Under the pieces are notes generated by a model. It ran no database searches, had not been told where the DNA came from, and worked only from the letters and a program-made list of their open reading frames with translations. A stretch of 44,754 nucleotides of DNA, taken from positions 1 to 44,754 of the forward strand of contig NZ_JARBHJ010000020.1 in NCBI RefSeq assembly GCF_028864145.1. Direction: 5' to 3'. The stretch is from Actinotignum schaalii (GTDB lineage Bacteria > Actinomycetota > Actinomycetes > Actinomycetales > Actinomycetaceae). The position numbers and the translations under genes were made by a program. Of the stretch, positions 1 through 44,754 are shown piece after piece (the first letter of the stretch is position 1; every line of letters begins with the position of its first letter).

Positions 1-13
1 AGGAAATTATTGC

Positions 14-48
14 TTGACCTGTGTCTGATATCCAGTCCTTATTAGTAT
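14..48 (+). promoter_or_regulatory. possible promoter before the first small ORF
   Basis: A TTGACC hexamer at 14-19 is followed after 18 bases by CTTATT (38-43), and TAGTAT (43-48) lies just downstream. Either could serve as a -10 box for the ORF starting at 61. The match is visual and the window starts only 13 bases upstream, so confidence is low. Confidence 0.3.
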
Positions 49-60
49 CGAAACCAGACA

Positions 61-297
61 ATGACAATCATGATTCGAGAACACAGATACACCACTAACC
101 AGGACTTGACCGTGTATGCGGAACAACAGACGTACGAAATCATGAGGATTTCGGTGCGTGGGGAGACGCTTTATTCTAGTGATGAAAGCTTGAGCGCCAG
201 TGTTGTTTCCCGTTATTTCAATGGTAATTGGAGGGCTTCTGCGGAGGAACTGCTTCGAGCACCTACTCACGCTACTTGCACCCCAATTGACTGGTAA
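61..297 (+). CDS. small hypothetical protein, 78 aa
   Basis: I do not recognise this protein. It is soluble-looking, with no signal peptide or membrane segment, and contains two prolines and one cysteine near the C-terminus (ATCTPIDW). A stop codon at 43-45 shows that the frame is not the tail of a longer gene running in from the left. No clear Shine-Dalgarno precedes the ATG at 61; a second ATG at 70 is an alternative start. It lies in the same AT-rich block as the two lipoproteins and is separated from them by a strong hairpin (315-349). It may be a real small gene linked to that operon or a chance frame; the antisense frame over 7-348 is equally open. Confidence 0.35.
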   Translation: MTIMIREHRYTTNQDLTVYAEQQTYEIMRISVRGETLYSSDESLSASVVSRYFNGNWRASAEELLRAPTHATCTPIDW

Positions 298-314
298 GTA
301 GTTCTGAGTGCTGT

Positions 315-349
315 AGTGGGTGGCGCGGGAGGTCCCCTCGCCACCCACT
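315..349 (+). terminator. strong hairpin, terminator or attenuator
   Basis: Perfect 11-bp inverted repeat: AGTGGGTGGCG at 315-325 pairs with CGCCACCCACT at 339-349 around a 13-base loop. No U-run follows, so it is not a textbook intrinsic terminator. It lies 20 bases upstream of the first lipoprotein start, close to its Shine-Dalgarno, so it could also modulate read-through or protect the downstream mRNA. Confidence 0.5.
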
Positions 350-369
350 CGATTTAGCGGGGAGGCTCG

Positions 370-1077
370 ATGAAGAGAATTTTTGTTTGTTTAGTAGTCG
401 CTGTGCTGATCCCGATTAGTGGCTGCGCAGGCGAAGGTTCTGGAGGAGCTGAAAATGCTCGAACAACGGCTTCCTCCGAATGGAATCCTAATTCTTGGAC
501 CTCTGACATAGAGATTCCTCCTAAATTCACCACGGAGAATGAGAAGTTCGCTTTTCGGGACCAGTGGTTACGGAGGAATGCGAAATCCATGGGGCTTTCT
601 GATCCCCCGGATATTCCTCTTGTTGCGTGGCAAAACGTATCGCAGGAACGCAATGAAAAACTCGCCGAGTGTTATCGGCTTAAGGGATTCAGTGCTCATG
701 CTCGCCCCCAAGGCGGCCTCTTGTTTGATCCAGCTGTTCCCGAAGCACAAAACGAATCTTTTAACTTGGCGACACACGAGTGTTATTCGAAATACTTTCT
801 CGATCCCGAGTTTCTTGCGAATTTGACCGAGGATCAGTTGCGGGTGCAGTGGGATTATTGGGATGAATACTATATTCCCTGCTTGGCAGCGCATGGTTTT
901 GTTGTTGATACGTCCGAGCGTCCGGCTCGGGAAACGTATGCTACGACGTTTTACTCTGATGCTGAGCATCGCTGGTGGCCGGATAATAAGGGTGAGCTTT
1001 CTTTCCGAATCACGCCGGAAGTTATGAAAGTTTGTCCCGAAAGACCGCCAATTACAGAATTTTACGGGATCAATTGA
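370..1077 (+). CDS. putative lipoprotein, tandem paralogue 1
   Basis: A 235-residue exported lipoprotein of unknown function. The N-terminus is a type II signal peptide ending in the lipobox ISGC, with the lipidated cysteine at residue 19, then a Gly/Ser/Ala linker. The mature part is about 35% identical or better to the next gene. It shares four cysteines with it in the contexts AEC, HEC/YEC, IPC and the final CPE, which suggests two disulfides outside the membrane. The block around DYWDEYYIPCLAAHG is nearly identical in both. A GGGGAGG Shine-Dalgarno ends 4 bases before ATG 370. It is the first gene of an apparent operon with the MacAB-like exporter, so it may be a partner or substrate-binding component; that role is inferred. 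One 60-base row across its start is only 43% GC, unlike the window in general. Confidence 0.85.
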   Translation: MKRIFVCLVVAVLIPISGCAGEGSGGAENARTTASSEWNPNSWTSDIEIPPKFTTENEKFAFRDQWLRRNAKSMGLSDPPDIPLVAWQNVSQERNEKLAECYRLKGFSAHARPQGGLLFDPAVPEAQNESFNLATHECYSKYFLDPEFLANLTEDQLRVQWDYWDEYYIPCLAAHGFVVDTSERPARETYATTFYSDAEHRWWPDNKGELSFRITPEVMKVCPERPPITEFYGIN

Positions 1078-1100
1078 TGCGCAGCGGATAGAGGTGTCGC

Positions 1101-1826
1101 ATGAAGTACAGGATTGTACCTGTCTTTAGTTTGCTACTCATGGCAGTGGGCGGTTGCGCCGCGGGTGGTTCCGGTTCTGGAAGTGCCGGCGCAACCAGTC
1201 ACGGCACCGCTGTAGCCCAAGCATCCGAATGGGATCCGAATACCTGGAAAGCGAAGATCAAGATCTCGCCCCGCTACACCACCGAGGAGGAGAAGCTCGC
1301 CTTTCGAGAACGATGGTTGAAACGTGATGCGGAGTTTTTGGGAATTGACGATCCTCCCGATGTTCCTTTGGTTGAATGGCAAGAGTCATCGGAACAGTCG
1401 GACATCAAAATGGCTGAGTGTTTGACCAACAAGGGTTTTGGATTCCACGTCAATCCCAAAGGTGGGATCGCTTCCAATGGGAGTATTCCAGAATCGCAAG
1501 AGCAGGCATATAAATTAGCTAGTTACGAATGCAATGCGATGTATTTCCTCAATCCGGAATTTCTTACCAACTGGTCGGAAGATCAATTGCGAGTGATATG
1601 GGATTACTGGGATGAATACTATATTCCCTGCCTCGCCGCGCATGGTTATAAGGTTGATATCTCCAAACGTCCCGCTCGGGAAACCTATGTTGCTAAGTTC
1701 CATACCGATCCGGAGCACCGCTGGTGGCCGGATAACGGCGGTTCTCTCGGATTCAAAATCCCGGTAGAGGTATGGAAAATCTGCCCGGAGACTCCTCCCG
1801 CCACAGAATTCTATGGAATAAAATAA
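1101..1826 (+). CDS. putative lipoprotein, tandem paralogue 2
   Basis: A 241-residue lipoprotein paralogous to the gene immediately upstream, which it follows by 23 bases. The signal peptide ends in a lipobox-like VGGC with the cysteine at residue 19, followed by a Gly/Ser-rich tether of about 20 residues. The same four mature cysteines, the WNPN/WDPNTW motif, the FRERWLKRDAEFLGIDDPPD stretch, the DYWDEYYIPCLAAHG core and the C-terminal TEFYGI are conserved. The DNA over the core is almost identical between the copies, pointing to fairly recent duplication or gene conversion. A GAGG ribosome-binding site precedes ATG 1101. It is 58 bases from the exporter adaptor gene. No known enzymatic motif is visible; a function with the exporter is inferred only from position. 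Confidence 0.85.
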   Translation: MKYRIVPVFSLLLMAVGGCAAGGSGSGSAGATSHGTAVAQASEWDPNTWKAKIKISPRYTTEEEKLAFRERWLKRDAEFLGIDDPPDVPLVEWQESSEQSDIKMAECLTNKGFGFHVNPKGGIASNGSIPESQEQAYKLASYECNAMYFLNPEFLTNWSEDQLRVIWDYWDEYYIPCLAAHGYKVDISKRPARETYVAKFHTDPEHRWWPDNGGSLGFKIPVEVWKICPETPPATEFYGIK

Positions 1827-1884
1827 CCCCATGATGTTTACCATTCACGTGTAAGCGCGTGGCTACCACGAAAGGCGTGCTGCC

Positions 1885-3138
1885 ATGAACAAGAAAATAA
1901 CTCAGATCCTCGTAGGCGTGATAGCGCTCCTCCTCGTGGCGGCACTAGCATTCTGGGCGGGCCGCACCACCCTGAAATCCCCGGAGCGGATCACCCAAAC
2001 GGGAGCGGAGACAATGACCGTCACCGTAACCGAGCAAAATATTGGCCGCACCCTCACACTCTCCACCACAGTAGAACGCGCGGCACAACCGGTTGCCGTC
2101 AACCAGCTCAACGGCACCATCACCTCCGTTGCCGCAGACGGAGAATTCCACGCCGGAGACACCCTCTACACCGTCGGAAATACCGAGGTAATCGCGGCAG
2201 AAGGTTCCACCCCCTTCTGGCGGCCCCTCGCCGAAGGAACTGAAGGTGAGGACGTCTCCCAATACCAGCGGCTCCTTGCCACCCTCGGTTATTCGCGAAC
2301 CGTGGCAGATGGGAAATTTGGCCCCGCCACCACCGCGGCAACGAAAGCGTGGCAAAAAGCGCGCGGGCAGGAACAGAGCGGCGTCGTCGGCCTGGGAGAA
2401 CTTGTGGCAGTGCCGCAACTACCAGCTGCGCTCACCTTGGACCGCAGTATTGCCTGGCCCGGTGCGGCCCTGACCGGAAGTGAAAATATTATTAACTCGG
2501 TGTCAGGAACGCCCAGTTTTTATATGGAAATCACGCGCGAACAGCAGGCCATGATTCAGCCGGGAATGGGTATTCGCGTCAAGCTGGGTGAACAGCCCCT
2601 CATCGGTATTACCGGTGAGCCGGAGGAAACAGAAGGGGGCCAGGTCAAGGTCCCTGTTACCGCGGAAGACGGCGGGCTGCTGTGCGGCACTCGGTGCGGG
2701 GAATTACCGGCGAGCCAAAAAGCCTATCTCCTTACAGATATTGAGATCGTGCCCGCGGTGACCGGGCCTACCGTGCCGGTCTCCGCGCTATCCACCATGC
2801 CGGATGGGACCGTGAGCGTGAGGGTCGTGGGGGAGGCCGCGCCCCGCACCGTCACGGTTCAGACCGTGGCCGGCGGCCTGGCGGTAGTTGAGGGAGTGCG
2901 GGCCGGAGAAAGCGTGTATGCGTTGGCCGACGCAAAGAAGGCCGGCGTGCCCGGTGGGTCCGGTACGTCTGGTGGTTCCGACACCCCCGGTGGTTCCGGC
3001 GCTGATACCGGATCCCGCGAAGGTTCAGAAACCGGCCCCGGCGCAGATTCAGGCACGGACACTAGCGAAGGCACGGAAACCGACCCTAGCGCAGATGCAG
3101 AAACCGAAGCCACCCCGAGCCCGGAAAGCACGAAGTAA
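1885..3138 (+). CDS. membrane-fusion/adaptor protein with peptidoglycan-binding domain
   Basis: A 417-residue HlyD/MacA-like adaptor subunit of an ABC exporter. One N-terminal transmembrane helix spans about residues 8-26. A lipoyl/hairpin-type region follows (motif NGTITSVAADGEFHAGDTLY). It is interrupted by a PG_binding_1-like domain at about 120-165 (EGEDVSQYQRLLATLGY, FGPATTAATKAWQ). Beta-rich adaptor domains follow, ending in a motif like VRVVGEAAPRTVTVQ. The last ~65 residues are a low-complexity Gly/Ser/Thr tail becoming Glu/Asp-rich. The peptidoglycan-binding insert would tether the exporter to the wall of a Gram-positive cell, where there is no outer-membrane channel. AAAGG lies at 1871-1875. 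The stop codon overlaps the ATPase start (TAATG), indicating translational coupling. Substrate unknown. Confidence 0.85.
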   Translation: MNKKITQILVGVIALLLVAALAFWAGRTTLKSPERITQTGAETMTVTVTEQNIGRTLTLSTTVERAAQPVAVNQLNGTITSVAADGEFHAGDTLYTVGNTEVIAAEGSTPFWRPLAEGTEGEDVSQYQRLLATLGYSRTVADGKFGPATTAATKAWQKARGQEQSGVVGLGELVAVPQLPAALTLDRSIAWPGAALTGSENIINSVSGTPSFYMEITREQQAMIQPGMGIRVKLGEQPLIGITGEPEETEGGQVKVPVTAEDGGLLCGTRCGELPASQKAYLLTDIEIVPAVTGPTVPVSALSTMPDGTVSVRVVGEAAPRTVTVQTVAGGLAVVEGVRAGESVYALADAKKAGVPGGSGTSGGSDTPGGSGADTGSREGSETGPGADSGTDTSEGTETDPSADAETEATPSPESTK

Positions 3139-3785
3139 TGGACGCGCCTGGCATCGCCACCCGTGAGCTGCGCTTCCGCTATCGGAAAGGCGCCGAAGAA
3201 CTCTTCGACGGCCTCACCCACGTTTTCGCCCCCGCCGCCATTACCGCGGTGACCGGGGCCTCGGGGCGCGGCAAATCCACCCTGCTCTACCTCCTCGGGC
3301 TCACCCTCACGCCCAGCTCCGGGCAGGTCCTTATCGACGGCGCCGCCGCCAGCGAGCTTACCGACCGGGAACGCTCGCGCCTGCGCGCCCGCCGCATCGG
3401 CTTCGTTTTCCAAGATTCCGAACTTGACCCCACCCGGCCCGTGCTCGATTCCGTGATGGAACCCGGGCTTTACGCGGGCCATTCGCTGGCCGCCACCCGC
3501 ACCCGCGCCCGCGAACTCCTGGCCGGCCTGGGCCTGGAGCACCGCGCCGACCACCGGCCCGGGCAAATCTCCGGCGGGCAGGCCCAGCGCGTGGCGGTCT
3601 GCCGCGCCCTCGTCAATTCCCCCACCTTCATCCTGGCCGACGAACCAACCGGAAACCTCGACCCGGATAATGCCAACCTCGTGCTCGGCGCCTTACGCCA
3701 GGCCGCGGAATCTGGATGCAGTGTCATTATTGCCACCCACGATCCCACGGTGGTCAATGCGGCAGACGAGGTGGTGCGGCTATGA
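3138..3785 (+). CDS. ABC transporter ATP-binding protein, MacB/LolD type
   Basis: A 215-residue ATPase. Walker A is GASGRGKST (40-48), the Q-loop is VFQDSEL, the signature is the slightly degenerate ISGGQ (144-148), Walker B is FILADEPTGNLD (from 164) and the switch histidine is in THD (about 201). The DEPTGNLD sequence is typical of the MacB/LolD/FtsE group. It works with the FtsX-like permease encoded next and the adaptor upstream. It starts inside the adaptor stop codon (TAATG) and its own stop overlaps the permease start (ATGA), so the three subunits are translationally coupled. At 215 residues it is a minimal-length member of the family. Confidence 0.93.
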   Translation: MDAPGIATRELRFRYRKGAEELFDGLTHVFAPAAITAVTGASGRGKSTLLYLLGLTLTPSSGQVLIDGAAASELTDRERSRLRARRIGFVFQDSELDPTRPVLDSVMEPGLYAGHSLAATRTRARELLAGLGLEHRADHRPGQISGGQAQRVAVCRALVNSPTFILADEPTGNLDPDNANLVLGALRQAAESGCSVIIATHDPTVVNAADEVVRL

Positions 3786-4870
3786 AATTCGCTGTTCTGC
3801 TACGCGAAGGCGCGAAAAATGCGCGCGGGGCCCTGGTTACCACCATTCTGGTGGCCCTGGTGCTCGGGGTGATGTGCGCGGCGTCCTTAGTGACGGTGGG
3901 CCGCCAGGCCGCCACCGAAGCCGAGCTGCACCGCCAGCTCACCGGCCCCCAAGCCCGCCAGCTCACCCTCATTGACCAGAATAACGCCGGGCTGCTCCCC
4001 GAAGCATTCCTGGAAACCCTGCACGGTACCTCCGGGGTGGCCGGGGTAGTGGGATACCGGAGCACGGTGGACGTGGTCAATGGGCCGCTCGGCCCGGCCT
4101 CCCAGTTATTCGCCCTGGTGGAAACCGGTGGCGACATCTCGAAAATAATTACATTAACTGCTGGGCGTTATCCCGGTCCGGGGGAAGCGATCGTGCCCGA
4201 GGCCATGCTGCCGCAGCTGCGCCTGGCCTTCCCCAGCGGCTACGTGGAATCGCGCGGCGGGCGGCAATGGGCCGTGGTCGGCTCCTTCACACCCGGCGGC
4301 GGATTTGAGGACCTCGATAATTACCTTCTGGCCGGGGGCGGCTCGGGCGCCTACGTGCGGGTGACCGCGCTGGCCAACGACGTCGAAAATATTGGCGCGG
4401 TTACCGATGTTGCACTCGCGGCCATCGGTGATTTCGACCCCACCAAACTCATTATCCGCAGTTCCGTCAGCCAAGCGAAACAGGGCGTGGCCGTGACCGG
4501 GCAGGTCGCGGGCATGGGCCGCGCCCTCCTCATCCTCATTCTCGGGGTGGGGGCGCTCTTCATCGCCGCGGTGGTGCTGGCCGATGTGCTGATCCGCCGC
4601 CGCGACCTGGGCCGGCGCCGCACCCTCGGCATCACCCGCGGCGGGCTGGTGGCCCTGGTGATCGCGCGTATCGCCTACCCGGCTGTGGGCGGCACCGCGC
4701 TGGGAATAGCCGCGGCCTGGGCTTATTGCCGGCTGAGTGGCAATCCGGTCGCCCTCGATTTTTCGGTGGCGGTGGGGGTGCTCGCGGTGCTCGTGGCGCT
4801 GCTCGCCTGCATTCCCCCGGCGATTTTCGCTGCCTACCGTGACCCGGTGGAGGTCATGCGCACGCCGTAG
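3782..4870 (+). CDS. ABC transporter permease, FtsX/MacB-like
   Basis: A 362-residue permease. One transmembrane helix near residues 17-40 (ALVTTILVALVLGVMCAA) is followed by an extracytoplasmic domain of about 190 residues. Three C-terminal helices follow, with the FtsX-type sequence DVLIRRRDLGRRRTLGITRG in the first cytoplasmic loop. The start ATG at 3782 forms an ATGA overlap with the ATPase stop; the longer frame from 3716 is rejected because it would overlap the ATPase by 70 bases. The gene completes an adaptor-ATPase-permease exporter. The classical MacB substrates are macrolides or secreted peptides; the substrate here is unknown. The PaiB-like gene begins 23 bases later from its own promoter. 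Confidence 0.9.
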   Translation: MKFAVLLREGAKNARGALVTTILVALVLGVMCAASLVTVGRQAATEAELHRQLTGPQARQLTLIDQNNAGLLPEAFLETLHGTSGVAGVVGYRSTVDVVNGPLGPASQLFALVETGGDISKIITLTAGRYPGPGEAIVPEAMLPQLRLAFPSGYVESRGGRQWAVVGSFTPGGGFEDLDNYLLAGGGSGAYVRVTALANDVENIGAVTDVALAAIGDFDPTKLIIRSSVSQAKQGVAVTGQVAGMGRALLILILGVGALFIAAVVLADVLIRRRDLGRRRTLGITRGGLVALVIARIAYPAVGGTALGIAAAWAYCRLSGNPVALDFSVAVGVLAVLVALLACIPPAIFAAYRDPVEVMRTP

Positions 4871-4880
4871 CCGCGCGCAT

Positions 4881-4886
4881 TACACT
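4881..4886 (+). promoter_or_regulatory. -10 box for leaderless PaiB-like gene
   Basis: TACACT lies 7 bases before ATG 4894 and no Shine-Dalgarno is present, so transcription should begin at or one base before the start codon. Confidence 0.6.
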
Positions 4887-4893
4887 GGCTGTC

Positions 4894-5613
4894 ATGTACG
4901 TGGCGAGTCGTTTTGCGTTGGAACCGGAACGTGCGGTGGAACTAGCTGCCCAAATCGGGGTGGGAGAATTAATAACGGCCGGCCCGCGCGGCCTGGATGC
5001 CACACTCCTTCCTTTTAATATTTTTTACGACGACGCCGGCACCCTTCACCTCCACAGCCATATGGCACGTATTAATCCCCAGGCAGCCGATACCGGACCT
5101 TGCCTCATGGTGGTGACCGGCCCGAATACCTATATATCGCCCTCCGATATGCCACCCGGCCCGGACGATGCGCCGCTGGCTCGGGTTCCCACCTGGAATT
5201 ACCTCACCGTGCACCTACGCGGCGAACTCACTATCCACGAGGATCCCGCCTGGCTCATCCCCACCCTGCGCGAACTGGTTGACGCCCACGAAATTGCTCA
5301 CCACGGAGGTACCTGGCGTCCGGATACCCACGCGCGGCCGGACCAGCTGCGGCGCATGCTGCGCGCCATCGTGGGCGTGGATGTTAAAGTTACGGAGATT
5401 ATTGGCAAGGCCAAGCTCTCCCAGAACTTATCCGCGGAGGAAATTGCTGCCACCGCGGCCAACTTGCGGCGGCGTCGTGACAAGAGCGCATCCACGCAGA
5501 TAGCCGAGCTCATGGAAAACCTAGCCATCCCCACTGCCGCGGCGCGTGCAGAAGCCGTGGAGCGGGCGAAACACGGCCGTTGGGCCGCACGAGCCCGCAC
5601 GGAAACCGAATAA
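4894..5613 (+). CDS. FMN-binding negative transcriptional regulator, PaiB family
   Basis: A 239-residue protein of the PaiB-like FMN-binding split-barrel family. Family marks are the opening MYVASRF, the LPFNIFYDD strand, the HSHMARINPQ motif, the YISPSDM segment, the central VPTWNYLTVHLRGEL and the C-terminal KLSQN. In Bacillus, PaiB is linked to repression of sporulation and protease genes; the flavin-binding fold suggests redox or ligand sensing, and the role here is not known. The family usually measures about 200-240 residues, so the length is normal. The start at 4894 has no ribosome-binding site but sits 7 bases after a TACACT -10 box. An amidase follows after 64 bases with its own -10 box. 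Confidence 0.88.
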   Translation: MYVASRFALEPERAVELAAQIGVGELITAGPRGLDATLLPFNIFYDDAGTLHLHSHMARINPQAADTGPCLMVVTGPNTYISPSDMPPGPDDAPLARVPTWNYLTVHLRGELTIHEDPAWLIPTLRELVDAHEIAHHGGTWRPDTHARPDQLRRMLRAIVGVDVKVTEIIGKAKLSQNLSAEEIAATAANLRRRRDKSASTQIAELMENLAIPTAAARAEAVERAKHGRWAARARTETE

Positions 5614-5665
5614 ACCACGGCAACCGAATAACCCGCTCGCGGCGGCAAACGTGCCCTATCTCACG

Positions 5666-5671
5666 TACACT
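5666..5671 (+). promoter_or_regulatory. -10 box for leaderless amidase gene
   Basis: TACACT followed by exactly 6 bases and ATG 5678; no Shine-Dalgarno. The same hexamer precedes the PaiB-like gene, so both transcripts are probably leaderless. Confidence 0.6.
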
Positions 5672-5677
5672 GTGAGC

Positions 5678-7159
5678 ATGGCATTTCTTGAGGACAGCGT
5701 GGACCCCCTGGATCTTTCTGCCGTGCAGCTGGCGCGGCTCATGCGCACCGGCCGCCTAGACCCCGTTGCGCATACCGAACGGGTACTGGAGCGCGCCCGC
5801 AGCCGCGGCGCCGCGGTGGGTGCATTCACGCATATCGCGGAAGAATTCTCGCTGCGCCAAGCTCATGCCGCCGCCGCGCAACTGAAAGAGGGCAAAGGCG
5901 GGCCGCTCACCGGGGTGCCCTTCCCCATCAAAGACCTCGACGACGTGGCCGGCCTGCCCACCGAATACGGCTCGCGGGCCATGCGCGGAAATATTGCCAC
6001 CACCACCGGCGGGGTAGCCCAGTCCATCCTGGACGCCGGCACCGTAACCATCGGAAAAACCACCACCCCGGAATTCGGCTTCGTCGGCTACACCGAACCG
6101 GCCGGCCTCACACCGGCACGCACCCCCTGGGACCTGGCCCGTAGTGCCGGTGGATCCTCCGGGGGAGCGGCCGCGGCGGTTGCGGCCGGCGTGGTCCCCA
6201 TCGCGCACGGGAACGACGGCGGCGGCTCGGTCCGCATTCCCGCCGCGCACTGCGGGGTACTTGGCATCAAACCCAGCCGCGGGCTGGTCTCCCCCGGACC
6301 CGGGTCCTCCTTCTTCTCCGATAGCGGGCTGGCCACCGCCGGGGTGCTGGCTCGCACCGCCCGCGATTTGGCAGCCGGGCTCGATATTATTGCGCGGCGC
6401 CGGCCCGGGGATTGGAGCCCCTACCCGGGAGCGGGGGACTACCTGGCCACCCTGGATGCGGAATTCGGCTGCGGGCCGCAAGCGCGCAGCCGCGCCCTCG
6501 CCCTGGCTGACCTGCGGGTCGGGGTGCTCACCGAACCGCTCAATGTTGATACTGAGATCCATCCCGCCTGCCTGGAGGCCGTGGCGCGGGCTGCGGAAGA
6601 TTTCCGCGCTATGGGTGCGCGGGTGGAGCAGATTGCGCGGCCCTTCGGGCCTGAAGCTTGGCAATCCTTTATGCCGATCTGGCAGGCGGGCGCGGCTGCC
6701 ATTCCGCTCCCGGCCGAATGCGAGGAACTCCTCACCCCGATGAGCCGGTGGCTGCGCGCTCGCGGGCGGGAAGCGTCCGCGCCGCAGCTCATGGATGGCT
6801 TGCAGGGAATGTACGCCATTGCCCGGCGCATGGGGGAGGCTTTCGCGAATTATGACGTGATTGTGAGTCCGGCGCTCGGCACCCCGCCGGCCGATCCGGC
6901 CTGGGTGTGCTGCCCGGATGATCCGGCTGAAGATTTCCGGCGCCAATGCATTGTGAGCCCGTGGACCAGTTCCTGGAATATGTTCGGGCCGGCCGCGGTA
7001 GCCATCCCGATCCACCGGGCGGAAGTGGACGGCATAGAGTTGCCCTTCGGGGTGCACGTGGGTGCCACCCGCTTCGGGGAAGAACAGCTGCTGCTCTCCA
7101 TTGTGGCTGCCCTGGAAACCTTGGATCCCTGGCCGCTTATCCGGCAGCCGCGCCAGTAA
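5678..7159 (+). CDS. amidase, amidase-signature family
   Basis: A 493-residue cytosolic hydrolase of the amidase-signature family (GatA/fatty acid amide hydrolase fold). The Ser-cisSer-Lys triad can be placed as Lys85 (PFPIKDLDD), Ser160 (first Ser of GGSSGG) and Ser184 (NDGGGSVRIPA). The spacings of 75 and 24 residues match those in fatty acid amide hydrolase. It is not GatA itself as far as can be judged, since no gatC or gatB is nearby. The substrate is unknown; linear or aryl amides are possible. ATG 5678 was chosen because of the -10 box 6 bases upstream; a GTG at 5672 and longer in-frame sequence exist but would overlap the preceding gene or leave no promoter. Confidence 0.9.
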   Translation: MAFLEDSVDPLDLSAVQLARLMRTGRLDPVAHTERVLERARSRGAAVGAFTHIAEEFSLRQAHAAAAQLKEGKGGPLTGVPFPIKDLDDVAGLPTEYGSRAMRGNIATTTGGVAQSILDAGTVTIGKTTTPEFGFVGYTEPAGLTPARTPWDLARSAGGSSGGAAAAVAAGVVPIAHGNDGGGSVRIPAAHCGVLGIKPSRGLVSPGPGSSFFSDSGLATAGVLARTARDLAAGLDIIARRRPGDWSPYPGAGDYLATLDAEFGCGPQARSRALALADLRVGVLTEPLNVDTEIHPACLEAVARAAEDFRAMGARVEQIARPFGPEAWQSFMPIWQAGAAAIPLPAECEELLTPMSRWLRARGREASAPQLMDGLQGMYAIARRMGEAFANYDVIVSPALGTPPADPAWVCCPDDPAEDFRRQCIVSPWTSSWNMFGPAAVAIPIHRAEVDGIELPFGVHVGATRFGEEQLLLSIVAALETLDPWPLIRQPRQ

Positions 7160-7575
7160 CGGGTGCGCCGTGAACGCGCGGTGGCGTGCCGCGTGGGATC
7201 TTCCGCGCGGCACGCTCTGCGCGGCGCCGCCGTGCCCGCCTCCGCACCCCGAATTTTAGGCGCATAAATATCAACGCCCTAACGGGAGTGTTCACGTTGT
7301 GGACGCTCTGGGCGGATGCGCACCATTCTTTGCGATGATAGCCCGCATCCGGTATTCCCACGCGTCACGCACTGCCGGTCTATCGCTCAAGGGTGAGAGG
7401 CTGAGCGGGAGGGGTGCATAACTTCTCCACTGGTTGGTAGATATGCGCGGCGGGGTGGGGAGGATGCGCCGCGTGCGCCGTCGTCCCAACTCTGCCCGAA
7501 CCCTGGCCGCCGTGCAGGAATGACATCACCGGATTCCCCGACGGGATCCCTCCCGTCACGAAGTTAGGAGAAGGT
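7160..7575. other. intergenic region before the giant protease
   Basis: A 416-base stretch with no convincing gene. It holds a perfect 10-bp hairpin right after the amidase (7184-7215) and a weaker stem with one bulged base, TTAGGCG at 7256-7262 pairing with CGCCCTAA at 7275-7282. Its last part contains the protease ribosome-binding site AGGAGAAGG (7566-7574). I see no clear -35/-10 pair in the rest, although the protease must have a promoter here. Confidence 0.5.
7184..7215 (+). terminator. hairpin after amidase gene
   Basis: GCGTGCCGCG (7184-7193) pairs perfectly with CGCGGCACGC (7206-7215) around a 12-base loop. It begins 25 bases after the amidase stop. No U-run follows; U-less hairpins are common at actinobacterial gene ends. 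Confidence 0.55.
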
Positions 7576-10500
7576 GTGACAGGTTTTAACTGGCGCCGCC
7601 TGGGCGGATTATCCGTCACGGCTGCGCTCGCCTTAAGCGTACTCACTACTCCGGCGCTCGCTGCGGATCAGCCAGCGCCGTCGAATCCCGCCGGCGCTTT
7701 CGCCGGTCTCTTCTCTCCCGATAACCCCGAACTGGCTGCCTTCCAGGATTTGCAGGGCTCCACTGAACGGGTGCGGGTTATTGTGCTCCTCAAGGACCGG
7801 TCGCGCCTGGGCAGCGATGCCGGTGAGGCGCAGAGCCTGGCCACACAGGACGACCTGGTGGCACAGTGGTCGGAGAAGTACGGTCTGCAGCTTGAGCGCC
7901 AGTTCGGCTACCTCGTCAATGGTTTCGCCGCGACGATGCCGGCGGATAAGATGGCGGCTCTGGAAGCGGAAGCCGCGGTGGCCTCGGTCAAGCGTGAGCG
8001 CGTCTACCAGACGACGAACGTTGCCGCGACCGAGCGTGCGGCCGATATTTCCCGCGCCGTCGCCCAGAGCGCGCTCGCTCAGAACGCGGCTGCCACGGGT
8101 TCCCTCGCACAGGGCACCCTCGCAACGCAGCCGCAGGAAAATGTGCCCCTCGAAGATGCCTCGCGCGATATGCAGGGTGCACCCGCGGCCCTGGCTGATG
8201 CCGGCGCGGATGGCACCGGTATGGTTATTGCGATTGTGGACACGGGTATCGACCCGACTCACCGCGATATGCGCATCGACAATTGCGATACCGCGAAGAT
8301 TAAGAATATTAACACCGCTGCGAACCCCGCTTTCACGTGTAAGGTTCCCAACGGTTACAACTACGCCGATGATAATTTCGAGATCGTCGATACCACTTCG
8401 TCCATGCACGGTATGCACGTGGCCGGTATTGCCGCGGCGAATGGCTTGGATGAAGGGCAAACCTTTGCGACCGCCGGTCGGGTGGAAGGTATGGCCCCCA
8501 ATGCCCAGCTGCTGGCGATGAAGGTCTTCTCCAATGACCCGGCGCGTTCACGCGGCGCGGCCGACGGCGATATTATTGCCGCCATTGAAGATTCCGTGAA
8601 GCTGGGTGCCGACGTTATTAACCTCTCGCTGGGCTCCGATAACGGTTTTGGATACTCCAACGGTGCGGGCCTGGCTATTGAAGAAGCCCGAGCCAAGGGC
8701 GTGCTTGCGGTGATTTCCGCCGGTAACTCCGGGCTCAACTTCTCGCCGAGCGGTACCGAAGACGATATGTTTGGTAAATGGGACGACGGCGTGATCGGCT
8801 CGCCTTCGGCTCATGATGCCACGCTTTCGGTTGCCTCGATTGACAATAATTTTGAAACTCGCTCGGTCGCTCGTGTGACCGTGAACGGCGCATCCGAAGA
8901 TCTCTTCTACGAACTTGCCACCGGCAAGCCGGATAATGTGGCCCGCGAAGCGGTGGCCGCCGGAACCGGTAAGCCGGAAGAATTCCCGGAAGGTACCGCC
9001 GGTAAATACGCTCTGATTGAGCGCGGCGGCATCACCTTCGGGGAGAAATTCGGTAATGCGCAAAAGGCCGGTGCGGCCGGTGTGATTATCTACAACCACG
9101 AAGCCGGCGGGGATTCCATGATCTCCATGGGCGGTATTGACGAATACACCTTCCCCGGTGGCGTGATGTTCCGCTCCGACGCGCTGCGCCTCGTGGAGGC
9201 GATCAAGGCCGGCACCCCGGTCACTATCGCCCTCACGGATGAAGCCCGGACCACGCCCTCGGCCACGGCCGGTGCTCCCTCCAGCTTCACCTCCTGGGGC
9301 CCGACCTCCAACCTGGACTTCAAGCCGAATATTTCGGGTGTGGGCGGTAACGTCTACTCCACGCTGAATTCCAATACCTACGGCTCGATGTCCGGTACCT
9401 CCATGGCCGCCCCGAACGTGGCCGGTTCCATGGCCAGCGTGCTTCAGGTTCTCGGGGAGCGCTTCCCGGATATGTCCCGGGCGGATCGCCTCAGCCTGGC
9501 GGAAACGCTGCTCATGAACACCGCGGAGATTCCGCGGCACGACGGTGTTCCTTACGCCCCGCGCCAGATCGGCGCCGGTTTGGTGCGCGTGGATCACGCT
9601 CTGGCCTCCCAGGTGCACGCCCGCGTGGACGGCGCTAATTCGGTGGCTCTGGGCCAGGTGAACGGGCCGGTGTCCTTCACCGTGACCCTCACCAATCACG
9701 GCGATAAGGAAGCGGCTTACGCGATTCCGCGTCAGGAAGTCGTCAACGAAACGAATAACGCTAACGACATCACCTCCACTTTCATTTCCAAGGAAACGCT
9801 GACGGCGGACCGTAAGGTCCTCACCGTGGCGCCCGGGGAAACCACCCAGGTCACCTTCACGCTCACCCCGAGCAAGGGTAACCACTTCGTGGAAGGCTGG
9901 GCGGTGCTCGCCGGCGTGCAGGATACTCCGGATATTAAGGTGCCCTACCTTGGCTTCGCCGGGGACTGGAACGCCGAACCCATTTTCGTGGCACCGGGTC
10001 AGACCTGGGGTGAGGGAAATACCTCCACCTCCCAGCTGACCACCACGCTCTTCGGGATGACCCTCCCCATGAAGAACAATATCTTCGGGGAATTCTGGCT
10101 CTCGCCGAATAAGGACAATAGCGCTGATACGGTTGTCCCGAATTTGACGCAACTGCGTAACGCGGAAGAAGCCCAGTTCGAAATCTACGATGCGGCCGGC
10201 AAGCTCGTAACGCGCGTGGGTGAGGAACAGGAACTCTCTCGCCAGATCGCGGGTACTGCCCTCGGCACGAAGAATATTGCGCAGCCCTACCGCAGCCACG
10301 CTTTCAATGGCACGGTGTGGGATGCGGCCAGCGCGAGCTTCAAGGCGATTCCGGATGGGCGCTACACCTACCGCGTCAAGGCGCGCCTGGGTGATCGTTT
10401 CGACTGGCAGACCCTCGATATGCCCTTCGGCGTGGATACCGTTGCCCCCGAAGTTTCCGTGGGTGAACCCTTCGAGCGTGATGGACAGAAGATCCTGCCC

Positions 10501-13491
10501 TTCACCGTGACCGAAACCGGCTCGGGGATTTTCTCCTCGCCGATTGTGGAAACGGATAAGGGCGGCCAGATCAAGCCGGTCACCAAGAATTCCGATTCTT
10601 CCTTCGAAGTGGTGCTTCCCGAGGGCGTTTCCTACGTTGTGGTCACCGTGGGCGACCTGGGTATGAATACCACCATGGTCACCAAGGTGCTGGGCGCGAA
10701 TGCCATTGAGATCCCGAACCTGAAGAAGTACAACACCGAGGTCTTCACCCCGAATCACAGCCTTGTCAAGGATGGCAAGCTGACCGTCTTCGGCCTGGCT
10801 TCCGATGCGGTGGCCCGCGTGAGCGTGGCCGGTGCGGATGCGGAGCTCAGTGGGGGACTCTTCGGTGCCCAGGTTGCGCTGACCGAAGGCACCCAGAATA
10901 TCCCCGTGGTTGCCTACGGTGATAACGGCCGCGAAATCACCCGCACGGTGCTGACCGTCACCTACGATTCGGTGGCCCCGAGCGTGGCGATTACCTCCCT
11001 CAATGCCGGCGGCAAGCAGCCGGTGGCCGAGGACGGTTCCGTCACGATCACCGGTAATGTGCGTGATGAGCGCGCCGGCGCTACCCTCACTGTCAAGATC
11101 AACGGCAAGGCCGTTGAGGTGGATGCCACCGGTGGCTTCACCACTACCTTCACCCCGGAAGCTGATGCCGTCAGCGCCACCGTGGTGGCCTCCGATGGCG
11201 GAAATACCACCACCGAAACGGTCACCTACGAAGGCCGGGAGGTCGTGGCGGAAGATACGTCGTCGTACCAAGCACCTACCTTCACGAATGTGCAATGCTT
11301 CGGCACCACCTGCCTACCGGATATGTCCACCGCGGAAAAGACGGCGGACGGCAAGCTGGTGCTGCGCGGTAAGGCGCAGGGCGTCTCCGCCTTTGTGCTT
11401 CAGCCGCGCGTGACCGTGAACGAGGCCGGCGACTACGTTGTTCCGGAAGCGATTAACGTGAACGTGCAGGCCGATGGCACCTTCGAAGCCGCGGTGCCGG
11501 TGACCACCGGTATTAACGCCTTCCACATGAAGGTGACCGATACCGCGGGCAAGGTTCGTATGGATACCATCCTGCGTGTCTTCTGGGATACCGGGTACCC
11601 CAAGGTGTCCTTCACGGAACCGACCCTGTATAACGGCGTGCTCTACGCGAATTCGGATGAGGTCACCTTCGCGGGTACCGCCTCCGATGATGCTTGGGGT
11701 TACGAACTGAAGATCAACGGCTCGGTGGTGCGCAGCATTATCGACCACACCGTGGGCGGCACCAAGACCAATACCCGCAGCTTCAACCAGGCATTCCCGG
11801 TTGCGGACGGCGATACGGTCCTCGTGCAATTCGGTGACGGAATGGGCAATACCCTGCTCAACACCATCCCCGTGGTGGTGGATAAGGACGGCCCGGCGGT
11901 GAGCATCAACGGCACGGACGGCGCGGTTATTCGCGACGGCGCTGCCATTGCCACCAGCGTGACCGACCCCAACCTCAAGGCCGCGCGCGTGCTCCTCAAC
12001 GGGGACGTGCTCAGCGAGCAGAGCACCGATGCGAGCCTGCTCGGCCAGAGCGTTGAGGACAGCCTCGTGGACGTTAAGACCTACTTCGGTGGCGGAAACG
12101 ACGCGGGTGCGAACGGTGCGGATGCCGCGAAGGCCGTGCAGGTTGATGCTAACGGTGTGGCGGATAAGAACGACGCCGCACGCGTGGTTGCGGGCGTGAA
12201 GGACGCGGCCGGGCTTATGGCTGAGGCCGATGCTCCGGTTGCCGACGACGCAGCGGCCGGCGATACCGCCGGTGAGGCTGCGACCGCTCTCAACTACACC
12301 GTGGAAACCGCCGCGCTGCCGGCCGGTACCTACACCCTCACGGTGGAAGGCACCGACCTGGCCGGTAATTCCACCGCGCAGTCCATCTCCTTCACGAAGG
12401 ACAGCCTGCCCGTGATCGAGGGTCCGGACACCGTGGAACTCACGGCGCCCGCCGGCGCTCTTGACCGGCAAGCACTGGCCGCCGAGGTACTCGCCAAGTA
12501 CACGGTGAAGGACGACGGCGCAGCCGGGGCTGCGGGCGATACCGCTCTCACCCTGGCACCGGGCACGGTGCTCAACCCGGGCGAGAATACGGTGACCCTC
12601 ATTGCCACCGATGCTGCCGGGGCTGCCGTCACCAAGAGTGTCACGGTTACGGTGACTCAGGAGAGCGCTCCGGCGCCGTCTCCCACTCCGGGTGAGCCGG
12701 GCACGCCGGGTACCCCGGAGCCGACGCCTGCGCCGAACCCGACCCCTGCGCCGAACCCGACGCCGGGTACGCCCGGCACGCCGGCCCCCGAACCGGGCAA
12801 GCCGAGTGATACCGGGAACGTGTTCTACCTGTCCAATGATTGGGTCTCCACGGTTGCCCAGCAGGTCTTCTCCTACGGGCGAGCCGCAGATCAGGTCCTC
12901 ATCGGTGACTGGGATGGTGACGGCAAGGAAACCTTGGCAGTGCGCCGCGGTAACCAGATCTTCATCCAGAACAGCCTCACCGGAGGCGTGGCCGATGAAG
13001 TGATTTCCTTCGGGCGCGCCGATGACACCATCGTGGTCGGTGACTGGGATGGGGATGGCAAGGATACCTTCGCGGTGCGCCGTGGCAACCAGGTATTCGT
13101 CCTCAACTCGATCCGTTCCGGGGATGCCGACCAGGTATTCAGCTTCGGCCGCGAGGCCGACGTGCTGCTGGCCGGTGATTTCGATGGGGATGGCAAGGAT
13201 ACCTTCGCGGTGCAGCGTGGGAATGTGTTCTTCGTGAATAACACCCTCACGGGCGGCAAGGCGGAAACGTCCTTCTCCTACGGCAAGGCCGGTGACCAGA
13301 TCTTTGTTGGTGACTGGGATGGTGACGGTAAGGATACCTTCGCGGTACGCCGCGGCAACCAGGTGTTTGTGGCGAACTCGCTCAAGAGCGGGAACGCTGA
13401 TATCACCCTCTACTATGGCCGGGCTGGTGACCAGATGCTGGTTGGTGACTGGGACGGGGATGGTGTTGATACCCCCATCGTCCGCCGCTAA
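7576..13491 (+). CDS. secreted subtilisin-like (S8) protease with PA domain and C-terminal FG-GAP-like repeats
   Basis: A 1971-residue exported serine protease. A signal peptide ends near ALA-AD (about residue 29). An inhibitor_I9-like propeptide covers about 50-150, then the catalytic domain with Asp222 (VDTGID), His281 (HGMHVAG) and Ser609 (GTSMAAP). A PA domain (about 440-540) is inserted between His and Ser. Several Fn3/Ig-like beta modules with DTVAPEVS-type openings follow. A Pro/Thr/Gly linker (about 1695-1745) leads to five repeats of exactly 45 residues built around GDWDGDGKDTFAVRRGN, with Ca-binding-type DxDxD. No LPXTG or membrane anchor is present, so the repeats may hold it at the surface. 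The layout resembles lactocepin/C5a peptidase-type surface proteases. GTG 7576 follows a strong AGGAGAAGG site. Likely role: digestion of host or environmental protein, inferred. Confidence 0.93.
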   Translation: MTGFNWRRLGGLSVTAALALSVLTTPALAADQPAPSNPAGAFAGLFSPDNPELAAFQDLQGSTERVRVIVLLKDRSRLGSDAGEAQSLATQDDLVAQWSEKYGLQLERQFGYLVNGFAATMPADKMAALEAEAAVASVKRERVYQTTNVAATERAADISRAVAQSALAQNAAATGSLAQGTLATQPQENVPLEDASRDMQGAPAALADAGADGTGMVIAIVDTGIDPTHRDMRIDNCDTAKIKNINTAANPAFTCKVPNGYNYADDNFEIVDTTSSMHGMHVAGIAAANGLDEGQTFATAGRVEGMAPNAQLLAMKVFSNDPARSRGAADGDIIAAIEDSVKLGADVINLSLGSDNGFGYSNGAGLAIEEARAKGVLAVISAGNSGLNFSPSGTEDDMFGKWDDGVIGSPSAHDATLSVASIDNNFETRSVARVTVNGASEDLFYELATGKPDNVAREAVAAGTGKPEEFPEGTAGKYALIERGGITFGEKFGNAQKAGAAGVIIYNHEAGGDSMISMGGIDEYTFPGGVMFRSDALRLVEAIKAGTPVTIALTDEARTTPSATAGAPSSFTSWGPTSNLDFKPNISGVGGNVYSTLNSNTYGSMSGTSMAAPNVAGSMASVLQVLGERFPDMSRADRLSLAETLLMNTAEIPRHDGVPYAPRQIGAGLVRVDHALASQVHARVDGANSVALGQVNGPVSFTVTLTNHGDKEAAYAIPRQEVVNETNNANDITSTFISKETLTADRKVLTVAPGETTQVTFTLTPSKGNHFVEGWAVLAGVQDTPDIKVPYLGFAGDWNAEPIFVAPGQTWGEGNTSTSQLTTTLFGMTLPMKNNIFGEFWLSPNKDNSADTVVPNLTQLRNAEEAQFEIYDAAGKLVTRVGEEQELSRQIAGTALGTKNIAQPYRSHAFNGTVWDAASASFKAIPDGRYTYRVKARLGDRFDWQTLDMPFGVDTVAPEVSVGEPFERDGQKILPFTVTETGSGIFSSPIVETDKGGQIKPVTKNSDSSFEVVLPEGVSYVVVTVGDLGMNTTMVTKVLGANAIEIPNLKKYNTEVFTPNHSLVKDGKLTVFGLASDAVARVSVAGADAELSGGLFGAQVALTEGTQNIPVVAYGDNGREITRTVLTVTYDSVAPSVAITSLNAGGKQPVAEDGSVTITGNVRDERAGATLTVKINGKAVEVDATGGFTTTFTPEADAVSATVVASDGGNTTTETVTYEGREVVAEDTSSYQAPTFTNVQCFGTTCLPDMSTAEKTADGKLVLRGKAQGVSAFVLQPRVTVNEAGDYVVPEAINVNVQADGTFEAAVPVTTGINAFHMKVTDTAGKVRMDTILRVFWDTGYPKVSFTEPTLYNGVLYANSDEVTFAGTASDDAWGYELKINGSVVRSIIDHTVGGTKTNTRSFNQAFPVADGDTVLVQFGDGMGNTLLNTIPVVVDKDGPAVSINGTDGAVIRDGAAIATSVTDPNLKAARVLLNGDVLSEQSTDASLLGQSVEDSLVDVKTYFGGGNDAGANGADAAKAVQVDANGVADKNDAARVVAGVKDAAGLMAEADAPVADDAAAGDTAGEAATALNYTVETAALPAGTYTLTVEGTDLAGNSTAQSISFTKDSLPVIEGPDTVELTAPAGALDRQALAAEVLAKYTVKDDGAAGAAGDTALTLAPGTVLNPGENTVTLIATDAAGAAVTKSVTVTVTQESAPAPSPTPGEPGTPGTPEPTPAPNPTPAPNPTPGTPGTPAPEPGKPSDTGNVFYLSNDWVSTVAQQVFSYGRAADQVLIGDWDGDGKETLAVRRGNQIFIQNSLTGGVADEVISFGRADDTIVVGDWDGDGKDTFAVRRGNQVFVLNSIRSGDADQVFSFGREADVLLAGDFDGDGKDTFAVQRGNVFFVNNTLTGGKAETSFSYGKAGDQIFVGDWDGDGKDTFAVRRGNQVFVANSLKSGNADITLYYGRAGDQMLVGDWDGDGVDTPIVRR
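12904..13488 (+). repeat. five 135-base in-frame repeats encoding DWDGDG motifs
   Basis: The codons for the GDWDGDG/GDFDGDG motif begin at 12904, 13039, 13174, 13309 and 13444, an exact 135-base period. Each unit encodes about FSYGRAGDQ-x5-GDWDGDGKDTFAVRRGN-x-FV-x-NSL. The third copy has Phe for Trp and Gln for the first Arg; the fifth ends in VDTPIVRR. The units look like FG-GAP/VCBS-type propeller blades with calcium sites. Confidence 0.9.
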
Positions 13492-13503
13492 TAACTAGCG
13501 CCC

Positions 13504-13535
13504 GCGGGATGCTGGCCCACCGGCCAGTATCCCGC
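13504..13535 (+). terminator. first hairpin after protease gene
   Basis: GCGGGATGCTGGCC (13504-13517) pairs with GGCCAGTATCCCGC (13522-13535); the only non-Watson-Crick position is a G-U wobble. The loop is 4 bases. It sits 12 bases after the protease stop and no U-run follows. Confidence 0.6.
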
Positions 13536-13548
13536 CCAGGGTAAAGGG

Positions 13549-13587
13549 AAGGGGAGGCCCCGGATTTTCCGGGCGCCTCCCCTTTTC
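13549..13587. terminator. intrinsic terminator between convergent genes
   Basis: A GC-rich stem (AAGGGGAGGC-CCCGGA against TCCGGG-CGCCTCCCCTT) with a TTTT loop, followed on the plus strand by TTTTCTTA and flanked by A-rich sequence on the left. It can end the protease transcript and, in the reverse direction, the hydrolase transcript. Confidence 0.8.
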
Positions 13588-13598
13588 TTATGCTGCCT

Positions 13599-14684
13599 TT
13601 AGCGCGCCCGCCGCACTTGCCGCTGGCAGAACTCGCGAATTTCCGCGAATCCGGCTTCGCGCACCGGCGCCCGGGAGAGCAGTACGTCATGCACGGCATG
13701 ATCCAATTTCAGGATATGCACATCGCTGGCAATTTCCGCGGCCCGCGCCCACATTTGCTCGACATCCAAAACGGTATCGGCCCCGCGCAGTTCCTCGCTC
13801 CACGCGATGGCCACGATACTGCGCGCCGCGGTGAGCATGAGCACCGGCAGCCGCAGCCGCACATTCCGCGCTACGTACCGCTGCGCCCGGATAACCGCGT
13901 GCAGCCAGCCGCCGCGAATCGGCGCGGGATCCGGGCGCATATCCCAGGCCGGCGTCCACCCGGTGGTCCAAAACGGATCGCTGGTGCCTTCCGGCGCCCC
14001 GGTCACCCGCGTCATTCCTTCCGGGCGCCACGCGTCGAGCACCATCCTGTAAAAGCCCGGGTCGTGTACGGGCAGCGGTTTTTTCGGTGCGGTGCGCGCC
14101 GCCAGCTCAGCCACAGGTACGACGACGGCGCTCCCGGCCGCTCCCACCTGCAAATCCAACCACGGTGAATTAAGCACCAGGCCAGCCAGATCTTTCCCGC
14201 GGCGGGAGCCGGCGTAGAGGGTGGCGGTGAGGCCACCGGTGGAATGCCCGTACAGGATGGTGGGGAGTTGGGCTGCGGCAGGGCCGAAGCGAGCCGGGAG
14301 GTCTGTGCGCATGGCGGCCAGGGCCGCATCGATATCGGCAAAATACACCCGCATGCTGTCCGTGTAGCCGTAGCTTTGCCGCTGCGGATCCCAGGAGCGG
14401 CCATATTTACGCAGGTCGATTGCGTAGAAAGCCCCGCCGGCAGCTGTCACCGCTTCGGCAAGGGCCCACTGGTAGAACATGTCATTCCAGCCGTGAATGG
14501 CGAGGAAAGCGAAGCTCGGGGTAGGCGCGCCCGCGGGTGGCAGTGCGCGGATAAGGGTGGCGACGACGGCACCTTCGTCGTCGTCGGGAAGAGGAAGGGT
14601 GAGGCGTTCGTAACCGGCGCCGAGGAGGTCGGGTTCCCACGCGAGCGCGGGGTGGTGGGGTGCGGCGGCTCGAGTCACGTTCAT
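13599..14684 (-). CDS. alpha/beta hydrolase, serine aminopeptidase S33/lysophospholipase-like
   Basis: A 361-residue cytosolic hydrolase with an alpha/beta fold. The oxyanion-type HGWND lies near residue 64, the nucleophile elbow GHSTGG at 146-151 places the catalytic Ser at 148, and the C-terminal HAVHD (329-333) supplies the likely catalytic His. The sequence AIDLRKYGRSW resembles the monoglyceride lipase/lysophospholipase (Hydrolase_4) group. Substrate unknown. AAAGG directly abuts the ATG at 14684, while a GTG two codons further (14678) has ideal 6-base spacing, so translation may really begin there. It follows the four-helix membrane protein gene by about 20 bases and probably shares its transcript, ending at the 13549-13587 terminator. 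Confidence 0.85.
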   Translation of the reverse strand: MNVTRAAAPHHPALAWEPDLLGAGYERLTLPLPDDDEGAVVATLIRALPPAGAPTPSFAFLAIHGWNDMFYQWALAEAVTAAGGAFYAIDLRKYGRSWDPQRQSYGYTDSMRVYFADIDAALAAMRTDLPARFGPAAAQLPTILYGHSTGGLTATLYAGSRRGKDLAGLVLNSPWLDLQVGAAGSAVVVPVAELAARTAPKKPLPVHDPGFYRMVLDAWRPEGMTRVTGAPEGTSDPFWTTGWTPAWDMRPDPAPIRGGWLHAVIRAQRYVARNVRLRLPVLMLTAARSIVAIAWSEELRGADTVLDVEQMWARAAEIASDVHILKLDHAVHDVLLSRAPVREAGFAEIREFCQRQVRRAR

Positions 14685-14705
14685 CCTTTCGGCTTTTCCT
14701 CGATT

Positions 14706-15161
14706 TTACCGCCCGCGTGGTGTTCTTCGGGTCTTTCGCAAGGTCAGGATCGCGGTCACCAGCGTGACCAGGAGGAATGGTGCTAGGGCAATAGCTGTTT
14801 CCGGGATCGTATTGACGCTGCGGTAGAACACCGGGAAATCGGTATAGCCGCGCAGCGTATCCATCCATTCCGGTCCCCACCGGAAAATCACGAAGCCCGA
14901 GATTCCAAGAATCATACATCCGATTGCGCCGAGTGCTTTCTTTGCCGTGGATGTTTGTGGCATCGTCGCCCACAGCGCCGAGGCGAGCAGCGGAAGCAGG
15001 AGGAATCCTCCGAAGAAAACCAGGGCGATCAGATCGGACCGCGTTGAAGGGTATTCATCGGCAACCTTGGGCCAGTAAAGCTGGGAGGCGTAGAGAATTG
15101 TCCCGATAACGATCGCGATTCCGATGAGGATAATAATCGCGAGAACACGGTTGAGTTTCAT
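14706..15161 (-). CDS. hypothetical membrane protein with four helices
   Basis: A 151-residue protein that I do not recognise. Four hydrophobic helices are visible, at about residues 6-25 (VLAIIILIGIAIVIGTIL), 44-65, 79-98 and 123-143, with a basic C-terminal tail (RKTRRTPRGR). The extracytoplasmic loops contain several aromatic residues (YWPKVADEYPS; WGPEWMDTLRGYTDFPVFYRS). GGAG precedes ATG 15161; the longer open frame upstream is basic, Pro/His-rich and discarded. It sits between the peptide-exporter operon and the hydrolase on the same strand, behind a near-perfect palindrome at a likely promoter. A small multi-helix protein next to a bacteriocin-like exporter could be an immunity protein, but this is only a positional inference. 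Confidence 0.75.
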   Translation of the reverse strand: MKLNRVLAIIILIGIAIVIGTILYASQLYWPKVADEYPSTRSDLIALVFFGGFLLLPLLASALWATMPQTSTAKKALGAIGCMILGISGFVIFRWGPEWMDTLRGYTDFPVFYRSVNTIPETAIALAPFLLVTLVTAILTLRKTRRTPRGR

Positions 15162-15188
15162 GATTCTCCGCAATCTCGAGGAAAGTGA

Positions 15189-15208
15189 TGAGAACTCCGG
15201 TGTTCTCA
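15189..15208. promoter_or_regulatory. near-perfect 20-bp palindrome, probable operator
   Basis: TGAGAAC-TCCGGT-GTTCTCA reads the same on both strands except for one mismatched pair. It lies 28 bases upstream of ATG 15161 (minus strand). A minus-strand -10 candidate TAGGTT occupies 15219-15214, placing the start of transcription at the palindrome edge, where a bound repressor would block initiation. It could instead form a leader hairpin, or weakly terminate the ABC operon, but no U-run follows. Confidence 0.55.
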
Positions 15209-15229
15209 GAGACAACCTATCACGCCCGA

Positions 15230-15919
15230 TTACCCCGCGGCAGCGGTAGCACGTGCCTCCTTTAGCTCGGCGTTCGGCGGGAGGATCGGCTGGAGGGTGA
15301 GGGTGCGGTCGGTGCGGGCGGCGATGCTCGGGTCGTGGGTGACAAGTAGCAGGGCGCAATCGCGTTCGCGCACGGTATCGAGGATGAGGCTGAGGACCTC
15401 GTCGCGCAGCTCAGTATCCAGCGCTCCAGTCGGTTCATCAGCCACCAGCAGGCGCGGGTGATTAATGAGCGCCCGGGCCAGCGCTACTCGCTGGCGTTCT
15501 CCGCCGGAGAGGTTTTCAGCCATCGTTTGGGGAAGGACACCTAGGGTGCCAAGGAGCTCGCTGGCCTCGGTGGCGACGTCGCCATCATGACGGTTCCACA
15601 GCAGGCGCGGAAGCATCACGTTATCGAGGGCGGTGTATCCGGCCATGAGTTCGCCGTGCTGGAAAACGGTGCCGATGGTTGTGGAACGCAGGCGCGCGAG
15701 GCGGTTGAAGGGGAGGCGGTGAATATTGGTGTCGGTCACCTCGATGGTGCCGGAGATGGGTTTATGCATCCCCAGAATCGTGGTGAGGAGGGTTGTTTTC
15801 CCCACACCGGAGCGGCCCATAACGGTGAGGGTGTCCCCGCCGTTGAGGGTGAAAGTGATGGGGCTGAACAGCGGGTGGGTGTAGCCGCAGACGAGGTTGT
15901 CACAGTGCAGAATACTCAT
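15230..15919 (-). CDS. ABC transporter ATP-binding protein, bacteriocin-export-like
   Basis: A 229-residue ATPase with Walker A GRSGVGKTT (35-43), Q-loop VFQHGEL, signature LSGGE (137-141), Walker B LLVADEPTGALD (from 157) and switch THD (His195). The DEPTGALD form places it in the MacB/LolD group, which includes the ATPases paired with lactococcin 972-type integral membrane proteins. It begins inside the 3' end of the permease gene (20-base overlap), with GAAAGG before the ATG, so it is translationally coupled. It has no adaptor subunit beside it, unlike the other two exporters in this window. A 12-residue Ala/Glu-rich tail closes the protein. Partner: the 697-residue permease; the substrate is probably the small secreted peptide at 18018-18350 (inferred). 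Confidence 0.9.
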   Translation of the reverse strand: MSILHCDNLVCGYTHPLFSPITFTLNGGDTLTVMGRSGVGKTTLLTTILGMHKPISGTIEVTDTNIHRLPFNRLARLRSTTIGTVFQHGELMAGYTALDNVMLPRLLWNRHDGDVATEASELLGTLGVLPQTMAENLSGGERQRVALARALINHPRLLVADEPTGALDTELRDEVLSLILDTVRERDCALLLVTHDPSIAARTDRTLTLQPILPPNAELKEARATAAAG

Positions 15920-17993
15920 GGTGATCCTTTCCCGGGCGCCACGCGCGGGCCCGTGCGGTTAGCCGGCGATACACAAGAATGGATTGCGCGGCGATGAAAC
16001 AGCCGTAAATCGCGGCGATGGTGAGGATGAACTCCCAGGGGATAAATCCGGTTCCGGGCAGTAAGAATTGCCGTGCCAGGAAGGTGCCGACCGCGAGGGC
16101 CGCGATCCCGGTCACGATATTGGTGGCGAGGGTGCGCCGGGCGAGGATGTGGGCAACCGTGCGGGTTTGCCCGGTGAGTGCCGTGATAGCGGCGGCGTCC
16201 CGTGCCTGGGCTTCGGCTTCGCGGGAGAAATTCAGCCACACCACCAGCAGCCCGCAAACGAAAGCGAAGGTCGTAAAGAGGCTGAGCCAGGTGGAATGCT
16301 GGCGGTAGATCTGCGCCAGGGCGCGGGTATTTTCACCCAGCGGTGTGGATAGCGCGGGGATCGGGGTGCCCAGATCCAAGCTGTGAATCTGGCTGAGGAG
16401 TTTTTCTCCAGAATCTGGGTCATCGGATTCGACGAGGGTGACGAGCCAGCCGCGGTCTATGTTTTCAGGGAGGTTTGGCTGTGGAGTTCCGTATAACGGC
16501 GCCAGGTAATCGGAAAGCACCAGCTCTAGATTTTCCGGAGTAACCTGCCCGGTTTCCAGCGGGACCACTCCGATTCCGTGGCCGGCGGCGATAATAGCAG
16601 CGTCGGGTCGAGCCGCGTGAATATGAGCGGCGGCATTTTCAAGGCAGCCCGGTGTATTGGGGCGGCACACAAGGGAAGAATAAACTGCACTGAGGTTCTC
16701 AGGAAGTGGGGGCATCTCCTTATCGGTATTCGCGACCGCGTTGAAGCAGGCGATTAATAGGGTTCCGATAATGAGGAAACAGCCTGCGAGGGTTCCGGAC
16801 CGGGAAGCTACCTCGGGATGGCGCATAACCCAGCGGGTGGTGAGATCAGTGAGGTGATCCCGGCGGGATCTGGTGGCGAGGCTTGCCGTGGCACGGGTAA
16901 GCAGTGTGAAAGTTGCCGGTAGGCCGAGTAGAACCAGAACAATTCCTATAGGAACGGCGGCAGAAGCAAGTTCCAAGGGAATCCACCAGAGATACCACTG
17001 GAATCCTGCTGCCAGAAGAATCCCAAGAGTGAAGAGAGCTAGGCCAAGCAGAGGACGCTTCCTTTTTTGCCGTGCTGGGCGCATTGAAAGCGTGAGGCGG
17101 GGCCAGGAGAAAAACAGCACGAGCGCAGCTAGTGTGACCAGTAAGGCGAGGATGATCCAGCCTAGTTGGGGAAGGAATGCCTGTGGGTGGAAGTGGAATC
17201 CGGTGAAAGGTAGGCGAATGGCACCACTGATGAGAATGGCGACCGCGGCACTACCCGATAGGCCACCAAGTAATACTGGGGGAATGACTCGGGGACTGGC
17301 GTGCCGAATGAGGTGACTGCGCCGTGCCCCCACGCATTGAAGAATGAATTGCTCCTGCGCGATGTTGCTCTGAAAATTCTTACGGCAGGCCGGGATGTAG
17401 AGGAGAATCGGTAGGACGATGACTACAATCACCAGAGGCAGAAGATGCTCGGCCCAATGCTCATATGTCACACTACCTATAGCTACAGTATCCGTACTGT
17501 TCGCGTCCACTGCGAATCCTGAAGCGAAATATACGCGGGACTCCATCCGAGCTTGTTCTAGAAAATCACCGACATTCGCCGGGCGTGCGTAAACCAATAG
17601 ATCATCATCAAGAGCTGCGTACTCATCAATAACAGCCGTAATGGGACCGAATTGTTGTTCAAGGGTTTCGCGGTAGCGGAGAGCGGGGCGGGTGACCGCC
17701 GCGCTCCCCGCTGCTGGCCAGGCGTTGAGCCCCGGAGGTGGAGGGACATCCGGTCGCAAAGGTTCCATGTAAAGAACACTCACGAGACGAGAGTCGATAA
17801 AGGTATTATCAACCCGATAGGCGAAAGTGGCTTTATCTTCGCTCGTCGTGTAGATAGGACCGCTTGTCTGAGCTACCTTGTTCCGGTACGGGAGCTCAAC
17901 ACCGATGGAAGCCAGTGAAAAAACCGCGATGACGCTCAATAAGGCCGCGGTAAACAGGGCCGGGAATGACCGCCGCTTAGTAGTGAAATTCAT
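15900..17993 (-). CDS. large FtsX-like ABC permease, resembles bacteriocin-associated integral membrane protein
   Basis: A 697-residue polytopic protein. An N-terminal helix (about 11-30) is followed by an external domain to about 185. A set of helices runs from about 185 to 425 (HLLPLVIVVIVLPILLYIP onwards). A second external domain (about 425-570) contains the closely spaced cysteines SLVCRPNTPGCLEN. Three final FtsX-type helices lie at about 580-690. The double helix-set with two ectodomains matches the large permeases paired with a single ATPase in lactococcin 972-like loci (DUF1430 type) and in MacB/LolC relatives. No good Shine-Dalgarno precedes ATG 17993, although the peptide gene ends only 24 bases upstream, so expression may depend on read-through from it. 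Assignment to the bacteriocin family rests on size, topology and neighbours, not on a profile match. Confidence 0.8.
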   Translation of the reverse strand: MNFTTKRRSFPALFTAALLSVIAVFSLASIGVELPYRNKVAQTSGPIYTTSEDKATFAYRVDNTFIDSRLVSVLYMEPLRPDVPPPPGLNAWPAAGSAAVTRPALRYRETLEQQFGPITAVIDEYAALDDDLLVYARPANVGDFLEQARMESRVYFASGFAVDANSTDTVAIGSVTYEHWAEHLLPLVIVVIVLPILLYIPACRKNFQSNIAQEQFILQCVGARRSHLIRHASPRVIPPVLLGGLSGSAAVAILISGAIRLPFTGFHFHPQAFLPQLGWIILALLVTLAALVLFFSWPRLTLSMRPARQKRKRPLLGLALFTLGILLAAGFQWYLWWIPLELASAAVPIGIVLVLLGLPATFTLLTRATASLATRSRRDHLTDLTTRWVMRHPEVASRSGTLAGCFLIIGTLLIACFNAVANTDKEMPPLPENLSAVYSSLVCRPNTPGCLENAAAHIHAARPDAAIIAAGHGIGVVPLETGQVTPENLELVLSDYLAPLYGTPQPNLPENIDRGWLVTLVESDDPDSGEKLLSQIHSLDLGTPIPALSTPLGENTRALAQIYRQHSTWLSLFTTFAFVCGLLVVWLNFSREAEAQARDAAAITALTGQTRTVAHILARRTLATNIVTGIAALAVGTFLARQFLLPGTGFIPWEFILTIAAIYGCFIAAQSILVYRRLTARARAWRPGKDHHEYSAL

Positions 17994-18017
17994 AATGGGT
18001 TGGGAAATGCTGTTTCA

Positions 18018-18350
18018 CTAATAGATCCAACCTCCACATGACATTGGTAGTGGTATGGGTTGCGAAACGCACGGTTTGATAGCGGTGATAGTGGAGCTAA
18101 CTGTTTTCGTGACGGTGGTATTGTATCCTGATTTGTTGACAAGGCTATTTTGGCTGGTGCCGCCATTATACTTATACAAAGCTGATACAAATTCGTCATC
18201 GTCCGCGTTGTCGGTAACGCTAATAGTCGGCCCGTTAGTTACGGTGTACTGGCCGTACATTGATCCGTTGTAGACGAGAGCAGCTGCCGTAGTAGTTGCT
18301 CCGGCAGCTAGTAGAATCCCTACTAAGCCCGCTGTTACTTTCCGTTTCAT
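18018..18350 (-). CDS. small secreted peptide precursor, bacteriocin-like candidate
   Basis: A 110-residue protein I cannot assign to a family. A clear signal peptide (KRK basic start, hydrophobic AGLVGILLAAGATTTAAA) should be cleaved near residue 25. The mature part of about 85 residues is rich in Ser, Thr, Asn, Tyr and Gly. It has an acidic patch (DNADDDE) and ends in a Cys-containing stretch, IKPCVSQPIPLPMSCGGWIY, whose two cysteines 11 residues apart could form a disulfide loop. It has the strongest Shine-Dalgarno of its operon (GGAGG, 7 bases from ATG 18350). It occupies the place that the precursor gene takes in lactococcin 972-type loci, but it lacks the Trp/His-rich pattern of that family. 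Base rows 18061-18240 contain 85 G/C in 180 (47%), far below neighbours, hinting at transfer or unusual selection. Confidence 0.75.
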   Translation of the reverse strand: MKRKVTAGLVGILLAAGATTTAAALVYNGSMYGQYTVTNGPTISVTDNADDDEFVSALYKYNGGTSQNSLVNKSGYNTTVTKTVSSTITAIKPCVSQPIPLPMSCGGWIY

Positions 18351-18371
18351 AATGAAACCTCCGTTTCGGTT

Positions 18372-18454
18372 GTTACCACCCAATAAGGCGATTTTGCCTA
18401 GGTGGGTAGCGTGCGCTCCGTTGCGCGGTGGGGAGAGCTGGAATCTTTCCCCAC
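18372..18454 (-). promoter_or_regulatory. structured leader of the peptide operon
   Basis: Upstream of the peptide gene, GTGGGGA and TCCCCAC (18428-18434 and 18448-18454) form a perfect 7-bp stem that would sit at the very 5' end of the transcript. A second element combines AGGC/GCCT and CCACC/GGTGG pairings around 18373-18414. The roughly 100-base leader is thus potentially folded. No known riboswitch pattern was recognised. Confidence 0.4.
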
Positions 18455-18459
18455 TTAGG

Positions 18460-18488
18460 ATTCTATGGGTACGCGAGTCTCAAGGGAA
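18460..18488 (-). promoter_or_regulatory. possible promoter of the peptide-exporter operon
   Basis: Reading the minus strand, TAGAAT (18465-18460) is a near-consensus -10 box, with the weak -35 candidate TTCCCT 17 bases further upstream. Transcription would start near 18453, at the edge of the 5' hairpin. Confidence 0.4.
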
Positions 18489-18506
18489 CTACGTCCTTTT
18501 GAGCTG

Positions 18507-18527
18507 ATAGCGAAATGTATTCGCTAT
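18507..18527. promoter_or_regulatory. perfect 8+8 palindrome, candidate operator between divergent genes
   Basis: ATAGCGAA (18507-18514) and TTCGCTAT (18520-18527) flank a 5-base centre. The right arm contains TTCGCT (18520-18525), 18 bases before TAAGAT (18544-18549), so the palindrome overlaps the likely -35 of the rightward gene. It also lies about 55-75 bases upstream of the leftward peptide-operon start. A regulator bound here could control both directions. Confidence 0.5.
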
Positions 18528-18549
18528 TTGGGTTTTCGTTATATAAGAT
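18520..18549 (+). promoter_or_regulatory. possible promoter of the 18620 membrane protein gene
   Basis: TTCGCT, 18 bases, then TAAGAT within an AT-rich run (TATATAAGATTATTGG). The transcript would begin near 18556 with a leader holding an imperfect stem GGGGAGTTCT/AGAATCCCC (18567-18587) before the ribosome-binding site. Confidence 0.45.
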
Positions 18550-18619
18550 TATTGGTTATTTTGGATGGGGAGTTCTGTAGAATCCCCCTAACAGCCCATT
18601 ACATAGGGAGGAGCCGCCC

Positions 18620-19501
18620 GTGCCCACAACCCAAGGCCAGCCCGGCTTGCGGGAAACAGTCACCCGGCTGCTACCCGCACTCGGCTTCGGACTCATCCTC
18701 GGCGCCCTCACCCTGCTCTGGATGAACGACTGGCACGGCACCCTCTACATCACCTTCATCGTGATCGGCGCACTCACCGTGTTGGGTGGCATTATTTATT
18801 TGCGTTACCGCTACCTCAACACCGCCGCCGCGCACGACCACCCACTCCGCACCCTCACCGCTGTGCTCACGGGCATCGCATTATTTCTGGGCGGCACCTT
18901 CCTGCCCACCCTCCTCAACCCGCCCCAAGCCGTCCGCATCGTCACCACCCAAATCAAAGACTGGGGCGGGGGCCCATTGCGCTCCTATTTCGCGGGCGGG
19001 GCTGAAGACCTGGGTGTCGCCGTCGTCGATATTGAAAAAGAAGCCGGTACCACGCAAGCGTTCCGGGCCCTCGTGCGCGAACGCCGCCTCGAAATTGACG
19101 TTCCCGTGGGCGAACGCAATAACGCCGCGGTCACCTATTCCTGGTCCCTGCCGCGCGATACCACGCCCTACGGATTCGCGGCCTCGCGGCCCTTCCGCTT
19201 CGAACGCGTCCCCACTTTCGACTACACCCAGCTCGACGCCGCGCTCTTCACCCGCGCCACCACCCTCGTGCGCGAACGCGGCGCGCAGATCGGATTGACG
19301 CCTGAGCAGCTGGAAGGCGCGGAAGTATTCGTCCGGGTCAAAGCCGCGGCCGCCGAACTGCCCGAATGTGAAAGCACCTGCCCCGCGCCCGAGGACCTCA
19401 TCTACACCGGGTGGTTGCACGCGGGCGGCAAAGCCGGGCACGTGATGATCGACGCGCGCGGCACCGTGCTCGGCGAAGACTGGACGCAATTCGGCGAGTA
19501 A
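18620..19501 (+). CDS. hypothetical membrane-anchored protein
   Basis: A 293-residue protein that I do not recognise. Three N-terminal hydrophobic helices lie at about 19-35 (ALGFGLILGALTLLW), 41-60 and 79-98, followed by an extracytoplasmic or cytoplasmic domain of about 190 residues with no known motif. That domain contains a CESTC cysteine pair near residue 253 and ends with VMIDARGTVLGEDW. A GGGAGGAG Shine-Dalgarno (18606-18613) selects GTG 18620. It is divergent from the peptide operon and convergent with metX (30-base gap). Composition returns to the high-GC norm a short way inside the gene, so it looks like ordinary chromosomal content rather than part of the AT-rich insert. Confidence 0.75.
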   Translation: MPTTQGQPGLRETVTRLLPALGFGLILGALTLLWMNDWHGTLYITFIVIGALTVLGGIIYLRYRYLNTAAAHDHPLRTLTAVLTGIALFLGGTFLPTLLNPPQAVRIVTTQIKDWGGGPLRSYFAGGAEDLGVAVVDIEKEAGTTQAFRALVRERRLEIDVPVGERNNAAVTYSWSLPRDTTPYGFAASRPFRFERVPTFDYTQLDAALFTRATTLVRERGAQIGLTPEQLEGAEVFVRVKAAAAELPECESTCPAPEDLIYTGWLHAGGKAGHVMIDARGTVLGEDWTQFGE

Positions 19502-19531
19502 CGAGTCTCCGAGTAGCGGGCGGGGTGGCGG

Positions 19532-20794
19532 CTAGAGAACCGCGTCCACTGACGCATCCGCTGGCGCAACTTCGGCGAGGAAATCCGCAATAATCGCGGA
19601 AACCTCATTATTTTCGATAAGGAAACCATCGTGACCGTGCGCGGAATGCACGGTCTGGAGCGGGCGCGCCCCGGGCAAAGCCGCGGCCAAGTCCGCCATA
19701 TGCTGCGGATAAAACAGCCGATCCGAATCAACGGCGACGACGAGCGCCGGCTGCTGCAGCCCCGCCACCACCTGCGCGGTACCGCCCCGCCCGCGCCCAA
19801 TATCGTGAGTGATAAATGCCTGGCTGATTGTCAGGTAGGAATTCGCGTCGAAACGCGCCACTAATTTCGCGCCGTGATAATCCAGGTAGGACTGTACGGC
19901 GTAACGGCCCCCGCGCAGCGGATCTTCGCCCTCCTGCGGGGTGCGGTCGAAACGAGCCGCCAGCTCCGGGGCGCAGCGATAAGTTAAATGCGCTATTTCA
20001 CGAGCCAGGCCAAGCCCGGCATCCGGGCCGCTCACGCCACTCTCATCGGGCTCGGCATCGTAATAATGTCCGCCGCGCCAGCGCGGATCCAAGCGAATCG
20101 CCAGATTTTGCAGGTGCGCATAAGCAATATGTTCCGCGGTGCTGGCCGGGCCCGCCACGAGCACCGCGAAGGCACCCACCCGCTCCGGGAAGGACGCCGC
20201 CCATTCCATGGTGCGGCAGCCACCAAAGGAGGCACCCGCCACCAGAGCCCAGCGCTCCACCCCGAGCAGGTCGGCGAGCCGGGCCTCCGCCGCGGCCATA
20301 TCCCGCATGGTAATTTCCGGGAAACGCGGGCCCCAGGGCTGGCCATCGGGAGCCAGGGAAGCCGGACCGGTACTTCCCTGGCAGCCACCCAGCACATTCG
20401 GGCACACGACGTAATACTGTTCTGTATCAATGGCCAGGCCCGGGCCCACAATATCTTTCCACCAGCCGCTGCGCCCATCGCGCGCCGCGGCGTGGGAATC
20501 CCCGGTGAGCGCGTGGCACAGCAGCACCGCATTGGAGCGGTCCGCATTGAGCTGCCCCCACGTTTCGTAGGCGAGCCGAACCTGCGGCAGGCGGCCGCCC
20601 AGCTCCAGTTCCAGGGGGCCAAGATCCGCGAAGCGGCGCTCACCCGGGTCATCCCCCTCCAGCCAGGCGCCGGTAGGGCGCTCGGTGAGGCGGGGAGCGG
20701 GGGTGTAGCCGGTATCGAAATCACCGATAGGTTCGGCATCGGTGACCGGGTCTAGGGGAGCGTGTCCCACGAGGAACTGGGGGCTGGGCGTCAT
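19532..20794 (-). CDS. metX: homoserine O-acetyltransferase
   Basis: A 420-residue alpha/beta-hydrolase-fold acyltransferase that activates homoserine for methionine synthesis. Family marks are the LAYETWGQLN region, HALTGDSHAA, the conserved VVCPNVLGGCQGSTGP stretch, the nucleophile elbow GASFGG (Ser189) and C-terminal VAVDSDRLFYP and HGHDGF carrying the acid and histidine. The acyl donor (acetyl versus succinyl-CoA) cannot be told from sequence by eye, but actinobacterial MetX with an O-acetylhomoserine sulfhydrylase partner is normally acetyl-specific. ATG 20794 is preceded by AAGG; the longer open frame to 20914 would run into metY. It is the second gene of a metY-metX operon (22-base gap). 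Confidence 0.95.
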   Translation of the reverse strand: MTPSPQFLVGHAPLDPVTDAEPIGDFDTGYTPAPRLTERPTGAWLEGDDPGERRFADLGPLELELGGRLPQVRLAYETWGQLNADRSNAVLLCHALTGDSHAAARDGRSGWWKDIVGPGLAIDTEQYYVVCPNVLGGCQGSTGPASLAPDGQPWGPRFPEITMRDMAAAEARLADLLGVERWALVAGASFGGCRTMEWAASFPERVGAFAVLVAGPASTAEHIAYAHLQNLAIRLDPRWRGGHYYDAEPDESGVSGPDAGLGLAREIAHLTYRCAPELAARFDRTPQEGEDPLRGGRYAVQSYLDYHGAKLVARFDANSYLTISQAFITHDIGRGRGGTAQVVAGLQQPALVVAVDSDRLFYPQHMADLAAALPGARPLQTVHSAHGHDGFLIENNEVSAIIADFLAEVAPADASVDAVL

Positions 20795-20816
20795 GATAAT
20801 CCTTGATCTTCTGGCT

Positions 20817-22115
20817 CTAGGCGATGGACTCGAGGCCCTGGCGAATATCAGCAATAAGATCGCGCGGATCTTCAATACCGATGGACAGGCGCACGGTGGC
20901 CGGGCTAATACCATTGGCCGCCAGCTCTTCCGCGGTCAGCTGCGAATGCGTGGTCGAAGCCGGGTGCACCACCAGCGACTTCGCATCCCCAATATTCGCG
21001 AGATTGGAGAAGAGATGGAGGGACTCCACGAAAGCCGCGGCCTTTTCAAAACCGCCGGCAACTTCCACCGTGAAGACCGAACCGGGGCCCTTCGGGGCAT
21101 ACTTAGCGGCCAGCTCGTGATAGGGATTACCCGGTAGACCAGCCCAGTTCACCGAGTCGATACCGGGGTGCTCGACCAAGAATTCCGCTACCGCGCGGGT
21201 ATTGGAGAGGTGGCGGTCGATGCGCAGGGAGAGGGTCTCCAGGCCCAGCCCGATAAGGAAGGCATTGAAAGGAGAAATCGCGGCGCCGGTATCACGCAGC
21301 AGGGTGGCACGAATACGAGTTGTGAAGGGGGCGCCGGGAAGATCGCCCCAGACGATGCCGTGGTAGGACTCGTCCACCTCGTGGAAACCGGGGAACTTGC
21401 CGTTCTTCCAGTTGAAGCCCGCACGTTCCACCACGGAACCGGCAATCGAGGTGCCGTGCCCGCCCAGGAACTTGGTGGCCGAATCCACCACCACGTCCGC
21501 CCCGAAATCGAAGGGATTCACATTGGCCGGAGTCCCGATCGTATTATCCACAATGAGCGGAATATCGTGGGAATGGGCGAGCTTGGCCAGTGCCTCAATG
21601 TCGAGAATATCCTGCTTCGGATTCGGGATCGTTTCCCCGTAGAGGGCCTTGGTGTTCTCATCAATCAGGGCTTCCCAATTGGCTGGATCCGAAGGGTTCT
21701 CCACGAAACGGGCCTCGATACCGAAGTTCTTGAGCACGTGCTTGAACTGGTTGTAGGTCCCGCCGTAGAGCGAATCGGAGGAGACAATATTATCCCCGGC
21801 CTGCGCCACATTCGTGACCGCGTAGAAAATAGCAGCCGAACCGGAAGCGAGGAGCAGCCCGCCCGTACCACCGTACAGCGCGGAAATACGTTCTTCGACA
21901 GCGCCCTGGGTGGGGTTGGTGATGCGAGTGTAAATCATGCCCGGATCGGTGAGCGCGAAACGCCCGCGCGCCTGCTCATTATCCTTAAAAACATAGGACG
22001 TGGTTTGGAAAATCGGCAGAGCTCGGGCGCCGTGATCGGAGTCGAGGACCTGGCCGGCATGCACCTGGAGGGTGTCGAAATGCAAAGTGTTCTGGGAATT
22101 CTGATTTTCTGACAT
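20817..22115 (-). CDS. metY: O-acetylhomoserine sulfhydrylase (aminocarboxypropyltransferase)
   Basis: A 432-residue PLP enzyme of the Cys/Met metabolism family that converts O-acetylhomoserine and sulfide to homocysteine. Marks are the N-terminal LHFDTLQVHAGQ, the PIFQTTSYVF segment, YTRITNPTQGAVEERI, the LLLASGSAAI motif and the PLP-binding Lys215 in DSATKFLGGHGTSIAG. A Gly/His-rich loop after the lysine and the long C-terminal domain match MetY rather than cystathionine gamma-synthase. AAGGAGAG gives a strong start at 22115. With metX it forms the direct-sulfhydrylation route to methionine. A minus-strand -10 candidate TAGGTT (22177-22172) and a palindrome further upstream may control it. 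Confidence 0.95.
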   Translation of the reverse strand: MSENQNSQNTLHFDTLQVHAGQVLDSDHGARALPIFQTTSYVFKDNEQARGRFALTDPGMIYTRITNPTQGAVEERISALYGGTGGLLLASGSAAIFYAVTNVAQAGDNIVSSDSLYGGTYNQFKHVLKNFGIEARFVENPSDPANWEALIDENTKALYGETIPNPKQDILDIEALAKLAHSHDIPLIVDNTIGTPANVNPFDFGADVVVDSATKFLGGHGTSIAGSVVERAGFNWKNGKFPGFHEVDESYHGIVWGDLPGAPFTTRIRATLLRDTGAAISPFNAFLIGLGLETLSLRIDRHLSNTRAVAEFLVEHPGIDSVNWAGLPGNPYHELAAKYAPKGPGSVFTVEVAGGFEKAAAFVESLHLFSNLANIGDAKSLVVHPASTTHSQLTAEELAANGISPATVRLSIGIEDPRDLIADIRQGLESIA

Positions 22116-22171
22116 GGTGCTCTCCTTCAAAACTGTGATGGGGAGCGGGCGGCAGATAGCGCCCCGGCATA

Positions 22172-22177
22172 AACCTA
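22172..22177 (-). promoter_or_regulatory. -10 candidate for metY-metX operon
   Basis: TAGGTT on the minus strand, about 57 bases upstream of the metY ATG. Transcription would begin near 22165, giving a leader of about 50 bases ending in the AAGGAGAG ribosome-binding site. No good -35 was seen. Confidence 0.4.
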
Positions 22178-22207
22178 GGAAAATATTCTTTTTCTCAGGC
22201 GCAGTAA

Positions 22208-22222
22208 TATCCATTCTGGATA
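22208..22222. promoter_or_regulatory. 15-bp palindrome upstream of metY
   Basis: TATCCA-TTC-TGGATA is a perfect inverted repeat centred about 40 bases upstream of the metY -10 candidate. That places it near -50, a position typical of activator or upstream repressor sites. It does not match the McbR consensus. Confidence 0.35.
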
Positions 22223-22317
22223 AACCAGAGGTGTGAAATTGGAATATGTGAAATGGAATTCTGCGATGCGGCGAATGCGCTCTGACCAGCCCGCTTATTT
22301 TTCTACTTGGTGTTCTT

Positions 22318-22403
22318 TTCCAAAATCAGCAGGGCTGATAGCGCACGTTAGGGCGGCTGGGCCGCGGAACGTGCGCTAGTTGGGCATTCGCATGACGAAC
22401 ATG
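22318..22403 (-). ncRNA. candidate small RNA, about 80 nt
   Basis: On the minus strand, TTGACG (22439-22434) and TATGCT (22414-22409) are separated by 19 bases and would start transcription near 22402. The product would contain a small TTCG/CGAA stem. A 10-bp perfect stem (22340-22349 with 22368-22377) extended by an inner GCGGC/GCCGC stem follows. Last comes a 6-bp hairpin ATCAGC-CCT-GCTGAT (22339-22325) ending in TTTT, which looks like an intrinsic terminator. No reading frame with a ribosome-binding site is present. All of this is structural inference with no known family match. Confidence 0.4.
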
Positions 22404-22659
22404 GGGCAAGCATAAGCAGGTGAGGGCACTATTCGTCAAGTTCACGGCGTAAATCACATTCTTGGTGAGTGCGCCGGTGGCGGAGCTGCGCCGTCGTACT
22501 TTAAGTCTTTCGGGTGCTCGCAACGCTGTGCGGATGTGCCCCCGGATTTATTCGGTGTCTCGCCTGTGTGAAAGTTGTGGTTCCTGATAAATGTAGGTGA
22601 GTGGTGTGACGAAAAAGAACGGAATTACACCTGTGAAATTTTGGGGCAGATGTTTCGTT

Positions 22660-22689
22660 TTGGACTGGTGTGAGGTATGTTCTTAGTGT
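22660..22689 (+). promoter_or_regulatory. promoter candidate for NlpC/P60 gene
   Basis: TTGGAC (22660-22665), 18 bases, TAGTGT (22684-22689). Transcription would start near 22696, leaving a 66-base leader that includes a GCGGG/CCCGC stem at about 22735-22750 and the GGAGG ribosome-binding site. Confidence 0.5.
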
Positions 22690-22761
22690 TTATATCGAAT
22701 TGTGGGTTTAGTCTGCGCGTACCTGTCCGGGGCGCGGGAAGGCCCGCCCTCTGGAGGTCGT

Positions 22762-24099
22762 GTGGAGAATCGTTCTCGGCGCCTAACGGCTGTGCTGGCC
22801 GCCTGCGCCCTCGCTCTCTCAGTGCTACCCGGTGCCCGCGCGGATAACGTTGAACGCGATATTGATCGCTCGCGGGCCGCGGAAAAGCAAACAGCCCAAA
22901 GTATCGGGCAGATCGAAGCTTCGCTGGCCGGGCTCGCCTCCCAGGCCGAAGCCGCGCGTACCGACGTGGTGATCAAAGCGGCCGAAGCCCGGCGTGCCCA
23001 GCGCAACCTGGAAGATTCGGTCAATACCGCGATGGATGCCCAGGTGGTGGCCAATAGTGCCCGTGCGGAAGCCGATGCTGCACGCGGGGAGCTCGGCTCG
23101 ATCTCCTCGGCGATGTACCGGGATTCCTCCACCACCCTCACCGCCGCGAACGCGCTGCTCGGGGCACAATCCCTGCGCGATGCCGATGACCGCCAGCGTG
23201 CCTTCCGCACCGCCGGCCACGCCACCGACCAAAAGCTACAGCGCTACCAGGCCGCCCGCGATATCGCTGATACCCTCCAGGGTGAAGCGGATCGCAAGGC
23301 CAATGAGCAGGCCACCATTGCCGCGCGCGCCGAGGGTGCCGCGAAAGACGCCAGCTCGGCCGCCTCCCAATTGGATAGCCAACTGGCCTCCATTGAAGCG
23401 CAACGCGACCAACTTTTCGAAACCCTTGCCCGGCAAAAAGGTACGACGGCGGCGCTAGAACGCGCCCAGCAAGAACAGAAAGAAGCCGCGGCGCGCGCCC
23501 AGGCCGAAGCTGAACGCCAGCGCATCGCGGCCGAAGCGGCAGCCCAGGAGCAGGCCGCCCGCGAGGCAGCAGCTCGGGAAGCGGCGGCCCGCCAGGCGGC
23601 CGCGGAAGAAGCCGCCCGGCGCCAAGCCGAAGCACAGCCAGCTCCCGCGCCGGCACCCGCACCTGCTCCCGCACCGGAACCTGATCCGGAACCTGCGCCC
23701 GCACCGGCGCCAGCCCCGGATCCCGAACCTGAACCGGAACCCGAACCGGCCCCGGCGCCGTCGGGTAATGGTTGGGCGATTGTGAGCTTCGCACGGCAAT
23801 TCGTGGGCGTGCCCTATGTGTGGGGTGGCAATACCCCCTCGGGCTGGGATTGCTCCGGTTTCACCCGCTATGTGTACGGGCACTTCGGGTATTCCCTGCC
23901 GCGTACCTCCGGGGCGCAGCGTTCGGCCGGCTACGAGATTTCCCCCTCCCAAGCCCAACCCGGCGACCTGCTGTGGTGGCCCGGGCACGTGGGAATCTAC
24001 ACGGGCAACGGCATGCATATTGCCGCCACCAATCCGGAAGGCGGCACGCGCGAAGGCCCGATCTGGGGTAGCCCCACCTACGTGCGGATTATCGACTAG
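22762..24099 (+). CDS. secreted NlpC/P60 peptidoglycan hydrolase with coiled-coil domain
   Basis: A 445-residue exported cell-wall hydrolase, RipA/PcsB-like in plan. The signal peptide ends near ARA-DN (about residue 27). A long Ala/Glu/Gln/Arg-rich coiled coil spans about 30-290, followed by a Pro-Ala-Glu linker (about 293-333) and a C-terminal NlpC/P60 domain. The catalytic Cys is 364 (GWDCSGF), with His409 (GHVGIY) and His419 (MHIAATN) as the other active-site candidates. It should cleave stem peptides during division, with the coiled coil acting as regulator or docking arm; FtsX-type control is known for PcsB but no ftsEX lies beside it. GTG 22762 follows GGAGG; the upstream in-frame extension is not signal-like and is rejected. 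Confidence 0.92.
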   Translation: MENRSRRLTAVLAACALALSVLPGARADNVERDIDRSRAAEKQTAQSIGQIEASLAGLASQAEAARTDVVIKAAEARRAQRNLEDSVNTAMDAQVVANSARAEADAARGELGSISSAMYRDSSTTLTAANALLGAQSLRDADDRQRAFRTAGHATDQKLQRYQAARDIADTLQGEADRKANEQATIAARAEGAAKDASSAASQLDSQLASIEAQRDQLFETLARQKGTTAALERAQQEQKEAAARAQAEAERQRIAAEAAAQEQAAREAAAREAAARQAAAEEAARRQAEAQPAPAPAPAPAPAPEPDPEPAPAPAPAPDPEPEPEPEPAPAPSGNGWAIVSFARQFVGVPYVWGGNTPSGWDCSGFTRYVYGHFGYSLPRTSGAQRSAGYEISPSQAQPGDLLWWPGHVGIYTGNGMHIAATNPEGGTREGPIWGSPTYVRIID

Positions 24100-24110
24100 G
24101 TTGAGCCGCG

Positions 24111-24129
24111 TGAGCTTAGCCTAAGCTAG
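24111..24129. promoter_or_regulatory. DtxR/IdeR iron-box-like palindrome
   Basis: TGAGCTTAGCCTAAGCTAG matches 15 of 19 positions of the classical iron box TTAGGTTAGCCTAACCTAA and includes the perfect palindrome AGCTTAG-C-CTAAGCT (24113-24127). Its place between two convergent genes, 11 bases after the NlpC stop, is unusual for an operator, so it may be chance or part of the terminator region. Confidence 0.35.
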
Positions 24130-24136
24130 GTAAGCT

Positions 24137-24186
24137 ACGTAAAAGCGGGAGCTGTGCATAATCTGCAGAGCTCCCGCTTTTTACGT
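24137..24186. terminator. strong bidirectional intrinsic terminator
   Basis: ACGTAAAAGCGGGAGCT (24137-24153) pairs with the complementary arm at 24169-24186 with one bulged T and a 15-base loop. The A-run and T-run on the two flanks of the GC core make it a terminator in both directions, for the NlpC gene on the plus strand and ppa on the minus strand. Confidence 0.9.
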
Positions 24187-24232
24187 CTCTACCTGGGGTT
24201 ATTCGCCCGCCTAGCGCTGGCCGGCTACCCGC

Positions 24233-24760
24233 CTAGTTCTGGCTGGGCGGCTGCGCTTCGTGCGCGGTGTAATAGCCTTCGTCGATGGCCCGCTGGAAGG
24301 AAGCCCGAATTTCCTCTTCCGCGGCTTCGCGGCCCACCCAGTGGGCGCCTTCCACGGACTTGCCCGGTTCCAGATCCTTATACACCTCGAAGAAGTGCTG
24401 GATTTCCAGGCGATGGAATTCCGAAACATCCTCAATTTCGGTACGCCAGGAGGCCCGCTGATCCGAGGCTGGCACGCATAGCACCTTATCGTCGCCGCCC
24501 TTTTCATCACGCATGCGGAACATACCCAGCGCACGGCAGCGAATCACGCAACCCGGGAACGTGGGCTCTTCCAAAAGCACCAGGGCGTCCAGTGGATCGC
24601 CGTCCTCACCGAGAGTGTCATCAATAAATCCGTAATCATCGGGGTACCGGGTGGATGTGAAAAGCATGCGATCCAGGCGAATGCGCCCGGTTTCATGATC
24701 TACTTCGTACTTATTTCGATTTCCCTTGGGGATTTCGATGGTGACATCGAATTCCATCAT
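24233..24760 (-). CDS. ppa: inorganic pyrophosphatase
   Basis: A 175-residue family I soluble pyrophosphatase that hydrolyses PPi in the cytosol. Visible are the substrate-binding [17 protein letters not shown] and [16 protein letters not shown], the metal-binding signature [10 protein letters not shown], and the later [15 protein letters not shown]. All expected acidic metal ligands in these motifs are present. ATG 24760 is followed at once by a second ATG (24757); GGAG 8 bases upstream fits either. The gene is divergent from dacB, with 77 bases between the starts. The C-terminal end ([10 protein letters not shown]) is short and polar, and length is normal for the family. Confidence 0.96.
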
Positions 24761-24825
24761 GTGAAGCTCTCCTCGCTGACGGCTGGCACATAAGAACACC
24801 TAAGAATACGAGCTGCGTTCCGTGC

Positions 24826-24831
24826 AAGAAT
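24826..24831 (+). promoter_or_regulatory. -10 candidate for leaderless dacB operon
   Basis: AAGAAT followed by 6 bases and GTG 24838, with no real Shine-Dalgarno. The spacing equals that of the other leaderless starts in the window, though the hexamer departs from TANNNT at the first base. Confidence 0.45.
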
Positions 24832-24837
24832 AGGCCC

Positions 24838-26211
24838 GTGAAAGGAAAAGCTCAGATCGCTTTGTCCCTGGTGCTCCTTCTTGCGGGCGGGTACGCATTC
24901 GCTGATGCCTTTGATCTTACCCCCGGATTGCTCACCCTGGGACCTAGGGCCGATGCCGCCGCGCCGTATCCGCAGCCCACTCCTGTGCCAGCCGTGACTA
25001 TCCCGGCCGCTCCCGCCCCCGCGGAACTCGAGGATGCCACGGCCGCCAAAGTGGCTGCTCTCGGGCAAGAATTCGCCGCGCGCCTGGCACCCACGGGCCA
25101 GGTATCCTACGAAATTCGCGAGGCTGCCACCGGGCGGGTCCTCGCCAGCAAAGACGCGAAAGTCCCGCGGATACCGGCCTCCAATATGAAACTGGTGACC
25201 GCCCGGGTCGCTCTGGAAACCCTCGGCCCGGATCGCCGCTTCGCTACCAGCGTGGCCGCCTCCGGCACCACCATTCACCTCATCGGCGGGGGCGATGTGT
25301 TCCTGGCTCCCGATACCGCCGCCACCCAGGTCCCGGGCACCATCGCCCGCGGCGATCTCTCGGAATTGGCCGCGGCGGCCGCCACCTACGCGAGCGAGCA
25401 TCCGGGTGGCCCGGTAAGCGTCGTCGTTGATACCTCTCTTTTCGCGGGGCCGGAGTACGCGCCCACCCTCGACCCCGTCAACCACGATTACGTGGCACCC
25501 ATAACGCCGCTCGCGCTGAACGGCGGGGCGGTGGGCTACCACTACAGTGCCACGCCCGCCCTCGATGCCGGGAACGCCCTCGCGGAGCAGTTGCGCGGGG
25601 TCGGAGTGGAAGTGGCGGAGGTACGCCTTGGGCAAGCGCCCAAGGAAGCGGCAGCCCACCCGCTGGCCACGGTGCATTCGGCGAGCGTGCGCGAGCTGGT
25701 GGACCGTATGCTCACCGAATCGGATAACACCCTGGCGGAAACCCTCGGGCACCTGGTGGCGCGCGAGCGCGGGGAAAGTGCGGATTTTGCGGGTGCGGCG
25801 CGCGCTACCCGCGCGGTTTTGGAGGAGCTGGGCTACCCGCTGGACGGCGTGGTGATCTCCGATAATTCCGGCCTGAGCGAAACGAATCGCCTCATCTGCG
25901 CCCTCCAGCTCGCGATCCTGGAGGACGCCGTGAATCTGAGCGATGGCACGGTGGGTGCGCTGGGGGCCGGTTTGCCGGTGGCTGCGCTCAACGGCACCCT
26001 CGCCGACCGCCTCACCGAGGGCGCCGCGCCCGGAATGATCCGCGGGAAAACCGGCACGCTCGCGGATGTGGTGTCCCTGAGCGGGGTGCTGCGTACGCGT
26101 TCGGGGGCGCTACTGACCTTCTCCATCCTCACCGATTCCCACCACGACGTTTCGTTGTTGGATGTGCGGGGCGCCGAGGATGCCTTCCTCACCGCGGTGG
26201 CGGAGCTGTAA
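24838..26211 (+). CDS. dacB: D-alanyl-D-alanine carboxypeptidase/endopeptidase, PBP4 (S13) type
   Basis: A 457-residue class C penicillin-binding protein acting outside the membrane. A signal or anchor helix lies at about 5-24. The active-site motifs are SNMK (Ser115, Lys118), SDN (295-297) and KTG (404-406). The region between the first two motifs contains the large S13-type insert (FATSVAASGTTIHLIGGGDVFL and on). It removes or cleaves D-Ala cross-links in peptidoglycan. It opens a long operon that continues with tilS in a TAATG stop-start overlap; the same dacB-tilS-hpt-ftsH order is common in actinobacteria. Start GTG 24838 was chosen from the -10 box and from the position of the hydrophobic segment. 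Confidence 0.95.
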   Translation: MKGKAQIALSLVLLLAGGYAFADAFDLTPGLLTLGPRADAAAPYPQPTPVPAVTIPAAPAPAELEDATAAKVAALGQEFAARLAPTGQVSYEIREAATGRVLASKDAKVPRIPASNMKLVTARVALETLGPDRRFATSVAASGTTIHLIGGGDVFLAPDTAATQVPGTIARGDLSELAAAAATYASEHPGGPVSVVVDTSLFAGPEYAPTLDPVNHDYVAPITPLALNGGAVGYHYSATPALDAGNALAEQLRGVGVEVAEVRLGQAPKEAAAHPLATVHSASVRELVDRMLTESDNTLAETLGHLVARERGESADFAGAARATRAVLEELGYPLDGVVISDNSGLSETNRLICALQLAILEDAVNLSDGTVGALGAGLPVAALNGTLADRLTEGAAPGMIRGKTGTLADVVSLSGVLRTRSGALLTFSILTDSHHDVSLLDVRGAEDAFLTAVAEL

Positions 26212-27260
26212 TGGCCGGACCCCACCCCGCTTACGCGGCCGGGCGGCGCCGCCTGCGCGCACTGCTGAAGAGCTGTGGATACCGGCCGGGAACCCGGTTG
26301 ACGGTAGCGGTGTCCGGCGGCTCGGATTCCCTCGCGCTAGCCCGCATCGCGCTCTTCGTGGCGCGCCGGGACGGCTACCTGCTGCGCGCGGTCACCGTCA
26401 ACCACGGGATTCGCCCGGAGGCGGGGCGAGAAGCCGCGCAGGTTGCGGCCCGCCTGCATTCTTGGGGGTACGACGACGCCGCGGCGGTCAGCGTGGACCT
26501 TGGCGGTGGATCGAGCCCGGAAGGGCAGGCACGGGCGGCCCGGTACGCGGCATTGGCCGCCGCGGCCGGCGCGGACAGCCCGGTGCTGCTGGGCCACACC
26601 GCGGACGACCAAGCCGAAACCGTGCTCCTGGGCCTGGGCCGGGGTTCGGGAGCACGCTCCCTGGCAGGCATGCCGGAAGCGGGCCCGCTACCGGGTCACC
26701 CGGAGCTCACTGCGCTGCGTCCGCTGCTGGGGCTGCGGCGCGCGGCGCTTCGCGCCGCGCTGCAAGATGAGGGGCTGGCCTGGGTGGAAGATCCTTCCAA
26801 TGAGCCCGATGGCCCGTGGCGGGCGGCGGGCGGTGGCCCGCTCACCCGCGCCGCGCTGCGCTCACGCGCCCTGCCGGCCCTGAGCGACACGCTCGGGCCG
26901 GGAACGGTGGAAGCCCTGGCGCGCACCGCCCGCCTGCTGCGCCGCGATAATGAGGCTTTGGACACCTGGGCGGCCCGGGAACTGGCCACCTGGGAAGAGC
27001 GCGGCACGGTGAAAGAAGCGGGTGAGCCGGGGTGCGGCGTCGTCGTACCTATTGCACCGCTGCGTGACCTTCCCGCGGCCGTGCGCACCCGGATTCTGCG
27101 CGCCCTTGCCCTGCGCGCCGGAGCGCGTGCCGGGGAGATGAACGCGGGGCATATTGAAGCCCTCGACGCGCTGGTGACCGGGCCGGGCGGCGTGCGCCAC
27201 TGCGACCTGCCCGGGGCGCGAGCGCTTCGGCGCGATAATATTGTCGTCTTCGCGCGTTAG
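26211..27260 (+). CDS. tilS: tRNA(Ile)-lysidine synthase
   Basis: A 349-residue PP-loop ATPase that converts C34 of the CAU-anticodon isoleucine tRNA to lysidine, so that it reads AUA. The ATP-pyrophosphatase loop SGGSDS is at residues 35-40, followed by VTVNHGIRPEA, LGHTADDQAETVLLGLGRGSG and the ENxxN-like EDPSNEPDG. The length fits short actinobacterial TilS with a reduced C-terminal domain. The gene starts within the dacB stop codon. Its own stop is 37 bases before hpt, and a TAGGCT hexamer overlapping that stop (27258-27263) could be an internal -10 for hpt. Confidence 0.95.
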   Translation: MAGPHPAYAAGRRRLRALLKSCGYRPGTRLTVAVSGGSDSLALARIALFVARRDGYLLRAVTVNHGIRPEAGREAAQVAARLHSWGYDDAAAVSVDLGGGSSPEGQARAARYAALAAAAGADSPVLLGHTADDQAETVLLGLGRGSGARSLAGMPEAGPLPGHPELTALRPLLGLRRAALRAALQDEGLAWVEDPSNEPDGPWRAAGGGPLTRAALRSRALPALSDTLGPGTVEALARTARLLRRDNEALDTWAARELATWEERGTVKEAGEPGCGVVVPIAPLRDLPAAVRTRILRALALRAGARAGEMNAGHIEALDALVTGPGGVRHCDLPGARALRRDNIVVFAR

Positions 27261-27297
27261 GCTTAGAAGCACAGCGGAACTGCTCAAGGAGATGGTG

Positions 27298-27849
27298 ATG
27301 GACCACACCGATATGGGTGATAAGTTGGAAAAAATCCTCGTCACAAATGAGGAAATCCAAGCGAAGCTTGAGGATATGGCGCGTCAGATTGACGCTGATT
27401 ACGATGGTGACCTGCTCGTGGTGGGCGTGCTCAAGGGTGCCGTTATGGTGATGGCGGATCTGGTGCGGAAAATCCACTCTCCGCTGAATATGGATTGGAT
27501 GGCGGTGTCCTCCTACGGAATGGGCACAAAATCCTCCGGCGTGGTGCGGATTTTGAAGGATCTGGATGCTGATGTGACCGGTCGGCACGTGCTCATCGTG
27601 GAAGATATTATCGATTCCGGCCTTACCCTCGCGTGGCTGAAGAAGAATCTGCTGGATCGCGGGGCGCAATCGGTGCGGATCGCGGCCATCCTGCGAAAAC
27701 CCGAGGCGGCTAAAGTTGACGTTCAGGTTGACTACCTAGGCTTTGATATTCCCGATGAGTTCGTGGTGGGGTACGGACTCGACTATGCCGAACAATTCCG
27801 GCATCTGCCTTTTGTGGGCACCCTGGCCCCGCACGTTTACGGAGGATAA
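27298..27849 (+). CDS. hpt: hypoxanthine phosphoribosyltransferase
   Basis: A 183-residue purine-salvage enzyme that joins hypoxanthine or guanine to PRPP. The PRPP-binding motif VLIVEDIIDSGLTL and the LVVGVLKGAVMVMADLVRKI strand-loop are typical, and the C-terminal VGYGLDYAEQFRHLPFVG is the family's closing block. AAGGAG (27286-27291) lies 6 bases before ATG 27298, which also gives the usual N-terminus; ATG 27292 and the longer frame from 27241 are less likely. The stop abuts the ftsH GTG with no gap, as in many actinobacteria. Confidence 0.95.
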   Translation: MDHTDMGDKLEKILVTNEEIQAKLEDMARQIDADYDGDLLVVGVLKGAVMVMADLVRKIHSPLNMDWMAVSSYGMGTKSSGVVRILKDLDADVTGRHVLIVEDIIDSGLTLAWLKKNLLDRGAQSVRIAAILRKPEAAKVDVQVDYLGFDIPDEFVVGYGLDYAEQFRHLPFVGTLAPHVYGG

Positions 27850-30156
27850 GTGGACGAACAGCAAGAACCTCGCGGTACGGAACCGGGCGGCACTGCGTCG
27901 GTTGGTAGCGAAGCTCGTGGTGGTGATGCCCGCGGTAGGGATGCTCACGGTAGCGAAGTGAGCCGCACCGAACCCAGCGCGTATGAGCGCAAGCGCCGGG
28001 CCCGCCGCGCCCACCCGCCGCAGCCAGAAGGCCAGGGCGGTTCTACCGGCGCGGGCGGTAACAGCACGGGCAATAGCGGCGGCGCTGGGAAGAATAAGAA
28101 ATCCCGCGGCTCCGGCTCCGGCCATAAGCTCAGTGAAGAAGAACGCACCAGCCGGCGGCGCTGGCGCGTTATCTCCGGCATAGTCATCGCGGCGCTTCTT
28201 GCTTTTATCGGAACTAATCAGTACATGGCCATGCAGTGGTCGAATATCTCCACTTCGGAAGGTATCGCGCTGCTGGAAGGCACCACCGTGCAGCGCGTGC
28301 AGATCACAGACGGCACCAACCGGGTACGCCTGTGGCTGACCGAGCCAACAAAAACCATGGACGGCGACGGCGATAAGCACGACGCCGGGAAGAAGGTCAC
28401 TTTCCAATACGCTGACCCGCAGGGCCAGCACATCACTACCCTGGTGGAACGGGCCAATCCGGAGCGCGGGCATAACTCGATTGTTCCCTCCCAGAACGTG
28501 TTTGTTTCGATGCTCTTCACGTTCTTGCCCATGATCCTCATCTTCGCGGTGTTCATCTGGTTCATGCGCAGCCAGATGGGGCGCGGCTTCGGGGCAAAGG
28601 ATGCCAATGCTGATGGGGAAGTCTCCGAAGTGCGCTTCTCCGACGTAGCCGGGGAAGATGAAGCCGTGGAAGAAGTGAGGGAAGTGGTGGACTTCCTCAA
28701 GAACCCGGACCGCTACCAGGCTCTCGGGGCGCGTATCCCGCGCGGGGTACTCCTCTACGGCCCGCCCGGAACGGGTAAAACCCTGCTGGCTAAGGCCATT
28801 GCCGGGGAAGCGCAGGTGCCTTTCTTCTCCATCGCCGCCTCGGAATTCGTGGAGCTTTACGTGGGTATGGGTGCCTCGCGGGTGCGCGAACTTTTCAAAA
28901 CCGCGAAGAAAAAAGCTCCGGCCATTATTTTCGTGGACGAAATTGACGCGGTGGGCCGCGGGCGCGGCAGCGGAGCCCTCAGCCACGGCGAACAGGAACA
29001 AACCCTCAACCAGCTCCTCGTGGAAATGGACGGCTTCTCCACTGATGAGGCCGTTGTCCTTATTGCCGCCACCAACCGCCCGGACGTGCTGGACCCGGCG
29101 CTGCTGCGCCCCGGCCGTTTTGACCGCCAGGTCGCGGTGGATGCCCCCGATATTCGCGGGCGTGAAGCCATTTTGCGGGTGCATGCGCGCGGCAAGCCGC
29201 TCGCGGACGACGTCGACCTGGCCGGGGTCGCCAAGCGCACCCCCGGGTTCACGGGCGCGGACCTTGCCAATATCCTCAACGAGGCCGCGCTCCTGGCGGC
29301 GCGGCGCCACGCCCACGTTATTACCAACGCGGATGTGGATGAGGCCTCGGATCGCGTGATGGCCGGCCCGCAGCGTTCCAGCCGGGTTATGAGCCCGGAG
29401 GATCGCCGGATGACGGCCTACCACGAAGGCGGGCACGCGCTCGCGGCGGCGGCTTTGCGCTATACCGACCCGGTCACGAAGGTAACTATTTTGCCGCGCG
29501 GGCGGGCCTTGGGCTACACGATGGTCATGCCCACCGAGGATCGCTATTCGGTTACCCGCAACCAGCTCCTCGACCAGCTCACCTATGCGCTGGGCGGGCG
29601 CGCCGCGGAAGAAATTATTTTCCGGGATCCCTCCACCGGTGCCTCCAATGACATTCAGAAGGCCACCGAAACCGCGCGGAAGATCGTGACTGAATACGGG
29701 ATGACCACCGCGGTGGGTGCCGTGCGGGTAGCTCCCACGGCCCAGGAAGAAGCGAGCTTCGGGGCGGCTTCGCGCACCTCTGACGCGCTATCCGCCACCG
29801 TGGATGAGAACGTGCGGGCCCTCCTTGACCAGGCCCTTACCGAAGCGTGGACGATTATCACAGAAAACCGGGATATTCTCGACCACCTTGCCGAGGTGCT
29901 CCTCGATAAGGAAACCGTGCTGGAAAACGAACTCGCGGAGATCTTCAAGGACGTTGTCAAAGCGCCCGAGCGAGAGGTGTGGCTTTCCGCTCCGGACCGC
30001 CCGGTCTCGCAACGCCCGCCTATCCCGCTCCCGGAAGGGAAAACCGAGGCGGAAGCGGCAGCGGATTCACGCCTACCCGCCCCGGAACTCCCCGATGCTG
30101 CCACCGGGCCGCTCGGCCCGCGCGGTCGGCACGGCGCGGAACATGGGGATGCCTAA
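27850..30156 (+). CDS. ftsH: ATP-dependent zinc metalloprotease FtsH
   Basis: A 768-residue membrane-bound AAA+ protease for quality control of membrane and some soluble proteins. Transmembrane helices lie at about 106-124 and 217-237 with an external domain between them. Walker A is GPPGTGKT (304-311), Walker B IIFVDEID, and the second region of homology [20 protein letters not shown] is present (sensor and arginine fingers). The zinc motif is HEGGH (525-529), with Gly in place of the usual Ala. The first helix is preceded by about 100 residues of Gly/Ser/Arg/Glu-rich low complexity, much longer than in model FtsH. GTG 27850 has GGAGG only 4 bases away; a GTG at 27958 would shorten the extension by 36 residues. 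The C-terminal 60 residues are Pro-rich. Confidence 0.96.
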
Positions 30157-30213
30157 ACCCCAGCGGGAAGTTAGCGTGGAAATACGGGGCGTGAGCGTGG
30201 AAAGGAAGAACGT

Positions 30214-30873
30214 ATGAGCGCAGCGGAATCAGCGGGAAACGGCCCGGTAGATAGCCAGAGCGCGGAAACGCAGCGCCACGCCGCGCGGCAGGCTGATACC
30301 GCGCGGGTGGTTGATACCGAACGGGTAGAGCGGGCCGTGCGGGAACTCCTCAGCGCTATCGGTGAGGACCCGGACCGCCCCGGCCTGGTGGACACCCCCG
30401 CGCGGGTAGCCCGCGCCTGCACGGAGATTTTCGCCGGGGTAGGCAAGGATCCCGATGCGGTGCTCGACGCCCAATTCGCGGAGGACTTCCACGAAATGGT
30501 GGTGGTACGGGATATCACCTTCTATTCCATGTGCGAACATCACCTGCTGCCTTTCTTCGGGGCGGCCCATATTGTCTATATCCCCGGGGTGGAAGGGAAG
30601 GTCACCGGCCTGTCCAAGCTTGCCCGGCTGGTAGAAGGCTACGCGCGTCGCCCCCAGGTCCAAGAGCGCCTGACCACCCAGATTGCCAATGCGCTGCGCG
30701 ATCGCCTGGGTGCGGCCGGGGTACTCGTGGTGGTGGAAGCCGAACATATGTGCATGACCATGCGCGGGGTGCGCAACTCCGGTTCACGTACCGTCACCTC
30801 GGCGGTGCGCGGAATGCTGCGCAAACCCAGCACTCGCGCCGAGGCCATGAGTCTGATTGAACGGGGAGCCTAA
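30214..30873 (+). CDS. folE: GTP cyclohydrolase I
   Basis: A 219-residue enzyme that opens the folate pathway by converting GTP to dihydroneopterin triphosphate. The zinc ligands are present as Cys107 and His110 (MCEHHLLPF) and Cys180 ([10 protein letters not shown]), with [23 protein letters not shown] as the conserved helix. The first 30 residues are a variable polar extension. AAAGGAAG precedes ATG 30214, 57 bases after ftsH. It begins the folate block that continues, nearly without gaps, through folP, folBK and the DUF3180 gene. Confidence 0.97.
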
Positions 30874-30874
30874 A

Positions 30875-31786
30875 ATGTCAACACCTATGCCATTGCGCGA
30901 TCCGGAACTCCTGGGGGGATCCCGCACCCGCGTTATGGGAATCCTCAACGTCACCCCCGATTCTTTTTCCGACGGCGGGCGCTGGGCCACGGCCGATGCC
31001 GCCATCGCCCACGGCCATGAGCTCATCGCTGCCGGGGCGGATATTATCGATATTGGCGGGGAATCCACCCGTCCGGGTGCCGCACTGCTGAGTGCCGCGG
31101 AAGAATGGGATCGCATCGGGCCGGTGGTACGCGAACTAGCCGCGCACATCCCCATCTCGGTTGATACCTACCACGCTGAAACTGCGGCGCGGGCCTGCGC
31201 GGCTGGCGCCCGCATTATCAACGACGTGACCGGGGGGCGCGGGGACAGCGCCATGTGGGAAACCGTGGCGGAAACCGGAGCCTACTATGTGCTCCAACAC
31301 GGACGCGGCGATGCACAAACCATGAATTCCCTGGCCGGTTATCGCGCTATCGGGCGCGAGGTGAGCACGGAAGTTCTTGAGCGCGTGGCCGGCGCCGTTG
31401 CCGCCGGAATTGCTCCCACCAGGATCATCATCGACCCGGGCTTCGGCTTCGCAAAAATGGGCGACGACGATTGGCGCCTAGCGGCCCATATTGACGAATT
31501 CCTGTGGGCCGGCATGCCGGTCCTCATCGGAGTTTCCCGCAAACGCTTCCTCGCGGAAGTGACCCCGGAAGGCCTACCCGCCAGCGGGCGAGACGGCGCC
31601 ACCGCGGCACTGAGCACCTATTTCGCTGAAAAAGGCGTGTGGGCGGTGCGGGTCCACGACGTAGCATCCTCGCGCATCGCGGTGGATACCGTGGCGAAAC
31701 TGCGCGAATGCGGACTGGTATCCACCTCCCAACCCGGAGTAGCACGCCCCGAAAACGCGGGAGCTACGGAGGCCGCGCGGTCATGA
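30875..31786 (+). CDS. folP: dihydropteroate synthase
   Basis: A 303-residue TIM-barrel enzyme that couples hydroxymethyl-dihydropterin pyrophosphate to p-aminobenzoate; it is the sulfonamide target. Signatures are VMGILNVTPDSFSDGG, IDIGGESTRPGA, SVDTYHAETA, IINDVTGG, IDPGFGFAKM, GVSRKRFL and the final VRVHDV. ATG 30875 lies one base after the folE stop with GGGGAGCC ahead of it; an ATG at 30857 inside folE is rejected. The C-terminal ~25 residues after the barrel are polar and variable. The stop overlaps the folBK start (ATGA). Confidence 0.97.
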   Translation: MSTPMPLRDPELLGGSRTRVMGILNVTPDSFSDGGRWATADAAIAHGHELIAAGADIIDIGGESTRPGAALLSAAEEWDRIGPVVRELAAHIPISVDTYHAETAARACAAGARIINDVTGGRGDSAMWETVAETGAYYVLQHGRGDAQTMNSLAGYRAIGREVSTEVLERVAGAVAAGIAPTRIIIDPGFGFAKMGDDDWRLAAHIDEFLWAGMPVLIGVSRKRFLAEVTPEGLPASGRDGATAALSTYFAEKGVWAVRVHDVASSRIAVDTVAKLRECGLVSTSQPGVARPENAGATEAARS

Positions 31787-32706
31787 TGGGAGTACCCCCG
31801 CGTATTCACGATGCCCTCGCCATGCTCGGATGCTGCCTGGATACCGTGAGCATCACCGGCGTGGAAGTATCCGCCCGGCACGGCGTCTACGCGGAAGAAC
31901 GCGAAGCCGATCACCCTTTTATTTTCGACGTCGCAGCTCTCGTGGACACCAGCGCGGCCGGCCACGCAGATGACCTAGCGGCCACTATCTCCTACGCGGA
32001 TCTGGCCGAGGACGCCCGCACGGTCGGGGAAAGTGCTCCCGTGAGCTTGATCGAAACACTGGGGGAGCGGGTAGCCAGCCGGGTCCTCGCGCGCGGGGCC
32101 CTGGCGGTGGAAGTTACCGTGCACAAACCCGAAGCCCCCGTGCCGGGCCGCTTCACGGATGCCCGGGTGACCGTGCGGCGCCTGGCCGATATTGCCCGCG
32201 GAGGAACCGCGCGGGAGATGGTAATCGGGATGGGTGCGAACCTGGGAGAGCGCGAAGAAACTCTACGTGCTGCTATCACCCAGATTGCCGCGCTGCCCGT
32301 CCATATTGACGCGGTCTCCTCATTCCATAGCACCGCGCCCGTGCTCGCTCCCGGGCAGGAGTCGCAACCGGATTACCTTAACGCGGTACTGCGCCTGACC
32401 ACCGAGCTGGCTCCCCTCGACGTGCTGGCCGCGCTGCGCGGTATTGAGGTGCGGGCTGGGCGCCAGCGCCGCATCCACTGGGGGGCACGTACCCTCGACC
32501 TTGATATCGAATGGGTGGAAGGAGTGCGCAGCACCCACCCGCTTCTCACCCTGCCCCACCCGCGTGCCCATACCCGCGCCTTCGTCATGGAACCCTGGCA
32601 AGAAATCGATCCGGAGGCCACCGCGAAACTGGAACGCGCCCGGCTAAGCGAGCACGCGGGTGCCGGCGGCGGCGTCGGCCCAAATACGGGCGGGTACCGT
32701 GCATAA
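31783..32706 (+). CDS. folK: bifunctional dihydroneopterin aldolase / HPPK (FolB-FolK fusion)
   Basis: A 307-residue fusion catalysing two consecutive folate steps. The FolB domain covers about 22-140, with VEVSARHGVYAEEREADHPF, the catalytic-type YADLAEDA region and VTVHKPEAPVPG. The FolK domain starts near 147 (MVIGMGANLGEREE) and contains FHSTAPV, the QPDYLNAV motif and GARTLDLDIEWVEG plus LPHPRAHTRAFVMEP. ATG 31783 overlaps the folP stop; ATG 31786 is an alternative. An ACGGAGG site lies about 10 bases upstream. FolB-FolK fusions are known in several actinobacteria. The stop codon is overlapped by the next gene's start region. Confidence 0.95.
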   Translation: MMGVPPRIHDALAMLGCCLDTVSITGVEVSARHGVYAEEREADHPFIFDVAALVDTSAAGHADDLAATISYADLAEDARTVGESAPVSLIETLGERVASRVLARGALAVEVTVHKPEAPVPGRFTDARVTVRRLADIARGGTAREMVIGMGANLGEREETLRAAITQIAALPVHIDAVSSFHSTAPVLAPGQESQPDYLNAVLRLTTELAPLDVLAALRGIEVRAGRQRRIHWGARTLDLDIEWVEGVRSTHPLLTLPHPRAHTRAFVMEPWQEIDPEATAKLERARLSEHAGAGGGVGPNTGGYRA

Positions 32707-33118
32707 TCTACGGGCCTTCCTGGGGTGGGGCGCGGCCGGCGCCTTGGTGGGTGAAGCGCTGCGGAGGTTCCTTGCCGCGCATCCGGTCGCCGTACCCGGC
32801 TTCGCCGGGCTGCCGCTGCTCCTTATCGCCGCGGTGCTGCTCTGGTACGGCTGGCGGGTGCGGCGCCTGCGGCGCGGGCGTGCCGAATCACTTTCGCGCC
32901 TGGCCGCGCTGCGGGTGGCGGCCGGCGCGGCAGCGGGACTGCGCAGCGGGGCGCTCCTGGCCGGCGCCGGGGGAGTGCTCGCGATCATGAGCGCGCTGGG
33001 CTCCACCTCTTTTACCCGGGAGAGTGCACGGGCCTGGGGGATTCTCACCGCCGCCGCGCTGGTGCTCGCGGTGGTCGGATGGATCGCGGACACCTGGTGC
33101 CGTATTGAGCGGCGGTAG
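32699..33118 (+). CDS. DUF3180 family membrane protein
   Basis: A 139-residue membrane protein with four predicted helices: about 5-20, 29-47 (GLPLLLIAAVLLWYGW), 73-92 (ALLAGAGGVLAIMSALG) and 108-126. The conserved LRxAAGAAAGLRSGALLAGAGG stretch and the location directly after folK identify the actinobacterial DUF3180 family. Its function is unknown; gene order suggests co-regulation with folate genes. GTG 32699 overlaps the end of folK by 8 bases; the ORF could start further upstream at 32660 but that would overlap folK more and lacks a ribosome-binding site. Confidence 0.85.
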   Translation: MHNLRAFLGWGAAGALVGEALRRFLAAHPVAVPGFAGLPLLLIAAVLLWYGWRVRRLRRGRAESLSRLAALRVAAGAAAGLRSGALLAGAGGVLAIMSALGSTSFTRESARAWGILTAAALVLAVVGWIADTWCRIERR

Positions 33119-33149
33119 GCGGGGGCGCCGCCGCAATCGCGATGTTTTT
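33109..33149 (+). terminator. terminator at the end of the folate operon
   Basis: GCGGCGG (33109-33115, running into the DUF3180 stop) pairs with CCGCCGC (33128-33134). A TTTTT run follows at 33144-33149. It separates the dacB-to-DUF3180 operon from the PH-domain genes. Confidence 0.5.
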
Positions 33150-33180
33150 CGGGGCCAATTTTTATGTCGTACCCCTTTGG

Positions 33181-33186
33181 TAGCGT
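33181..33186 (+). promoter_or_regulatory. -10 box for leaderless PH-domain operon
   Basis: TAGCGT followed by 6 bases and ATG 33193; no Shine-Dalgarno. Confidence 0.55.
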
Positions 33187-33192
33187 TAACCC

Positions 33193-33687
33193 ATGGTGAC
33201 TACCCCTCTTGATCCCGGGCGGGACTATCGTGCAGTGTCGCGCAAACTCTTCACGGTGCGATGGATTATCGCCGCGTGCTTCTGGCTCGTGCTCCTCATC
33301 GCGCTCGCGGTGGCCGGATTTATTGCGCGCCCCGAACCGCTCGCTTATTACGCGCCCCTGTTGGGGTTGCCCATCCTAGGTTTCCTTATTCACCTGCGCA
33401 TCGTGTCCCGGCAGGTGAATCACCTCGGTTACGCCATGGATGATATTGCGCTGCGCCTGTGCCGCGGGATCATGTTCCGCCGCATTGATGTGGTGCCCTA
33501 CGGGCGTATCCAAACGGTGGATGTGCAATCCGGGCCGCTGCTGCGGCGCTTCGGACTCGCGAAAGTCACCCTCCACACCGCCTCCATGGAAACGGATGCA
33601 GTTATCACCGGCCTGCCTACCGCGGAAGCGGATGAGGTGCGCGAACGTCTCCTTCACCTCGGCGTAGCCGAAATGGAAGGGGTCTAA
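33193..33687 (+). CDS. membrane protein with bacterial PH domain (bPH2/DUF304)
   Basis: A 164-residue protein with two helices (about 25-44, FWLVLLIALAVAGF, and 52-70) followed by a bPH2 domain. That domain shows the family pattern MDDIALRLCRGIMFRRIDVVPYGRIQTVDVQSGPLLRRFGLAKVTLHT in segments. YdbS/YdbT-type proteins of this kind come in pairs; the larger partner is the next gene, which starts directly after this stop codon. In Bacillus the YdbST proteins confer resistance to some bacteriocins, so an envelope-protection role is possible here but not shown. Confidence 0.9.
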   Translation: MVTTPLDPGRDYRAVSRKLFTVRWIIAACFWLVLLIALAVAGFIARPEPLAYYAPLLGLPILGFLIHLRIVSRQVNHLGYAMDDIALRLCRGIMFRRIDVVPYGRIQTVDVQSGPLLRRFGLAKVTLHTASMETDAVITGLPTAEADEVRERLLHLGVAEMEGV

Positions 33688-35469
33688 ATGGCCGGCACCG
33701 AAATATCTCCGGAATCGGGAACCGCTCCGGGAACTGCTGGAACGCTATCTGGTGCGCCTGAGGGGCTTTCTGCTGTGCCGGGCGCGCTGCCCGCAGCTCC
33801 TGGCGCGTTACCTATTGCGCCCGGAGTGAGTAGCACCGCGATCTCGGGCACCTGGCAGCCGGTCTCGAAATGGACGCCGTGGAGCTCGCTGCTCTCGTTG
33901 TGGTTCTTCGTGCTGGTCGCAGGTGGCTGGATTATTATTCAGCGCCTGGAGGATACCGATTCGCCCGGAATGGTCTGGCGTGATGTCGTTTATCTGCTGC
34001 GTTCCTTCTGGCTGATCGCGGTGGCTATCGCGGTGGTAGTCACCCTCATTACCGGGATCATCGCGGCCATCCAATGGCGGCATATGGCCTGGATGTTCGA
34101 TGCGTCCGGGGTGCATATGCGCAGCGGCGTGCTATTCAAACAACACCGCCACGTGCGCTGGGATCGTATCCAAAGCGTGGATGTCACCCAAAAACTCCTC
34201 GCCCGGCTGGTGCGCCAAGCCAGCCTGACTATTACCTCCGGTGGAGAAAAAGTAGAGATCGGGTGGCTGGCGCTACCCCACGCTGAAAAACTGCGACCCC
34301 TCGTACTCTCGCTCGCGGATAAAATGCGCAGCGGGGATAGCTCGGAAGTTCCCGATCTTGCCACCGTCAGCACTCCGGAAGCGCGCCCGCACGTCTACGC
34401 CATGTCCGCGCGGCGGTTCCTCGCCTCCCTCGTGCTGTCCCCGCGAATCTTCCTCGCTATTATCACGGTGGCCGGATCGGTCACCACCTATCTGCTTACC
34501 GATGAAGGCGGCTCCTTCGCCCTCCTCTTCCTTATCATCGCGCTGATATGGCAGCCCGTGAGCTCCCTGCAAGCTAATTGGGGAGCCCGTATCTCACCCA
34601 CGGTCGAAGGCGTGGAAAAACAAGAAGGGCTCCTATCCCGGCGCACCCTCGGGCTACCTTCCTATCGCGTCCACGCGCTGGCCTTCAAAAAACCTAATTT
34701 GTGGCCCGGATGGTGGAAAGTAGAAAGCTGCGTTATTTCCGGCTCGATTTCCGAAGCGATGGAAGCAGCCAAGACCGCAAATGATGCCCTGATCCCGGTA
34801 GGAACGGTCGAGGACGTCCTCGCCGTTGCGCGTGAACTCGGCTTCGCGAAAGATGCCGAGGGTGGCGCTCTCCCTGAGGCCGATTCCCCAGCGCGCCCAG
34901 CCCACACCGGAGTACCCAGCCTGGCCCAGCTGCACAGCTATCTTCTTGATGATAGTGCCCTCCCCGGATTCATCCCCAATCCGCGCTCCTCACGCTGGTT
35001 GGATCCCATCGGGTGGAAACGCTCGGGTATTTTCGTAGGTGATGATGTCATTATTATGCGGCACGGCTGGTTCTGGTACCGCAAAGTAACAATTTTGCTA
35101 CGCGAACACTACCAATCCGCCATTATCAGCCAAGGCCCGCTCGAACGCCGCTTCCAGCTCGGCACCCTCCGCTGGGCAACCGTGGGGCTTTCGGTAGCCG
35201 CCCACGCCAAACACATGGATGCTGCTACCGCCAGCCATGTCCTCACCGCCACCGTCCGCGAACGCGGGAACGGCCCGCGCGGCTGGCACCCCGAATTACC
35301 TCCGGCCGGCCCCACCGTGCCATCAGCCGTGCGGCCCGCCGCGCCGCCAGCGGCACCCACTCAGCCGGGCGCGCCTACAGTGCCGTCGTACCCCCAAGAG
35401 AATGACAATAGTCCCGGGTCGGGCCGCAGCCCGGTTCCCGAAAGTGATTTCTTCCCGGTACAAGAGTGA
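33688..35469 (+). CDS. large membrane protein with tandem bPH2 domains, YdbT-like
   Basis: A 593-residue partner of the preceding small PH protein. A Pro/Ala/Gly-rich disordered N-terminus (1-55) is followed by helices at about 66-88 and 108-130. A bPH2 domain lies at about 130-210 (GVHMRSGVLFKQHRHVRWDR, IQSVDVTQKLLARLV). Another helix pair spans about 250-290, then a second bPH2-like region (about 300-350, GVEKQEGLLSRRTLGLPSYR) and a third at about 450-535 (MRHGWFWYRKVTILLREHYQ). The C-terminal 60 residues are Pro-rich. The repeated hairpin-plus-PH layout is the DUF304 pattern. The ATG follows the previous stop without a gap and has AAGGGG 10 bases upstream. Molecular role unknown. Confidence 0.88.
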   Translation: MAGTEISPESGTAPGTAGTLSGAPEGLSAVPGALPAAPGALPIAPGVSSTAISGTWQPVSKWTPWSSLLSLWFFVLVAGGWIIIQRLEDTDSPGMVWRDVVYLLRSFWLIAVAIAVVVTLITGIIAAIQWRHMAWMFDASGVHMRSGVLFKQHRHVRWDRIQSVDVTQKLLARLVRQASLTITSGGEKVEIGWLALPHAEKLRPLVLSLADKMRSGDSSEVPDLATVSTPEARPHVYAMSARRFLASLVLSPRIFLAIITVAGSVTTYLLTDEGGSFALLFLIIALIWQPVSSLQANWGARISPTVEGVEKQEGLLSRRTLGLPSYRVHALAFKKPNLWPGWWKVESCVISGSISEAMEAAKTANDALIPVGTVEDVLAVARELGFAKDAEGGALPEADSPARPAHTGVPSLAQLHSYLLDDSALPGFIPNPRSSRWLDPIGWKRSGIFVGDDVIIMRHGWFWYRKVTILLREHYQSAIISQGPLERRFQLGTLRWATVGLSVAAHAKHMDAATASHVLTATVRERGNGPRGWHPELPPAGPTVPSAVRPAAPPAAPTQPGAPTVPSYPQENDNSPGSGRSPVPESDFFPVQE

Positions 35470-35508
35470 AACACGTCGCGTAGCCGCACTTTTATATTTT
35501 TCTACATC

Positions 35509-35514
35509 TAGGAT
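35509..35514 (+). promoter_or_regulatory. -10 box for leaderless ketopantoate reductase-like gene
   Basis: TAGGAT, 7 bases, ATG 35522, within the AT-rich 52-base gap after the PH genes; no Shine-Dalgarno. Confidence 0.6.
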
Positions 35515-35521
35515 TATTCCT

Positions 35522-36391
35522 ATGCTTAATATCTACGGCCCGGGTGGTATTGGTGGGCTCATCGCGGGAGTTCTCGCGCACAACGGTCAAAAAGTCGCGG
35601 TTGTTGCTACCGAGCGCACCGCCGATGCTATTAACCGCAACGGAATTGTTATTAAATCCAAGCGGTTCGGTAATTTCACCGCGCAGGTGCCGGCGCTAAC
35701 CAGCCCGGCCCGCGGTAGCGAAATCCTGCTCTGCACCAAGGCATACACCCTCCCCAGTATCGAAAAGTCCATTCGTTCAGCCCGCCCCAAAGAAGTGGGA
35801 GCGCTCTTCAACGGCTTCGATCACGCCCGTGCTATCCACACCCTCACCGAAGGGGAATCCTGGTCCGGCTCCGTCTACACCATCAGCGAACGCACCGCGC
35901 CCGGAGTTATCGAACACACCTCCCAATTCCTCAAAGTGGAAATGCCCGACACCGCCATGGACGGTGAAATCGCACGCGTGCTCCTCAACGGTGGAATTGA
36001 CGTTTTCTTCCGCGGCACCGAAAACCAGGTACTGTGGCGCAAACTCCGCAACCAATGCGCCATGGCCCTGCTGACCGGCGCCACCGGGCTGCCCATCGGC
36101 CGCGCCATGGAACGCGCCCCGGAACTCACCGAAGCGATGTGCACCGAACTGGCCCGCATCGCCACCATGGAGAAAGTACCCACCCGCCCCGCGGAAATTC
36201 ACGCGTGGCTGCGCCGCCTCGCACCCGATGCGCACTCCTCGCTCTCACGCGATCTGCGTGACGGTAACCGCACCGAAATTCACTCCCTGGGTACCGCGGT
36301 CCTCGAAGAAGCCGCCCGCCTCGGAGTGCCCGCCCCGGCCATCACCGCCGCGCTCTCCGCCATCGACGATCGGTTGCGGGGCCGCAAGTGA
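35522..36391 (+). CDS. 2-dehydropantoate 2-reductase family oxidoreductase
   Basis: A 289-residue NAD(P)H-dependent enzyme of the ApbA/PanE family, which makes pantoate for pantothenate and CoA. The nucleotide-binding glycine motif is GPGGIGG (6-12), with Pro where GAG is usual. LLCTKAY holds the expected lysine. The C-terminal domain has KLRNQCAMALLTGATGLPIG and the family block SSLSRDLRDGNRTEIHSLG followed by LGVPAPA. These residues support a working reductase, but substrate specificity within this family varies, so I leave out panE. ATG 35522 follows a TAGGAT -10; the longer frame overlaps the previous gene heavily and is rejected. The stop is overlapped by the next start (GTGA). Confidence 0.85.
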   Translation: MLNIYGPGGIGGLIAGVLAHNGQKVAVVATERTADAINRNGIVIKSKRFGNFTAQVPALTSPARGSEILLCTKAYTLPSIEKSIRSARPKEVGALFNGFDHARAIHTLTEGESWSGSVYTISERTAPGVIEHTSQFLKVEMPDTAMDGEIARVLLNGGIDVFFRGTENQVLWRKLRNQCAMALLTGATGLPIGRAMERAPELTEAMCTELARIATMEKVPTRPAEIHAWLRRLAPDAHSSLSRDLRDGNRTEIHSLGTAVLEEAARLGVPAPAITAALSAIDDRLRGRK

Positions 36392-37236
36392 CACCCGGCC
36401 GGATGACCATAGGGATCATCTCGGCCGGAAAAGTCGGAAGCGTCCTCGGCGCAGCCCTGCGGGCCGCCGGCCACACCGTCATCGGTGCGGTGGCCCGCAG
36501 CAGCGCCAGTCGTGAACGGCTCGACGCCCTCCTCCCCGGAGTACCCGCGCGCGAAACCGAATACCTCCTCGCCCGCGCAGACCTCATCCTCCTCGCAGTG
36601 CCCGACGCCGCCCTGCCCGGCGTCGTGGAACACGCCGCCGGGCAGGGATGGTGGCGCCCCGGCCAGCTCGTCATCCACACCAGCGCGCGCTTTGGCACGG
36701 GCGTACTCCGGGATGCGGCCGCAGCCGGCGCCCTCACCCTCGCCCTTCACCCGGCCCTCACCTTCACCGGGACCTCCCTCGATATGCGCCAACTCATCGG
36801 CGCCACCTGGGCCGTCACCAGCTCCGCGCCACTCCAGCCCATCGGCATGGCCCTCGTGAGCGAACTCGGGGGAGAACCCAGCGCGCTCGCCGAAGAAAAC
36901 CGCGGGCTCTACGCCGCAGCCCTCACCCACGCCTCCCGGCACACCGCACTCCTCGCCGGCCAAGTCCAGCGCATGCTCGCAGCCGCCGGACTAGAACCAA
37001 GCTTCGCCCGCGGACTCCAAGAACAAGCGCTCGCCATGGCCGACGCCGGCATCGAACTTATTGACCCGCCAGCTGGCGGCGTCGTCGCCGAAAAAAACGA
37101 GGATGCCCCCGCCCCGGACGATATTGCCGCGGTAGAAGCCCTGGCAGCAACCGGGAATTATCCTGATATTCCGCCTGTCTATCGGGTGATACGGGCCGCG
37201 TCACGTGACCGGGCGGCGCGGCGTCGTCTACCATGA
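36388..37236 (+). CDS. DUF2520/Rossmann-like NAD(P)-binding protein
   Basis: A 282-residue protein with an N-terminal Rossmann domain (GIISAGKVGSVLGAALRAAGH) and a DUF2520-type helical C-terminal domain (ENRGLYAAALTHASRHTALLAGQVQRML). The conserved LLAVPDAALPGVVE and HPALTFTG motifs are also present. In many actinobacteria this family lies beside panC and is thought to take part in, or be co-regulated with, pantothenate synthesis. Here its neighbour is a ketopantoate reductase-like gene instead. GTG 36388 overlaps the previous stop; ATG 36403 (MTIGIISAG) is an equally reasonable start. The stop lies 4 bases before the lysS GTG. Confidence 0.85.
   Translation: MTPGRMTIGIISAGKVGSVLGAALRAAGHTVIGAVARSSASRERLDALLPGVPARETEYLLARADLILLAVPDAALPGVVEHAAGQGWWRPGQLVIHTSARFGTGVLRDAAAAGALTLALHPALTFTGTSLDMRQLIGATWAVTSSAPLQPIGMALVSELGGEPSALAEENRGLYAAALTHASRHTALLAGQVQRMLAAAGLEPSFARGLQEQALAMADAGIELIDPPAGGVVAEKNEDAPAPDDIAAVEALAATGNYPDIPPVYRVIRAASRDRAARRRLP
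37229..37234 (+). promoter_or_regulatory. lysS: -10 box for leaderless lysS
   Basis: TACCAT lies at the very end of the DUF2520 gene, 6 bases before GTG 37241, with no ribosome-binding site in between. Confidence 0.55.
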
Positions 37237-37240
37237 CCAT

Positions 37241-38758
37241 GTGAGTGAATTTCTTGATAGTGAAACCCCGGAACAGATGCGTATCCGGTTGGACAAGCGC
37301 GCCCGCCTGCTCGCGGAAGGAACCGAAGCCTACCCGGCCGAACTTCCCATCACCGCCACCATCCCGGAAATCCGGGAACAATACAGTGATATCGAAGCTG
37401 GTGAAGAACTAACCGAGACCTCGGTGGGCATCGCTGGGCGCGTCATGCTCTCCCGCACCGGCGGAAAAATTGCTTTCGCCACCCTCCAGGACGGGCGCGG
37501 TAACCGCCTCCAGGTGATTCTTTCCCTCGCACACGTGGGCGAAGAACGCCTGGCCGCCTACAAACAAGACGTAGACCTGGGCGATTTCATTTTCGTGTCC
37601 GGGCATGTGGGTGCCTCCAAGCGCGGGGAACTTTCCGTTTTCGCCCACGAATGGCAGATGGCCTCCAAGGCCCTGCGCCCGCTGCCCAAGATCTACCAGA
37701 ACGAAGCCGGCGAAGACGTTGCCCTCAACGAAGAATCGCGGGTGCGGCTGCGCCACCTCGACCTCATCACCCGCCCGGCCGCCCGTGATATGGTGCGGCT
37801 GCGTGCCGGGGTCATGAAATCGCTGCGCGCCAATTTTGACCGTCGCAATTACGTAGAAATTGAAACCCCGATCCTGCAGCCCATCCACGGCGGCGCCGCC
37901 GCCCGGCCCTTCCAAACGCATATTAATGCCTACGATGAGGACCTCTACCTGCGCATCGCTACCGAGCTCTACCTCAAGCGCGCGGTGGTGGGCGGCGTGG
38001 ATCGCGTCTTCGAAATTGGGCGGAACTTCCGCAACGAAGGCGCCGACTCCACCCACTCCCCGGAATTCACCGCCCTGGAAGCCTACCAGGCTTACGCCAC
38101 CTACGATACGATGGCCGAACTCACCCGGGACCTCGTCCAGCAGGCCTGCCTGGACACCCTGGGCACCACCACCGTCACTCTGAATGACGGCACCGAATAT
38201 GACCTGGGTGGTGAATGGCAGAAACTCGATCTGTACGAATCGGTGTCCGCCGCCGTGGGTGAAGAAATCACCGTGGATACCCCGCGCGAACGCCTCGAAG
38301 CTCTCGCGGAAGCCCACGATATCGCAATCGCACCCTTCTGGGTCAATGGCAAAATCGTGGAAGAACTCTTCGAAGAACTGTGCGGGGACCAGCTCTACGC
38401 CCCCACCTTCGTGTACGACTTCCCCGAAGACACCTCCCCGCTCACCCGCCCGCACCGCACCAAGAAGGGCCTGACCGAAAAATGGGACCTGTACGTGCGG
38501 GGTATGGAACTGGGCACCGCCTATTCCGAGCTGGCCGACCCGGTGATCCAGCGCGAACGCCTCACCCAGCAATCCATCGAGGCCGCCAACGGCGACCCGG
38601 AAGCCATGCAGCTGGACGAGGATTTCCTCGCCGCCATGGAACAGGGCTTCCCGCCTACCGGCGGCATGGGTATGGGCATCGACCGCCTCCTCACCGCCAT
38701 GACCGGCCTGGGGATCCGCGAAACGATCACCTTCCCCTTCATTAAACCCGGGAAGTAA
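37241..38758 (+). CDS. lysS: lysyl-tRNA synthetase, class II
   Basis: A 505-residue aminoacyl-tRNA synthetase. The N-terminal OB-fold anticodon-binding domain (about 55-170) contains VGIAGRVMLSRTGGKIAFATL and DLGDFIFVSGHVG. The catalytic core has motif 1 around FDRRNYVEIETPILQPIHGG, motif 2 as FEIGRNFRNEGADSTHSPEF and motif 3 as GMGMGIDRLL. GTG 37241 gives the family N-terminus SEFLDSETPEQMRIRLDKR; an in-frame GTG at 37205 would overlap the DUF2520 gene and add 12 residues. The lack of a Shine-Dalgarno and the -10 box 6 bases away argue for a leaderless mRNA. It is a lone class II lysS without epmA or poxA-like additions. Confidence 0.96.
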   Translation: MSEFLDSETPEQMRIRLDKRARLLAEGTEAYPAELPITATIPEIREQYSDIEAGEELTETSVGIAGRVMLSRTGGKIAFATLQDGRGNRLQVILSLAHVGEERLAAYKQDVDLGDFIFVSGHVGASKRGELSVFAHEWQMASKALRPLPKIYQNEAGEDVALNEESRVRLRHLDLITRPAARDMVRLRAGVMKSLRANFDRRNYVEIETPILQPIHGGAAARPFQTHINAYDEDLYLRIATELYLKRAVVGGVDRVFEIGRNFRNEGADSTHSPEFTALEAYQAYATYDTMAELTRDLVQQACLDTLGTTTVTLNDGTEYDLGGEWQKLDLYESVSAAVGEEITVDTPRERLEALAEAHDIAIAPFWVNGKIVEELFEELCGDQLYAPTFVYDFPEDTSPLTRPHRTKKGLTEKWDLYVRGMELGTAYSELADPVIQRERLTQQSIEAANGDPEAMQLDEDFLAAMEQGFPPTGGMGMGIDRLLTAMTGLGIRETITFPFIKPGK

Positions 38759-38763
38759 CCCGG

Positions 38764-38782
38764 CCCGAAAACAATTTTTCGG
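38764..38782 (+). terminator. short terminator hairpin after lysS
   Basis: CCGAAAA and TTTTTCGG flank a CAA loop 5 bases after the lysS stop, giving a 7-bp stem with a T-rich right arm. Confidence 0.45.
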
Positions 38783-38793
38783 TACGAAGACGC

Positions 38794-38826
38794 CCGCGCC
38801 GCGGAGGCCCAGCCCCCGCGGCGCGG
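38794..38826. terminator. GC-rich 11-bp hairpin
   Basis: CCGCGCCGCGG (38794-38804) pairs perfectly with CCGCGGCGCGG (38816-38826), loop 11 bases. No U-run; it probably backs up lysS termination. Confidence 0.55.
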
Positions 38827-38978
38827 TTGCGTATCTGGCGGAATGTAAGTTGCCCACTAAAAGAAACGTGATGAACTTTCCTATTTATTTTCGGGCCTGC
38901 TCACGGTAATCTTCCAAGTAGTTCGGTGCCACGCCCGGCTTGCCGAACCCTGTTTCCCGTGTGCAAAGGTGCCCGTCC

Positions 38979-40001
38979 ATGAAGAAAACTGACACCATTT
39001 TCCAGGTCATCAAACTCCTGCTCGGTCTTATCATCGCGGCAGCCCTCGTGAAGTTCGCATTTTTCCCCAACCAACGCACCTCCACGGAACTCGTGGCCCA
39101 GGGGGATTTCACCATCCCCACGGTAATGGCCATGCCGGGGGATATCGATAATTCCCTCACACTGGATGCCACCGTCATGCGTAATCCGGCCACCCCCGTG
39201 CGGGCCACCGCCAACGGCACCGTGGATGTGGTTGATGTCAAAGCGGGCGCCGTCGTCAATGAAGGCGACCGGCTGCTACGTATCCGCCACGAAGAAGAAA
39301 AAACCACCGCCGCCACCGTGGAAACTTTTGAGGACGGTACCGAGGTGGAAGTGCCCGGTGAGCCCTATATTGAAGTGAGTTACGTGAATGTGCTCGCCCC
39401 GGTGGGTGGCACCGTGGCGGTGGATGTGCTCGTGGGCCAGCCGGTATCTATCGGGGAAAGCATTGGCTCGATTACCCCGGCCACCTACCACGCGCGGGTG
39501 AGTGTGAAACCCGAACAGCTTTACTCGCTGGCCTCGCTGCCGCCGGCAGGGCAGCTCGCCGTCACGAACGGCCCGGCGCCTTTCGACTGCGCCAATTTGC
39601 GCACGGTCACGGAAAAAACAGGTGCGGGAGCGGGCCTGAGCGGTAAAGAAGCCGAAGCACGCGGCCTGGATAGCGCCAGCGGCACCGTGCAGCCGGCTCT
39701 CATCTGCGATATCCCCGCAGACCAGCAGGTGTATGACGGTTCGGCCGCGAAACTCACCATTCCGGGGAGTAATACCACCGGGGTGCTGACCGTGCCGGTG
39801 AGCGCGGTGGAGGGGCGTTTCCGCGAGGGCGTGGTCTACCTGCCCGCGGCGGACGGCGGTAAGCCCACGAAGCGTACCGTGCAGCTCGGGGTGACGGACG
39901 GGCGCCAGATCCAGATTACCGGCGGGCTGGAAGAAGGCGAAGAAATCCTCCAGTACGTGCCGGCCGCGCAATCCGCGCCCGACCCGATGATGGGGATGTG
40001 A
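38979..40001 (+). CDS. membrane-fusion/adaptor subunit of ABC exporter 2
   Basis: A 340-residue HlyD/MacA-like adaptor. One N-terminal helix lies at about 8-28 (VIKLLLGLIIAAALVKFAFF). A lipoyl-type half motif follows (VRATANGTVDVVDVKAGAVVNEGDRLLRI), then the second half (VNVLAPVGGTVAVDVLVGQPVSIGESIGSI), with a short acidic insertion between them in place of a coiled-coil hairpin. C-terminal beta domains end in VQLGVTDGRQIQITGGLEEGEEIL. Two cysteines (FDCANL, ALICDI) are present in the external part. Unlike the adaptor at 1885-3138 it has no peptidoglycan-binding domain. AAAGG precedes ATG 38979; 13 upstream in-frame codons are rejected. Its stop overlaps the ATPase start. Confidence 0.85.
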   Translation: MKKTDTIFQVIKLLLGLIIAAALVKFAFFPNQRTSTELVAQGDFTIPTVMAMPGDIDNSLTLDATVMRNPATPVRATANGTVDVVDVKAGAVVNEGDRLLRIRHEEEKTTAATVETFEDGTEVEVPGEPYIEVSYVNVLAPVGGTVAVDVLVGQPVSIGESIGSITPATYHARVSVKPEQLYSLASLPPAGQLAVTNGPAPFDCANLRTVTEKTGAGAGLSGKEAEARGLDSASGTVQPALICDIPADQQVYDGSAAKLTIPGSNTTGVLTVPVSAVEGRFREGVVYLPAADGGKPTKRTVQLGVTDGRQIQITGGLEEGEEILQYVPAAQSAPDPMMGM

Positions 40002-40681
40002 TGTTAGAGCTTGAGCAGGTGACCCGTACCGTCACTCTTCCGAACGGCCGCCCCCTGCCAATTTTGCGCGGGGTGGATCTGCGCATCGAACGCGGGGAAT
40101 ACGTGGCGATTATGGGCCAGTCCGGAACGGGGAAATCCACCCTCCTCAATATCATCGGGATGCTCGACCTACCCGATACCGGTTCCTATCGTTTTGAGGG
40201 CCGCGATGTGGCAGAGCTGAGTGAATCGGCGCGCGCTCACCTGCGCGGCTCCCTTTTCGGTTTCGTTTTCCAGCAGTTTAATCTTTTCCGCGGTCGCACC
40301 GCCGCGCAAAACGTGGAAGTGCCCCTGTTGTATTCGGATACCGCCACTATTTTTCGACGCCGCAGCCTCGCCGCCCAGATGCTCGATCGGGTGGGATTAG
40401 GGGATCGCCTGGATGCGATGCCCTCCCAGCTCTCGGGTGGGGAACAGCAACGGGTGGCCCTCGCCCGGGCACTCGTGCGCCGGCCCCAGGTTCTTCTCGC
40501 GGACGAACCGACCGGCGCTCTCGATGTGGATACCGCGGGGAGGGTCATGGATCTCATGGAAAGTATGGCGCGGGAAAATAACGCCACCTTCATTATGATC
40601 ACCCACGATCCGAAAGTGGCCGCCCGCGCGGATCGTCGCTTCACCATTCACGATGGGCTCGTCTGGCCGGAGGAAAAATGA
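40001..40681 (+). CDS. ABC transporter ATP-binding protein of exporter 2, MacB type
   Basis: A 226-residue ATPase with Walker A GQSGTGKST (39-47), Q-loop VFQQFNLF, canonical signature LSGGE (144-148), Walker B VLLADEPTGALD (from 164) and switch THD. LSGGEQQRVALARAL and DEPTGALD are textbook for the MacB/LolD group. ATG 40001 shares a base with the adaptor stop (TGATG); a GTG at 39998 is an alternative. Its stop overlaps the permease start (ATGA), so all three subunits are coupled. Confidence 0.93.
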   Translation: MLELEQVTRTVTLPNGRPLPILRGVDLRIERGEYVAIMGQSGTGKSTLLNIIGMLDLPDTGSYRFEGRDVAELSESARAHLRGSLFGFVFQQFNLFRGRTAAQNVEVPLLYSDTATIFRRRSLAAQMLDRVGLGDRLDAMPSQLSGGEQQRVALARALVRRPQVLLADEPTGALDVDTAGRVMDLMESMARENNATFIMITHDPKVAARADRRFTIHDGLVWPEEK

Positions 40682-42174
40682 CACGCATTTTCGGGGCCGT
40701 GCTCGAAGCCTGGGAAGAAATACGAGTGGATCGCGGTCGGGTTATTCTCTCCCTCGTCGGGGTTGCGGCCGCGGTGTGGGCAATGGCAACTGTTCTCGCC
40801 CTGGGCCAGCTCATTAGGGCCGCAGGGGAACACCAGCTCGCCCAGTGGGATGGCAAACCCGGCACCGTCAATATCGGGGTGTATAGCACCGGCGGGGATA
40901 AATTCTCCGATCCGTACGCCGACCCTTACGCCAATCCGTACGCGAATCCCGCGGTTCCGCCCACCGGAGCGCAGTTGGGTACCCTGGCAGGCGCCCAGGC
41001 CAGCGAGGATATGTTCAGCACCACCGTGGCCGAATATATGGAGAGCGCCGGGGCGAATTATTGGACGCGCTCGCGCATCTCCTATGTGTCCCTCGCCTTC
41101 CCGCCGGTGCTGGCCGGAGCGGGAGGCACCGGCGATATTCAGGACCTCGAGGGCTGGGAATCGGAAAGTATGGCCGGAGCGGAAGCCGGTAGCGAGTTGG
41201 AAAGCACCGGCGGCGCGGTAGCAGGTGCCGAAGCCGTGGGGGATGGTTCCGCTAGTACCGAGTTCGGCGAAGGCGGCACCCCCGGGTACGGGATGATGGA
41301 ATCACGTTACGAAATGCTCGCGGTGGATCCGGCCTACGGCCCTCTCTTCGATGTGCAGCTTATCCGCGGGCGGTGGCTGACCGAAGCGGATGGCAAACGC
41401 CTCATGAACCCTGCCGTCGTTAACGAAATGCTCTACAAAGAGATGGGTGAGCCTTCGCTGGCCAGCTACCCGCAGATCGCGCTATCCGGACCCACCGGGG
41501 TACGGATGACGGTAGTCGGGGTGGTCGCGGACCGTTCACGCTGGGACAGCCCGCGCCTGCACGTGCCTTATGAGAGCTTGGCCGCCGCCGCGATGGCCCA
41601 GCTATCTCCCATGGATTCCGCCACAGTTTCGGTGCTGGTGCCCCGCGGGGAAGAAGCGGAAGCCCAGAAGGTCCTCGTTTCCGTACTCCAGGGCCGCCTG
41701 GGTAAGAACTACCAGGTTGAAGGCCAATTCATCGAAAGTCAGATGCGCGGCCAGGAATCCACCGAACGCCAGGTCACCGCGATTATCGCGGCCATCGGCG
41801 GGATCGTGATCCTGGTGGGTGCCCTGGGCCTGCTCACCGTCTCCATCGTCACGATGAAACAGCGGGTGCGGGAAATGGGGATCCGCCGCGCGATGGGTGC
41901 CTCCGCACGCCGTATCTTCACCTCGGTATTCCTGGAATCCGTGGTGGCGACGACGGCGGCCGGTTTCATCGGGGTCATCGCCTCGATTATCACCATCCGC
42001 ACCGCGCCCCTAGCCCGATGGCTCGATCTGCCTTTCGCGGTGGATAGCGTGGGGTACCCGGTACTGGCCGCCTTTATTGGCCTGGCGATATCCGCCGGAG
42101 TGGGAGCGCTTTGCGGGATTATTCCGGCCACCATGGCGCTGCGCATCAAACCTATTGACGCCATCCGCTTCTAG
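40678..42174 (+). CDS. ABC transporter permease of exporter 2, MacB/FtsX-like
   Basis: A 498-residue permease. An N-terminal helix (about 20-42) is followed by a large external MacB_PCD-type domain up to about 370. Three C-terminal helices follow (ITAIIAAIGGIVILVGALGL region, then VVATTAAGFIGVIASII, then YPVLAAFIGLAISAGVGAL). The conserved FtsX loop MKQRVREMGIRRAMGASARRI sits between the first two. The external domain is longer than in the first exporter. It contains a Tyr/Pro/Asn/Asp tetrapeptide repeat (residues 78-91) and a Glu/Gly/Ser-rich segment around 160-200. Substrate unknown. Confidence 0.9.
   Translation: MTRIFGAVLEAWEEIRVDRGRVILSLVGVAAAVWAMATVLALGQLIRAAGEHQLAQWDGKPGTVNIGVYSTGGDKFSDPYADPYANPYANPAVPPTGAQLGTLAGAQASEDMFSTTVAEYMESAGANYWTRSRISYVSLAFPPVLAGAGGTGDIQDLEGWESESMAGAEAGSELESTGGAVAGAEAVGDGSASTEFGEGGTPGYGMMESRYEMLAVDPAYGPLFDVQLIRGRWLTEADGKRLMNPAVVNEMLYKEMGEPSLASYPQIALSGPTGVRMTVVGVVADRSRWDSPRLHVPYESLAAAAMAQLSPMDSATVSVLVPRGEEAEAQKVLVSVLQGRLGKNYQVEGQFIESQMRGQESTERQVTAIIAAIGGIVILVGALGLLTVSIVTMKQRVREMGIRRAMGASARRIFTSVFLESVVATTAAGFIGVIASIITIRTAPLARWLDLPFAVDSVGYPVLAAFIGLAISAGVGALCGIIPATMALRIKPIDAIRF
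40909..40950 (+). repeat. 12-base tandem repeat encoding DPYA/NPYA
   Basis: Four near-identical 12-base units encode DPYADPYANPYANP within the external domain of the exporter 2 permease, with synonymous changes between units. Such arrays can vary in copy number by slippage. Confidence 0.7.
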
Positions 42175-42191
42175 GTAGGAGCACGGCGGGC

Positions 42192-42197
42192 TAGGCT
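42192..42197 (+). promoter_or_regulatory. -10 box for leaderless dehydrogenase gene
   Basis: TAGGCT, 6 bases, ATG 42204, no Shine-Dalgarno. Confidence 0.55.
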
Positions 42198-42203
42198 ACA
42201 GCT

Positions 42204-43142
42204 ATGAAAGTACTTCTCCCCAATAGCTTTGCTCTTTCCCTCCCGCCCGAAGAAGGCGTCACCTGGGTGACTTTTGATGTGAACGCATCCATCCCGGAAG
42301 AACACCGTGACGCTGCGGCTCTCGTGGTCTGGTTAGATCCCCGTGCGGCTGAGCACGTGGCCCAGCTTCCGCATCTCAAACTCCTTCAGGGCATGATGGC
42401 CGGCGCGGAAAGCCTGCACGCCACCAACCCGCCCGCCGGAGTCATCCTCGCCACCGCGAACGGCCTGCATGACGCCACCGTATCCGAACACGCCATCGCG
42501 CTCGCGCTCTACCTGGTGCGGGACCTGCGTATCGCCACCGAAGAACAGGATAACCACCGCTGGTCACGTGACCGCATCTTCTTCACCGAGCTGCGCCCCG
42601 GCGGGCGCCTGACCAGCCTGCTCGGCGCGAAGGTAACCATCTGGGGGTACGGGCATATTGGGCGTCACCTGGCCGGGATGCTCAAAGTTTTCGGGGCGCA
42701 GGTGCGCGGCCTGGCCACCTCCCGGCGCACCGAGGGAGATGTTGAGGTGTACGACGGCGCTAACCTCGCCCAGCGCGATGAGATCCTGGCCGATACCGAT
42801 GTCCTCATTCTCATCCTCCCCGCCACTGAGGCCACCGCCAACGTGGTGGATGCGAGCGTCTTTGCGGTCCTGCCCAATCACGCCGTCGTCGTTAATGTGG
42901 GGCGCGGAAAAACGGTGAATGAAGATGATCTGGCTGCCGCGCTGCGCGAAGGAAAAATCGCGGGCGCCGGCCTGGACGTGACCGCCACCGAGCCGCTCCC
43001 CGCGGATTCGCCGCTGTGGGATCTGGCCACGATTATTACCCCACACACGGCCGGCGGGCGGCCCGTGGGCGCCGAGGAACTCATCCTCGCCAATGTGCGG
43101 GCGCTGCGCGACGGAGGGGAGTTTATTAACCGGGAAGCCTAA
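42204..43142 (+). CDS. D-2-hydroxyacid dehydrogenase, NAD(P)-dependent
   Basis: A 312-residue cytosolic dehydrogenase. The Rossmann glycine motif is GYGHIG (148-153). The catalytic set is complete: Arg234 (VNVGRGKTV), Glu263 (ATEPLPADSPLW) and His281 (ITPHTAGG). The subfamily (glyoxylate/hydroxypyruvate reductase, phosphoglycerate dehydrogenase-like or other) cannot be decided by eye; it lacks the C-terminal ACT domain of long SerA. The -10 box 6 bases upstream suggests separate transcription from the exporter that ends 29 bases earlier. A weak CCGGG/CCCGG stem follows at about 43175-43191. Confidence 0.92.
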   Translation: MKVLLPNSFALSLPPEEGVTWVTFDVNASIPEEHRDAAALVVWLDPRAAEHVAQLPHLKLLQGMMAGAESLHATNPPAGVILATANGLHDATVSEHAIALALYLVRDLRIATEEQDNHRWSRDRIFFTELRPGGRLTSLLGAKVTIWGYGHIGRHLAGMLKVFGAQVRGLATSRRTEGDVEVYDGANLAQRDEILADTDVLILILPATEATANVVDASVFAVLPNHAVVVNVGRGKTVNEDDLAAALREGKIAGAGLDVTATEPLPADSPLWDLATIITPHTAGGRPVGAEELILANVRALRDGGEFINREA

Positions 43143-43204
43143 GTGCGCCACGATTCCTCCAATAAACAAGAGCCCGGGACTACCACCCGGCGGCAATAGT
43201 GCGC

Positions 43205-43231
43205 TACACTCCTTAAACTGACATACAGTTC
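43205..43231 (+). promoter_or_regulatory. promoter and small palindrome before MFS gene
   Basis: A TACACT -10 candidate (43205-43210) is followed at about the transcription start by AACTG-ACATA-CAGTT (43216-43230), a perfect 5+5 inverted repeat. A repressor bound there would cover position +1. An AAGGAGGAG ribosome-binding site lies at 43237-43245. Confidence 0.45.
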
Positions 43232-43250
43232 AGCTCAAGGAGGAGTAGTG

Positions 43251-44603
43251 ATGTCATCACATGAGGAAACGCGGCAGGGCAGGCCCGCCGCCGAATCTGA
43301 GGACACCAGCGCGCAATTCGCTGCCGCGCACCCGGACACTTTCGCGCAGTACCTCAAGCGCCGCGGCATGGTGTTCTTCGTGGCCTACCTCGGGTACGTA
43401 TGCGCGTACCTGGTCCGCAATAATTTCAAACTCCGCTCCGAAGCCCTGCGCCTGGAGAATGACTGGAGCCTGCCGCAAATCGGCCTGGTGCTCACCATGT
43501 TCACCATCACCTACGGCTTCGGAAAATTCTTCATGGGGATGCTTTCCGACCGCGTCTCCCTGCGCCGTATTTTTGCCGGCTGCCTGGGACTTTCCGCACT
43601 GCTCTGCATCGCCATCGGTTTTACCACGAACTTCTACCTGCTCGCGGTACTCATGTTCCTGCTCGGCTGCGCGCAGGGGGCGCTCGCGCCCTCGTCCATG
43701 GCGATGATCGCGAATTGGTACCCGAATAAAACCCGCGGTTCCGGTATCGCGATCTGGAATACTTCGCAGAACCTGGGCGGGGCGCTGCTCCCTCTCATGA
43801 TCACCTGGCTGCTGGCCTTGGGCGGGCCGAGCGGCGGCGCGATTGCCTTCTGGGGCCCGGGCCTGGTGGTCTTCGGCCTATCTATTTTCTTCTGGAAGTA
43901 CGGCGGGGATCGCCCCGAAGCCGAAGGCATGCCCACCCTGCGCCAGATCTACGGGCGGGCCGGCGAACCGAATACGGACGAAACTCCCGACGAAAGCTAC
44001 TGGCATATCCTGGTGCGTTTCGTTTTCACCTCCCCGCTGGTCCTCACCGTGGCTTTCATCAACGCCGCGCTCTACTTCCTGCGTTTCGGGGTGCTCAACT
44101 GGATGCCGGCCTTCCTCGGCACCGAAATGGGCTTCACGGAAGCACAGTACTCCACGGCTTTCTCCGTACTGGAATGGATCGCGATTCCCGGATCCTTCCT
44201 CTTCGCCTGGATTTCCGTCAAGCTCCCCAACCGCCAGTCCGTGGTGGGCTTCCTCGGGCTGCTGTGCCTGGCCGGCCTCATCTGGGTCTACATGGGCAAT
44301 GACAATTACGTGGTGCTCCTCATTGTTTCCGGGCTCATGGGGGCACTCATTTACGGTCCGCAGCTCATCGTCAATATCCTCACCCTCAACTTCGTGCCGC
44401 TCAAGGCGGCCGGGGTGGCGGTCGGTTTCGTGGGACTCTTCGGTTACATCGTCGGCGAAATGGGCGCGAACCTCATTATGCCGATCCTCGCCGAGCGCTT
44501 CTCCTGGGCGGCGTCCTTCACGCTGCTCGCCGGGATCGCGGTAGCGGCCGGCGTTATGTATCTCTCGCTTTCGCGGCGCGAACAGGCTGTGGTGCAGGCC
44601 TAA
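43251..44603 (+). CDS. MFS transporter, organophosphate:phosphate antiporter-like
   Basis: A 450-residue 12-helix transporter. After a polar 37-residue N-terminus, the first helix carries FVAYLGYVCAYLVRNNF, very like the first helix of GlpT/UhpT/UhpC (conserved Tyr and Arg for the phosphate group). GFGKFFMGMLSDRVSLRRIF is the MFS loop motif after helix 2. GALAPSSMAMIANWYPNKTRGSGIAIWNTSQNLGG also fits the OPA family. Glycerol-3-phosphate or a sugar phosphate is the likely substrate, but UhpC-like sensors cannot be excluded. ATG 43251 has AAGGAGG at good spacing; a GTG directly before it could also be used. The gene ends 34 bases before the G-run. Confidence 0.88.
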   Translation: MSSHEETRQGRPAAESEDTSAQFAAAHPDTFAQYLKRRGMVFFVAYLGYVCAYLVRNNFKLRSEALRLENDWSLPQIGLVLTMFTITYGFGKFFMGMLSDRVSLRRIFAGCLGLSALLCIAIGFTTNFYLLAVLMFLLGCAQGALAPSSMAMIANWYPNKTRGSGIAIWNTSQNLGGALLPLMITWLLALGGPSGGAIAFWGPGLVVFGLSIFFWKYGGDRPEAEGMPTLRQIYGRAGEPNTDETPDESYWHILVRFVFTSPLVLTVAFINAALYFLRFGVLNWMPAFLGTEMGFTEAQYSTAFSVLEWIAIPGSFLFAWISVKLPNRQSVVGFLGLLCLAGLIWVYMGNDNYVVLLIVSGLMGALIYGPQLIVNILTLNFVPLKAAGVAVGFVGLFGYIVGEMGANLIMPILAERFSWAASFTLLAGIAVAAGVMYLSLSRREQAVVQA

Positions 44604-44636
44604 TAGTTACCGCAGCATAATGTACGACGACGCCGG

Positions 44637-44754
<118 letters not shown>

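What the first reader, a model, noticed from the sequence alone, without database searches (positions are those of the whole stretch)
15230..18350. Candidate undescribed bacteriocin-type locus: secreted Cys-pair peptide plus dedicated ABC permease and ATPase
Seen: a 110-residue signal-peptide protein ending in two cysteines and an aromatic tail, the best ribosome-binding site of the group, then 24 bases later a 697-residue two-ectodomain permease and an overlapping ATPase, with no adaptor subunit. Known: lactococcin 972 loci have the order precursor, large DUF1430-type membrane protein, ATPase. Inferred: the peptide is the exported effector, but its sequence lacks the lactococcin 972 pattern, so it may be a new precursor family. 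Its DNA is about 47% GC in 180 counted bases against well over 60% nearby.
Basis: partly seen in the sequence, partly recalled or inferred. Interest (0 to 1): 0.75.

Follow-up and report, generated by a model that had tools for sequence, protein, structure and literature searches.

The report
New bacteriocin-like peptide with ABC partner
A small actinobacterium carries a secreted two-cysteine protein that fits no known family, locked together with an ABC machine that related species keep after losing the protein; this is what one would expect of an undescribed antibacterial peptide and its immunity system.

Summary
The peptide belongs to a real family that no Pfam, NCBIfam or PHROGs model and no PDB sequence explains, found in 24 of 213 genomes of the bacterial family and 23 of 396 of the order (window included). 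In 42 of 47 other peptide loci a related permease lies directly downstream; three of the five exceptions end at contig ends. The permease has the YbbP plan (10 TM, two ectodomains). It is not lactococcin 972: such loci in the same bacterial family have unrelated precursors and another permease clade. "Dedicated exporter" is weakened: the peptide has its own signal segment, and 9 of 15 permeases of the clade lack an intact peptide; two peptide-less pairs tested show purifying selection. In two sister species the peptide is gone and ectodomain 1 is another allele (51-52% identity, other segments 77-99%). I read it as a peptide/immunity cassette with ectodomain 1 setting specificity. Antibacterial activity is inferred, not shown. 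Against: two loci keep the peptide with a broken permease; one distant homologue has no transporter nearby.

The parts
18018..18350 (-). secreted two-cysteine peptide (110 aa): N-terminal signal segment, beta-rich mature part, C94/C105/W108
   Evidence: signal segment by inspection, no predictor was run
18351..18600 (-). upstream region with GGAGG ribosome-binding site; conserved in four genomes of the genus, two of which lack the peptide
   Evidence: no promoter identified (2 promoter-like sites found, 2.3 expected)
17994..18017 (-). 24-base gap between peptide stop and permease start
15900..17993 (-). type VII (YbbP-like) ABC permease, 697 aa, 10 TM, two ectodomains
17469..17888 (-). permease ectodomain 1 (residues about 36-175): allelic between peptide-bearing and peptide-less sister species
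16314..16733 (-). permease ectodomain 2 (residues about 421-560)
15230..15919 (-). ABC ATPase, 229 aa, Walker A / LSGGE / ADEP motifs present
17200..18333 (-). cassette (peptide + TM1 + ectodomain 1): replaced in G017/G071, 96-99% identical between window and G047; borders approximate

Best explanation
A bacteriocin-type competition locus. The peptide leaves by Sec, its signal segment is cut off, and C94-C105 closes a disulphide on a small beta-rich domain that acts on the envelope of related bacteria. Permease and ATPase form a type VII (mechanotransmission) ABC machine. It does not carry the peptide across the membrane but, as proposed for BceAB, works outside the membrane to free the producer's own target: immunity. 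Ectodomain 1 is the part most likely to recognise the peptide, because it is exchanged together with the peptide gene. Shown here: the family, its linkage, gene orders, topology, repeated absence of the peptide beside kept machines, and the exchanged segment. Inferred: export route, disulphide, antibacterial action, immunity, ectodomain 1 as specificity part. The molecular target is unknown.
For: 42 of 47 peptide loci have a related permease ORF within 1.2 kb downstream on the same strand, 41 of these also an ATPase. In the order-level loci L146-L163, which were not used to build the permease model, it is 15 of 19. The link survives a change of gene order: of 33 loci 15 are peptide-permease-ATPase and 18 peptide-ATPase-permease. 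It holds also in G308, related to the window only at phylum level. Signal segment; all-beta model, pLDDT 76.8. Permease fold nearest YbbAP (E 7.7e-7) and BceAB (2.2e-6). Transporter without intact peptide: 9 of 15 intact permeases of the clade, at least 4 changes on the tree; permease dN/dS 0.14 (G017/G071) and 0.24 (G068/G044), both pairs peptide-less, against 0.18 for the peptide-bearing G000/G047. Scraps of peptide genes beside intact transporters in L044, L072, L074 and, by eye, L077 (profile E 0.015, 0.0018, 0.0012, 0.44) and a broken frame in L047/L048. Cassette exchange. [quoted passage not shown] 157 of 571 genomes have scbBC only (PMC11796350, passages).
Against: No activity data. Two loci keep a peptide with a broken permease (G141/L051 and G180/L130); G097/L055 has both broken. 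A distant homologue in G327 has no related permease or ATPase in the 14 kb read. Co-divergence of peptide and permease is weak (Mantel r 0.158; 40 of 2000 permutations as high). Foldseek gives no confident fold for the peptide (best E 0.022). In the other peptide-less clade ectodomain 1 is the best conserved or second best conserved part, not a swapped one, so the exchange is seen in one genus only. In pneumococcus, scbBC-only strains were inhibited by streptococcin B, though their promoter was silent in the conditions tested (PMC11796350, passages): kept genes are no proof of protection.
Confidence: 0.58

Rival explanations
1. The peptide is not an effector but the extracytoplasmic partner subunit of the ABC machine, as EnvC is for FtsEX and TesA for YbbAP; the complex does housekeeping work in the envelope.
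For: Type VII systems recurrently pair with a partner protein that defines their function (PMC12646458, passages); peptide and machine are tightly linked.
Against: 9 of 15 intact permeases of the clade have no intact peptide, and two peptide-less pairs show purifying selection. The peptide occurs in only 24 of 213 genomes of the bacterial family.
Confidence: 0.18
2. The ABC machine is a dedicated exporter of the peptide.
For: Constant linkage; MacAB-TolC, of the same superfamily, has roles in toxin secretion (PMC12646458, passages).
Against: The peptide has its own signal segment. Type VII machines typically do not move substrates across the cytoplasmic membrane (PMC12646458, passages). Exporters without cargo should decay, yet two peptide-less pairs are under selection. 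Streptococcin B is secreted without ComAB in a background that lacks BlpAB (PMC11796350, passages).
Confidence: 0.1
3. The peptide is a signal, a host-directed or a matrix protein, and the ABC machine senses or removes it.
For: Small secreted beta-rich protein; no activity data exclude it.
Against: Spread over the order in genomes of 1.5 to 8.3 Mb; producer/non-producer-like polymorphism.
Confidence: 0.09
4. A divergent member of the lactococcin 972 family.
For: Like layout of precursor, large membrane protein and ATPase in the same bacterial family; lactococcin 972 is a beta-sandwich (PMC11796350, passages) and our model is all beta.
Against: No PF09683 hit in P0001, 17 members or 31 members. 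Profile comparison of the precursors aligns only the signal segment (probability 38.7), of the permeases only 76 columns (90.5). A control profile of local lactococcin 972 members finds 9hkj and 2lgn in the PDB; the peptide profile finds neither.
Confidence: 0.05

Closest known systems
Lactococcin 972 family loci (PF09683 precursor, TIGR01654/DUF1430 permease, TIGR03608 ATPase)
   Same: Three-gene layout; secreted small precursor; partner ABC genes proposed for immunity; natural strains without the precursor that keep the other genes (PMC4055356, PMC6120550, PMC11796350: passages).
   Different: No precursor homology found; two conserved cysteines; another permease clade; 18 of 33 relatives have the ATPase before the permease.
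YbbAP (E. coli type VII ABC)
   Same: 10 TM helices, ectodomains between TM1-2 and TM7-8, separate ATPase (PMC12646458, passages).
   Different: The linked gene is a small peptide, not the hydrolase TesA; TM-score only 0.38, 13% identity.
BceAB-type peptide-antibiotic protection transporters
   Same: Type VII fold (Foldseek 2.2e-6); proposed target protection (PMC7038271: title, abstract and outline seen).
   Different: [quoted passage not shown] here there are two ectodomains.

Membership tests
Lactococcin 972 bacteriocins | precursor matches PF09683 | tested here: not met
   the model does find 8 places in 6 of 61 genomes of the same bacterial family
Lactococcin 972 bacteriocins | permease matches TIGR01654 or DUF1430 | tested here: not met
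   none of 25. Weak test: local lactococcin 972 permeases match TIGR01654 in only 3 of 7, best E 0.0024, DUF1430 in 1 of 7
Lactococcin 972 bacteriocins | ATPase matches TIGR03608 above cut-off | tested here: not met
   137 bits against 254.85
Lactococcin 972 bacteriocins | order precursor, membrane protein, ATPase | tested here: met
   window, and 15 of 33 relatives; the other 18 have the ATPase second
Lactococcin 972 bacteriocins | beta-sandwich precursor | tested here: inconclusive
   seven strands predicted; no confident PDB match, lactococcin 972 not among the 50 rows shown of 1481
Lactococcin 972 bacteriocins | lipid II binding / septum inhibition | not testable with these tools
   needs experiment
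Type VII ABC (MacB/LolCDE/YbbAP/BceAB superfamily) | FtsX-like fold with ectodomain after TM1 (and TM7), separate ATPase | tested here: met
   PF02687 weakly in 6 of 25 members; model mean pLDDT only 65
Type VII ABC (MacB/LolCDE/YbbAP/BceAB superfamily) | ATPase motifs intact | tested here: met
   six of the six ATPases looked at
BceAB | single large ectodomain | tested here: not met
   two ectodomains
LolCDE lipoprotein release | LolD model above cut-off | tested here: not met
   174 bits against 307.75; the peptide has no cysteine near its signal segment

The most novel reading that the evidence does not exclude
An undescribed class of Sec-exported, disulphide-looped bacteriocins, spread through the order of the window's genome and beyond, each paired with a YbbP-type two-ectodomain ABC immunity machine. 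Peptide gene and ectodomain 1 travel as one recombining cassette, so that ectodomain 1 is a swappable immunity-specificity module.
Probability: 0.4. Interest if true: 0.75.

Novelty: new variant of a known kind. Interest (0 to 1): 0.6.

Why it matters
If true, it adds an unnamed bacteriocin family in actinobacteria and makes an open point testable: for lactococcin 972-type loci the function of the partner genes is reported as unverified (PMC11796350, passages). Here nature supplies matched alleles of one operon: with peptide and ectodomain 1 of one type, and without peptide and with ectodomain 1 of another type.

Tried and rejected
Rejected: lactococcin 972 membership. Rejected: low GC as a sign of recent import, since it is general in the family. 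Rejected: consensus promoter or terminator evidence (2 promoter-like sites against 2.3 expected, 6 terminator-like against 4.5). Rejected: stray family hits, not shared by relatives: Peptidase_C25_C E 0.038 and SdpC 0.069 for the window peptide; OMP_b-brl in 2 of 17 members, best 9.5e-5, gone when 31 relatives without most of the signal part were scanned; single hits at 0.0039 and 0.0058. Led nowhere: viral contigs (55 pattern matches, none confirmed), plasmids (36 records, the 20 listed only over the ATPase, none for the peptide), the Rhodospirillaceae hit L086 (peptide model E 0.037 only), Mantel test (weak). Literature: nine searches; no listed title or abstract beginning describes this peptide family; most listed papers were not opened, only the best-ranked of each search were listed, and subscription journals are not held. 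Not done: signal-peptide predictor, complex model of peptide and ectodomain, cassette test beyond the pairs.
Full report
What is there. On the minus strand, window 18350-18018 encodes a 110-aa protein with an N-terminal hydrophobic signal segment, cysteines at 94 and 105 and the tail GGWIY; after 24 bases follows a 697-aa permease (17993-15900) and, overlapping by 20 bases, a 229-aa ABC ATPase (15919-15230). The window's genome has 2.2 Mb.

The peptide is a new family. The window peptide has no Pfam or NCBIfam hit better than E 0.038. Of 17 members, two match OMP_b-brl (best 9.5e-5) and single ones other models; none of this recurs when 31 members trimmed to their last 92 residues (84 in one) are scanned (Pfam and PHROGs none, NCBIfam one at 0.0058). 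A profile of 17 finds nothing in the PDB (best E 1.5). Control: a profile of seven lactococcin 972 precursors of the same bacterial family finds 9hkj (4e-17) and 2lgn (0.004). In 17 members A22, D47, D51, N72, G75, C94, C105 and W108 are invariant; in 31 both D, the G, both C and the W are at 90% or more. Counting the window's genome, the profile finds 24 of 213 genomes of the bacterial family, 23 of 396 of the order and 2 of 396 of the phylum; a wider profile finds 4 of 246 of the phylum.

The link to the transporter. I fetched the surroundings of the peptide places (E up to 1e-3), 30, 32 and 53 and scored the ORFs. With split genes, tandem copies and a doubly fetched place counted once there are 47 peptide loci besides the window. 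In 42 a related permease ORF lies within 1.2 kb downstream on the same strand, 39 of them at least 600 aa long, and 41 also have the ATPase. Of the five others, L061, L151 and L152 have the peptide near a contig end (L151 with the ATPase before the end), and L162 and L163 are weak hits (E 8e-6 and 1e-4), the second unrelated by eye. Among the order-level loci L146-L163, not used to build the permease model, 15 of 19 are linked. Of 33 loci with a long permease, 15 have the order peptide-permease-ATPase and 18 peptide-ATPase-permease. Of the three other genomes, G338 and G308 are linked; G327, a 9.7-Mb genome of the same class, has no related permease or ATPase in the 14 kb read. Base rate: the window's genome has 24 ABC ATPase matches and one permease match; 200 genomes of the family have 41 listed permease match places in 33 genomes.

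The machine. No family model names the permease (PF02687 FtsX weakly in 6 of 25). Hydropathy gives 10 TM segments with ectodomains after TM1 and TM7, the plan described for YbbP (PMC12646458, passages). AF2 from five sequences is mediocre (pLDDT 65), but Foldseek finds YbbAP (7.7e-7) and BceAB (2.2e-6), and LolCDE and MacB more weakly. The ATPase is of LolD/FtsE/MacB type and lies below the cut-offs of the 25 models shown. The peptide model is all beta, seven strands, pLDDT 76.8 with residues 1-20 of low confidence; PDB matches are weak immunoglobulin/fibronectin-like folds (best E 0.022).

Not lactococcin 972. PF09683 precursors occur in 6 of 61 genomes of the same bacterial family (8 places, one with an inner stop), each followed by a large ORF and an ABC ATPase (by eye). 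Seven of these precursors align with ours only in the signal segment (probability 38.7), their permeases over 76 columns (90.5). So two systems of like layout occur in one bacterial family, and in G027 and G058 even in one genome.

Absence of the peptide, retention of the machine. In two sister species, G017 and G071, upstream region, ribosome-binding site and the first codons are kept, but the rest of the peptide gene is missing and the permease follows. Elsewhere scraps lie beside transporters: a cut signal segment in L044, C-terminal or inner scraps in L072, L073 and L074 (profile E 0.001-0.015), and by eye signal segments in L077 and perhaps L075 (profile E 0.44 and 2.1); L047 and L048 have broken frames. 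The transporters of L073 and L075 are broken too. L046, L132, L049 and L052 show no convincing remnant. On a quick tree of 20 permeases, 9 without and 11 with an intact peptide need at least 4 changes, fewer than shuffled labels (mean 6.9), as near-copies share the state; several long branches make deep joins unsure. Without the four outgroups and the order-level row, 9 of 15 lack it. Peptide-less pairs show purifying selection on the permease: dN/dS 0.14 for G017/G071 and 0.24 for G068/G044, against 0.18 for the peptide-bearing G000/G047; other peptide-less permeases were not tested so. The reverse case exists: G141 (L051) and G180 (L130) have a peptide but a broken permease, G097 (L055) has both broken.

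An exchanged cassette. Sliding identity over the locus shows G017 and G071 at 87-99% to the window in the full 300-base steps outside the block, but at 64% in 17501-17800, 73-74% in 17801-18100 and 81-82% in 17201-17500 (the step 18400-18101 has only 70 aligned bases, 84-91%). Window and G047, both with peptide, are 96-99% identical from 18400 to 17201, while the steps upstream are at 81-90%, the rest of the permease at 90-95%, the ATPase part at 96-98% and the steps beyond at 57-94% (lowest where P0004 is absent in G047). By segment window/G017 identity is 77% in TM1, 51% in ectodomain 1 (synonymous differences 0.67 per site, against 0.08-0.28 elsewhere), then 88, 90 and 98%; G071 gives 77, 52, 90, 86 and 99%. 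The jump in synonymous differences means that a DNA segment was replaced, not that residues changed fast. Peptide presence and ectodomain 1 type go together in this genus (two alleles, four genomes, hence few events). In the other clade (G026, G068, G044, G055, G128, G121) no such swap is seen in the pairs compared; there ectodomain 1 is mostly the best conserved part.

Reading. Own signal segment, type VII machine, absence of the peptide beside kept machines, and co-exchange of the peptide with one ectodomain fit a bacteriocin with an immunity machine better than a dedicated exporter or an obligate subunit. A like strain pattern is described for streptococcins (PMC6120550, passages; PMC11796350, passages). 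Lactococcin 972 binds lipid II and its orf2-orf3 are held to give immunity (PMC4055356, passages). BceAB is proposed to act by target protection (PMC7038271, title, abstract and outline). That our peptide hits lipid II is not claimed. A caution: in the pneumococcal study scbBC strains were inhibited, with their promoter silent in the conditions tested, so kept genes are no proof of protection.

Novelty. The kind (small secreted bacteriocin with ABC partner genes) is known; the precursor family, the permease clade and the ectodomain-1 cassette were not found in the libraries searched, nor in the titles and abstract beginnings listed by the nine paper searches.

Noticed in passing
window 15161-14706 (-), P0004: A 151-aa membrane protein behind the ATPase is present in the window, G017 and G071 but not in G047; no Pfam or NCBIfam hit better than E 0.049.
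   Followed up: partly
L061 (1-5204) and L062 (1-2782), genome G047: G047 seems to hold a second system: a divergent peptide near one contig end and an ATPase/permease at the start of another contig. The contigs were not joined.
   Followed up: no
L063 and L064, genome G105 (same genus): One genome carries two different peptide-transporter systems with opposite gene orders.
   Followed up: no
L156 6253-7106 (-): Two tandem peptide genes before one ATPase/permease pair, possibly a two-peptide system.
   Followed up: no
L129 (G055) 4376-4501: A C-terminal peptide scrap sits beside a second permease in the genome whose first system has a truncated peptide.
   Followed up: no
window 7576-13491 (+): A 1971-aa secreted protein that looks by eye like a subtilisin-type protease with C-terminal repeats; no model was run.
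   Followed up: no
window 1-2000: GC is 49-52% against 62.7% for the window.
   Followed up: no
L120 (G058): A window-type permease without recognisable peptide lies about 10 kb from a genuine lactococcin 972 locus.
   Followed up: no
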